Positions 1 through 44,197 of a stretch of 44,197 nucleotides of DNA are shown here, one piece after another (within the stretch, counting starts at the first letter, position 1; every line of letters starts with the position of its first letter). A program made the translations under genes and the position numbers. Source of the stretch: Lachnospiraceae bacterium NK4A179. Its GTDB lineage: Bacteria > Bacillota > Clostridia > Lachnospirales > Lachnospiraceae. The notes under the pieces are model-generated. The model had not been told where the DNA came from. It saw only the letters and a list, made by a program, of their open reading frames with translations, and searched no databases. The DNA is taken from NCBI GenBank assembly GCA_000421045.1, contig ATWC01000028.1, positions 1 to 44,197 of the forward strand, in the 5' to 3' direction.

Positions 1-130
1 GTACGTCACTATCTCCCCCCGCGTTTTCTTCATTATCAGTTGCAAACACAGTAATCCCTGTAGTCCACAACTCACCCATACAGAGTATCAGTGTCAGCAG
101 CATTGCTAAAAGCCTTTTTATTTTTTTCAT
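1..130 (-). CDS. N-terminus of a secreted protein (partial)
   Basis: The first 43 codons of a gene that runs off the window edge. They begin with MKKIKRLLAMLL, a positively charged start followed by a hydrophobic stretch (about residues 7-20), and continue past an Ala-rich site (TVFATDNEE) into an acidic, Gly/Asn-rich segment. This is a typical Sec signal peptide, so the product is probably exported. A GGAGAGAGGAG ribosome site lies just upstream of the ATG at 130. The mature domain is outside the window, so no function can be given. Its leader is unusual: promoter at 295-323, tetranucleotide tract at 249-292 and terminator-like hairpin at 162-199. Confidence 0.8.
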   Translation of the reverse strand, partial: MKKIKRLLAMLLTLILCMGELWTTGITVFATDNEENAGGDSDV

Positions 131-161
131 TCGTTTCTCCTCTCTCCATTACCTGATAAAC

Positions 162-199
162 AAAAAAAATGCGACAAGAGGATATTTCTATCCTCTCGC
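162..199 (-). terminator. terminator-like hairpin in the leader of the secreted-protein gene
   Basis: Read on the minus strand, an 8-bp perfect stem (AGAGGATA / TATCCTCT) closed by a GAAA tetraloop is extended by a GCG/CGC clamp and followed by eight T. It lies between the promoter at 295-323 and the start codon at 130, so it would either attenuate the secreted-protein gene or end a roughly 125-nt leader RNA. The 131-439 stretch holds only this hairpin, the repeat and the promoter; I see no credible gene in it. Confidence 0.65.
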
Positions 200-248
200 G
201 CAGGTATCATCCTGTATCAATATAATAAATTACTTCAAAAAGAGCGCA

Positions 249-292
249 GTCGGTCGGTCGGTCGGTCGGTCGGTCGGTCGGTCGGTCGGTCG
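249..292. repeat. 44-bp tetranucleotide microsatellite (11 copies of CGGT / ACCG)
   Basis: Eleven perfect consecutive CGGT units on the plus strand, bounded by 'ca' and 'ag'. On the minus strand it begins 2 nt after the -10 hexamer, so the predicted transcription start falls inside the tract and the ACCG repeat forms the 5' end of the leader. Perfect tetranucleotide tracts of this length are classic slipped-strand (phase-variable) loci. Confidence 0.95.
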
Positions 293-294
293 AG

Positions 295-323
295 ATTATG
301 CACTCCTTAATCATAACTGTCAA
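295..323 (-). promoter_or_regulatory. sigma-A promoter for the secreted-protein gene
   Basis: Minus strand: a perfect TTGACA (318-323), a 17-bp spacer and CATAAT (295-300). This is a near-consensus housekeeping promoter firing towards the gene that starts at 130. Confidence 0.8.
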
Positions 324-439
324 GCCCTTTCATAAGATTTAAAAATCATTTAGCTTCTTTATCATTGTAGCATACTTGCTCTTATCCAACTACGGCTAAA
401 TAGGCTGAATTGAAATCCGAGATGCAGGTTTGTGAGCCA

Positions 440-919
440 CTAACCCCGTCCCCAAAGGTTCACAAATGCACATATGTGGGCGATACTCTGAACAGTGAAA
501 AATATCAGAAATGCAATGGTCCCCGGAAGCAGGAAGTATGTCCCATATCTTATTGTCAGTTCTACGGCCTTATCGGGAGCTGTCTGCAACATATATTTAT
601 AGAAAAACACAACCGCCAGGCAAGGAACATGAACTCCGCAGCCCCCAAAGGCTATATACCCGATGATTCCCGCGCGATACATATGCGCGTATTTCTCCGA
701 ATAAGGCGCGATAAGTCTGTAAATGGCAAAATAACACAACCCTTCCAGTGGGATCCCGATAAAACCCAAAAATGCTGACCATAATATCCTTGAATCCGGA
801 AGCGTATCATAGGCCGACAATTTACGCGCAACACCGCTAAGCGCCGGATCACTGACTCCCCACCCAAGGAGCATATCCCCGATCAGAACCATGATCCCTG
901 CGACCAGCCCTATCCTCAT
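440..919 (-). CDS. truncated multi-pass membrane protein (DUF6796-like), probably decaying
   Basis: A 159-residue hydrophobic protein with about five membrane segments. The early GDMLLGWG, the GIPLEG loop and the helix order match the intact relatives at 4949-5626 and 7665-8273, which are 200-225 residues long. It therefore lacks the last 60 or so residues, where the relatives carry a TGKT...(P/R)RxA segment. Its 5' end is also odd. A good ribosome site (TAGGAG) precedes an ATG at 981 that gives only MKTFNDIGIDKE and a stop at 943, while in-frame coding sequence (RIDWDRISHL) continues upstream of the ATG at 919. That pattern suggests a frameshift near 945-955. It is the last gene of the accessory run. 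The family name is from memory; the relationship to the two in-window paralogues is what I see. Confidence 0.6.
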   Translation of the reverse strand: MRIGLVAGIMVLIGDMLLGWGVSDPALSGVARKLSAYDTLPDSRILWSAFLGFIGIPLEGLCYFAIYRLIAPYSEKYAHMYRAGIIGYIAFGGCGVHVPCLAVVFFYKYMLQTAPDKAVELTIRYGTYFLLPGTIAFLIFFTVQSIAHICAFVNLWGRG

Positions 920-985
920 CAGATGGCTGATCCTGTCCCAGTCTATTCTTTATCAATTCCGATATCGTTAAATGTTTTCATTCTC

Positions 986-1107
986 CTACCATTTAAATAC
1001 CGCAAGCCTGTTGTTGATGTTCTTGCCTACGATTGCGAACAGTTTTCCTCGTATTGAGTATTTCTTCATCTCTTCGTTGTAGCTTCTTTCGGAGACAAAG
1101 CTGAGTT
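986..1107 (-). pseudogene. C-terminal remnant of an LCMT-like methyltransferase
   Basis: The minus strand encodes about 38 residues from FVSERSYNEEM to NINNRLAVFKW and a stop. They are identical, or nearly so, to the last residues of the intact methyltransferase at 6154-6933, and the DNA matches closely too. Everything upstream of this tail is missing: at about 1107 the similarity stops and the sequence runs straight into the end of the membrane-protein gene at 1137. There is no in-frame start. This is a deletion remnant of a duplicated methyltransferase, and it sits directly before a DUF6796-like gene. Confidence 0.85.
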
Positions 1108-1136
1108 GATCATTTTTTCTTTCTACCGCCTTGTCC

Positions 1137-1628
1137 TTATAGAATCATATACATAATCCCCGAAAGGATAGCGGAAATGATCGCCATCCCAACTGTCCCC
1201 GCAAACCACTTTTTCTTTTTATCATTTGATGTGATATACGGTTTCAGATCCTCCGTGCCCGGAATATTCCATGCCTCCGTATGACCTACCCAATATCCGT
1301 CTACAAGGATCCTGTCGATCACATTCATGATGGACAAAATAGCAAACATCTGCCAGAATCCATTGAAGAACCCTCTTGCTCCGTTTATTGCATACACGCA
1401 GACAAGGACATAAATGAAATACCCCGGGATGCATACGCATTTAAACAGAATGCTCCTTTTTCTTATCTCTTCTGCAGTGGTGAGGCCATTTTTTATCACG
1501 CGGCTTTGAACCTCGCTGCTATACAGATGAACCATTCCCACAGCACCGTTTCTTATGCCGATAGCGCATATCAGATACAGCAGAAATCCTAATCCAAGAC
1601 CTTCTATAATAACCTTTATAACAATCAT
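1137..1628 (-). CDS. four-TM membrane protein with an IDRILVD motif
   Basis: A 163-residue protein with hydrophobic segments at about residues 4-25, 63-83, 90-110 and 143-162. A D-x5-D pattern (IDRILVDGYW) lies in or after the third segment. The same pattern occurs at the same place in the neighbours at 2517-3014 (YDMIFFDYF) and 5633-6139 (FDAIVLDWWMF), so the three are probably divergent paralogues. Its ATG overlaps the TGA of the FAH-fold gene (ATGA), implying translational coupling. The function is unknown. The paired aspartates suggest a polar or metal site in the membrane, but that is inference. Confidence 0.75.
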   Translation of the reverse strand: MIVIKVIIEGLGLGFLLYLICAIGIRNGAVGMVHLYSSEVQSRVIKNGLTTAEEIRKRSILFKCVCIPGYFIYVLVCVYAINGARGFFNGFWQMFAILSIMNVIDRILVDGYWVGHTEAWNIPGTEDLKPYITSNDKKKKWFAGTVGMAIISAILSGIMYMIL

Positions 1629-2497
1629 TTCTCCCCCACTCTGTTTACAAGTTTTCCGATTCCCCGGATCTCACAACGGATCACATCGTCCTTTTTCAGG
1701 TAAACCGGTGGTTTCATCCCCATGGCAACGCCCCCCGGAGTTCCTGTCGCAATGATCGTTCCGGCCTTAAGTGTCATCCCCTGTGACAATTCGGAAACCG
1801 CTTCTTCTATAGTAGTGATCATACAAGCCGTGTTACTCTCCTGTCGTAGCTCATCGTTCACAAAGCACCTTATATCGAGATTATGCGCATCGTCTATCTC
1901 ATCAGCCGTAACGATGCAAGGTCCCATCGGAGTGTATCCGTCAAGGCTCTTTCCTCTGTACCATTGCTGATGCATAAACTGCAGATTCCTGGCGCTGACA
2001 TCATTTATGATCGTGTATCCGAGAATATGATCAGCAACCTCTTCCACCGATATATCCAGCGCATCCTTTTTCAGGATCACGCCCAGCTCCACCTCATAAT
2101 CCAGGCTGTCCACAAAATCATATGCCGGAATGATTCCCTCCGGATCATTCACCCTATTAACACGCTTTGAAAAATAGACAGTATCTGTTTTCTTGGTAAA
2201 ATCCAGCACATCTACGGTTTCTTCAATATGCTCTCTGTAATTCACACCCAGACAGATAATATCCTGTGCCGGTACAGGAACCGGTGCGATGATCTTGTAA
2301 CCGGACTCCTCTGCACCATCACCGTTATATTCATCGTAAGCTTTTATTATGGAATCCCTTAATCCGTCGTACCTGCGGATAAGATCATTCATATCGAGCA
2401 CGCTGATACCAAGTGTCTCAAGAGATATGATCCCGCCATCTGCAATCTGTACTGCAACACATTCTTCGGAACCTCTTTTTAACGTATATAGTCTCAT
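1625..2497 (-). CDS. fumarylacetoacetate hydrolase (FAH) family protein
   Basis: A 290-residue protein. The N-terminal cap (about 1-70) is followed by the FAH-fold domain, starting near PAQDIICLGVNYREHIEE. The acidic metal ligands are recognisable in the LDYEVELGVILKK segment, and the domain continues through VSARNLQ, GPCIVT and the late TGTPGGVAMG loop. Family members are Mg-dependent hydrolases, isomerases or decarboxylases of beta-dicarbonyl compounds such as 2-hydroxyhepta-2,4-diene-dioate. The substrate here cannot be deduced. It has a clear GGAGGGAAA ribosome site and sits inside the accessory run, where it is the only recognisable carbon-carbon-chemistry enzyme. The family call is confident; the specific function is not. 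Confidence 0.9.
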   Translation of the reverse strand: MRLYTLKRGSEECVAVQIADGGIISLETLGISVLDMNDLIRRYDGLRDSIIKAYDEYNGDGAEESGYKIIAPVPVPAQDIICLGVNYREHIEETVDVLDFTKKTDTVYFSKRVNRVNDPEGIIPAYDFVDSLDYEVELGVILKKDALDISVEEVADHILGYTIINDVSARNLQFMHQQWYRGKSLDGYTPMGPCIVTADEIDDAHNLDIRCFVNDELRQESNTACMITTIEEAVSELSQGMTLKAGTIIATGTPGGVAMGMKPPVYLKKDDVIRCEIRGIGKLVNRVGEK

Positions 2498-2516
2498 TTT
2501 CCCTCCACTCTATGCC

Positions 2517-3014
2517 CTAAAACAACGTGCACACCCAGGCTGCGATAGCTGATGCCGCCGGGAATATGACGATCAGCTTCAGCAGCTGGCTTTTGATGTT
2601 ATAGCCGTATTTTCTGTTTGTATATACCGGAGTGACTTCAGGAATGAATGTCTGAAAAAAGAAGTATTTACAAAGAAGAAAATAATCGAAGAAAATCATG
2701 TCATAGATCTTATATATCGTAAAGATCAGAACAAATCTCAAAAAGAACTGCCAGAATGTAAAACCGCTCCTGAAACCATCCCATATCGAGGTTACACCAA
2801 CTCCAAGTATCATGAGCATACTTATTACCATTAAAGTCCAGCCAATCTTCCGGGCTCCGTAGAATTCCTCCTGCTTTCTGTCTATCACAAGTTCCAATGC
2901 CTCCTTTGGAGCGGAAGAAAACAGTTTCTTATCCTTGATAAACACAACTGCCGAAATAAGCATAAGCGTTATCGCTGCGCAGAATATGATCGCAAGAAAC
3001 AATGTTAAAAGCAT
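2517..3014 (-). CDS. four-TM membrane protein with a YDMIFFD motif
   Basis: A 165-residue hydrophobic protein. It has an N-terminal membrane helix (about 2-26), a basic/acidic loop (KEALELVIDRKQEE), further helices at about 57-76 and 85-105, the YDMIFFDYFLL motif near residue 105-115, and a C-terminal helix (about 146-165). It resembles the proteins at 1137-1628 and 5633-6139 in length, helix spacing and the D-x5-D motif. It lies between the FAH gene and the glycosyltransferase in the same run, with a GAGGA ribosome site. I know no functional annotation for it. Confidence 0.75.
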   Translation of the reverse strand: MLLTLFLAIIFCAAITLMLISAVVFIKDKKLFSSAPKEALELVIDRKQEEFYGARKIGWTLMVISMLMILGVGVTSIWDGFRSGFTFWQFFLRFVLIFTIYKIYDMIFFDYFLLCKYFFFQTFIPEVTPVYTNRKYGYNIKSQLLKLIVIFPAASAIAAWVCTLF

Positions 3015-3046
3015 TTTTTATCCTCCTCAAGGAATTCTTGAATTTC

Positions 3047-4285
3047 TTATTCGGAAACATATTTTTCTATAGAGTCTGCCGCCGTAACTACACCATTTTC
3101 TTCCCTGATCATCCGTGAAATATCCCGTGCTTTCGCATCATATCTTCCGCTTACCAGATCCTCCAGGGCTCCGGCTATTTCATCAGTACTGCATAGTTTC
3201 TTACGTATATACAACGGTTCAGGTCCGCATCCTATGCGATTATCCATTCTGCCGTAAAAGTACTGGTCAAGCGCAAGCGCAATGACAAGCGTGGGCAATC
3301 CTGCCCTCAGCCCCATTCCGTTTGTCGTGTTCCCGCCATGATGCACCACTGCCCTCACTTTTTCAAATATATACGGATACGGTACGGCATCTATGAAGAA
3401 CAGCTTATCCGTGTTTACCCTTTCTTTTTCCGTTATCTGGAACGCCTGAACTATAGCCCTTATCCCTGTTCTTTTTAATGCATCGAGTGTCAGCAGCTGC
3501 AATCTGGCAAGTTCCGGAGATTCCGCTTTTCCGAAAGCTACAAATACCGGTTTTTTTCCCGATCCCAGAAAATCTGTAAGTTCCTTCGGTTCTTCATAAT
3601 CACCTGCCGCTTCTTCGGGATGGTACCAGTATCCCGTCACATGTATAGGGTCACCCCATGCGGGATCCGGAGGCATTAAGACCTTACTTGTCGGATAAAA
3701 CGTAAGTACTTTTCTGCCGTTCATCTCCGTATATCTGCTGCTGATCCTCCATCTTGGAAGTCCGACCGAGCATCTCCATCCGTTAAGGGCTATCATCGTC
3801 ATAAGGCTCATACCCTGAGGAAGTCCGTCATAACTCTTAAGCACTTTATCCGAATCGTACTCATCAGAATAAAGTGAATACTGTCTTGTAGGATCCATGG
3901 GACTGTAGAAGATCCGTGCACAGGGTATGTTCAGATACTCTGCAGCGTGTCTGGCAAATGCCGCACAGGTTCCATACATAACAAGGTCAGAACCTTTTAT
4001 TGCGTTAAGTGTCTGTTCCATAAATCCCGGATTCTCCTTTTTAAGCCGGAACATTCCCTTTGCAAAATCAAGGCTCGTCTTATAGTCAGTGACCAGATAT
4101 TTCATTACATGATCCGCATCGGTATCAAGCTTTATGAATGTAACACCCTTGCTTTCTATGAGGGTTCGGAAAGCTTCGGATGTAAGTATCCTGAACCCAT
4201 GTCCCCTTCTTATCATTTCTTCGCCGAGCTCAGCAAGCGGGTTTACATCACCCCTGGTTCCGACCGCAACCGCTGTGATAATCAT
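3047..4285 (-). CDS. GT1-type glycosyltransferase (UGT / sterol-glucosyltransferase-like)
   Basis: A 412-residue protein. The N-terminal Rossmann half starts with ITAVAVGTRGDVNPLAELG, the nucleotide-sugar glycosyltransferase pattern with an N-terminal acceptor domain. The donor half carries VHHGGNTTNGMGLRAGLP around residue 310-330, equivalent to the HHGGAGTT loop of GT1 sterol and macrolide glucosyltransferases. Such enzymes move a sugar from a nucleotide donor to a lipophilic acceptor. I chose the ATG at 4285, preceded by GGGGGAG and just after the previous stop at 4288; an upstream start would run into that gene. It lies directly after an ICMT-like membrane methyltransferase, which fits modification of a hydrophobic product. 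The acceptor is unknown. Confidence 0.88.
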   Translation of the reverse strand: MIITAVAVGTRGDVNPLAELGEEMIRRGHGFRILTSEAFRTLIESKGVTFIKLDTDADHVMKYLVTDYKTSLDFAKGMFRLKKENPGFMEQTLNAIKGSDLVMYGTCAAFARHAAEYLNIPCARIFYSPMDPTRQYSLYSDEYDSDKVLKSYDGLPQGMSLMTMIALNGWRCSVGLPRWRISSRYTEMNGRKVLTFYPTSKVLMPPDPAWGDPIHVTGYWYHPEEAAGDYEEPKELTDFLGSGKKPVFVAFGKAESPELARLQLLTLDALKRTGIRAIVQAFQITEKERVNTDKLFFIDAVPYPYIFEKVRAVVHHGGNTTNGMGLRAGLPTLVIALALDQYFYGRMDNRIGCGPEPLYIRKKLCSTDEIAGALEDLVSGRYDAKARDISRMIREENGVVTAADSIEKYVSE

Positions 4286-4287
4286 GC

Positions 4288-4806
4288 TTACACGCTCCCC
4301 CTGTCTTTTCTCGGAAACCACGGGATGCATCTGTTGACTTGCTTTTTATAGTCATCATATTCTTTTCCATACAGATCATGCAGCCATTTTTCCTCCGTAC
4401 ATATCAATGCCACAGTCATGATCATCCAGTCGATGACCGGAAGTATCAGCATCCACGCATTATGCCACATAAACGTTATACCCGATAACAATATCCACCA
4501 GCCGCTGTACATCGGATTTCTTACCCATGCGTATATGCCTTTGGTCTGCAGCTTATTCTCTGTTATGGATTCATCCATATCAGAGCGCAGCGCTCCGATA
4601 AACCAAACAACGCCGCCCAGAACAATAAACATTATCCCAACAATACGGAAGACATATATCCATGGTTTATCCAGTATCCCGAGCTTGAAAACATATCCAA
4701 ATAGAATGATCCCTATTACATTTACCATCGCAATTCCGTAAACAATATATGGTCCTACTCCGAACAGCGGAAGCTTCTGCCCTTCCTTCATATAATTTTT
4801 CAACAT
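4288..4806 (-). CDS. isoprenylcysteine carboxyl methyltransferase-like membrane methyltransferase
   Basis: A 172-residue protein. Three to four membrane helices are followed by the signature GIYAWVRNPMYSGWW (about residues 90-105) and the C-terminal EEKWLHDLYGKEYDDYKKQVNRCIPW. Together these define the ICMT/phospholipid-methyltransferase fold that binds SAM at the membrane face. Bacterial members methylate lipids or other hydrophobic acceptors, and the true substrate is usually unknown. The start at 4806 follows AGAGAGGTAG at proper spacing. The longer frame from 4869 has no ribosome site and would add an unusually charged tail. The gene is abutted by the glycosyltransferase, 2 nt away. Confidence 0.85.
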   Translation of the reverse strand: MLKNYMKEGQKLPLFGVGPYIVYGIAMVNVIGIILFGYVFKLGILDKPWIYVFRIVGIMFIVLGGVVWFIGALRSDMDESITENKLQTKGIYAWVRNPMYSGWWILLSGITFMWHNAWMLILPVIDWMIMTVALICTEEKWLHDLYGKEYDDYKKQVNRCIPWFPRKDRGSV

Positions 4807-4850
4807 TTGTCTACCTCTCTGCTTTTTGTCCTCATTGATCTTTTTTTCTT

Positions 4851-4952
4851 TTAGGGTATCCTGAAGCAAAAATCACAACACTCATCACCTCTGCCGTTCT
4901 TTTCAACTATCATCCTATATGCATGCTCCCACCCGCATGTTTTTTGTATCAT
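4851..4952 (-). pseudogene. 33-codon remnant resembling the C-terminus of an ATC-hydrolase-like protein
   Basis: A short frame whose ATG overlaps the TGA of the DUF6796-like gene (ATGA) and ends in GRGDECCDFCFRIP. The C-terminal 'CD' motif preceded by a short Gly/Glu loop matches the ends of the two full-length paralogues in this window (AEGAGICDYW at 6950-7588 and SGGPYCDCGY at 9638-10273). I read it as the tail of a third copy whose body was deleted. It could instead be a genuine small translation-coupled protein. Confidence 0.45.
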
Positions 4953-5626
4953 TGTAAATTTTCGCATTCTATACCGACTCCCAAAAGAATCAGGATAAAC
5001 CATATGATCATGCTCTCGCTCATAAGGCCGTTCATAAATCCGAGTCTGAACGCGCTTTCCGGCATAAATGATGCTATCGTCTTTAAGATGGCAAATATGA
5101 CCAGCACATTTGTGAATGCCATGGCTCTTCTGAACCTTGTCTTCCCGGTAACCTGAAGGTAAAACCAATACAGAAATACAGGGAGCATCAATGCCTCACT
5201 TACAGGTACAAGCCACGAGAAATTGGCGAACAGTGCTTCGCATATCGTGACAGCATCCCGTGAAAAGCCATTATTGTTAAGCCATGCAAACAGGCTCAAG
5301 ATTACAACATAGATCAGATGAAGTGCGATCCACGGTGTAAGCCCGAAGGCGTTCAGGTAATGATATACTTTTTTATGCTTTTCATCCCTGATATATTCCT
5401 GTACTGCAAAAAGGGCTATGCCATAGAAAATGATCCCCGGAAAGGCGAGTGCCATTGCAAGCACGTATCTCCATTGAGGAATTTGTGCCGTTCCTATGCT
5501 CAACCACACGAGCTTACCCGTATGTGCCGGATCACCGTACATCATCAGCCAATCCCCACCGCCATAGCACAGGCATCCGAGAACGCCGCATATGAGTGCC
5601 CATATATTCTTTGTCTTGTTATTCAT
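4949..5626 (-). CDS. DUF6796-like multi-pass membrane protein
   Basis: A 225-residue protein with six to seven predicted membrane segments. An early GGDWLMMYGD is followed by an AFPGIIFYGIAL loop, an acidic/basic cytoplasmic turn (EYIRDEKHKK), a central helix with LHLIYVV and a late TGKTRFRRAMAFTNVL segment. It is homologous to the proteins at 440-919 and 7665-8273 and is the longest and best-preserved of the three. The DUF6796 name is recalled, not checked. It follows the four-TM gene at 5633 by 6 nt and lies in the methyltransferase / four-TM / DUF6796 block, whose order is echoed at 440-1107. Confidence 0.78.
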   Translation of the reverse strand: MNNKTKNIWALICGVLGCLCYGGGDWLMMYGDPAHTGKLVWLSIGTAQIPQWRYVLAMALAFPGIIFYGIALFAVQEYIRDEKHKKVYHYLNAFGLTPWIALHLIYVVILSLFAWLNNNGFSRDAVTICEALFANFSWLVPVSEALMLPVFLYWFYLQVTGKTRFRRAMAFTNVLVIFAILKTIASFMPESAFRLGFMNGLMSESMIIWFILILLGVGIECENLQ

Positions 5627-5632
5627 CAGTTT

Positions 5633-6139
5633 TTATCCTACTTTCAGAAAAATCCATGCCAATAATGCTGATACAAATACTTCAATCACGAGCTTATGTA
5701 TCTCTTTCCCGTCCCACTGGGGATCAACGCGCCACACTTCAGGAGTCTTTCCCGTCTTTTTCTTTATCCAGATACCGAACAGATCAGTCCTGGTAAACAT
5801 CCACCAATCCAGGACGATGGCATCGAAAATGGATATCATCCAAAAGAATATTAAAAACCGCAAGGCAAGATGCCAGAAATCCATACCGGCAGCCACGCCC
5901 TGTTTGCCTGCAAATATGATCATCACTATATATCCGATCCCTACCAGAGTCATCAGAACTCCCAGAATGATCTTATCCCTCCGGCTAAATTTTCTGCTGA
6001 TCCCGTATTCTTCTAATATCGCGATTGCTTTCGGTGTCATGAACCAATATGCATTCTGCGGCACCAGAAAAGCTCCGATCAGACAAAACGCAGTAAGAAG
6101 CACTATTCCTATAAGACCAAATAAAACACTTAACAGCAT
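5633..6139 (-). CDS. four-TM membrane protein with an FDAIVLDWW motif
   Basis: A 168-residue protein with helices at about 3-25, 57-76, 86-110 and 148-166. The third carries FDAIVLDWWMF, the D-x5-D motif shared with the products at 1137-1628 and 2517-3014. Between the last two helices is a soluble, tryptophan-rich stretch (TGKTPEVWRVDPQWDGKEI). It is placed between the methyltransferase and the DUF6796-like gene, and its ribosome site GAGGT overlaps the region just after the methyltransferase stop. The function is unknown. Confidence 0.77.
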   Translation of the reverse strand: MLLSVLFGLIGIVLLTAFCLIGAFLVPQNAYWFMTPKAIAILEEYGISRKFSRRDKIILGVLMTLVGIGYIVMIIFAGKQGVAAGMDFWHLALRFLIFFWMISIFDAIVLDWWMFTRTDLFGIWIKKKTGKTPEVWRVDPQWDGKEIHKLVIEVFVSALLAWIFLKVG

Positions 6140-6153
6140 TTACAATACCTCGA

Positions 6154-6933
6154 CTACCACTTAAACACAGCGAGTCTGTTGTTGATGTTTTTACCTACGA
6201 TCGCAAACAGCTTCCCGCGTATTGAGTATTTCTTCATCTCCTCGTTGTAGCTCCTTTCGGATACAAAGCCAAGGCGCGGTTCCAATGGAAGATATTCCTT
6301 GCCCGATTTCGTTCCCCATCCGAAGGTGGCGTTTGTATTCTTTACCGCATCATGGTGAGCACCATGCTTTTCAAGAAAAGGAGAATGCAATTCCGCAAGC
6401 AGATATCCGTGGGGAAAACTGTCGCAAAGCATGTTCAGGCAGGTCTTAACCTGCTCCCTTGAAAAATATTCAAGCACACCTTCCATGACAACGATCGTCA
6501 TGTCGTTTTTCGGAAGGTTCTTTGTCCACTCCCCTTCAAGAGCGCTTCCGTCAAGCATAGTGCAGCGCTCCCTGTCCTCATAAACCTTGCGCCTGACGGC
6601 AATCTGGTCGGGCAGATCCACATCAAACCACGTGATCTTCCCGTTATCAACCTGTGAAAACTTGTCATCGAATCCACAGCCCAGATTGATGCACAAGGCT
6701 TCCGGGTACTTACCGATAAGCCTTTTTAATTCATCGCGATACATGATAGTTCGTGCTACAACGCCCTCATGTGATAAAAATGGGTCAAATTTGCTCACAT
6801 CCACCCCGAGAGTGTCTATGATCTCTTTCGCCTTCTGGTCTTTGATCCTGGCATTTGGTCTTGCCGTCTCACTCGCCTTGATCGCAAGCGGGATAAGAGC
6901 TGTTTCCTGAATGTCTCCGAATTTTAAATCCAT
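6154..6933 (-). CDS. class I SAM methyltransferase, leucine-carboxyl-methyltransferase (PPM1/Tcmp) type
   Basis: A 259-residue protein. The N-terminal ETALIPLAIKASETARPNARIKDQ is the usual PPM1/LCMT entry helix. The SAM-binding loop reads CINLGCGFDDKF (about residues 80-92), followed by WFDVDLPDQIAVRRK with the acidic ribose contact, and a later VVMEGVLEYFSREQV. These enzymes methylate a carboxylate or hydroxyl; polyketide O-methyltransferases belong here. A clear AGGAAGGGAG ribosome site supports the ATG at 6933. The C-terminal 38 residues are duplicated at 986-1107, showing that a second copy once existed in the same run. Confidence 0.9.
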   Translation of the reverse strand: MDLKFGDIQETALIPLAIKASETARPNARIKDQKAKEIIDTLGVDVSKFDPFLSHEGVVARTIMYRDELKRLIGKYPEALCINLGCGFDDKFSQVDNGKITWFDVDLPDQIAVRRKVYEDRERCTMLDGSALEGEWTKNLPKNDMTIVVMEGVLEYFSREQVKTCLNMLCDSFPHGYLLAELHSPFLEKHGAHHDAVKNTNATFGWGTKSGKEYLPLEPRLGFVSERSYNEEMKKYSIRGKLFAIVGKNINNRLAVFKW

Positions 6934-6949
6934 GATTCTCTCCCTTCCT

Positions 6950-7588
6950 TTACTGCGGATCCGCTATCTTATCACCTACCGTCCAGTAATCGCAGATACC
7001 CGCTCCTTCAGCTACCGTGTGTTCCCTGATCAGCCGTGAATGCATCATGGACATCGTTATGAAATCAATGTTGCACAGCACAGGATTGATCTCTTCATAC
7101 CCGTACTCTTTACAAAAGTCCGCTATCGGGCATCTCGTAAAGTGATAATAGAACCCGTCCTTATGCAGATTTTCGTCAAAATTGAAGTCCCAGTTGTTCG
7201 TATCCTCCGGATGACTTGCCGCCCAATCAGCGTTCTTGTGCATCATCTTCCCAAAACTTCTGATTCCCTTATCGGTGTTCATGTCTATCATGCCGCAAAA
7301 CACTTTCATAGGCTTCCAGTTAAGCGCGATCTTCATAACTTCACTCATCTGATCAGGTGTGATCTTTCGTTCTGAAGCGAGCCATATGGAAATGATCACA
7401 AAGGACATCGTAATGTTACTCGCCATCGGATTATTGTCCCTGATACCTTTCATCCTTGACAGAAGATCCTTATAGATCGGCTTTGCTTTTGCAAGCAGAT
7501 TCCCTATATCCTCTCTCGGCCAGCATGTAGGCAGTCCCTTCTTTAGCCGGCTCGTCATAAAAAGCCATATCGCAGGTTTATATTTCAT
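6950..7588 (-). CDS. L-2-amino-thiazoline-4-carboxylic acid hydrolase-like protein (copy 2)
   Basis: A 212-residue soluble protein. Its helical N-terminal half is followed by a Cys-rich C-terminal half: YYHFTRCPIADFCKEYGYEEINPVLCNIDF, ending in AEGAGICDYWTVGD. This matches the ATC-hydrolase family layout, with an internal FxxCP...EY motif and a near-terminal CD motif. The founding Pseudomonas enzyme opens 2-amino-thiazoline-4-carboxylate to S-carbamoyl-cysteine, but most Clostridia homologues have no proven substrate. It is homologous to the protein at 9638-10273. It has an AAGGAGATC ribosome site and about 76 nt separate it from the previous gene, the largest gap inside the run. Confidence 0.82.
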   Translation of the reverse strand: MKYKPAIWLFMTSRLKKGLPTCWPREDIGNLLAKAKPIYKDLLSRMKGIRDNNPMASNITMSFVIISIWLASERKITPDQMSEVMKIALNWKPMKVFCGMIDMNTDKGIRSFGKMMHKNADWAASHPEDTNNWDFNFDENLHKDGFYYHFTRCPIADFCKEYGYEEINPVLCNIDFITMSMMHSRLIREHTVAEGAGICDYWTVGDKIADPQ

Positions 7589-7664
7589 CTATGTGATCTC
7601 CTTATTATCCTTGCCAATATGTATGTGAATATACTCTTCAAGCGGATTGTTACATCCACTAACC

Positions 7665-8273
7665 CTATAATAAAAAAAGCAATCCCAAAAACATAAATGC
7701 ATTAGCAATATTTCCTTTTGCGGGCACCTTAGTCGGAGCCAATATCAGAAATGCCGGAAGTGTATTGAAAACACACGCCCATCTCGGTAAGGCAGTCTTT
7801 CCTGTTAATACAAGGATAAAAAGCAAAACAACAAATACCAGTAGTCCCACATAAGCTACAGCTGCTATGATCGTGCTCTTAAAAAAATCAGTAACAGCTT
7901 TCAGTGCCTCTTCCGTTCTTCCCAGTTTTACATAGAACCACTCCACCGCTCCGCATAAGACATGGTGTGCCGAGATCAAAACCATAAAGAACATGGCTGC
8001 AATAAGCATAATACGCCCGATCACAGGTGATGTCTCTGACATCCACCTGCTAATCTCAATATACCCGAAACTTGCCATAAACAATGCAAACACTCCAATG
8101 AACATTGCCAGAACCACCTGCTTCAACGACATCGACGAAAAGGTCTTCTGCATCTTTGCATTGTCTTTTATATCCGAAAAATCAAATCTTCCATCTTTGG
8201 TATAGCCCAGCATACAATCCGTGATGCCGCAGATCAGATGCCCTATACCGGCTATGATAAGTACTATCTTCAT
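7665..8273 (-). CDS. DUF6796-like multi-pass membrane protein
   Basis: About 202 residues with six to seven hydrophobic segments. GHLICGITDCMLGY at the N-terminus and TGKTALPRWACVFNTLPAFL near the C-terminus align with GGDWLMMYGD and TGKTRFRRAMAFTNVL of the 4949-5626 product. The start at 8273 follows GGGAG. The frame can be extended to a TTG at 8300, but that would run back to the stop of the preceding gene without a ribosome site. No catalytic motif is obvious. It lies immediately after the 133-residue membrane protein. Confidence 0.72.
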   Translation of the reverse strand: MKIVLIIAGIGHLICGITDCMLGYTKDGRFDFSDIKDNAKMQKTFSSMSLKQVVLAMFIGVFALFMASFGYIEISRWMSETSPVIGRIMLIAAMFFMVLISAHHVLCGAVEWFYVKLGRTEEALKAVTDFFKSTIIAAVAYVGLLVFVVLLFILVLTGKTALPRWACVFNTLPAFLILAPTKVPAKGNIANAFMFLGLLFLL

Positions 8274-8300
8274 CTCACTGACTCCCATCTGACAAAGCAA

Positions 8301-8702
8301 CTATTTCTTCTTGTAACCCTTATAACATAGTCCTGCAAAGACAGAGCATAACACCGCTCCCGTCAGCATCCATGCATATCTTTTCTTATCTTCGGTTTTT
8401 ACCATGCCTGCTAATGATACCGGTATTCCTAAAGCACCTCCAATGGTCAGTGCCCCAAATCCACGGATAACTCTCTTTTTCGGGAGGATACGCCCAAGTA
8501 TCTGTATTCTCTCGCAGATAAGTTCAATTACCCCTACTATCATGAGAATGCCGGGGATAACGGATATTGCCGAAAACGTATCGACTCTTTTCTTAAGGGT
8601 TTTTACGGTGCATACGATCCAGATTATCCATCCTATATTACCCGGAATATCATACGACCACCAACGCGCATCCGATATCTGCATTTCATATTCGTCGTTC
8701 AT
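8301..8702 (-). CDS. small membrane protein of unknown function
   Basis: A 133-residue protein with a short acidic, Trp-containing N-terminus, then hydrophobic segments at about 20-34, 44-62, 80-98 and 108-125, and a basic KGYKKK tail. I recognise no family. A GAGGAGAATTG ribosome site lies across the end of the alpha/beta hydrolase gene, 4 nt upstream, so it is clearly in the same transcript. The alternation of soluble enzymes with small membrane proteins is a repeated feature of this run. Confidence 0.7.
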   Translation of the reverse strand: MNDEYEMQISDARWWSYDIPGNIGWIIWIVCTVKTLKKRVDTFSAISVIPGILMIVGVIELICERIQILGRILPKKRVIRGFGALTIGGALGIPVSLAGMVKTEDKKRYAWMLTGAVLCSVFAGLCYKGYKKK

Positions 8703-8705
8703 GAC

Positions 8706-9638
8706 TCAATTCTCCTCAATCCATTCTTTTATTGCTTTTGAAAATCTCCTGTCGATATCCTTTCTTGTTTCCTCACACTCATCAGGATGCTCCTTGGCAG
8801 ACTTAAACATAAAGCGTAATACGAATTTAAGTCCTACAGGTAAGGCGATCCGCAATAAACCCTCGGGCAACACAAAGTGTGTGCCATATTTATAAGCCAC
8901 AGCTTCATACTCGCAATTATGCGGTCTGTTTTTCAGCCGTTCATCCATACGTCTCACATATTTGCCTGCTTCCCATAAACCATCATCATCGGCTCCGACA
9001 AGAATCAGTTTTCCGTGAATATTTTCGATCTTTATCATTTCCTCTTCGGTATGAGGTCTGGCTTTTTCAGAATCTATAAACAGATTTGTAGATCGGATAA
9101 AATCACCTGATCCTTTTGTTTCCTCCTGTATTTTTTGCCAATACTCAGGATGCTGATATACAAAAGGCATATATGGAAGAGGTTCTCCTTTCCACGATAA
9201 TGTGGAGGCATTCGGAACCGGCCACTCTTTACATCCATCCTTTTTCCCTTGTTCGAATCCCTGCCATACAAAATCACTTGCAGTTATTCCGAAGGTCAGA
9301 GTTATATCAGGAAAGTACGAGGCCGCTGCCAATGAATGCATCCCGGCTGTTGACATACCCATGATACCGATCTTTTTATTTCCATGTTCTTTTAACCATT
9401 TTATAGCTGTTTCTATCCTCTCAAGCGGACAGTTTACATGGCTGTAATCCTTCTTGCCGGGAGACATGGCCATACAATTCACCCCATGCTTGTGAAGCCA
9501 TTTTGCTCCGCATTTTGCCATATAATCATTGGGATCATCGCCAAATAATCCTATCATGGCATACTCAGATTTTTTCTGATTTTCATACCATGTTCCGTAA
9601 AATCCATCTGTTTCTACGTTAAACTGTAATCGTTTCAT
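8706..9638 (-). CDS. alpha/beta hydrolase, acyl-CoA thioesterase/BAAT-like
   Basis: A 310-residue protein with a complete catalytic set: nucleophile Ser about residue 96 in GIMGMSTAGM, an acid in VGADDDGLW (about 217-219) and His about 254 in YKYGTHFVLP. The IGLFGDDPNDYMAK region replaces the usual HG oxyanion strand. The late acid-His arrangement resembles the C-terminal domain of acyl-CoA thioester hydrolase/BAAT proteins and dienelactone hydrolases. The ATG at 9638 overlaps the upstream TGA (ATGA), a better start than the in-frame GTG at 9641. It probably cleaves an ester or thioester; the substrate is unknown. Confidence 0.82.
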   Translation of the reverse strand: MKRLQFNVETDGFYGTWYENQKKSEYAMIGLFGDDPNDYMAKCGAKWLHKHGVNCMAMSPGKKDYSHVNCPLERIETAIKWLKEHGNKKIGIMGMSTAGMHSLAAASYFPDITLTFGITASDFVWQGFEQGKKDGCKEWPVPNASTLSWKGEPLPYMPFVYQHPEYWQKIQEETKGSGDFIRSTNLFIDSEKARPHTEEEMIKIENIHGKLILVGADDDGLWEAGKYVRRMDERLKNRPHNCEYEAVAYKYGTHFVLPEGLLRIALPVGLKFVLRFMFKSAKEHPDECEETRKDIDRRFSKAIKEWIEEN

Positions 9639-10273
9639 CACGCATTCCTCTTTTTATACCCGCAATCACAATACGGTCCGCCTGATGCAAGTGTGTACTC
9701 CCTGACGAAGTTCGTGGCACCTCCCAGTTCGCTCATCGTATAGTCCAGATGACACATGGCCGGAACGAGATCAAAGTATCCGTATTCTTTCATAAGCACG
9801 CATATCCCGCACTTATAGAACCTTGCCTCATATCCGCTGTCGTCGTCATACGGGATATAATCCATGTTCCAGGAATACGGATTCCTATCTGCGGCCTTTA
9901 ATGCCGCAGTCGCTTTCATCCCCTCTATATCTTTTTCCGTGAACTTGATCTTTCCGCCTTTTTTACAAAATATCTTTGTTGCAGTCATAGTCATGGCAGC
10001 TTCATAGAATTCCGTGAGTTCTTCTACCGTAGGCCTTCTGTCCATGCACTCAAGAAATGCAACAAGCAAAGCGCAGTTGACTATATTTGCCTTGAATCTG
10101 TCTGCTTTCTCAAACTCCGGCAGTTTCTCAATGATCTCTCTGTACTTTGGTTTAGCCTGTTTTGTTATCCTGTTTGCAGCATCATCAGTAAATCCGAGAT
10201 CTGAAACCAGATGATTCCGAAAAGACTTTTTATAGAGCATCCACATTGCGGATGGCATACCTGCATATTTCAT
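9638..10273 (-). CDS. L-2-amino-thiazoline-4-carboxylic acid hydrolase-like protein (copy 1)
   Basis: A 211-residue soluble protein of the same family as 6950-7588. The C-terminal half contains ARFYKCGICVLMKEYGYFDLVPAMCHLDYTMSELGG and ends in SGGPYCDCGYKKRNA, with the conserved FxxC..., EYGY and CD positions. The N-terminal half is helical. The ATG at 10273 overlaps the TGA of the upstream hydrolase (ATGA) and has GGAGAAGAG before it; the GTG at 10276 is less likely. Being sandwiched by two translationally coupled alpha/beta hydrolases suggests the three act on one pathway. The substrate is unknown and the family name should not be read as activity. Confidence 0.82.
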   Translation of the reverse strand: MKYAGMPSAMWMLYKKSFRNHLVSDLGFTDDAANRITKQAKPKYREIIEKLPEFEKADRFKANIVNCALLVAFLECMDRRPTVEELTEFYEAAMTMTATKIFCKKGGKIKFTEKDIEGMKATAALKAADRNPYSWNMDYIPYDDDSGYEARFYKCGICVLMKEYGYFDLVPAMCHLDYTMSELGGATNFVREYTLASGGPYCDCGYKKRNA

Positions 10274-11019
10274 CACTCTTCTCCTTCCAGAAAACCGAGC
10301 AAACGCTTCGCATAGGTTCCCGTATGTTCATTCAGCATCTGCCCGTGTCCCATGCCCTTGAATACGCGAACTCTCATCTGCGGCAGATATTTCCTTAAAA
10401 GCCTTGCGCTCTTTACGGGATACGGCTCGTTTTCTCCTCTCCAGTAAACAACCGGATTCTTATAGTTCCTGATTCCATCCTTGATATCGTATTTGTAGCA
10501 TGAAAGAGCCGCATTTCCGATTGACTTAAGAGAAACACCTTTGTAAAGAGTATCCACGATACCGCTGTTTCCCTTTCCCATGATGCTCTCCACAACTGCA
10601 TCCGGAATATGCACATTATGCTCGATCAGCCATATGGTAATCTGGAACAGATACTTGAACGGATAGGTCATGATCCCCATTCGAATCACGAACGCTGCAT
10701 CCAGCACCGTCAGTTCCACTTCGATATTTCCCCTGCTGATCAGTTCCGTAGCAATCGTGCCGCCAAGGGAGAATCCAAGCAAGCCGTACAGCTTGCCGTC
10801 ATGATTGTCCTTCACATATTTCTCAATCTTCTCTGCCGCATCCCTTACCGATACAAAAGTTCCCTGTTCTTTTGCTGAATGACCGTCAAGTTCGCAGACG
10901 ATCACATAATAATCCTTCAGATACGGAAGAAGCGGATCAAAAAGATCGGATGTATTGGCCATCCCATGTATCAGCAGGATGGATTTGTTCGATTCATTGC
11001 CATGTGTTAAAAATCTCAT
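10273..11019 (-). CDS. alpha/beta hydrolase
   Basis: A 248-residue protein. SILLIHGMANTSDLF provides the HG oxyanion motif, GFSLGGTIA the nucleophile (Ser about 84) and GMGHGQML the catalytic His (about 225). The acid is probably one of the Glu residues in YWRGENEPYPV (about 193-202), where many relatives have Asp. I chose the ATG at 11019, preceded by GGAGC and only 1 nt after the stop of the 31-codon leader frame. It is the first large gene of the accessory run. Substrate unknown. Confidence 0.85.
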   Translation of the reverse strand: MRFLTHGNESNKSILLIHGMANTSDLFDPLLPYLKDYYVIVCELDGHSAKEQGTFVSVRDAAEKIEKYVKDNHDGKLYGLLGFSLGGTIATELISRGNIEVELTVLDAAFVIRMGIMTYPFKYLFQITIWLIEHNVHIPDAVVESIMGKGNSGIVDTLYKGVSLKSIGNAALSCYKYDIKDGIRNYKNPVVYWRGENEPYPVKSARLLRKYLPQMRVRVFKGMGHGQMLNEHTGTYAKRLLGFLEGEE

Positions 11020-11020
11020 T

Positions 11021-11116
11021 TCACAAGCTCCATCTTGAAATCGCACAGGTCATCGCCCTTTTCCCTTTCAGGGTCTTGATCGTTTTCTTCTTTAGCTCGC
11101 TATTCTCGGTCTGCAT
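11021..11116 (-). CDS. possible 31-residue leader protein
   Basis: A short basic frame (MQTENSELKKKTIKTLKGKR...) preceded by a very strong TAGGAGGAG ribosome site and ending 1 nt before the ATG of the first hydrolase. Its position as the first translated frame after the promoter, and its coupling to the next gene, make it worth annotating. The protein has no recognisable domain and could be the decayed start of a lost gene. Confidence 0.4.
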   Translation of the reverse strand: MQTENSELKKKTIKTLKGKRAMTCAISRWSL

Positions 11117-11229
11117 TGCATCTCCTCCTAAATAGATTTTATCAACCTGTAACATCCATAAAGCATTTGTCCTTTTCAAGATAACTTTTATTCATGCTAT
11201 TCTTATCACCTCATCAAAGCCCGATCGTG

Positions 11230-11245
11230 GTTAGCTATCGCTAAC
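11230..11245. promoter_or_regulatory. operator-like palindrome GTTAG-N6-CTAAC
   Basis: A perfect inverted repeat (GTTAGC / GCTAAC, 4-nt centre) starting 6 nt downstream of the -10 box of the accessory operon, so it covers the transcription start. The same half-sites with the same 6-nt inner spacing occur at the flavodoxin promoter (33793-33810). Placement implies repression. The regulator gene is not in the window. Confidence 0.7.
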
Positions 11246-11251
11246 TAAATC

Positions 11252-11280
11252 ACAATAACACTTGTATGTATAAAAGTCTA
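11252..11280 (-). promoter_or_regulatory. promoter of the accessory operon
   Basis: Minus strand: TAGACT (11275-11280), 17-bp spacer, TATTGT (11252-11257). Each hexamer matches consensus at 4 of 6 positions. Tandem terminators just upstream isolate it from tRNA-Glu. The 11117-11422 stretch holds this promoter, its operator and those terminators; no gene is seen there. Confidence 0.55.
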
Positions 11281-11301
11281 TATCTCAGACCTTGAAATCG
11301 C

Positions 11302-11339
11302 AAAAAATAGTGGATAGCCACGCCGAAACGCAGCTATCC
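11302..11339 (-). terminator. intrinsic terminator (second of a tandem)
   Basis: Stem GGATAGC / GCTATCC (11312-11318 with 11333-11339), GC-rich loop, then a run of six T on the minus strand (11302-11307). It follows the terminator at 11372-11416 and precedes the accessory-operon promoter. Confidence 0.6.
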
Positions 11340-11371
11340 GCTTATGTTTAATCAGGCTTACTAATGCAAAC

Positions 11372-11416
11372 AAAAAACTCCGAAAGCCTTTATTTATGGG
11401 CATTTCGGAGTTTTTC
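11372..11416 (-). terminator. intrinsic terminator after tRNA-Glu
   Basis: A 9-bp stem ACTCCGAAA / TTTCGGAGT extended by GCC/GGC, with six T on the minus side and five T on the plus side, so it could act in both directions. Confidence 0.8.
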
Positions 11417-11422
11417 CAAGAG

Positions 11423-11494
11423 CAGCTCGTAGCGGAATCGAACCGCTGTTTCCGCCGTGAGAGGGCGGCGTCTTAACCGCTTGACCAACGAGCC
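11423..11494 (-). tRNA. tRNA-Glu (CTC)
   Basis: The cloverleaf is readable on the minus strand. The acceptor is GGCTCGT/ACGAGCT (first pair G-U), there is a D-arm, and the anticodon stem CCGCC/GGCGG encloses the loop CTCTCAC, giving anticodon CTC (reads GAG). The T-arm is GCGGTTCGATTCCGC. CCA is not encoded. The promoter is at 11518-11546. Confidence 0.93.
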
Positions 11495-11517
11495 ATGCTT
11501 TTTTCTCAAGCTTTTCC

Positions 11518-11546
11518 ATATTACACCCGCTCAAGAAAAAATGCAA
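11518..11546 (-). promoter_or_regulatory. promoter of tRNA-Glu
   Basis: Minus strand: TTGCAT (11541-11546), 17-bp spacer, TAATAT (11518-11523), ending about 24 nt before the mature tRNA 5' end and just after the polC stop. Confidence 0.65.
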
Positions 11547-11576
11547 GTACTTTTTTAGTATTTTTTATAATTATTT

Positions 11577-14500
11577 TCAGATCAGGTCAAATATCGATAT
11601 CTGATCCGTATCCGGCATGTTCTCAAGTATATGAAGTTCCGTCATTTTATCGATAATTTTCTGGGCGGTCTTTGTCCTCTTCTTAAAATCATCACGGCTT
11701 GTGAATTGCCCTTTTCTTGCCTCATCCTCTATGAGCACCGCATTTGTATCACCAAGGTTTTCTATAGACACAAACGAAGGCATTATCGTCTTGTCATCGA
11801 TGATCTGGAAGGATCTCGATTTAGCTTTATAAATATCGATCTTTGCAAAGCTGTAGCCTCTTGCATACATTTCCTGTACCAGACGCATATCATGCATATA
11901 GTTCTGATCCTTTGCCTGCGCTGTGCCTGCTTCGATCTTCTTCTTTATCTCATCCATATACTTTTCAAGTATATCCTTTCCCAGACACATCATTTCATAG
12001 GAAAAGCCCTTTGAACGTATGGAGAAAAAGGCAGCATAATAAGCTAACGGATAATTGATCTTGTAATAAGCAACACGCCATCCCATCATAACATAGGCCG
12101 CAGCATGCGCCTTGGGGAACATGTACTGAATCTTCTCACATGACCCGACATACCAGTCAGGAACATTATGAGCAAGCATATCCTCTTTCCAGGCCGGCCA
12201 CTCCTTGGCCTTGCCCTTTGCAACCTTACCCTTACGGACATTCTCCATGATGCTGAATGATTCCGCGGGATCAAGCCCCATTCCTATGAGATATGTCATG
12301 ATATCATCTCGCGTACATATACATGTGGAAATATCTGCAATCCCTGCTTTGATCAGTTCCTGAGCATTTCCAAGCCATACATCGGTTCCGTGCGAAAGAC
12401 CGGCTATCCTTACCAGGTCCGAAAAGGCCTTGGGTTTAGCTTCTATAAGCATTCCCATGGCGAAATCGGTTCCAAATTCAGGTATGCCGAGCGTTCCGAG
12501 TTTGGTCCCGCCTATATCATCAGGAGTGATGCCCAGCGCATCTGTTGACTGGAAAAGGCTCATTACCTCCTTATCATCCAGAGGTATCAGGAGAGGATCC
12601 AATCCTGACAGATCCTGAAGCATCCTTATCATCGTAGGATCGTCGTGCCCGAGTATATCAAGCTTCAAAAGGTTATGATCTATCTTATGATAATCAAAGT
12701 GGGTTGTTATGATCGTTGATTCCGGATCATCAGCAGGGTGCTGTGTGGGCGTGAAGGAATTGATATCCTCACCATCCGGAAGCACCACTATACCGCCGGG
12801 ATGCTGGCCGGTCGAGTTCTTAACACCCATTATCCCGCCTGCCACACGGTCAAGCTCTGCTGCCCTCTTTGGCATATCCATCAGTTCATAATATTCCTTA
12901 ACGATTCCGTATGCGTTCTTGTCCGCAAGGGTACCTACCGTACCTGCTTTGTAAGTCTGGCCGGCACCGAAGATAACTTCCGTGTATTTATGCGCTTTGG
13001 ACTGATACTCACTCGAAAAGTTAAGGTCTATATCAGGCTCTTTATCCCCCTTGAATCCAAGGAAAGTCTCAAAGGGTATGTCAAAACCGTCCTTAACAAG
13101 CGGCTCTCCGCATACAGGACATATCTTATCCGGCATATCCACTCCTGCCTTTCCGGCATATGTCTTAAGCTCCGGAGAATCAAAATCAGAATATCTGCAC
13201 TTGGCGCATCTGTAATGAGGCGGCAGAGGATTAACCTCTGTGATACCGGCCATGGTCGCAACAAAAGAAGATCCGACGGAACCTCTTGAACCAACCAGAT
13301 AACCGTCTTCAACAGACTTCCACACAAGCTTCTGCGCAATGATATACATTACGGCAAAGCCGTTTGTTATGATAGAATTAAGCTCTCTTTCAAGACGTGC
13401 CGAAACAGGTTCAGGCAATTCCTCACCATAGAGCTCGTGCGCCTTGTCATAGCATATCTTTCTAAGCATCTTATCCGAATCCGCGATCACGGGCGGGCAC
13501 TTATCCGGACGTACGGGATTGAGCTCGTCACACATATCGGCTATCCTGTTCGGATTGGTCACGACAGCCTCAAACGCATTGTCCGATCCAAGGTATGAGA
13601 ACTCATCCATCATTTCCTGAGTAGTCATGAAGTACATTGATTCGGAGACATCATCCAGTCTCTTATTGAATCTTTCATGATCCTCATCACTCTTCCAGAT
13701 ATCATTCCCGTCCTTATCCTTCTTTCTGAAACGGTTCTTTATCTTCCTGCCTTCCAGTATCCTTGCATAAAGCACATCCCCGGGATCGAGATACTTCACA
13801 TCCCCGGCAGCACATACAGGCTTACCAAGCTCTCTTCCAAGCTCAAATATCCTCTTGTTCAGATCCCTTATATCCTGCAGGGAACTGATGGTAGGCATCC
13901 TGTCATCATCTATCAAGTGTCTCAGGTTATCGGCCGGCACCATCTCAAGATAGTCGTAATATGACGCTATCCTGACTATCTCCGCATCTCCGCGCTCGTT
14001 TAAGAGTGCCTGCATCAGGTCTCCGTTCTCCGAACCGCTGCCTACGATAAGACCTTCCCTGTACTTGTCCAGCTCACTCTTTGGTATCTTGGGTTCAGGA
14101 TTTCCCATGAACGTTGAAAGGAAGCGCAGATGCGACATGGAAACCAGACGGTACAGATTCCTTCTGCCTATCTCATTCTTCGCAAATATTACAGCGCTTG
14201 AAGCATGCATTCCTGCTATCTTGTCATCGGAAAGCTTTCCTGTATTGTTCAGGTCCTTAAGTGTATAGATCTGTCTTTCAGCAAGCAGATCTATCTCTTT
14301 TATGAATATGCCCGCTGTCATCTCGGCATCGTCCACCGCACGGTGATGGTGCAAAGTCGTCACACCTAAGGCTGTTGCAAGTTTATCGAGCTGATAAGAC
14401 TTCTGCCTCGGCATAACGATACGCGCTATATCAATTGTATCAGTATGGGTAAAATCATATTCAAGACCTAACCGGTCTGCATTTGCATTGATAAACGAAG

Positions 14501-16289
14501 TATCAAACCTTGCATTATGCGCTACCAGCACAGCTCCCTTACAGAATTCCAGAAACCTCGGGAGCACATCCCTTATGGTATCGGCCTCCATCACATCACC
14601 ATCGGTTATACTTGTGAGTTTTGTGATCTCGGCGGGAATCGGAACTTCAGGATTTACAAATTCGGAGAATCGTCCGGTGATCCTTTTGTTCTCAACTCTC
14701 ACCGCACCTATCTCTATGATCTTGTTCTTTGTGGGTACAAAACCCGTAGTCTCTATATCGAATACAACAAAGGCATCATCAAAGCTCTGCCCTCTTTCAG
14801 AAAAAACGGGAAGCTTTGTATCATCCACGATATCTGCATCTATACCGTAAAGTATCTTGATGCCTGACTTAATATCATCCTTCTTATGTGAAGCATCCGG
14901 AAAGGACTGAACGTTTCCGAAATCGGTCACAGCAACGGCCGGATGTCCGAAACGTGTAGCTGTGGCGATCAGAGCCCCGGCATCAACAAGGCCCTCCATA
15001 CTGCTCATCTTTGTATGGACATGCAGTTCCACACGCTTCAGTTCATTGAAATCTTCCCTCTTCTCCCTGAAGTCGCTTATCTTCTTTATTCCAAGGATAT
15101 TGCCTATCATGACATCCTTGTCAAAGTCATCATATTTAGCCAGTCCTTTTACCTGCACAAAGTCGCCGGACTTAAGGGCTCCCATCATCTCCGCACCGAA
15201 TTCACCGGGTACAAATAATTTGAACCTCATGGTATCCGTATAATCGGTGATGGTATACTTGATTATCTTTGAACCGGTCCTGGTATCCCGGTCTTCTATG
15301 GCAAGGATCTTTCCGTGGATCATAACCTCACCTATCTCATCTGTTATCTCAGAGATCTCGGTTATGCTGCCGTCTATATCACGTCCGTATACGACATTCG
15401 GATCATCGCTCATCTTAAGGCTCTTCATGCGGCCTCCGCCTGAGCCCTTTCTGTTTTTGTAGGAACCGCGATCGCCCTTTGATCCGTATGACGATGACGA
15501 TTTCTTTCCTGCATCGGAGTTTCCCGATGCAGATTTTTCTGCTTCTGCCTTAATCTTAGCCTCGGCAGCTTTTTCCTGATCCGCCTTTTCCTTTGCAGCC
15601 TTTTCGAGCGCACCCGAAGAAGGTTTTGCATCATCTATGATGTCCTCGAGCCTCATAAAATCCTCTTCCTCATTTGACGGTATTTCAGGAAAAGGCATGG
15701 CTGCGTCATCCTTATTAAGTCTCTTTGAGATGGCTGCAACCTCATTTTCAATGCGTTTCTTCTTTTCTCTTGAAAAGACGCTGTCCTCTGCTGTCTTAAA
15801 TGACGTCTGCACCCTCACATCCATATGAAGACGTTCGTTAAATATCTTTTCGAATATCTCCTTTATCCTTATCTCTTTTTCATGAGCAGTGAAGATATCG
15901 GGAAGCGGAAGCAATAAAACACCATCCTTGATCTCAGGCTTCACATCCTTCATCACTGTATGGATGATGCGGTCATACCTGAAGAGTTCAAGGAGTATGC
16001 TGTCATAATAGTTTTCTATTACATATTCAGGGGTATAATTCTCCGGAAGATCATATTCTTCTATGACCTTCACCTTTAGATCCATATCTGAAAAAGCTTT
16101 CTTTTCAAGCTCTTCCTCAAGTGCAAATATCCTCTCCTTGCGGATAAGCCTGTCGCCCTTTATAAAAAGCCTGAAGAGCTTCTTTGCGGGGCTTAAGCTG
16201 TAATCGACTTTCAGATCCGAAAAAATGTCAAAGAGATCTTTTTCGACCGGAACCTCCGAAAAAAACTCTGAAAAAACCACTTCAGCCAT
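11577..16289 (-). CDS. polC: DNA polymerase III alpha subunit, Gram-positive PolC type
   Basis: A 1570-residue replicative polymerase with a built-in proofreading exonuclease. In order: an N-terminal region (1-215); a low-complexity Ala/Lys/Glu then Ser/Gly linker (about 216-290); an OB-fold (EVMIHGKILAIEDRDT); a PHP domain starting at ELHVHTKMSSMEG (about 418); a DEDDh exonuclease with FDIETTG (about 510), AHNARFD and HRAVDDAEMT; and the polymerase core with a Cys-x2-Cys zinc motif pair (CAKCRYSD, CPVCGEP) and the catalytic PDIDLNFS (about 1087). At 1570 residues it is longer than the usual roughly 1440, mostly because of the linker. It follows ispG by 6 nt with a GGGGAGAA ribosome site. Confidence 0.97.
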   Translation of the reverse strand: MAEVVFSEFFSEVPVEKDLFDIFSDLKVDYSLSPAKKLFRLFIKGDRLIRKERIFALEEELEKKAFSDMDLKVKVIEEYDLPENYTPEYVIENYYDSILLELFRYDRIIHTVMKDVKPEIKDGVLLLPLPDIFTAHEKEIRIKEIFEKIFNERLHMDVRVQTSFKTAEDSVFSREKKKRIENEVAAISKRLNKDDAAMPFPEIPSNEEEDFMRLEDIIDDAKPSSGALEKAAKEKADQEKAAEAKIKAEAEKSASGNSDAGKKSSSSYGSKGDRGSYKNRKGSGGGRMKSLKMSDDPNVVYGRDIDGSITEISEITDEIGEVMIHGKILAIEDRDTRTGSKIIKYTITDYTDTMRFKLFVPGEFGAEMMGALKSGDFVQVKGLAKYDDFDKDVMIGNILGIKKISDFREKREDFNELKRVELHVHTKMSSMEGLVDAGALIATATRFGHPAVAVTDFGNVQSFPDASHKKDDIKSGIKILYGIDADIVDDTKLPVFSERGQSFDDAFVVFDIETTGFVPTKNKIIEIGAVRVENKRITGRFSEFVNPEVPIPAEITKLTSITDGDVMEADTIRDVLPRFLEFCKGAVLVAHNARFDTSFINANADRLGLEYDFTHTDTIDIARIVMPRQKSYQLDKLATALGVTTLHHHRAVDDAEMTAGIFIKEIDLLAERQIYTLKDLNNTGKLSDDKIAGMHASSAVIFAKNEIGRRNLYRLVSMSHLRFLSTFMGNPEPKIPKSELDKYREGLIVGSGSENGDLMQALLNERGDAEIVRIASYYDYLEMVPADNLRHLIDDDRMPTISSLQDIRDLNKRIFELGRELGKPVCAAGDVKYLDPGDVLYARILEGRKIKNRFRKKDKDGNDIWKSDEDHERFNKRLDDVSESMYFMTTQEMMDEFSYLGSDNAFEAVVTNPNRIADMCDELNPVRPDKCPPVIADSDKMLRKICYDKAHELYGEELPEPVSARLERELNSIITNGFAVMYIIAQKLVWKSVEDGYLVGSRGSVGSSFVATMAGITEVNPLPPHYRCAKCRYSDFDSPELKTYAGKAGVDMPDKICPVCGEPLVKDGFDIPFETFLGFKGDKEPDIDLNFSSEYQSKAHKYTEVIFGAGQTYKAGTVGTLADKNAYGIVKEYYELMDMPKRAAELDRVAGGIMGVKNSTGQHPGGIVVLPDGEDINSFTPTQHPADDPESTIITTHFDYHKIDHNLLKLDILGHDDPTMIRMLQDLSGLDPLLIPLDDKEVMSLFQSTDALGITPDDIGGTKLGTLGIPEFGTDFAMGMLIEAKPKAFSDLVRIAGLSHGTDVWLGNAQELIKAGIADISTCICTRDDIMTYLIGMGLDPAESFSIMENVRKGKVAKGKAKEWPAWKEDMLAHNVPDWYVGSCEKIQYMFPKAHAAAYVMMGWRVAYYKINYPLAYYAAFFSIRSKGFSYEMMCLGKDILEKYMDEIKKKIEAGTAQAKDQNYMHDMRLVQEMYARGYSFAKIDIYKAKSRSFQIIDDKTIMPSFVSIENLGDTNAVLIEDEARKGQFTSRDDFKKRTKTAQKIIDKMTELHILENMPDTDQISIFDLI

Positions 16290-16295
16290 TACTAC

Positions 16296-17372
16296 TTATT
16301 CTCCCCAGTGTTCCAGCTCATATCTGAGCGCTCCTATCAATTCTTCTTCAGGGAATTTCTTAACTATCTCACCGTGCTTTATAAGGAGTCCCACTCCGTC
16401 TCCGCCTGCAATTCCGAGATCTGCTTCCTTTGCCTCTCCGGGTCCGTTTACAACACAGCCCATAACTGCAACCTTAAGTTCAAGTTTCTTTCCCTTCTCG
16501 GTCTTGGATATCTCTCTTACCATATCTTCAACTTTGCCTGCCAGACCGATGAGATCTATCTTTGTCCTGCCGCATGTAGGACAGCTCACAACTTCTATAC
16601 CGCCGCGTCTGAGTCCAAGGCACTTAAGTATCTCCTTGCCGGAACGTACTTCTTCGATAGGATCTCCCGTAAGAGAAACTCTTATCGTATCTCCTATGCC
16701 TTCATTGAGGATAATGCCAAGACCTACGGAGCTCTTTATGTTTCCTCTGAAAAGACCGCCTGCCTCAGTGATGCCCACATGAAGAGGATATGACGTCTTA
16801 TCCGAAATAAGCTCATGGGTTTTAACCGTCATCATGACATCGGAAGATTTGATGCTTATGACGATATTGTCATAGCCTGCCTTTTCTATCATATTAACCT
16901 TATCAAGAGCGCTCTCAACGATACCCTCAGCCGTAACACCGTGGTACTTGTCCACAAGGTTTGCTTCAAGAGAGCCGGAATTAACACCTACCCTGATAGG
17001 TATGTTCTTTTTCTTTGCCGCTTCGACAACTGCCTTAAGCCTGTCTTCACCGCCTATGTTGCCGGGATTTATCCTTATCTTGTCTGCGCCGTATTCGATC
17101 GCCATAAGCGCACATCTGTAATCAAAATGAATATCTGCCACAAGGGGGATGTGTATCTTTTCCTTGATTGCCGGAATAGCTTTTGCTGCTGCTTCTGTAG
17201 GAACGGTGCAACGTATTATGTCGCAGCCTTCCTCTTCAAGCGCAAGTATCTGCTTAACAGTCCTGTCCGCATCTTCTGTCGGTGTATTTGTCATCGACTG
17301 TATCAATATGGGATTTCCACCGCCTATTACCCTGTCACCTATTTTAACGACCTTAGTCCTGTCTCTGTACAT
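16296..17372 (-). CDS. ispG: 4-hydroxy-3-methylbut-2-enyl diphosphate synthase (flavodoxin/ferredoxin-type)
   Basis: A 358-residue enzyme of the MEP isoprenoid pathway; it reductively opens MEcPP to HMBPP. The N-terminal TIM barrel begins VKIGDRVIGGGNPILIQSMTNT. The C-terminal 4Fe-4S cysteines are visible in SCPTCGRTK (two Cys) and GCVVNGPGE (one Cys), with the Glu of NGPGE capping the cluster. The length is normal for the compact bacterial form. An AAGGAG ribosome site precedes the ATG at 17372. It shares the chromosome arm with dxr, and the electron donor could be the flavodoxin at 33266. Confidence 0.97.
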   Translation of the reverse strand: MYRDRTKVVKIGDRVIGGGNPILIQSMTNTPTEDADRTVKQILALEEEGCDIIRCTVPTEAAAKAIPAIKEKIHIPLVADIHFDYRCALMAIEYGADKIRINPGNIGGEDRLKAVVEAAKKKNIPIRVGVNSGSLEANLVDKYHGVTAEGIVESALDKVNMIEKAGYDNIVISIKSSDVMMTVKTHELISDKTSYPLHVGITEAGGLFRGNIKSSVGLGIILNEGIGDTIRVSLTGDPIEEVRSGKEILKCLGLRRGGIEVVSCPTCGRTKIDLIGLAGKVEDMVREISKTEKGKKLELKVAVMGCVVNGPGEAKEADLGIAGGDGVGLLIKHGEIVKKFPEEELIGALRYELEHWGE

Positions 17373-17413
17373 AACTGCTCCTTACTGAATTACTGGATTT
17401 ATGTTCATCGCTG

Positions 17414-17419
17414 ATTATA
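17414..17419 (-). promoter_or_regulatory. -10 box upstream of ispG
   Basis: A perfect TATAAT on the minus strand, about 42 nt before the ispG start, in an AT-rich gap (17373-17505). No good -35 is seen at 17 bp, so this may be weak or activator-dependent. Confidence 0.45.
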
Positions 17420-17505
17420 ACCTTTTTACAAGCACAATATACAGTATCACATATGCCGAATTTCTGTCTCAAGTATCTGCACTTTTTTTACTTGACATAA
17501 AACTG

Positions 17506-18585
17506 TTATACACCGAGCCCCCTTCCCGTTTTTTCTGTATACAAAAGGTTTATGTCACGGCTTATCACAAAGTTATACCTTTCCCCCGTTCTTGTTCCTA
17601 TCCACGAAAGAATAAAGGCTAACGCCGTGATACATGCAGCGATGCACATATGTATCTTTCCGTTATGTCCGGTATATAACATATCCCGTATCAGGGCCGG
17701 AACACCTTTCAGAATGCCTGAAGGATCGGAACAGTTTACAGCCGAAAAAACTATGAGCATCGTATCCGCCGTAAGAAGCATACACAGCACATTCTTAACA
17801 GAAGTAACAAAACCGGATATGAATGACTGCTTCCCTTCCCTTTCACGTGCATCTTTTACGGCATTTTGCACGGCAGCGGCAGACGGGTATCTTTCCGCCA
17901 CTGATGATGCCAGGCATCTGTCCAGCACCTCACACATAAACGGGCTCAACTTTCCAAGACACTCTGCCCCACCGGCCGGTCTGTACGGCGGCTTTACCGG
18001 ATCTGTCCCACTTATCATATAAGAAAGCAGCACCCCAAGCGAATATACATCTGCAGATGCCGTAACAGTTCCCGACCGCAGGCTTTCAGGTGCTGCATAC
18101 CCGGGTGTCCCTGCTCCTCTGGAGACTTCCGCAGATCCGAAACCGCTGACAGCCGCGCCCAGATCCACTATCTTTACCGTCCCTTCTTCATCGATCATTA
18201 TATTCTGCGGCTTTATATCCCTGTGAACTATGGCAGGTCTTCTGGAATGAAGATAAGCAACAAGTTCCGTTACTTTCTCAAAAATATCCAGAGCCTCCTC
18301 CGGCTTTAGTCCGTCCTTCATCCTTATATACTCTGAAAGATCGCAGCCTTCGACATATTCCATTATCAATATATCTTTTCCGTCTTCCTCTCCATAATCA
18401 ACAAGGTACGGAAAGCCTCTGTCATTTAATTGTTTTAATATATCCGATTCCTCTTTCAGCATTCCTCCCTCAGAAGTCTTCATCGCATACAGTCTGCCTG
18501 TCCTTATGTACTTTACAAGATAAAGTTTTCCCTCACCGCCTTCTGCGATCTCTTTTATAACTTCATATTCATCTGTCATTCCCAT
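17506..18585 (-). CDS. Ser/Thr protein kinase (PrkC/PknB class without PASTA repeats)
   Basis: A 359-residue Hanks-type kinase. The glycine loop is IAEGGEGKLYLV, the ATP Lys is in YAMKT (about 36), the catalytic loop is HRDIKPQN (about 121-128), and the metal motif is DLG in place of DFG (about 141-143). The activation segment has GTPGYAAPES. Two hydrophobic segments (about 264-284 and 311-329) anchor a short C-terminus with no PASTA repeats, so the sensor domain differs from PrkC. The start at 18585 has GAGGAGAGAG before it; the longer frame from 18642 overlaps the phosphatase gene. It is preceded 13 nt upstream by a PP2C phosphatase. Confidence 0.92.
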   Translation of the reverse strand: MGMTDEYEVIKEIAEGGEGKLYLVKYIRTGRLYAMKTSEGGMLKEESDILKQLNDRGFPYLVDYGEEDGKDILIMEYVEGCDLSEYIRMKDGLKPEEALDIFEKVTELVAYLHSRRPAIVHRDIKPQNIMIDEEGTVKIVDLGAAVSGFGSAEVSRGAGTPGYAAPESLRSGTVTASADVYSLGVLLSYMISGTDPVKPPYRPAGGAECLGKLSPFMCEVLDRCLASSVAERYPSAAAVQNAVKDAREREGKQSFISGFVTSVKNVLCMLLTADTMLIVFSAVNCSDPSGILKGVPALIRDMLYTGHNGKIHMCIAACITALAFILSWIGTRTGERYNFVISRDINLLYTEKTGRGLGV

Positions 18586-18598
18586 ACTCTCTCCTCTT

Positions 18599-19303
18599 TT
18601 AAAAATGCAGATACAGCGCAGAAATATTATCCCCGTCTCCACGTCTGGATGCAGCTTCAGACAATGTTTTAAGCCTTTTTAAGCACGACTCATGTCCGTT
18701 TATGATACCCGGATCCAAAGCCTTACTGAATTCCCTTATATCAAGGCCTTTATACATACCGTCCGACATGATAAGAAACGCAGTGCATTTTCCTATCTTT
18801 CCGCTTTTCATATCGGGAGCTCTGTATTCCCCGCTGCCGATACATCTTGTAAGCACTCCTCCTTTTGAATGCTTCTCGGTAATGATCCCGCATCGCTTTC
18901 TGCTAAGCATCATCACCGCAGAATCTCCCGTCTGAAATGTATAAAACACATTTCCGACGTTTAAGAACATGGTAAATGTGCTTCCCATCCGTCCTCCGCG
19001 CCTCTTTCCCGCAGACTTTAGTTTTTCATGTATGTCATAGACCTTTCTGTTTACCGATCGCTGCACATCTCTTTTCCTGCCCCCGCCTGCGATAAGCGGT
19101 ACGAATTCATCATAGAACCATATACTCATTTCTTCTGCCGCATAACCGCTCGCAGTCTCACCGGCTTCCATTCCTCCGCATCCGTCGCAGATCAGTGCCA
19201 TCATAAGCTCACCCTTTATACTCGTGACCTTCTGTAGAGCAATACTGTCCTCATCCTTCTCTCTTCTGCCTTTTTCATACAGCACCGAATAAAAACCGAG
19301 CAT
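18599..19303 (-). CDS. PP2C-family Ser/Thr phosphatase (PrpC/Stp-like)
   Basis: A 234-residue metal-dependent phosphatase. The PP2C landmarks are EKGRREKDEDS (RxxxEDs metal region), ALICDGCGGMEAGETAS (the DGxGG metal motif with Cys in place of Met/Val), MGSTFTMF, FQTGDSAVMML (GDS) and FLIMSDGMYKGL (SDG). It probably reverses phosphorylation by the kinase encoded directly downstream. A GGAGG ribosome site precedes the ATG at 19303. The pair is inserted between rseP and ispG. Confidence 0.9.
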   Translation of the reverse strand: MLGFYSVLYEKGRREKDEDSIALQKVTSIKGELMMALICDGCGGMEAGETASGYAAEEMSIWFYDEFVPLIAGGGRKRDVQRSVNRKVYDIHEKLKSAGKRRGGRMGSTFTMFLNVGNVFYTFQTGDSAVMMLSRKRCGIITEKHSKGGVLTRCIGSGEYRAPDMKSGKIGKCTAFLIMSDGMYKGLDIREFSKALDPGIINGHESCLKRLKTLSEAASRRGDGDNISALYLHF

Positions 19304-19391
19304 AATTCCTCCTTATCAAAAAAAGTCTCTTCTGATAATCTGATAATCCGATGTAGCGGATAAAGTTCATATATAAATTTATGGATATGAT

Positions 19392-19438
19392 CCATCCTGA
19401 GCAGAATCTCAGGATGGGATGATCAGCAAAGGATCATC
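19392..19438. other. two back-to-back hairpins over the rseP stop
   Basis: A 7-bp stem GATGATC / GATCATC (19418-19438) that overlaps the rseP TGA is directly followed, in the direction of transcription, by a perfect 10-bp stem CCATCCTGAG / CTCAGGATGG (19392-19417). Neither is followed by a T run, so this looks like a 3'-end stabilising or processing element, not a simple terminator. Confidence 0.6.
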
Positions 19439-20537
19439 TGAAGAATCTTGTAATATCGTTATAAAGAACAAAAACCATAAGGATCATAAGAAGTATGAAC
19501 CCTATCATATGTACGTAGCCTTCTTTTTCCGGAGGTACACGTTTTCCAGACACAGCCTCAAATGCCAGGAACATGAGACGCCCACCGTCAAGAGCCGGGA
19601 GCGGAAGCAGATTCATCACTCCGAGGTTGACCGACAGAAGCAGTGCTATGTTCACCATATTTACAACAACCCAAAAAGCACCATCCTTCTTGGTGTCCTC
19701 TATCGTATCATCGATCACATTGGCAATACCCACCGGACCGGACAGGTCATCCGCAGTTGCATGACCGGTGACCATATACTTAAGGCTCTGAATGGTTGCA
19801 TCAAGCCAGTATCGCACTTCAAACCAGCTGTACTTAAATACCTTCAGGTTTCTGCAATCCACATGCTCGGCTCCGCCCGAAAAGCCGATATAATACCTAT
19901 TGTCTGTTTCTGACCATGCAGGATTTATCACAGTTTCAAAACGCTCACCGTTTCTTTCATAGACTATCTTCATAGGTGCGCCTGTATTTAAGGCCGAGCG
20001 CACCATGATATCGCGCCATATATATGTCCTGTGTCCGTCTATACTGATGATCTCATCACCAGCCTGTATTCCGGCCGCCTCAGCAGGCAGTCCCTCCGCT
20101 ATCTTGGCAACCGTTGGAAGATCGGATCCGCATACCCATACGATAAAAAGGCCAAGAAAAAAGGCAAGGATAACATTAAAAAGCGGTCCCGCAAAAACAG
20201 CAGCGATGCGTGCCCATACAGGAGCGGCATTAAAGCTACCGGGTTTCGGGGCATTATCCTGCTTAAGTTCCGTATTGTCTTCTTCATTTTCCGAAACATC
20301 CATCCCTGTATCTGTCAATCCTTCAAAGATACATGCTCCGCCGATCGGGAGCAGTCGGATGACCAGTTCGGTATTCTTTCCTTTTTTCCTGAATAAAGCC
20401 GGCCCCATACCAACGGAAAATTCATTGACCTTTATACCGTTAAGCCTTGCTATAAGGAAATGACCAAACTCATGACTGATAACAACTACAGAAAAAATGA
20501 TCAGAAACGAAATGATTGTTATGAACGGTGAATGCAT
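19434..20537 (-). CDS. rseP: site-2 protease RseP (RIP zinc metalloprotease)
   Basis: A 367-residue intramembrane protease. The N-terminal helix contains the zinc site HEFGH (about residues 22-26). A PDZ domain lies around VAKIAEGLPAEAAGIQAGDEIISIDG. The second active-site helix has NLLPLPALDGGRL, with the Asp ligand, and a last helix precedes the C-terminus. It cuts membrane-bound anti-sigma factors or signal peptides; in this gene order (cdsA-dxr-rseP) it is standard. An acidic insert (EDNTELKQDNAPKPGS) lies between the first helix and the next. It follows dxr by 12 nt. Confidence 0.96.
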   Translation of the reverse strand: MHSPFITIISFLIIFSVVVISHEFGHFLIARLNGIKVNEFSVGMGPALFRKKGKNTELVIRLLPIGGACIFEGLTDTGMDVSENEEDNTELKQDNAPKPGSFNAAPVWARIAAVFAGPLFNVILAFFLGLFIVWVCGSDLPTVAKIAEGLPAEAAGIQAGDEIISIDGHRTYIWRDIMVRSALNTGAPMKIVYERNGERFETVINPAWSETDNRYYIGFSGGAEHVDCRNLKVFKYSWFEVRYWLDATIQSLKYMVTGHATADDLSGPVGIANVIDDTIEDTKKDGAFWVVVNMVNIALLLSVNLGVMNLLPLPALDGGRLMFLAFEAVSGKRVPPEKEGYVHMIGFILLMILMVFVLYNDITRFFR

Positions 20538-20549
20538 TCTTCATACACC

Positions 20550-21701
20550 TCAGAGTGACAGTGATTCAATATAGCTGTAGGTTTCTTTTTCTGCAGCAAG
20601 TATATCATCAACTGTAGGATCTTTGATCGTCCTGTGGGAAGCCATACTCTTTTCTATGGTATCAGCTATTCCAAGGAATGAAATACGTCCGTTTAAGAAC
20701 AGGCTCACTGCCTTCTCATTTGCCGCATTAAATACCGTAGGCATGCTTCCGCCTTCGCGAGCAGCATCAAGCGCAAGTGAGAGTCCCTTAAAGGTTTCGG
20801 TATCCGGCTTTTCAAATGTAAGATTTGCTATTTCATAAAAATCAGCTTTAGGCGTATCCATAGGCAGACGGTCCGGATAGAACAGCGCATACTGGATCGG
20901 AAGCTTCATATCCGGAAGCCCCAGTTCGCCGATAACTGCACCGTCAGAGAATTCAACCATTGAATGTATTATGGACTGAGGATGAACAAGTACATTTATA
21001 TCCTTGTAATCGGTATCAAAAAGCCACTTGGCTTCCATCACCTCAAGGCCCTTGTTCACAAGAGTAGCTGAATCGATAGTGATCTTTCTGCCCATTGACC
21101 AGTTGGGATGCTTAAGTGCATCTTCAGGTCTGATATCCTTAAGCTCATCCATTGTCTTTCCGCGGAAAGGTCCACCGGAACATGTAAGCCATATCCTGCT
21201 CAGGCTCTTTCTCGGAGATCCCTGAAGAGACTGAAATATTGCACTGTGTTCCGAATCGACAGGAAGGATCGAAACGCCGTTCTCCTTTGCAAGCGGGATT
21301 ATGATATGGCCTGCCGTCACCAGCGTTTCCTTGTTTGCAAGCGCGATATTCTTGCCGGCCTTGATACCGGCTATCGTGGGACGTATGCCTATCATTCCGA
21401 CAAATGCTGTGACCAGTGTATCAAAACCATCCATGGAAGCGATCTCTGTCAAACCATCCATGCCGGACAATACCTTCACGCCGGTATCTTTAATGCGCTC
21501 CTTTAAGTCTAAAGCAGCCTTCTCATCATACATTACAACATATGACGGATGGAACTCCCTTATCTGCGCCTCAATCTTGTCAACACTCTTATTGGCAGCA
21601 AGACCTACAACCTTAAGCCTGTCGCTGTATGCCCTTACCACATCAAGTGTCTGTGTTCCTATTGAACCTGTAGATCCCAGAATAACTATATTTTCAGCCA
21701 A
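20550..21701 (-). CDS. dxr: 1-deoxy-D-xylulose 5-phosphate reductoisomerase
   Basis: A 383-residue NADPH-dependent enzyme for the committed step of the MEP pathway. The NADPH loop is GSTGSIGTQTLDVV at the N-terminus. The metal/substrate region is VDSEHSAIFQ, followed by TCSGGPFRGK, and the KHPNWSMGRKITIDSATLVNKGLEVMEA block is strongly conserved. The reading frame starts at a TTG (21701), preceded by an AGAGG site; no ATG is closer. It lies between cdsA and rseP. Confidence 0.97.
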   Translation of the reverse strand: MAENIVILGSTGSIGTQTLDVVRAYSDRLKVVGLAANKSVDKIEAQIREFHPSYVVMYDEKAALDLKERIKDTGVKVLSGMDGLTEIASMDGFDTLVTAFVGMIGIRPTIAGIKAGKNIALANKETLVTAGHIIIPLAKENGVSILPVDSEHSAIFQSLQGSPRKSLSRIWLTCSGGPFRGKTMDELKDIRPEDALKHPNWSMGRKITIDSATLVNKGLEVMEAKWLFDTDYKDINVLVHPQSIIHSMVEFSDGAVIGELGLPDMKLPIQYALFYPDRLPMDTPKADFYEIANLTFEKPDTETFKGLSLALDAAREGGSMPTVFNAANEKAVSLFLNGRISFLGIADTIEKSMASHRTIKDPTVDDILAAEKETYSYIESLSL

Positions 21702-21745
21702 AATAGAGCCTCTTTCTTTATTACGAATTTTATTTGATTATTATT

Positions 21746-22603
21746 TTACGAGATAAAAAGTATAACCAGCAGATATATCATCGGTGCGGTAAATATTATA
21801 CTGTCAAAGCGATCCAATATGCCACCGTGACCCGGAATGACATATCCGTAATCCTTGATCTTCATGTCACGCTTGATAGCAGATGCGGAAAGATCGCCGA
21901 TCTGACCTATAATGCTTCCTGCCACTCCTAGAAGCGGGAATACCCAGTACATTCCGGGAAATCCTCTGCCTACTCCGTTTAAGATCATCGCATATAAGAG
22001 CCCAAAGATGCCTGAACCGACAACTCCGCCGATACAGCCTTCAACAGATTTTTTTGGTGAAAGCTTCGGAAATGCCTTATGCTTTCCGAGAGCAACACCC
22101 GCAAAATATGCGCAGGTATCAGATCCCCATGCCGAGATAAATATCATCCATGCCGCAAAAAATCCCGTGTTATAGAAACTGCCTTCCTTATCAAGACTTC
22201 CCGGTGCAGTGAAATTTCTTGTAAGAAGTATAAAGCCCAGCATCACTGTCACATAGACAAATGAAAAATAGGCTTTTATAGCCTGTTCGGTTTTATTTTT
22301 TGGGTAGGTGAACACAGTGATGGCCATAAAAAACGGAAGCATCAGAAGCACGTAAAGTATCAGGTGCTCCTTCGGCATACCAAGCCATATCAGAATATAA
22401 AAGAACGCTGTAGACAATATACCCAGCAGTTCAAGCACATGGAGTTTATCGGACGAACCTCTGACTCCAAGCGCTTTTGTCATCTCAACAAATCCGATCG
22501 ATGCTGTAATCATCAGGCCGATCGTAAGAACCAGACCGCCTGACCACACAAGCGCCATTGTGATCGCCACCACGAGTATTCCGCTGATGACTCTTGTTTT
22601 CAA
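21746..22603 (-). CDS. cdsA: phosphatidate cytidylyltransferase (CDP-diglyceride synthase)
   Basis: A 285-residue integral membrane enzyme that makes CDP-diacylglycerol for phospholipid synthesis. It has about eight hydrophobic segments. The C-terminal family signature reads SAIKRDMKIKDYGYVIPGHGGILDRFDS, and SDTCAYFAGVALGKHK lies upstream of it. It starts at a TTG (22603) behind AGGAGG. It follows uppS by about 67 nt, a gap that contains an inverted repeat. Confidence 0.95.
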   Translation of the reverse strand: MKTRVISGILVVAITMALVWSGGLVLTIGLMITASIGFVEMTKALGVRGSSDKLHVLELLGILSTAFFYILIWLGMPKEHLILYVLLMLPFFMAITVFTYPKNKTEQAIKAYFSFVYVTVMLGFILLTRNFTAPGSLDKEGSFYNTGFFAAWMIFISAWGSDTCAYFAGVALGKHKAFPKLSPKKSVEGCIGGVVGSGIFGLLYAMILNGVGRGFPGMYWVFPLLGVAGSIIGQIGDLSASAIKRDMKIKDYGYVIPGHGGILDRFDSIIFTAPMIYLLVILFIS

Positions 22604-22632
22604 ACTGCCGTCCTCCTGCAGGTAAAATCTTA

Positions 22633-22673
22633 TGATCCGGCAGCGCTGCGCGGCTCATATCAAAACCGGATCA
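22633..22673. other. inverted repeat in the uppS-cdsA gap
   Basis: TGATCCGG (22633-22640) pairs with CCGGATCA (22666-22673), the latter covering the uppS stop codon, with a GC-rich palindromic centre. No T run follows, so it is probably an mRNA structure between two cotranscribed genes. Confidence 0.5.
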
Positions 22674-23372
22674 GACACCGCCGTATCTGCGATGCCTTCC
22701 GGCATATTCGGCAAGAGCTTTATCAAGCTCTTTTTCATTAAAATCAGGCCAGGGCACATCCGTGAAATAAAACTCAGAATATGCACACTGCCATAACAGA
22801 AAGTTGGATATCCTCTCTTCTCCGCTTGTACGTATAAGCAGATCCGGATCCGGATAACCTGCTGTATCAAGCCTTTCGGCTATCATTGTATCGGTGATCT
22901 GGGAAGCCTTTATCTTTCCCTCCGCAACATCCTCGGAAAGACTTCTCACCGCTCTTGTTATCTCATCTCTTCCGCCATAATTGATGGCGATAGTAAACTT
23001 GAGTCCTGTATTTGTTTCAGTGCCTTTTTCCAGGTTTCGGATACTTTCCTGTATATCCTCATCAAGTGCGGATATATCACCTATCACCCTTACCTTCATG
23101 TTATTCTCATTTGCACGGGTAAGGCTTCTCTTCATGTAATCCCTGAGAAGTTTCATGAGCGCACTAACTTCAGTTTCAGGCCTCGACCAGTTCTCCGTTG
23201 AAAATGCATAGACCGTGAAATATTCCACGCCCTTGTTATAAAAGACTTCACACATATCCTCAACGGTCTTTGCACCCTGTATGTGTCCGTAATTTCTAGG
23301 CAATCCCCTCTTCTTTGCCCATCTGCCGTTTCCATCGAGTATAACAGCAACATGACGGGGTATCCCTTCCAT
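22671..23372 (-). CDS. uppS: isoprenyl (undecaprenyl) diphosphate synthase
   Basis: A 233-residue cis-prenyltransferase making the C55 lipid carrier for wall synthesis. It starts with HVAVILDGNGRWAKKRGLPRNYGH, containing the catalytic Asp and the GNGRWA motif. The downstream FSTENWSRP, INYGGRDEI and PDLLIRTSGEERISNFLLWQ blocks are all canonical. The length is normal. A GGAGGAAGT ribosome site is present, and it follows frr by 13 nt. Confidence 0.97.
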   Translation of the reverse strand: MEGIPRHVAVILDGNGRWAKKRGLPRNYGHIQGAKTVEDMCEVFYNKGVEYFTVYAFSTENWSRPETEVSALMKLLRDYMKRSLTRANENNMKVRVIGDISALDEDIQESIRNLEKGTETNTGLKFTIAINYGGRDEITRAVRSLSEDVAEGKIKASQITDTMIAERLDTAGYPDPDLLIRTSGEERISNFLLWQCAYSEFYFTDVPWPDFNEKELDKALAEYAGRHRRYGGV

Positions 23373-23385
23373 ACAACTTCCTCCG

Positions 23386-23937
23386 TCAGACTTTCATGAT
23401 CTCTGCTGACTTGGCATCAACAAGTTCATCTATTCCTTTGATGAACTTGTCAGTCATTTTCTGAAGTTCATCAGTAATATCCTTTATCTCATCCTCTGAG
23501 ATCTCTGTCTTTGAAAGCTTCTTAAAGGCGTCGTTTCCGTCTCTGCGGATATTTCTTACTGCAACCTTTGCATCCTCGCCCTTCTTCTTAACTTCCTTAG
23601 CAAGCTCCTTACGTCTTTCCTCTGTAAGCTCAGGGAAGATAAGTCTTATCACAGCGCCGTCATTTGAAGGTGTGATACCGATATCAGAAGACATGATCGC
23701 CTTCTCTATCTCCTTTATAAGAGTCTTCTCCCAGGGTGCTATCTGTATCATTCTTGCCTCGGGAACAGTTATATTTCCTACCTGTGCAAGAGGTGTCGGT
23801 GTGCCGTAATAATCAACCTTTATCCTATCGAGTACATGGGGATTGGCACGTCCTGCTCTTATAGTAGCCAGATCGCTCTCAAGAAAGCTGACAGCTTTCT
23901 GCATTTTTTCTTCTAGATCTTTTAATCTGTCATCCAT
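23386..23937 (-). CDS. frr: ribosome recycling factor
   Basis: A 183-residue protein that, with EF-G, splits post-termination ribosomes. The diagnostic segments are [33 protein letters not shown] near the N-terminus and [34 protein letters not shown] in the helical domain. Full length. A GAGGAGGAA ribosome site is present; it lies 12 nt after pyrH in the usual pyrH-frr pair. Confidence 0.98.
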
Positions 23938-23949
23938 TATGATTCCTCC

Positions 23950-24639
23950 TCAGACGGTGATCTTTGTTCCGGATGATTTTCCGTTCACCGCATTAATTAT
24001 GCTGTCTTTTTCGGTAAGATCAAACACATACATGGGGATCTTACGCTCCTTTGCGATTATGCTTGCCGCAAGGTCCACAACCTGAAGTCCCTTTGCGACC
24101 ACATCATCGATGCTTATTGTATCATATTTTTTTGCTGAAGGATTCGTCTTGGGATCAGAATCGTAAACTCCGTCTACATTCTTTGCCAGATATATGACAT
24201 CAGCGCCTGTTTCTGCGGCTCTGAGCACCACTCCCGTATCAGTTGAAAAGAAAGGATGGCCGGTTCCGCCTGCGAAGAAAACAGCCTTTCCGGCATCCAT
24301 TGCAGCCACAGCATCATCCTTTGCAAAAAGTCTTGTAAACGATGAACATGCAAAGGGAGTAAATATCTCTGTACCCATTCCGTTTAATCTGAATATCTCC
24401 GAAACATAGATACAGTTCATGACAGTTGCCAGCATACCGATCTGATCAGCCTTGCAGCGGTCTATATTCTGACTGCTCCTGCCTCTCCAGTAATTGCCTC
24501 CGCCTATTACTATACCAACGGAAGTACCGTTATCAATTAAAGTCTTAACCTGACGGGCAATACCGCCTATAACCTCGTCATCATATTTTCCGTCCTTAGA
24601 AAGGGCTTCTCCGCTTAATTTAAGTAATATCCTGCTCAA
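23950..24639 (-). CDS. pyrH: UMP kinase
   Basis: A 229-residue amino-acid-kinase-fold enzyme converting UMP to UDP. It begins ILLKLSGEALS, followed by VIGGGNYWRGR, VFFAGGTGHPFFSTDTG and LAKNVDGVYDSDPK, all canonical. The frame opens at a TTG (24639) with CGGAG upstream; no ATG is available nearer. It is slightly short at the N-terminus compared with members starting MKYKR. It is first in the pyrH-frr-uppS-cdsA-dxr-rseP series. Confidence 0.96.
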   Translation of the reverse strand: MSRILLKLSGEALSKDGKYDDEVIGGIARQVKTLIDNGTSVGIVIGGGNYWRGRSSQNIDRCKADQIGMLATVMNCIYVSEIFRLNGMGTEIFTPFACSSFTRLFAKDDAVAAMDAGKAVFFAGGTGHPFFSTDTGVVLRAAETGADVIYLAKNVDGVYDSDPKTNPSAKKYDTISIDDVVAKGLQVVDLAASIIAKERKIPMYVFDLTEKDSIINAVNGKSSGTKITV

Positions 24640-24654
24640 TTTCGTTCTCCGTTA

Positions 24655-26181
24655 TCATTTATTTTTTGCCAGATTTTTAAAGAATGCTTCAGGCGCAACC
24701 TCTGCATATACCTGTGAGCACATACCTTCTACCGCAGCTCCGCTGCTTATCTGTACAGATGCGGAACGGATATTGCCCATCACTATAGCCGAATCGGCAA
24801 GTATAACAGGGCCGTGTACATCTATATCGCCCTTTACGGCACCGGCTATGACCGCTGACGCTCCGTTGATACCGCCTATTATAACTGCTCCCTGACCTAT
24901 CTTTACACTTCCGGCACAATCGATCGCTCCATTGATCTCCGCACCCTCGGCATAGAGTTCACCGGCCTTTGTATCGCCGTTTATCGTACCGGATACGTTG
25001 AGCTTACCGAGTATATCTATATTACCGTTTACAACACCCGCAAGTTCAAGGTTTCCGTCAGAAATGATATTTCCTCTGATGCTTACGCCCTCGGAAAGCG
25101 TTCCTGTCTCATCCGAAAGCTCTCTGTTCTTCATGATCTGTTCGATCTCGGGAGTAAGCTTTACAGGAGAAGACTTTGCCGAATCCTTTGATGCTTTCTT
25201 TGAAGATGCCCTGCTCTTTCTCGCCCTTGCAGGCTTTTTCTCTGCCGCAGGCTTTGCAGGCGCTTCATTTTCCGCAGCTGCCTGTGCTGCAAACATCTCC
25301 TCTATGGACATCTGTCCCTCGAGCTGGAAATCATCGTCGTCTTTCTTTTCGGATTTTTCTTCGGGAACGATTGCTTCTTCAGGAGCTTTTATTTCTTCCT
25401 TTACAGGTTCTTCTTCCTTTACTTCAGGCTCTGCTTTTTCCTGCTTATCCTCCGCAGGAGTATCCTCCTTAACAGCACCGCCTTCGTTATTAAGTTCATC
25501 CTGAATGGATTCCAGCATGGCATTAAGATCTATGCTGCCAAGTGCTTCCTCTTCTGCCTTCTCTTCTTCATCTGAAGACTTAGCCTTCTCGGGTACAGCC
25601 TCCTTGATATCGATCATATGAGACTCTGTTTTTTCTTCAGTTTCAGACTCTTCCTCTTTGAGTGTTTCTTCTGTCTCTTCCGTATCCGAAACAGTTTCTT
25701 CGTCAGCTGTCTCTTCCTGATCGGAAAGTCCAGTCTCATCTTCAGAGCCTTCTGTTATTTCTTCTTCACCGGCTTCTTCATCTGCATTTTCATCGGGATC
25801 TTCATCTGAATCCGCTTCCGCATCAGCATCCATGCCGGCAAGCTGTGCCTTAAGAAAAGCCTCTATATCATCAAGTTTCTCATCATCAGACTTCTCATCT
25901 TCAGAAGTTTCTTCATCAGTAATCTCTTCATCAGAATTATCGTCGTATTCCATATCTTCCTCGGGAAGATCCTCATCGTAATCCTCTTCATCGAATTCAC
26001 CGTCATCGGAAAAATCCGCATCCGCAAATTCGTCTTCCAATGACTCATCAATATCATCGGGAAGATCATCCGCTGTCAGGACGTCATCAGAAATATATTC
26101 TTCTTTAGCTGCCTTATCGGCTCCGGTAAGCTCATCCATAGCTTCCGAAAGATCATCTTTCAGATTCTGAAAAAAACTCAT
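24655..26181 (-). CDS. bactofilin-family polymer-forming protein with a long acidic N-terminus
   Basis: A 508-residue protein. Residues about 20-330 are extremely rich in Glu/Asp/Ser/Ala and predicted disordered; a short basic patch (KKPARARKSRASSKKASK) follows. The bactofilin beta-helix covers about 355-490, with repeated Gly/Val/Ile turns such as GVSIRGNIISDGNLELAG and INGDTKAGELYAEGAEING. Bactofilins form filaments on the inner membrane face and locate wall-modifying enzymes. Typical ones are 120-200 residues, so the N-terminal extension is remarkable. A polysaccharide deacetylase gene lies directly upstream (20-nt gap). Confidence 0.85.
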   Translation of the reverse strand: MSFFQNLKDDLSEAMDELTGADKAAKEEYISDDVLTADDLPDDIDESLEDEFADADFSDDGEFDEEDYDEDLPEEDMEYDDNSDEEITDEETSEDEKSDDEKLDDIEAFLKAQLAGMDADAEADSDEDPDENADEEAGEEEITEGSEDETGLSDQEETADEETVSDTEETEETLKEEESETEEKTESHMIDIKEAVPEKAKSSDEEEKAEEEALGSIDLNAMLESIQDELNNEGGAVKEDTPAEDKQEKAEPEVKEEEPVKEEIKAPEEAIVPEEKSEKKDDDDFQLEGQMSIEEMFAAQAAAENEAPAKPAAEKKPARARKSRASSKKASKDSAKSSPVKLTPEIEQIMKNRELSDETGTLSEGVSIRGNIISDGNLELAGVVNGNIDILGKLNVSGTINGDTKAGELYAEGAEINGAIDCAGSVKIGQGAVIIGGINGASAVIAGAVKGDIDVHGPVILADSAIVMGNIRSASVQISSGAAVEGMCSQVYAEVAPEAFFKNLAKNK

Positions 26182-26200
26182 GCCGTTAAAAATCTCCTTG

Positions 26201-27187
26201 TCATTTGAAATATACCGGCTCGGTGCTCTCTGTGATCGGAGCGAGCTCAGTACCGTCCATAGAGCGGACAGCTTCTATTATAGCAGGAAGAGCCTCAATA
26301 GTGGTCTTTTTTCCCGGCGCATCATGCAAAAGTACGATTATGGTACTCTTATCAGATCTTTCGATATCGCCTATAACCTTGTCTGAAATCTCAGAAGCGC
26401 TCTTTTTTCTTCCGACAGAATCATCGGCCGAAACATTCCAATCGTAATGCCTGATACCCTTTGCGTCAAGATATTCGGTGCACTCCTTAACATCAGTGAA
26501 CCTTCTGCATGTTGAAGTGCCGCCCGGAAAGCGATAGAAAACACTGTCTACACCTGTCGCATCAAGTACATATGAATGTACTTCATCCAGATCCTCCGCA
26601 AAATGGTCCAAATCTGCGTATACATCGGAATACTCATGAGAATATGAATGCATACCTATGGTATGTCCTTCACGAGCCATTCTCTTAAGTTCTTCTTCAT
26701 AACCTTCATGGCCGTTTACAAAAAATGTAGCTTTTACATTATATTTTTTCAGTACATCCAGTATTTCGTCGGTACCTGCGCTGGGGCCGTCATCAAATGT
26801 GAGGTATACGGTCTTATTTACGCCCTCAGAGCCATCATAAATAAGGGTGCCGTAATCTTCACCTTCAGACATATAAACGTCCGATGAGACGCTTATTTCG
26901 CTGTTTTGAACGGTGCCTGTTGAATATCTGGTCTCAAGTTCAGAACCCGAAAGTCCCGCAGCCTCGAGTTTATCATACATATCGGCGATCATATCCTGTG
27001 TATCGGATACGCTCTGTTCGATACTGCGGATACGCACAAGCGCAACCGTGGAAAGCACAGACGGTATCAAAAGCAGCACCACTGCTGATGCTACGATAAG
27101 CCTTTTAAGAAGCTCGATACGCTTCCTTCTGTCTCCTTTGTTTACTTCGTTTGTTTCTGTTTTTTTAATTTCTATACTGTACTGCAT
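26201..27187 (-). CDS. membrane-anchored polysaccharide deacetylase (NodB domain)
   Basis: A 328-residue protein. The basic N-terminus is followed by one membrane helix (about residues 28-50), a short stalk and a NodB domain from about 120. VYLTFDDGPSAGTDEIL has the catalytic/metal Asp pair, HSYSHEYSDV the metal His residues, YRFPGGTS the RxPxG motif, DWNVSADDS the later Asp/Trp site and IIVLLHDAP the final His. Such enzymes de-N-acetylate peptidoglycan or related glycans outside the cell. It probably works on the wall together with the bactofilin downstream. Confidence 0.93.
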   Translation of the reverse strand: MQYSIEIKKTETNEVNKGDRRKRIELLKRLIVASAVVLLLIPSVLSTVALVRIRSIEQSVSDTQDMIADMYDKLEAAGLSGSELETRYSTGTVQNSEISVSSDVYMSEGEDYGTLIYDGSEGVNKTVYLTFDDGPSAGTDEILDVLKKYNVKATFFVNGHEGYEEELKRMAREGHTIGMHSYSHEYSDVYADLDHFAEDLDEVHSYVLDATGVDSVFYRFPGGTSTCRRFTDVKECTEYLDAKGIRHYDWNVSADDSVGRKKSASEISDKVIGDIERSDKSTIIVLLHDAPGKKTTIEALPAIIEAVRSMDGTELAPITESTEPVYFK

Positions 27188-27319
27188 TGTTCAAAAAAAT
27201 CCTTTAACCGCAAAATTTCACAAACGCTATTTTCGGCCGAAACACGCAAAGTGTCAAGATTACGTAACTTTGAGCGATGTCAACTAGCGCGGTCCGCGTC
27301 CTTCCTGAAGTTCTGCGCT

Positions 27320-27350
27320 AAAAAAGGCCGCGTGCACATGGCACGCAGCC
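27320..27350 (-). terminator. intrinsic terminator after tsf
   Basis: A 10-bp GC-rich stem GGCTGCGTGC / GCACGCGGCC followed by six T on the minus strand. It ends the rpsB-tsf transcript. Two TTGACA boxes at 27278-27283 and 27252-27257 follow and may start the deacetylase-bactofilin transcript, though their -10 boxes are poor. Confidence 0.9.
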
Positions 27351-27374
27351 TTTTGTTTACTTATAGATCAGAGA

Positions 27375-28463
27375 TTACTGAAGAGCAGCTGCCTTTGCAA
27401 CTTCTGCTGCGTAATCTTCCTTCTTCTTCTCGATGCCTTCGCCTGTCTCGAAACGAACAATGCTCTTTACAACGAGATCCTTTGATACTGATGCAAGATA
27501 AGCCTTAACTGTCTGCTTGCCATCCTCAGCCTTTACATAAGTCTGCTCAAGAAGAGTTGTTTCCTTAAGCTGCTTTGCAACACGGCCGTCAACAGCGCCT
27601 GCAAACATCTTCTCGCCAACGATCTCAGCCTTGTCTGCTACAGCGATCTGAGCAAGCTTTGCCTTACCCTCATCTGAAATGAAGTTTACAAGGAACTTGT
27701 TATTCTTCTCTGCCTCATAAGCCTTCTTATCCTCATCGCTCCATGCACCGGCAACAGCCTTCTCAAGAAGCTTGTTAAGGATAGGCTTGGGAAGATTGAA
27801 GGGATCGTTAAGTGAGCTCTCTATAACAGTATTCTTTATATTCTCCTGCTCCTCAGCAGAGATATCATCCTTGCTGATGTACTGGGGATTCATTGAAGCA
27901 ACCTGAAGAGCTACATTCTTAAGAGCTTCCTTAGAAGCATCATCTGCTAAGTTACCCTCAACGAGAACAGCGATCTTTCCGCCGCCGTGTACGTATGATA
28001 CGATAGCACCGTCTGTTGTAACCTTCTTAAATCTTCTTATATCAAGCTTCTCACCGATAACAGTGATCATCTCTGTAAGCTCATCCTGAACTGTCGCTGA
28101 AGCGTTGTCAATGCACTTCTCAGCAAGGAAGCCCTCGAGATCAGTAGCATTTGTAACAAGTGCCTGATCGGCAACCTTCTTAACGTATGTCTGGAACTTC
28201 TCGTTCTTTGCAACGAAGTCTGTCTCAGAGTTTACTTCTACAACTGCTGCGCTCTTAGCGTCATCAGCAACTACTACACAGCAAAGACCTTCTGCAGCGA
28301 TCCTGCTTGCCTTCTTGGCAGCCTTTACAGCGCCGTGCTCTCTGAGCCACTGCTCAGCCTTTTCCATATCTCCATCGGTTTCGGTAAGTGCCTTCTTGCA
28401 CTCCATCATACCTGCGCCTGTTGATTCTCTTAATTCCTTAACCTTTGCAGCTGTTACAGCCAT
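27375..28463 (-). CDS. tsf: translation elongation factor Ts
   Basis: A 362-residue guanine-nucleotide exchange factor for EF-Tu. The N-terminal UBA-like domain reads VKELRESTGAGMMECKKALTETDGDMEKAEQWLRE, and the core has the key SETDFVAKNE motif. The C-terminal end contains LLEQTYVKAEDGKQTV. It is about 50-70 residues longer than the common 290-310-residue forms, with extra sequence around residues 215-290 (KPILNKLLEKAVAGAWSDED and following). I chose MAVTAAK at 28463; the ATG at 28475 sits on top of the AAAGG site. Confidence 0.95.
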   Translation of the reverse strand: MAVTAAKVKELRESTGAGMMECKKALTETDGDMEKAEQWLREHGAVKAAKKASRIAAEGLCCVVVADDAKSAAVVEVNSETDFVAKNEKFQTYVKKVADQALVTNATDLEGFLAEKCIDNASATVQDELTEMITVIGEKLDIRRFKKVTTDGAIVSYVHGGGKIAVLVEGNLADDASKEALKNVALQVASMNPQYISKDDISAEEQENIKNTVIESSLNDPFNLPKPILNKLLEKAVAGAWSDEDKKAYEAEKNNKFLVNFISDEGKAKLAQIAVADKAEIVGEKMFAGAVDGRVAKQLKETTLLEQTYVKAEDGKQTVKAYLASVSKDLVVKSIVRFETGEGIEKKKEDYAAEVAKAAALQ

Positions 28464-28516
28464 GTTTTTATCCATCCTTTCTTTGATAATAGATCTGAAG
28501 ATTTATCAGTTTTCTT

Positions 28517-28549
28517 AAAAATATGCCGCTTAGATATCAAGCGGCATAT
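28517..28549 (-). terminator. hairpin with T run between rpsB and tsf
   Basis: A perfect 11-bp stem ATATGCCGCTT / AAGCGGCATAT with a 7-nt loop, then a short T run. It probably acts as a partial terminator that sets the rpsB:tsf ratio. Confidence 0.65.
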
Positions 28550-28577
28550 CGGTTCATCATTATATCCGACTGATGAC

Positions 28578-29333
28578 TTATACCTCTCCTGCCTTTGCCT
28601 CTTCAGCCTCAGCAGCAGCGCTCTCAGCCTCCTCGGGTGTAACATTCTCTTCACCCTGTCTGCCCTCGATGACAGCATCTGCCATCTTTGAAACGATAAG
28701 CTTTACGGCTCTGATAGCATCATCATTGCCGGGGATAACGTAATCAAGCTCGCCGGGATCGCAGTTTGTATCAGCGATGCCGAAAACTGTGATTCCAAGA
28801 GAATGAGCCTCTTTGATGCAGATGTGCTCCTTCTTGGGGTCTACTACGAAGATTGCATCGGGAATACGCTGCATTGTCTTGATACCGCCGATGTTCTTCT
28901 CAAGCTTGTCCCATTCCTTCTTGATATTGATAACTTCCTTCTTGGGAAGTACTTCGAATGTTCCGTCGCTACTCATCTTCTCGATAGCTGTGAGACGCTT
29001 GATACGTGTCTCGATAGTCTTGAAGTTTGTGAGCATACCGCCGAGCCATCTTTCATTTACATAGTACATACCGCAGCGTAAAGCTTCTTCCTTGATAGCT
29101 TCCTGTGCCTGCTTCTTTGTGCCTACGAAAAGCACTGTGCCGCCCTGTGCAGCGATATCAGAGATTGCATTGTAAGCAGAATCGATCATGCCTACCGTCT
29201 TCTGAAGATCGATGATGTGGATGCCGTTTCTCTCTGTGAAGATATACGGCTTCATCTTAGGATTCCATCTTCTTGTCTGATGTCCGAAGTGGACGCCTGC
29301 CTCAAGCAGCTGTTTCATTGAAATAACGCTCAT
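28578..29333 (-). CDS. rpsB: ribosomal protein S2
   Basis: A 251-residue small-subunit protein. The N-terminus reads [27 protein letters not shown], followed by [24 protein letters not shown] and [19 protein letters not shown], all canonical. The tail is Ala/Glu-rich ([14 protein letters not shown]). The start at 29333 has GGAGGTGTAAA upstream; the longer frame from 29387 reads into the leader structure. tsf follows, as usual. Confidence 0.97.
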
Positions 29334-29357
29334 TTTACACCTCCGTAAAGTTGATCC

Positions 29358-29403
29358 GGGACTGTCGTCCCATGCTTCTGCACGCATAACCCCTGAGCAT
29401 GGG
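29358..29403 (-). promoter_or_regulatory. structured rpsB leader, candidate S2 autoregulatory element
   Basis: Two helices that cannot form together. CCCATGCT / AGCATGGG (29396-29403 with 29369-29376) shares bases with a GGGAC-GACA-GTCCC hairpin (29358-29371). They lie in the roughly 110-nt leader 25 nt before the rpsB start, where ribosomal-protein autoregulation is common. No terminator is present. Confidence 0.45.
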
Positions 29404-29446
29404 GCACTTTATGTAGTGCACGTGCATGATTTTTCGCAACGCCACG

Positions 29447-29475
29447 ATTTTATCATGGATAAAACTATTATGCAA
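29447..29475 (-). promoter_or_regulatory. promoter of rpsB-tsf
   Basis: Minus strand: TTGCAT (29470-29475), 17-bp spacer, TAAAAT (29447-29452). Confidence 0.6.
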
Positions 29476-29491
29476 GAGGAAAGTCCGCTAT

Positions 29492-31699
29492 CTATTCACT
29501 TTCCTTCCCGTCATCATTCTCGCCGAACACATGCGTATAATAATCATTCGACAACGCTTTTTTTGAGAAATTGATCTTGTTCTTTACGATCGCTTTCACT
29601 GATTTGATATATTCATCCGAAACTTCCACACCTTCATTCGGAATAAACTTCCCCTTGGAATTGAGGTACAGGCCCTTATCGGTCTTCCAGTCATATGCTC
29701 CGTTATAAACTACCGGCAACGCATCGGAAAAGATATCTCTTCCGGGATACAGTCTTGAATCCCACTTCACATCAAAAAGGTTGCATAAAGTAGGAAGCAT
29801 ATCTATTGAAGAAGACGGTGTATCTACCATTATGGGCGCGGTCTTTTCGAGAGCTCCGCACCAGATTATACCGCGGCTTTTGTCACGTTCCGGAATGGTC
29901 GTCACATTGTAACCGTAAAGCTCCGAAAGATACGGAAGCTTGCCCAATGCACCGTTGTGATCAAGACCATACGGGAAATGATCTCCGCTTAAAACTATTA
30001 CGGTATCATCGGCTATGCCTGCCTTTTCAAGCTCATCGACAAGATATTCCAGAGCCCTGTCGAGTTCCACATTTGATGCGATATAAGCCCTTACCGGTTC
30101 TGAATAACCATATCCGTGTGCTTCACACCAGGCATCCGTCTCTTCCCTGTGCTTCTTTGCCTGCGCATTTGAGCGGTACGAATAATCAGAATGAGCACTG
30201 ACAGTCATGTAATAGATCGAAAACGGCTCCTTGTCTATATACATAGGAACAGTCGCCTGCATCATCTCCAGGTCACTTTCCGGCCAGCCCTTGCCGATAT
30301 AATCCTCTAAACCGTTTCCGACACCCATAAAACCTTCACTGTATCCAAGCCTGTTGTGGGTTATATGTCTGTCATAATAAGTATAGGAATTATCATGGAA
30401 GGCCATGCCGTAATACCCTTCATCATCAAGAAGTTTTCCTATATTCGTATGACTACCGTGCTTTGTCGCATCCTTCATGGAAGAGCCTCCCGAAGTCGGC
30501 AGCATTCCAAATATCAGCTGATACTCCCCGCCTGTCGTACCGGCAGTAGCCTGCTGGTAATAATCATTGAGATTTATACCCTTATGCGCGAGACGGTAAA
30601 GTGTCGGTGTAAGCTCCTCATCCACCACAAATCCCGAATACGCCTCAGCACAGATAAGTATCAGATTTTTATCCTTGAATATTCCGGTATATTTATTTCT
30701 TGATGACGGAACCGAATTCATTACATATTCATCAAGTTCCCTGCAAGCCTTGCCGTTATCGGGAAGCGTATTGAAATCTATATCAAGTGTATTTGGGCCG
30801 TCCCTCTTTATATTCTTGGTATTTGCAAATAACAATATCGCAGCATTGGCAGAGGCATCATACTCATTAGGTTCTGCATCCACAAAACCCACTCCGTTCA
30901 TGGAAGCATCAGCGGCGCTCACCGAAAGATATCCGGGCACTGCGTAAGGAGCGATCCTGGCCGACCCCGAAACCGGGTTGAATATCATGTTTTTTGAAGC
31001 CTCGTTTAACGATGCATCAGTGACATTTTCCTGCACAAGAAGGCCCGCATCAGGACTTACACTTTCAAAAGCCCCCGAATCATTCCCCATGATCAGCTTT
31101 CCGCCATCTAATAACAATGCAGGCTTAAAACCGTAATTATTTACCGCAGCCTGGAAATCATATTCCTCATAAAGACCTGCTCTGTATAATCCCGACATAA
31201 GCAGAAGAAAGATCACAATTGCCGACACTCCCGAGATAATGGCATTTATCAGATCTTTCTTTCCCCATTCCCCGGGCTTTGTCTTACCAAGCAGCTTTTT
31301 GCCAAATATCAGCCATAAAACAAACGGAAGGACAAACAGAGTCAGATAGAACACACCGTCGACGCAAAAGATCAGCGCCCTTATATCGGAACCGAAACCA
31401 CCCAGAGCATCAGTCGCCGCATTCAATATGGTTTTCAGATCGTAGCAGACTTTAAATTCCCTGAAGACCAGAAACTCGATTATAAAAAACAGTCCGTTCA
31501 GTCCCATAATGACAGCCGTAATTATATATGAGACTTTTTCTTTGAATCTTAATGTGATAATCGAGAAAAAAGACCCCGAGAAAACAGAAAAAAGAAGCGG
31601 GTATGCAAAAGACGCCGCTTCCGGATGTACCGTTACCGCTGACTTGAAAACAAGTTCAAGAAACGAGAACGCTATAATGTAAAAAAGTGTAACTGTCAT
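29492..31699 (-). CDS. LtaS-type membrane sulfatase / phosphoglycerol transferase
   Basis: A 735-residue protein. Five N-terminal membrane helices lie within residues 1-175, then comes an extracellular region. The sulfatase domain (about 330-640) includes NLILICAEAYSG (metal Glu), the catalytic Thr in TAGTTGGE (about 390) and VLSGDHFPYGLD (Asp/His metal ligands). LtaS-like enzymes move glycerol phosphate from phosphatidylglycerol to lipoteichoic acid or to other glycans. Residues about 215-330 form an extra Asn/Asp/Ala-rich segment that is unusual for LtaS. It is transcribed alone between two terminator or promoter regions. Confidence 0.87.
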   Translation of the reverse strand: MTVTLFYIIAFSFLELVFKSAVTVHPEAASFAYPLLFSVFSGSFFSIITLRFKEKVSYIITAVIMGLNGLFFIIEFLVFREFKVCYDLKTILNAATDALGGFGSDIRALIFCVDGVFYLTLFVLPFVLWLIFGKKLLGKTKPGEWGKKDLINAIISGVSAIVIFLLLMSGLYRAGLYEEYDFQAAVNNYGFKPALLLDGGKLIMGNDSGAFESVSPDAGLLVQENVTDASLNEASKNMIFNPVSGSARIAPYAVPGYLSVSAADASMNGVGFVDAEPNEYDASANAAILLFANTKNIKRDGPNTLDIDFNTLPDNGKACRELDEYVMNSVPSSRNKYTGIFKDKNLILICAEAYSGFVVDEELTPTLYRLAHKGINLNDYYQQATAGTTGGEYQLIFGMLPTSGGSSMKDATKHGSHTNIGKLLDDEGYYGMAFHDNSYTYYDRHITHNRLGYSEGFMGVGNGLEDYIGKGWPESDLEMMQATVPMYIDKEPFSIYYMTVSAHSDYSYRSNAQAKKHREETDAWCEAHGYGYSEPVRAYIASNVELDRALEYLVDELEKAGIADDTVIVLSGDHFPYGLDHNGALGKLPYLSELYGYNVTTIPERDKSRGIIWCGALEKTAPIMVDTPSSSIDMLPTLCNLFDVKWDSRLYPGRDIFSDALPVVYNGAYDWKTDKGLYLNSKGKFIPNEGVEVSDEYIKSVKAIVKNKINFSKKALSNDYYTHVFGENDDGKESE

Positions 31700-31754
31700 C
31701 TTCTACCAATAAAAATCAGTTTTGTCTGATATCCATATCTTTCTGTACTTGACA

Positions 31755-31783
31755 ACAATATCATTCATTCGGTTATATGGCAA
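31755..31783 (-). promoter_or_regulatory. promoter of the LtaS-type gene
   Basis: Minus strand: TTGCCA (31778-31783), 17-bp spacer, TATTGT (31755-31760), between the eno terminator and the ATG at 31699. Confidence 0.6.
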
Positions 31784-31814
31784 CATATTTTTCGGTTATT
31801 TGGAATTGCCCTAC

Positions 31815-31856
31815 TTAAAAAATTCCGCTACTGAAACGTAATTATTCCAGTAGCGG
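31815..31856 (-). terminator. intrinsic terminator after eno
   Basis: Stem CCGCTACTG / CAGTAGCGG (31825-31833 with 31848-31856) followed by AA and six T on the minus strand. It ends the flavodoxin-enolase transcript. Confidence 0.85.
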
Positions 31857-31917
31857 ATCATCCTCTTTACGATTGGTTGTGTTTACATATCCATCAGATA
31901 TTTATGCCGGATGATAA

Positions 31918-33249
<1,332 letters not shown>

Positions 33250-33265
33250 TCATCGATGCAGTTAA

Positions 33266-33688
33266 TTATGCCAGCGCAGCACCGAGACTCTTACATTCTT
33301 CAAGGGAATCCTCACCGGGAGCACTGTTGACTATAACGCTATCACAAACAAGGCTGGCACCTGCAGCATTGCATCGATCTTCCCAGTCTCTCATCCACTG
33401 ACCGTCTCCCCAGCCGTAAGAACCGAAAAGAGCAATCTTTTTGCCTGAAAGAGCTCCCTCAACTGCAGCGAACATAGGCTCAAACGAAGACTCTTCAAGT
33501 ACCTCCGAGCCCATTGCGGGACAGCCGAAGGCTATACCATCAAATCCCGCTACCTTATCAGGTGAAAACTCATCAGGGCCGAATACACTTACCTCAGCTC
33601 CTTTGTCCTTGGCCCCTGCTTCTACCGCACTTGCCATTGCAGCTGTATTGCCTGTTCCGCTCCAAAAAACTACTGCCACTTTACTCAT
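33266..33688 (-). CDS. flavodoxin
   Basis: A 140-residue FMN electron carrier. The phosphate-binding loop reads FWSGTGNTAAMASAV (about residues 8-22), FGCPAMGSEVLEES gives the 60s loop and GSYGWGDGQWM the 90s loop with Tyr/Trp stacking residues. Short-chain (Clostridium/Megasphaera) type by length. It can replace ferredoxin when iron is scarce and could serve enzymes such as IspG. A strong promoter with an overlapping GTTAG-N6-CTAAC palindrome lies upstream, pointing to metal- or redox-responsive control. Confidence 0.95.
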   Translation of the reverse strand: MSKVAVVFWSGTGNTAAMASAVEAGAKDKGAEVSVFGPDEFSPDKVAGFDGIAFGCPAMGSEVLEESSFEPMFAAVEGALSGKKIALFGSYGWGDGQWMRDWEDRCNAAGASLVCDSVIVNSAPGEDSLEECKSLGAALA

Positions 33689-33733
33689 ATAACGATTCCT
33701 CCTAATTCTTCCCTTAATACTGAATACCTCCCC

Positions 33734-33766
33734 CTCCGATAAAGGCCATAGGCTCCTTTACCGGAG
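33734..33766 (-). other. 12-bp hairpin in the flavodoxin leader
   Basis: CTCCGGTAAAGG pairs with CCTTTATCGGAG (one G-U pair) around a 9-nt loop, about 46 nt before the start codon. There is no T run, so it is a leader structure, perhaps stabilising the mRNA. Confidence 0.6.
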
Positions 33767-33792
33767 AGAGAGGATTCGGATGATTTATTCGA

Positions 33793-33810
33793 GGTTAGGC
33801 ACGTCTAACC
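33793..33810. promoter_or_regulatory. operator-like palindrome at the flavodoxin promoter
   Basis: GGTTAG / CTAACC inverted repeat with a 6-nt centre, starting 6 nt after the -10 hexamer. It has the same half-sites, spacing and placement as the site at 11230-11245. Confidence 0.75.
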
Positions 33811-33816
33811 GTGGTT

Positions 33817-33845
33817 ATATTATCATAACCAAATATATCTGTCAA
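33817..33845 (-). promoter_or_regulatory. promoter of flavodoxin-eno
   Basis: Minus strand: perfect TTGACA (33840-33845), 17-bp spacer, TAATAT (33817-33822). The resulting leader is about 120 nt. Confidence 0.85.
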
Positions 33846-33874
33846 CATATTTTGTAAAAAAATTTTAATATCAC

Positions 33875-33912
33875 AAAAAATAAAGAGCAGAGGATAATGC
33901 TCCCTGCTCTTC
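33875..33912 (-). terminator. intrinsic terminator after ssrA
   Basis: Stem AAGAGCAG / CTGCTCTT with a run of six T on the minus strand, about 20 nt after the tmRNA 3' end. Confidence 0.8.
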
Positions 33913-33930
33913 TTTTCCGAGAATGATAAG

Positions 33931-34263
33931 TGGACCTGACGGGAGTTGAACCCGTGTCCGAAATATCCGCCCTCGCCCTTCTACTATCATAGTCTCTGGT
34001 CAGTCATTCCCTCTGCCGCAATGCCACAGACAACGTTACGGTTTCAGTAGCTTCATGGATCTGCAATACGCTCAAAGCTTTGCGCATCCGTTTCCTGCAA
34101 GTCGACGCCGTTTACTTAATGTGCAGGTGCACTAAGGACGACGCGCTGCCCTTAGGCAGCGTATGCTAAATTATCTTCAGCGTTTAGTTTAATTTTGGGT
34201 TTAACGCACTCCTGCGGATAGCTTCTTCGACTTAAGATACCCCGTCGAAACCTTTTCAGGCCC
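33931..34263 (-). ncRNA. ssrA: transfer-messenger RNA (tmRNA)
   Basis: A 333-nt RNA. The acceptor pairs GGGCCTG with CAGGTCC, followed by discriminator A; CCA is not encoded. The T-arm (GGGTTCAACTCCC) is at the 3' end and the 5' end reads GGCCTGAAAAGGTTTCGAC, as in other tmRNAs. The open tag frame ends ...KLNAEDNLAYAA before TAA, a normal hydrophobic AYAA-type degron; I cannot fix the resume codon. smpB, its protein partner, lies 55 nt upstream. A TACAAT -10 box is at 34276-34281. Confidence 0.96.
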
Positions 34264-34318
34264 ATATAAATATATATTGTATCATCTAAGATAAATATAC
34301 AAAAATAAAAAACTGTTT

Positions 34319-34786
34319 TCAACAGCGATTATTCATCTTCAGCGCTCTTTCAATATCGCGCTGTGCATCATGCTTTGCAATAGTCTCACGCTTATCGTAA
34401 TTCTTCTTACCTTTAGCAAGACCGATCTCAAGCTTTGCCCTGCCATTCTTGAAATATACCTGAAGAGGCATGATCGTCATGGTCTTTTCCGATGTGGCAC
34501 CGGCAAGCTTTCCGATCTCCGACTTGTGCATCAAAAGCTTTCGCACGCGGAGCGGATCTTTGTTGAAGATATTGCCCTGCTCGTAAGGGCTGATATTCAT
34601 TCCAACAACAAATATCTCACCGTTTTCTATCCTTACGTATGCTTCTTTTATGCTGCACTTGCCGGCACGCAGGCTCTTCACCTCTGTCCCGGCTAACGCT
34701 ATTCCGGCTTCATACTTCTCGAGGATGAAATAATCATGATATGCTTTTTTATTGTTAGCTATTAACTTTATTCCTTCGTGTTTCAT
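34319..34786 (-). CDS. smpB: SsrA-binding protein SmpB
   Basis: A 155-residue partner of tmRNA in ribosome rescue. Canonical blocks are NKKAYHDYFILEKYEAGIALAGTEVKSLR, EIFVVGMNISPYEQGN and PLRVRKLLMHKSEI. The C-terminal tail KGKKNYDKRETIAKHDAQRDIERA enters the mRNA channel. The ATG overlaps the TGA of rnr (ATGA), and tmRNA follows immediately: all three components of trans-translation quality control are adjacent. Confidence 0.98.
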   Translation of the reverse strand: MKHEGIKLIANNKKAYHDYFILEKYEAGIALAGTEVKSLRAGKCSIKEAYVRIENGEIFVVGMNISPYEQGNIFNKDPLRVRKLLMHKSEIGKLAGATSEKTMTIMPLQVYFKNGRAKLEIGLAKGKKNYDKRETIAKHDAQRDIERALKMNNRC

Positions 34787-36909
34787 TCTATGACTCCGTA
34801 ACGGCCTTTCTTTGAAGACTTCTTCTTTTTACCGGACTGTTTCATGTCATTCTTCTTTCCGGTCTTTTTACCGGCCTTCTTATCTTTCTTCTTTGATCCC
34901 TTCTTTTTCTTTTCCGAGAACTTTTTACCCGACTGTTTCTTTCCGCCCTTTGCCTTTTTCTTTTCAAGACTGTCATAAGAAGCGGCATCCGAACCTGCCA
35001 GTTCAAAATCTATTGTCTTTAGTGCCAGATCAACAGATACGACTTTTATCCTGACCGCCTGACCGAGATAATACTTTCTTCCGGTATATCTTCCTACGAT
35101 CGCATACTCTCTCTCATTATAATCATAATCATCACCGGTCATCTTGGAAATGGGCACCATTCCTTCAACGGTATTCTTAAGCTGCACATACATTCCCCAG
35201 CCTGTCACCCCATCTATGATACCGTCATATTCCTCACCTATATGATACTCCATATACTCGGCCATCTTGATCTTGTTGGCTTCTCTCTCCGCATCGACCG
35301 CACGTCTTTCCATGTCGGATGAATGCTTTGCCACAGTATCGAGTATACCCGCAAAGTGTTCCTGCGCCTTCTTATCAAGCTTTCCTTTTATCTCATCTTT
35401 CAGAATGCGGTGGATCTGAAGATCCGGATATCTTCTTATAGGCGAAGTAAAATGCGTATATTCCTTCACCGCCAGTCCGAAGTGCCCAAGACATTCGGTT
35501 GAATACTTTGCCTGCTTCATGCTGCGAAGAGACAGTGATCTGATAAGATCCTCTTCAGGTCTGCCTGCGATATTTGAAAGCATCTTCTGCAGTTCACCCG
35601 GCTTTATATCTGTGGGATCCCCCTTGATATGATAGCCGAAAGAAAAAAGCAGTTCCATAAGATCGTTCATTCTGTCGGCATCCGGAGTTTCATGCACTCT
35701 GTAAAGGAACGGAAGGCTCTGTCTGAACATGTGACCTGCAACGGTTTCATTTGCCGAAAGCATAAACTGCTCTATCATTGCCGTAGCCACATTATGCTCA
35801 TAAGGAACTATATCAACAGGTCTTCCCTTTTTATCAAGTGTGATATGACTCTCGGGAAGATCAAAATCTATGGCTCCGCGCCTTACCCTCATTGCCTTAA
35901 GGATATACGAAAGCTTTTCCATGCGTTCAAACATGGGGACCAGTTCCTTATATTCCTTTATCGTCTTTTTGTCATGATCTGCGAGTATCTTCTTTACCGC
36001 AGTGTATGTCATGCGCCTGTCAACATTTATAAGCGACTCGGCGATCTCATAATCTTTTATATTTCCGCTGCCATCAATACGCATAATGCAGCTCATGGCA
36101 AGTCTGTCTTCGCCTTCATTGAGTGAACATATACCGTTAGAAAGCTTAACGGGCAACATGGGTACCACGCGGTCTATAAGGTATACACTTGTTCCTCTCT
36201 TAAGCGCTTCCTTATCCAGCTCGCTGTTTTCTTTGACATAATGGCTCACATCTGCGATATGAACTCCGAGGATATAATCTTCGCCATCCATCTCAAGTGA
36301 AACGGCATCATCAAGATCCTTCGAATCCTCACCGTCTATCGTGACCATCTGAAGGTCCCTCAGGTCTTTTCTGCCTTTTTTATCCTTCATGGGAACCTTG
36401 AGCCTGATGCGCTTTAGTTCATCCTTAAGTTCATCCGGAAATTCTTCCGGAATACCATGACCTCTGATCACGGAAAGGATATCAACTCCGGGATCATCCG
36501 GCTTTCCGAGCACTTCGTCGATCACACCCTCAGGCCTTCTGTGATCCCCTCCGTAGCTTATAAGCTTAACGACTACCTTGTCACCGTCATGCGCACCGTT
36601 CTTCTTATCCTTTTCGATATGGATATCATCAGCAACCTTGGGATCATCAGGCACGACGTAAGCGAAACCGTTAGCTTTTCTGTATGTGCCTGTAAGTGTG
36701 GTATAGCCTCGCTCAAGTATCTTTGTAACTTTGCCTTCCATACGATGACGTCCGCCAAAGCTCGTCTTTATCTCTACTTCAACAGTATCCTTATGGAAGC
36801 CTCCCGAAAGCCCGGAATGAGGGATAAATATATCCTCATCAAGATCCTCGCATTCAACAAAGCCAAAACCTTTTCTGTTTGTTATAAGTTTTCCTGTATA
36901 TTTCTTCAT
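34783..36909 (-). CDS. rnr: ribonuclease R
   Basis: A 708-residue 3'-5' exoribonuclease that degrades structured RNA and, with SmpB/tmRNA, non-stop mRNAs. N-terminal cold-shock domains start at GKLITNRKGFGFVECEDLDEDIFIP. The RNB catalytic centre is DSKDLDDAVSLEMDGEDYILGVHIADVSHYV (about 195-230), with the Asp cluster. The S1 domain (EYDGIIDGVTGWGMYVQL) is near 605. The last 50 or so residues are a Lys-rich tail. The start at 36909 follows TGGAGATG; the longer frame enters the secG terminator. Confidence 0.97.
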   Translation of the reverse strand: MKKYTGKLITNRKGFGFVECEDLDEDIFIPHSGLSGGFHKDTVEVEIKTSFGGRHRMEGKVTKILERGYTTLTGTYRKANGFAYVVPDDPKVADDIHIEKDKKNGAHDGDKVVVKLISYGGDHRRPEGVIDEVLGKPDDPGVDILSVIRGHGIPEEFPDELKDELKRIRLKVPMKDKKGRKDLRDLQMVTIDGEDSKDLDDAVSLEMDGEDYILGVHIADVSHYVKENSELDKEALKRGTSVYLIDRVVPMLPVKLSNGICSLNEGEDRLAMSCIMRIDGSGNIKDYEIAESLINVDRRMTYTAVKKILADHDKKTIKEYKELVPMFERMEKLSYILKAMRVRRGAIDFDLPESHITLDKKGRPVDIVPYEHNVATAMIEQFMLSANETVAGHMFRQSLPFLYRVHETPDADRMNDLMELLFSFGYHIKGDPTDIKPGELQKMLSNIAGRPEEDLIRSLSLRSMKQAKYSTECLGHFGLAVKEYTHFTSPIRRYPDLQIHRILKDEIKGKLDKKAQEHFAGILDTVAKHSSDMERRAVDAEREANKIKMAEYMEYHIGEEYDGIIDGVTGWGMYVQLKNTVEGMVPISKMTGDDYDYNEREYAIVGRYTGRKYYLGQAVRIKVVSVDLALKTIDFELAGSDAASYDSLEKKKAKGGKKQSGKKFSEKKKKGSKKKDKKAGKKTGKKNDMKQSGKKKKSSKKGRYGVIE

Positions 36910-36947
36910 TACATCTCCATAAGCAACCGTATGCCGGTCACCTGTAC

Positions 36948-36976
36948 AAAAAAGCCCCGCATTTATCATGCGGGGC
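36948..36976 (-). terminator. intrinsic terminator after secG
   Basis: A perfect 9-bp stem GCCCCGCAT / ATGCGGGGC with a 5-nt loop and six T on the minus strand, between secG and rnr. Confidence 0.93.
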
Positions 36977-37005
36977 AACATCTCCTAAATCTAAGTGATC
37001 AGACT

Positions 37006-37239
37006 TCAGATAGAAGAAACATTAAGTGCAAGTGCAAGAATGAAAAATGAAACCGTAAGCACTCTTGTGATGAGCATCATCCTTCCTTCAAGTGAATGCG
37101 ACTTATTCTTATCCCAGTACGTATCGCTTGATCCTGCGAGAGCACCGAGTCCTGAATCACGCCCCTTCTGCATCAGTACAACAGCACATAAAGCGATGCA
37201 GACTATTATGAAAAGTATAACCAGAATTGTTCTTAACAT
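37006..37239 (-). CDS. secG: protein translocase subunit SecG
   Basis: A 77-residue protein with two membrane helices (about 3-22 and 53-73) separated by the family loop VLMQKGRDSGLGALAGSSDTYWDKNKSHSLEGRM. It assists SecYE during export. The start at 37239 has GGAGGAAAAC upstream; a further in-frame ATG at 37260 has no good site. Own promoter at 37277-37305. Confidence 0.94.
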   Translation of the reverse strand: MLRTILVILFIIVCIALCAVVLMQKGRDSGLGALAGSSDTYWDKNKSHSLEGRMMLITRVLTVSFFILALALNVSSI

Positions 37240-37276
37240 TATTGTTTTCCTCCAATTCAAAAACCAAACAAAAGGA

Positions 37277-37305
37277 AGTTTACCATAAACTATCAGTCAT
37301 TGCAA
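37277..37305 (-). promoter_or_regulatory. promoter of secG
   Basis: Minus strand: TTGCAA (37300-37305), 17-bp spacer, TAAACT (37277-37282), just after the murI stop. Confidence 0.5.
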
Positions 37306-37309
37306 GAAG

Positions 37310-38092
37310 TTATTTCAAATGAGCAAGAAGCATTTCATACAGATCAAGCTTATCCCTTTCCGTAACTTCACGGCCGGACTCAAAATATCTTATGCCTCTG
37401 TCCGCCGGATCGCTTAAGCGTTTCCCGGCTGTTATGTTCATCATGTTTTTCACCGTTCCTTCCGCACCGTCTATGAATGCAGTATTCTTTTCAAAGAATG
37501 GCTCCAGAACAGTTTTAAAATGATTGAAATGAGTGCAGCCAAATACAACTACTGAATAGTCCGATGCTGTTCTTTGATTTTCCGCAAAGAATCCCTCAAG
37601 AGTTTTTTCCACATACTCCTTAAGCTCGTCAGAATCAAAGTCAGCTTTTTCCGCATGCCCGACAAGCTCGGGCATTGCTAACAGATCCACAGCTCCCGCA
37701 TTGTCCACACGATCTATCAGATCATGGAGCTTCTTTTCCCTTACGGTAAGCGGTGTGGCAAGAACAAGAACATGCTTGCCTTCACACATTGCAACAGCAG
37801 GTTTTACTGCCGGCTCCACTCCGATTATGGGTATCGGGTATTTTTCCCTGAGATAAGAAGCTGCTGCCGAAGTGGCCGTATTGCAGGCTATCACCACAGC
37901 CTCCGCCCCTAAGGATATCAGAAACGAAACTGCCCTGTCGGAATACTCTTTGACCTGATCCGTCGTCTTTGTTCCGTATGGGGCATTGTCGGAATCCGCA
38001 TAATAAAGATATTCTGCATCCGGCATCAGTTCCAGTGCTTTTGCCAGCACTGTAAGCCCTCCTATGCCGGAATCAAACATTCCTATCTTCAC
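37310..38092 (-). CDS. murI: glutamate racemase
   Basis: A 260-residue cofactor-free enzyme supplying D-glutamate for peptidoglycan. It begins MKIGMFDSGIGGLTVL. The two catalytic cysteines are in ACNTATSAA (about 72) and GCTHFNHF (about 183), and SDNAPYGTK is the usual substrate loop. Its ATG overlaps the stop of the pseudouridine synthase gene (ATGA-type), so the two are coupled. Confidence 0.97.
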   Translation of the reverse strand: MKIGMFDSGIGGLTVLAKALELMPDAEYLYYADSDNAPYGTKTTDQVKEYSDRAVSFLISLGAEAVVIACNTATSAAASYLREKYPIPIIGVEPAVKPAVAMCEGKHVLVLATPLTVREKKLHDLIDRVDNAGAVDLLAMPELVGHAEKADFDSDELKEYVEKTLEGFFAENQRTASDYSVVVFGCTHFNHFKTVLEPFFEKNTAFIDGAEGTVKNMMNITAGKRLSDPADRGIRYFESGREVTERDKLDLYEMLLAHLK

Positions 38093-38937
38093 TTCTTAAC
38101 CTTCTTTTCAAGTCCCCCGGCAAGTTTATGGTGCACGGGACCGTTTGTATTGAATCTTTTCATGCCGCTTCTTGTGTTCTTAAGTTCCTTAGCAGGCATG
38201 AGATTGCTTTTATTATTCTTAATCCTCTCTTTTGCAAGAGATTTCTTTAACTTCTCAACATCTTCATCTGAAAGGATGCTGTATTCGCCCGGCTGCAGGT
38301 CACCTAAAGTGATATCTGCTATACGTATGCGCTTAAGCGCCCTTACCCTGATATTTTCCGTATTCCACATACGGCGTATCTCTCGGTTAAGTCCTTCGGT
38401 AAGGACCATACGAACCATTTTAGCGCCTATCTTTTCAACACGGCAGGGCTTTGTCTTCTTCTCTATCTCGGGAAGATAAACCCCCTTGGCCAGTTTATCT
38501 ACCATCTCCTGAGTGGGTTCTTTATCAAGATGAACGATATATTCCTTCTCATGCGCATGGCTTCCCTGCATCATCTCATGGATGAGGTCACCGTCATTTG
38601 TCATGATGAGCAGACCTTCGGAATCCTTATCAAGGCGTCCGGCATAAGTCAGTCTTTCAGGAAGATCGATATAATCCATTACCGTCTCTTCCGCATGCGG
38701 ATCATCTTCCGTTACGGTCACACCAACAGGCTTGTAAAAGGCGACTACGATCCTCTGTTCCGGTGCACCAAGCGGCTTTCCGTCAACAGTAACCTTCTCA
38801 CTGCCATCCACCAGATCTCCCAGCACAGCCGGTCTGCCGTTTATCTTAACCCGCCCGGCTTCTATGATCCTGTCAGCTTCCCTTCTGGAAGCAACACCGC
38901 ACTGAGCGAGATATTTGTTCAGTCTTATACCTGTCAC
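38089..38937 (-). CDS. 23S rRNA pseudouridine synthase, RluB/RsuA family
   Basis: A 282-residue protein. The N-terminal S4 domain is RLNKYLAQCGVASRREADRIIEAGRVKING; the catalytic domain has AGRLDKDSEGLLIMTNDG, with the catalytic Asp, and LTEGLNREIRRMW. The C-terminal 55 residues are basic (SLAKERIKNNKSN...KKVKK), probably for rRNA contact. RluB-like (23S U2605) is likely, but RsuA or RluE specificity cannot be excluded from sequence alone. It starts with GTG overlapping the lysA stop, with GAGGAT upstream. Confidence 0.92.
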   Translation of the reverse strand: MTGIRLNKYLAQCGVASRREADRIIEAGRVKINGRPAVLGDLVDGSEKVTVDGKPLGAPEQRIVVAFYKPVGVTVTEDDPHAEETVMDYIDLPERLTYAGRLDKDSEGLLIMTNDGDLIHEMMQGSHAHEKEYIVHLDKEPTQEMVDKLAKGVYLPEIEKKTKPCRVEKIGAKMVRMVLTEGLNREIRRMWNTENIRVRALKRIRIADITLGDLQPGEYSILSDEDVEKLKKSLAKERIKNNKSNLMPAKELKNTRSGMKRFNTNGPVHHKLAGGLEKKVKK

Positions 38938-40205
38938 TTTGAAAGATCCTCATATTCAGGGAAGCAATCAAGAGTTGCAAAGTAATCCGAAGGCTTTTCA
39001 GCTCTTCTGATAAGCTGCACAGAACCATCTTCCTTAAGCAGCAGCTCGGCACTCTTAAGCTTTCCGTTATAGTTATATCCCATTGCATAGCCGTGGGCAC
39101 CTGTATCATGGATAGCGATATAATCCCCGATATTGATCTTAGGGAGCATTCTGTCTATCGCGAACTTATCATTATTCTCACATAACGAGCCGGTCACATC
39201 ATACTTATGATCACAGGGTTCATTCTCTTTCCCGAGTACGGTGATGTGATGATAAGCTCCGTATATAGCCGGTCTCATAAGATTTACGGCACAGGCATCC
39301 ACACCGATATAATCCTTATAGATCTTCTTCTCGTGAAGCACCTTTGTAATCAGCATTCCGTAAGGGCCTGTCATGAAACGTCCCATCTCTGTATAGATAG
39401 AAGTATCTTCCATTCCTTCGGGAACGAGGATCTTCTCAAATGCAGCCCTGACTCCCTCACCTATTATCTTTATATCATTCGGTGTCTGCTCGGGCTTATA
39501 TGCAATGCCGACTCCGCCCGAAAGATTGATGAAGTTTATCTTAACACCGGTCTCATTCTTCACTTTGACAGCAAGCTTGAAAAGCCTCTCTGCAAGCATA
39601 GGATAATAATCGTTTGTAACAGTATTGCTCACAAGGAATGCATGAAGTCCGAATTCCTTCACTCCCTTGCTCTTAAGTATCTTGTAGCCCTCGATGAGCT
39701 GATCATCTGTCATACCGTACTTTGCATCACCGGGGTTATCCATGATACCGTTTGAAACAGTAACGATACCGCCGGGATTGTATCTGAGACTCAGTCTCTC
39801 CGGAAGCTTTCCGAGAGTCTTCTCAAGAAATGCGATATGAGAAAAATCATCCAGGTTTATTGTGGCACCTATCTTTGCCGCATATTCAAACTCTTCGGCA
39901 GGAGTATCATTTGACGAGAACATTATATTATCGCCTGTGATACCTGTTTTTTCGGCAAGCATAAGTTCTGTCTTTGATGAGCAGTCGCTTCCTACACCGT
40001 ATTCCTTCAATATCTTCATGATGAACGGATTGGGCAGAGCCTTTACTGCAAAGTATTCTCTGTAGCCTTTATTCCATGAGAATGCATCCTTAACAGCCTG
40101 TGCATTTGCTCTTATCCCCTTCTCATCATATATATGAAAGGGTGTGGGATATTTCTTAACTATCTCCTCAATCTGTTCCTTTGTTACAAAAGCTTTCTTT
40201 TCCAT
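38934..40205 (-). CDS. lysA: diaminopimelate decarboxylase
   Basis: A 423-residue PLP enzyme performing the last step of lysine synthesis. The PLP lysine is in EYFAVKALPNPFIM (about residue 50). GSDCSSKTELMLAEKTG and LSLRYNPGG belong to the barrel, NLSGGVGIAYKPEQ is the phosphate-binding loop, and DIAIHDTGAHGYAMGYNYNGKL-like sequence near the end completes the dimer site. The start at 40205 has GGAGTGAAACT upstream; the frame from 40220 lacks this site. A lone lys gene, not in a lysine operon. Confidence 0.94.
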   Translation of the reverse strand: MEKKAFVTKEQIEEIVKKYPTPFHIYDEKGIRANAQAVKDAFSWNKGYREYFAVKALPNPFIMKILKEYGVGSDCSSKTELMLAEKTGITGDNIMFSSNDTPAEEFEYAAKIGATINLDDFSHIAFLEKTLGKLPERLSLRYNPGGIVTVSNGIMDNPGDAKYGMTDDQLIEGYKILKSKGVKEFGLHAFLVSNTVTNDYYPMLAERLFKLAVKVKNETGVKINFINLSGGVGIAYKPEQTPNDIKIIGEGVRAAFEKILVPEGMEDTSIYTEMGRFMTGPYGMLITKVLHEKKIYKDYIGVDACAVNLMRPAIYGAYHHITVLGKENEPCDHKYDVTGSLCENNDKFAIDRMLPKINIGDYIAIHDTGAHGYAMGYNYNGKLKSAELLLKEDGSVQLIRRAEKPSDYFATLDCFPEYEDLSK

Positions 40206-40259
40206 AGTTTCACTCCTCAAATAATAAATTTAGCAATAAATTAATTCAGCATTACTCTT

Positions 40260-40931
40260 TCAATCGTTTATCTGCCAGTCAACAGGCTGCACTCCATGTT
40301 CTTCAAGGAACGCATTGGCTCTGCTGAAGTGTCTGCATCCGAAGAAACCTCTGTATGCCGAAAGCGGGCTTGGATGCGGAGCCTTAAGTATCAGATGTTT
40401 GGGATTATCTAACATCTCGCTCTTCCTTCCTGCGGGTGCTCCCCACAGCAGGAATACTATCGGCCGGTCTTCCTTATTTACCTGCTTTATCACTGCATCC
40501 GTGAACTTTTCCCAGCCTATGCCTCTGTGTGACATGGACTCGTGGGCTCTTACGGTAAGGACCGTGTTTAACAGCAATACTCCCTGCTTCGCCCATTTCG
40601 TCAGGTCCCCGGATTTTGGTATCTCACATCCCAGATCATCATGAAGTTCCTGATAAATGTTTACTAACGAGGGTGGCGGAGCCTCCGGCTTCTTAACCGA
40701 GAAGCACAGACCATGCGCCTGTCCTTCGTTTATATACGGATCCTGTCCCAATATAACTACCTTCACTTCATGAAGCGGGGTCAGATGAAACGCATTGAAT
40801 ATATCTTCGGCAGGCGGATATACCCTTGTGGTGTGATATTCCTTTACTACCCTCTGATACAGCTCTTTATAGTATGGTTTTTGAAATTCTTCAGACAGCG
40901 CCTGCTGCCATTCTCCGGATATTGGAGGCAC
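40260..40931 (-). CDS. ung: uracil-DNA glycosylase (family 1)
   Basis: A 223-residue base-excision-repair enzyme. The water-activating motif is VVILGQDPYINEGQAHGL (Asp about residue 65), GVLLLNTVLTVRAHESMSH follows, and the DNA-intercalation loop is HPSPLSAYRGFFGCRHFSRAN with catalytic His. The frame opens at a GTG (40931), limited upstream by an in-frame stop at the end of hisF. The ribosome site is weak. Length normal. Confidence 0.96.
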   Translation of the reverse strand: MPPISGEWQQALSEEFQKPYYKELYQRVVKEYHTTRVYPPAEDIFNAFHLTPLHEVKVVILGQDPYINEGQAHGLCFSVKKPEAPPPSLVNIYQELHDDLGCEIPKSGDLTKWAKQGVLLLNTVLTVRAHESMSHRGIGWEKFTDAVIKQVNKEDRPIVFLLWGAPAGRKSEMLDNPKHLILKAPHPSPLSAYRGFFGCRHFSRANAFLEEHGVQPVDWQIND

Positions 40932-40949
40932 GTTCGTACTGCCGGTGCA

Positions 40950-41711
40950 TCAGATTCTCACCGGAACCCCCTTTCCGTCCAGATATTCTTTCACTTCCCT
41001 TATCTCAAGTTCCTTGAAATGGAAGAGCGATGCAGCGAGTGCTGCATCAGCACCGCCTTCTGTCAGTGCATCATAAAAATGTCCGCAGGTACCGGCTCCT
41101 CCTGATGCTATAACAGGTATCTTAACGCATTCGGAAACTGCCTTCGTAAGTTCTATATCATAACCTGCTTTTGTGCCGTCACAGTCCATTGATGTGAGAA
41201 GTATCTCGCCTGCGCCTAATCTTTCAGCCTGCGCAACCCACTCTATTGCATCTATTCCCATATCGACACGTCCGCCGTTTTTATAGATATTCCATCCGCT
41301 TCCGTCAGCTCTTCTCTTGGCATCCACCGCAAGCACAACACACTGTGAGCCGAACTTATCTGCCGCCTCCGAAATAAGAGACGGATTCATTATAGCCGCT
41401 GAGTTGACTGCAACTTTATCGGCGCCTTCTCTTAAAAGCTTTCTGAAATCGTCAGTACTCCTTATGCCGCCGCCTACAGTGAAAGGTATAAATACCTGCT
41501 CCGCAACCCTTCGAACCATATCGACAACGGTATCACGTCCATCACTTGATGCGGTGATATCAAGAAAGACCAGCTCATCGGCACCTGCTTTGTCATATGC
41601 CTTGGCTGCCTCGACCGGATCACCCGCATCTATCAGATTTACAAACTGTATTCCCTTTACGACCCTGCCTTTGTTTACATCCAGACAGGGGATTATCCTT
41701 TTTGTGTGCAT
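40950..41711 (-). CDS. hisF: imidazole glycerol phosphate synthase cyclase subunit
   Basis: A 253-residue TIM barrel that cyclises PRFAR with ammonia from HisH. It starts [17 protein letters not shown] (catalytic Asp11-type), FTVGGGIRS and [10 protein letters not shown] are phosphate-binding strands, and [17 protein letters not shown] contains the second catalytic Asp. It follows hisH by 9 nt; no other histidine gene is in the window. Confidence 0.97.
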
Positions 41712-41720
41712 CTTTTTTTC

Positions 41721-42326
41721 CTATATCCGCATAAAGTTTTCGAGTATATGAAGTCCTGTATCAGAGCTCTTCTCCGGGTGGAACTGCGTTGCAAATACAT
41801 TGTCCTTTTCAACAGAGGCATGTATATGTGCACCGTATTCCGTTGAAGATGTGACTATATTTGTATCAGACGCCTCCAGATAAAAGGAATGAACGAAATA
41901 TACATACGATCCTTCATCTATCCCTTTAAGAAGCCTTGAACTGTTTTCAAGATGGAGTGAATTCCATCCGATCTGCGGAACCTTTAAATTATCTGAAGCA
42001 GGTATTCTTTTGATCTTTCCTCCGAATATCGAAAGACCGGGAACACCTTCCGATTCCTCACTGCTTTCAAATAACAGCTGAAGTCCTACACATATAGCAA
42101 GAAAAGGCGTACCGGAAGATGCTATTTCCTTTATCACGGGAACCAATCCGTATCTTTCCAGGTTTCCCATCGCATCCCCGAATACTCCTACTCCGGGAAG
42201 CACTACCCTTTCTGCCTTTCTTATCTTCTCGGGATCGGATGTTACTTCCGCATCTGCTCCGAGATACTTAAGCGCCTTCTCTACGCTTTTGATATTACCT
42301 GCATCGTAATCTATGATGGCTATCAT
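41721..42326 (-). CDS. hisH: imidazole glycerol phosphate synthase glutaminase subunit
   Basis: About 201 residues; class I glutamine amidotransferase that feeds ammonia to HisF. MIAIIDYDAGNIKSVEKAL at the start, LPGVGVFGDAM for the oxyanion strand, AICVGLQLLFESSEE with the nucleophilic Cys (G-V in place of the commoner G-M after Cys), and TQFHPEKSSDTG with the catalytic His-x-Glu. The start at 42326 follows AGGAG, which overlaps the stop of the upstream gene. Confidence 0.96.
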   Translation of the reverse strand: MIAIIDYDAGNIKSVEKALKYLGADAEVTSDPEKIRKAERVVLPGVGVFGDAMGNLERYGLVPVIKEIASSGTPFLAICVGLQLLFESSEESEGVPGLSIFGGKIKRIPASDNLKVPQIGWNSLHLENSSRLLKGIDEGSYVYFVHSFYLEASDTNIVTSSTEYGAHIHASVEKDNVFATQFHPEKSSDTGLHILENFMRI

Positions 42327-42335
42327 TAACAACTC

Positions 42336-44197
42336 CTAAAACTGCTCACTGTCAAGCTCTACTTTTATGTTTCCATTATCTGTCATTACGGGCTTTTCTT
42401 TTTCCATATCTGCCGTATCATCCTCATGCCCCATATCATCAGCAGGCTCTGCAATGTCAGCATCATCATTTTCCTGACCGTTCAGATACTCTTCTTCTTC
42501 GGGCATCAGATCAGGAAGCTCATCCGAAATCGAAACATCATCACTTATCTCTTCTTCATATACGGGTTCGATCAGGCCGTACTCCATCCCGATCTGCTGT
42601 TCCATCGGAATATATGACTCTCCCGCTATAGCCGCCCTAATTGCCGCAGAATAATCTGCAGGAGGATACGATATGATCTCCAGAGCCTTCTGCTCCGAAA
42701 TACCGAAATCATTCATAAGTGCTTCCGTTATCTTTGCCCTGGTCGCATCAAGATCCTCAAGCACACCAAGATGCTCACCCTCGGCCTTTAACGACTCATA
42801 ACGGCTTATACCACCTAGCAGTGCATCAAGTGCATTCTCCTGCATGTCCATGGCTTTGTACTGTTCATATGATTCATATTTTCTATCCAGAAGGATTATG
42901 AGCTTTGATCTGTCATATATCAACTGGTCGCTGTCATTTAGCTTCTTTCCATACATTGAGAAAAATGCATTTTTGTAATCTCTCTCATAATATGCATTCC
43001 TGGCCTGTTTCATGACAGCCACGGAAGGAAGCAGAACGTTAAGCACCAGAGCTGCCGCAAGCACTGTGGCAGCAAAGGCAATCGTACGTATCTTATATTT
43101 TTTCGGGATCTTTGGAAGTTTATCATTCGGATCCGGTTCTTTCTTTGGCTTCTTTTCCTTCTTGGGCTTGGGCTTTTTCTCTTTCTTTTCCTTGGGCTTC
43201 TTTCCTTTCTTCTTCTTTTTGCCCTTTCCGCCCTCGTCCTCGGCATCTATCTCACTTAATATCTGCTTATTCTCATCGGAAAGCTTTGTGTCTCCTTCCT
43301 CGGGAACAGCATTCTCATCTTCGTCATCTTTTGTAAGAGCTTCTAAAAGCTTTGCAAACAAGCCCTTTTTCTTTTCGGGTTTCTTCTTTCCTTCTTCAGC
43401 TCCATCATCTGATCCGGCTTTACCTGATACCTTTCCCGCCGCGACAGAAGCCTCACCCAATTCCTCCATGAATTCCTTCTCAAGACTGTCATCCGTGGTT
43501 TCAAAGGAGCCTGCCAATTCCGTATCATCATTTAAAAGATCCTCTGTAATTTCCTCGTCTGCATCAACGTCTGCATCCGAGTCCTTGTCGCCCTTCTTTT
43601 TCTTTTTTCCAAAGAGCTTTGACATCAGACCTTCCTTCTTCTTTTTGCCTTTTTTATTTCCCTTTTCCCCAGGCTCAGGTTCATCCTCAGCAAGCGGATC
43701 ATGCATGGGGTCAGGTTCATTGAACAGTTCCTGATCCAATGCTTCATTACTGTCTGATTTTCCCAAAAGATCTTTTATATCACTAAGCCCTGCATCATTT
43801 CCGGCTGTGGCCCCCAGAAGCTCCGCAAGATCAGCATCTTCGCCCGGCATATCATCTTCATTTCCGGCTGCCTCAGCTTCAGCCATGCGTCTTTCTATAT
43901 CCTCAAGATCCAGATCTTCAAGCTCTGACATATCAATTTCTGCTGCATCTTCATCGGAAAGTGTTTCACCGGAAGAGAGATCATCCCCCTTAAGCAGGGC
44001 CATAAGATCCTCTGCTTCTTTTTCATCCTGCCCTGGAACTTCTTCTGACTCAGTCTCTGCAATATCTTCAGAACCTGCAATATCCTCCTGTACAGACTCT
44101 TCTTCAGATGCAGGCTCCGCAATTCCTTCAGAACCTGCAATATCCTCCGGTACAGATTTTGCTTCAGATGCAGGCTCCGCCTCAGGCGCAAACTCTG
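42336..44197 (-). CDS. large acidic / Lys-rich single-pass membrane protein (5' end outside window)
   Basis: At least 619 residues. The reading frame stays open to the window edge, so the ATG at 44003 is probably internal. In order: Glu/Asp/Ala-rich 20-residue repeats (EPASE...EDIAGSE); an acidic segment broken by Lys clusters (KKGKKKKEGLMSKLFGKKKKK); a dense Lys/Pro block before one membrane helix (TIAFAATVLAAALVLNVLLPSV); and a TPR-like helical part (RNAYYERDYKNAFFSMYGKK...) ending in an acidic tail. The helical portion is presumably outside the cell, after the helix. I know no function. It is followed by hisH with overlap of the ribosome site. Confidence 0.8.
   Translation of the reverse strand, partial: EFAPEAEPASEAKSVPEDIAGSEGIAEPASEEESVQEDIAGSEDIAETESEEVPGQDEKEAEDLMALLKGDDLSSGETLSDEDAAEIDMSELEDLDLEDIERRMAEAEAAGNEDDMPGEDADLAELLGATAGNDAGLSDIKDLLGKSDSNEALDQELFNEPDPMHDPLAEDEPEPGEKGNKKGKKKKEGLMSKLFGKKKKKGDKDSDADVDADEEITEDLLNDDTELAGSFETTDDSLEKEFMEELGEASVAAGKVSGKAGSDDGAEEGKKKPEKKKGLFAKLLEALTKDDEDENAVPEEGDTKLSDENKQILSEIDAEDEGGKGKKKKKGKKPKEKKEKKPKPKKEKKPKKEPDPNDKLPKIPKKYKIRTIAFAATVLAAALVLNVLLPSVAVMKQARNAYYERDYKNAFFSMYGKKLNDSDQLIYDRSKLIILLDRKYESYEQYKAMDMQENALDALLGGISRYESLKAEGEHLGVLEDLDATRAKITEALMNDFGISEQKALEIISYPPADYSAAIRAAIAGESYIPMEQQIGMEYGLIEPVYEEEISDDVSISDELPDLMPEEEEYLNGQENDDADIAEPADDMGHEDDTADMEKEKPVMTDNGNIKVELDSEQF
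44068..44187 (-). repeat. two tandem 60-bp coding repeats
   Basis: Units 44068-44127 and 44128-44187 share most bases and encode EPASE-x-SV-x-EDIAGSE-x-IA. A more diverged third copy may precede 44068. They lie at the window edge, so more copies may follow. Confidence 0.85.

Follow-up and report, generated by a model that had tools for sequence, protein, structure and literature searches.

The window, by which we mean the whole 44,197-nucleotide stretch of DNA analysed (contig ATWC01000028.1 of Lachnospiraceae bacterium NK4A179), carries two copies of the palindrome GTTAG-N6-CTAAC on its minus strand. The copy at 11230..11245 (GTTAGCTATCGCTAAC) lies directly downstream of the -10 element of an 11-kb operon, and the copy at 33794..33809 (GTTAGGCACGTCTAAC; 18 bp, 33793-33810, with the outer G and C) precedes a flavodoxin and an enolase gene. 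Both had been pointed out in a first-pass annotation, and they are present as described, with no further exact match anywhere in the window; none of 100 dinucleotide shuffles contained any match. The same annotation noted that the two palindromes are followed by CTAACC-N-CG, which is correct at both when read on the gene strand, and that each is separated from its -10 hexamer by six nucleotides; this distance stands for the operon, whereas at the flavodoxin promoter it is seven nucleotides to GTTAG and six only if counted to the outer G. The flavodoxin-enolase promoter (TTGACA-N17-TAATAT, 33817..33845, minus strand) was called by a promoter scan. That of the operon departs further from the consensus and escaped the scan; we read it by eye as TAGACT-N17-TATTGT, aided by two other boxed promoters of the same genome (TAGACA-N17-TATTAT and TAGACA-N17-TATCAT), with a putative -35 at 11275-11280, a spacer of 17 and a putative extended -10 (TG-T-TATTGT, 11252..11257), read directly, both on the minus strand.

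The first reading frame behind the operon box (11021..11116, minus strand) has 31 codons and matches ATC_hydrolase proteins of other loci (L113, L136), at the N terminus with one end and at the C terminus with the other. It has the appearance of an ATC_hydrolase first gene that lost its interior and kept both ends, and on this account a small peptide gene at the head of the operon was rejected. The first intact gene codes for an alpha/beta hydrolase (10273..11019), and behind it on the same strand are genes for an ATC_hydrolase-family protein (PF14196; 9638..10276), a BAAT_C alpha/beta hydrolase (8706..9641), a second ATC_hydrolase-family protein (6950..7588) and an LCM-family methyltransferase (6154..6933); the rest of the operon (440..6139) encodes membrane proteins, two of them DUF6796, a PEMT/ICMT-like methyltransferase, a GT28-like glycosyltransferase and an FAA hydrolase. 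A DUF6796 protein, the third of the operon, is at 7665-8300. These enzymes point to no clear product, and the metal-scavenging or metal-sparing product suggested earlier would be a conjecture. A structure model of the protein encoded at 6950-7588 (pLDDT 91) has its best PDB fold match in H-NOX (E 0.011, TM about 0.4), with weaker matches to Bet3 and PoxR/MopR-type folds; by sequence the family has no PDB match up to E 1, and of the three cysteines common to the three ATC_hydrolase paralogues of this genome, conservation is incomplete among 19 relatives. Any part played by metal or heme would be only a guess.

At the other locus, the flavodoxin gene (33266..33688) is followed after 37 bp by the enolase gene (31918..33228), both on the minus strand. 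The enolase is full length (436 aa, Enolase_N and Enolase_C; E 4.2e-210 to PDB 3uj2) and is the only one in the genome, such that the second box precedes the sole enolase gene by way of flavodoxin, a point absent from the first-pass annotation. The leader (33710..33794, minus strand) contains, directly behind the box, a long hairpin with CCUAUG at its tip and by eye resembles the enolase leaders of relatives, as if flavodoxin had been inserted between enolase and its promoter. All 14 flavodoxin and enolase leaders that we folded form a hairpin (z-scores -1.4 to -5.6; L236-L248, L283-L292), and 11 have CCUAUG at the tip. We do not regard it as a proven RNA element: an Rfam search of seven loci with a limit of E 0.1 came back empty, the leaders did not yield a common structure when aligned automatically, and covariation in six short-stem leaders did not exceed that of shuffles (70/500). 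In some relatives a DUF3793-type gene lies between the box and flavodoxin (L094:9233-9811, L101, L109).

The palindrome across genome, genus and order

The genome (3.22 Mb) contains nine exact GTTAG-N6-CTAAC sites, compared with a single match to a reversed control. A genome-wide scan had been proposed with the expectation of sites ahead of iron genes, and its outcome agrees: outside the window there are sites ahead of two feo loci, of transporter genes and of a run of genes paralogous to the window operon. A tandem pair on contig C5 precedes a putative 74-aa feoA-like reading frame and feoB; of the 17 bases that separate TTGACA from TATAAT, 16 belong to box 1, and box 2 comes after the -10, a layout that would offer the plainest picture of repression. 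Single sites precede feoA-feoB plus an ABC pair (C7), a gene for an MntP-ZIP fusion (C20), and on C24 a run of alpha/beta hydrolase, ATC_hydrolase and LCM methyltransferase genes that parallels the window operon. A further C24 site precedes an operon (L013:189-6460) with a NifH-like gene, two NifD/NifK-like genes and genes for a FecBCD-type importer, possibly an iron-regulated nitrogenase-like reductase tied to the uptake of iron or tetrapyrroles; the best-scoring models for the NifH-like protein are those of CfbC and NifH, at scores below their cut-offs. Another site on C5 (L010:15618) precedes a 133-aa sortase-like fragment, the promoter of which is nearly the same as that of the MntP-ZIP gene.

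Among this genome and 34 others of the genus there are 178 sites and 41 control matches, with sites outnumbering controls in 32 of the 35 genomes and falling below them in two; the excess is weak in the order's other families (61 versus 42 over 24 genomes). The genomes are related and these counts are not independent. Among 230 distinct sites in the collected loci, many of which were picked for holding sites or LCM genes, 15 lie inside a mechanically called reading frame of at least 100 aa, and 209 are no more than 350 bp from the start of a gene. A -10-like hexamer occurs 0–14 nt before the box at 82 of 169 oriented sites, and at 40 of the 169 on the mirrored side. We scanned 101 of the 219 first genes found behind a box, namely those from this genome and its relatives, and they include FeoA (9), FeoB (5), DtxR (5), DUF3793 (6), Trep_Strep (4), ABC (11) and TetR_N (5) families; because box clusters, LCM and enolase guided the choice of loci, these numbers are no census. 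The box precedes iron uptake genes, as an operator of the DtxR/IdeR kind does.

The genes of the window operon have relatives in similar surroundings. Rumen Lachnospiraceae, Butyrivibrio and Ruminococcus encode close relatives of the LCM methyltransferase, for which we retained 80 of 365 loci, and among the 78 loci with at least 250 bp of upstream sequence, an exact box lies within 400 bp of the LCM orthologue in 38, and a box with no more than one mismatch in 51; the reversed control gives none by either measure. Relatives of the PEMT, mem165, DUF6796, ATC_hydrolase and BAAT genes share islands with feoB, DtxR, ABC pairs and Trep_Strep/CbiQ systems, and their recurrence there suggests that the gene kinds of the operon belong to the regulon in several arrangements, thereby placing a family of conserved nameless genes in it. 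We also note that the LCM methyltransferase is 80-93% identical across records titled Lachnospiraceae, Butyrivibrio, Ruminococcus and others (L113-L192), and it has possibly spread by transfer.

A candidate DtxR-family regulator

The genome encodes one DtxR-family protein, C14:30529, of 121 aa (PF01325 40.9 bits, cut-off 26; PF02742 56.8 bits, cut-off 27); a second PF01325 match, on C22, is a GntR/FCD protein and was discarded. Fur is ruled out as the reader of the box in this strain, since PF01475 has no match in the genome, in a search for which the control was positive in 13 of 14 genomes; a Fur-family protein is present in 18 of the 35 genus genomes. We found no other DtxR or Fur protein besides C14:30529. 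Aligned to MntR, it has D, E, H, C, E and H at the putative metal-ligand places. The nearest NCBIfam models are those of MntR, although below their cut-offs, and MntR is also the closest protein in PDB by sequence. At the places of IdeR Met10 and Cys102, described as iron-selective in the IdeR literature, the protein has Asp and Cys, and so shares only the second.

The arms of the palindrome had been likened to a metal box of the DtxR/MntR class, and both the geometry and the presence of a single DtxR-family regulator fit this comparison. One IdeR dimer can bind a half site, and the boxes of IdeR-repressed genes overlap the -10 or the transcription start (PMC8464063, PMC10317159). The box described here has the same TTAG-N6-CTAA geometry as the Saccharopolyspora erythraea IdeR half site, and like it lies near the -10 or start of iron genes (PMC8464063); it differs in having an outer G and C rather than the inner G and C of TTAGGNNNNCCTAA. 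The arm geometry of TTAGG-NNNN-CCTAA is present, but the inner G is found in only 7% and the inner C in 8% of the 169 oriented sites. Nor does it correspond to the 19-bp DtxR/IdeR box with its four CCTAA repeats (TTAGGTTAGSCTAACCTAA), having only the two arms. The likely regulator is also unlike IdeR in being short, its 121 aa leaving no space for an SH3 domain, and in residing in a low-GC Gram-positive host, a group in which Fur is the usual iron regulator (PMC10317159). It is in the same length class as the short DtxR-family protein MntR, to which it has its nearest sequence matches, but it differs from it in the Cys at the Cys102 place and in the targets, which are Fe uptake genes and flavodoxin. 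Flavodoxin is made under iron shortage and elsewhere is controlled by Fur; here the genome lacks Fur, and enolase adjoins flavodoxin in one unit. The iron-regulated ECF heme transporter Lha (PMC7299338) offers a parallel, as an ECF-type transporter in an iron regulon, to the Trep_Strep and CbiQ systems found here, which are assigned by Pfam only.

Comparison of DtxR genes provides a further clue. In this genome and its relatives, 15 of 68 DtxR genes have TTAG-N6-CTAA within 400 bp upstream, which makes it the most frequent of all 256 four-letter palindromic words with a spacer of six (15; next 9), and other spacers between TTAG and CTAA reach at most 4 as against 15 for a spacer of six. The genus has two main types of DtxR. 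One, which adjoins feoB where examined, has both iron-selective residues, Met and Cys, and carries up to three boxes; the other, to which C14:30529 belongs, has Asp and Cys. Neither the exact box nor TTAG-N6-CTAA is present before any of the 23 DtxR genes of the C14:30529 subclade, its own included, and autoregulation of this gene was set aside for want of an exact box. Six of the 23 have a site with one mismatch (G003, G018, G019, G027, G030, G031), compared with 0 of 71 for the reversed control at up to one mismatch, and in the wider clade of this type a box lies directly upstream in G035, G036 and G053, which belong to another genus and other families. Because exact boxes are lacking near the genes of its subclade, we infer, rather than read directly, that C14:30529 is the protein that recognizes the box, just as we infer iron as the signal and repression as the action.

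We consider it quite likely that the palindrome is the operator of an iron-dependent DtxR-family repressor controlling the 11-kb operon, flavodoxin, enolase and feo. As far as sequence can speak to it, this interpretation is well supported by the sites before iron genes, the half-site geometry, the single DtxR protein without Fur, and the first rank of the word before DtxR genes. One dimer of the metal-loaded repressor would bind GTTAG-N6-CTAAC just after the -10, over or beside the transcription start, and would block RNA polymerase; iron shortage would release it, so that the 11-kb operon and flavodoxin would be expressed together with feo and other uptake systems, and enolase would be made via flavodoxin. 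Weighing against this are the lack of exact boxes in the subclade of C14:30529, its Asp at the Met10 place and its MntR-like nearest models, the rarity of the inner G and C, the Fur-family proteins of 18 genus genomes, the two genus genomes with fewer sites than controls, the weak excess in other families, and the site ahead of the sortase-like fragment.

A different metal is conceivable, with a manganese-type MntR reading the box and the regulon answering Mn instead of Fe. The proximity of C14:30529 to MntR both in NCBIfam (below cut-off) and in PDB, the Asp at the Met10 place, and the site before the MntP-ZIP fusion are all in keeping with this; but the targets are two feo loci, flavodoxin and a FecCD-type importer, the protein has Cys at the Cys102 place, the feoB-adjoining type of the genus has Met and Cys like IdeR, and no manganese importer family is among the 25 first-gene families listed of 72 found, and we regard manganese as an improbable signal. 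A repressor of another family, such as TetR, Rrf2 or AraC, could be entertained on the grounds that TetR genes often sit beside boxed ABC pairs and that TetR_N accounts for five of the 101 scanned first genes; the same box nevertheless stands before many unlike genes, fits DtxR in its geometry and ranks first among the words upstream of DtxR genes, which leaves such a reader with a slim chance indeed. That the palindromes arose by chance, or reflect a promoter architecture shared without any regulator, we find scarcely credible: ten specified bases are expected about once per genome, as the one reversed-control match illustrates, but this does not account for the absence of matches in 100 shuffles, the 178 sites against 41 controls, or the spacer of strictly six. 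Among the papers listed by our literature searches, we noticed none describing an iron regulon for these rumen bacteria, and the sites outline a predicted one for a large group of anaerobes, including its operator and the protein likely to govern it.

Enolase and its association with the box

In 36 genomes (this one, 34 of the genus and one of another genus) we find a full enolase gene in 22, a fragment in four, none in ten, and two enolases in not a single case; two partial matches in each of G007, G011, G018 and G022 represent one gene apiece, and the fragment in G001 sits at a contig end and may be cut by the assembly. The 22 genomes behind named loci, two of which (G003, G027) are also in the genus set, give a similar picture, with 18 full enolases, two fragments, two without, and never a doubled gene. 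In a tree of 44 enolases, the kind encoded in the window forms one clade of 23 rows, 85-100% identical to the window's enolase and with support of 100/97, in which Ruminococcus rows sit among those of Lachnospiraceae, suggesting transfer between families.

The window-type enolases, counted as the 23 rows of the clade and six genomes added by identity alone, number 29; 14 belong to the genus set, in whose selection enolase played no part, and 15 to LCM-locus genomes, nine of them picked because enolase lay near LCM. An exact box lies within 700 bp upstream in 20 of the 29, and three more have a box with a single mismatch, whereas the reversed control at up to one mismatch gives two. For the 14 genus genomes alone the corresponding numbers are eight exact and one with one mismatch. 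By comparison, the 22 other enolases (53-79% identical), one of them with only 40 bp of upstream sequence, all lack a box even if one mismatch is allowed; the difference between 20/29 and 0/22 gives a Fisher p of 1.7e-7, with kinship ignored. GTTAG is the most frequent of the 1024 five-letter words before window-type enolases, with 20 occurrences, and the next has two. In six of the 29 the 700 bp contain neither an exact box nor a one-mismatch version: that of G003 is, by coordinates, behind a boxed feoA-feoB, those of G021 and G032 are behind a DtxR gene, that of AC2005 follows an ABC gene and another coding for 773 aa, boxes lying farther upstream, and the remainder are those of G017 (413 bp upstream known) and G020. 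In G002 and G026 a remnant of 51-52 enolase residues lies between an exact box and a DtxR gene adjoining feoB, which looks like loss in place.

From these associations the box probably controls the cell's only enolase gene, and we propose that enolase belongs to the iron-starvation regulon. It may, however, simply hitch-hike, being transcribed from a promoter of its own or by read-through, with iron irrelevant to glycolysis; this would be compatible with our favored explanation of the box itself, and we take it as a serious possibility, though short of an even chance. It would accommodate the six boxless window-type enolases, although those of G003, G021 and G032 stand behind boxed feoA-feoB or DtxR, and the enolase activity measured in ordinary culture in three strains of the group, which may or may not carry the window type. 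It sits less well with the gap of 37 bp between flavodoxin and enolase, across which the promoter scan (32500-34500) called no minus-strand promoter from the flavodoxin start to enolase, with the presence of a box shortly before enolase in 19 genomes, in 16 of which it is by eye no more than 45 nt behind TTGAC, and with its occurrence at window-type enolases (20/29) and not at others (0/22).

Reports since 2010, among them four papers (PMC2914790, PMC6118326, PMC6912079, PMC7523725), describe enolase loss in Butyrivibrio and Pseudobutyrivibrio, with an advantage that is unclear, and propose the methylglyoxal shunt as the detour around the lost step. The bacterial group is the same as that examined here, with enolase present, broken or absent, but here the gene is tied to an iron-type box; the word iron is absent from the main text of all four, and a full-text literature search for Butyrivibrio, enolase and iron returned eight papers, none with any of these words in its title or abstract. 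One of the enolase papers cites older reports on B. fibrisolvens and R. albus, in extracts of which enolase and pyruvate kinase were not or hardly detectable; repression by iron would account for the enolase half of this, though the enolase activity present in three strains of the group speaks against it.

We tentatively suggest, while thinking it more apt to be wrong than right, that the sole enolase of these rumen Lachnospiraceae and Ruminococcus is an iron-starvation gene, shut off by iron-loaded DtxR, with replete cells using an iron-needing route and starved cells using flavodoxin and enolase. One candidate for the iron-needing, enolase-free route is the methylglyoxal shunt with iron-dependent lactate oxidation. 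Methylglyoxal synthase matches are found in 34 of the 36 genomes, including nine of the ten without enolase, by which the detour would be allowed but not specifically indicated. An iron-dependent serine bypass finds no support, as the L-serine dehydratase alpha domain (PF03313) is found in none of the 36 genomes, with the control positive in nine of 14. If the suggestion is true, enolase loss in Butyrivibrio would be the loss of an iron-starvation function and not of a housekeeping gene, and life without enolase, a puzzle since 2010, would become plainly testable; it would also put a central reaction of glycolysis under the control of iron, which to our knowledge is unusual. The association of enolase with the box in any event provides a testable lead as to why many of these bacteria have lost the gene. 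We note finally that six genomes of the genus (G004, G007, G011, G015, G018 and G022; L249-L254) encode a distantly related second type of enolase, 467-478 aa long, 53-54% identical and boxless.
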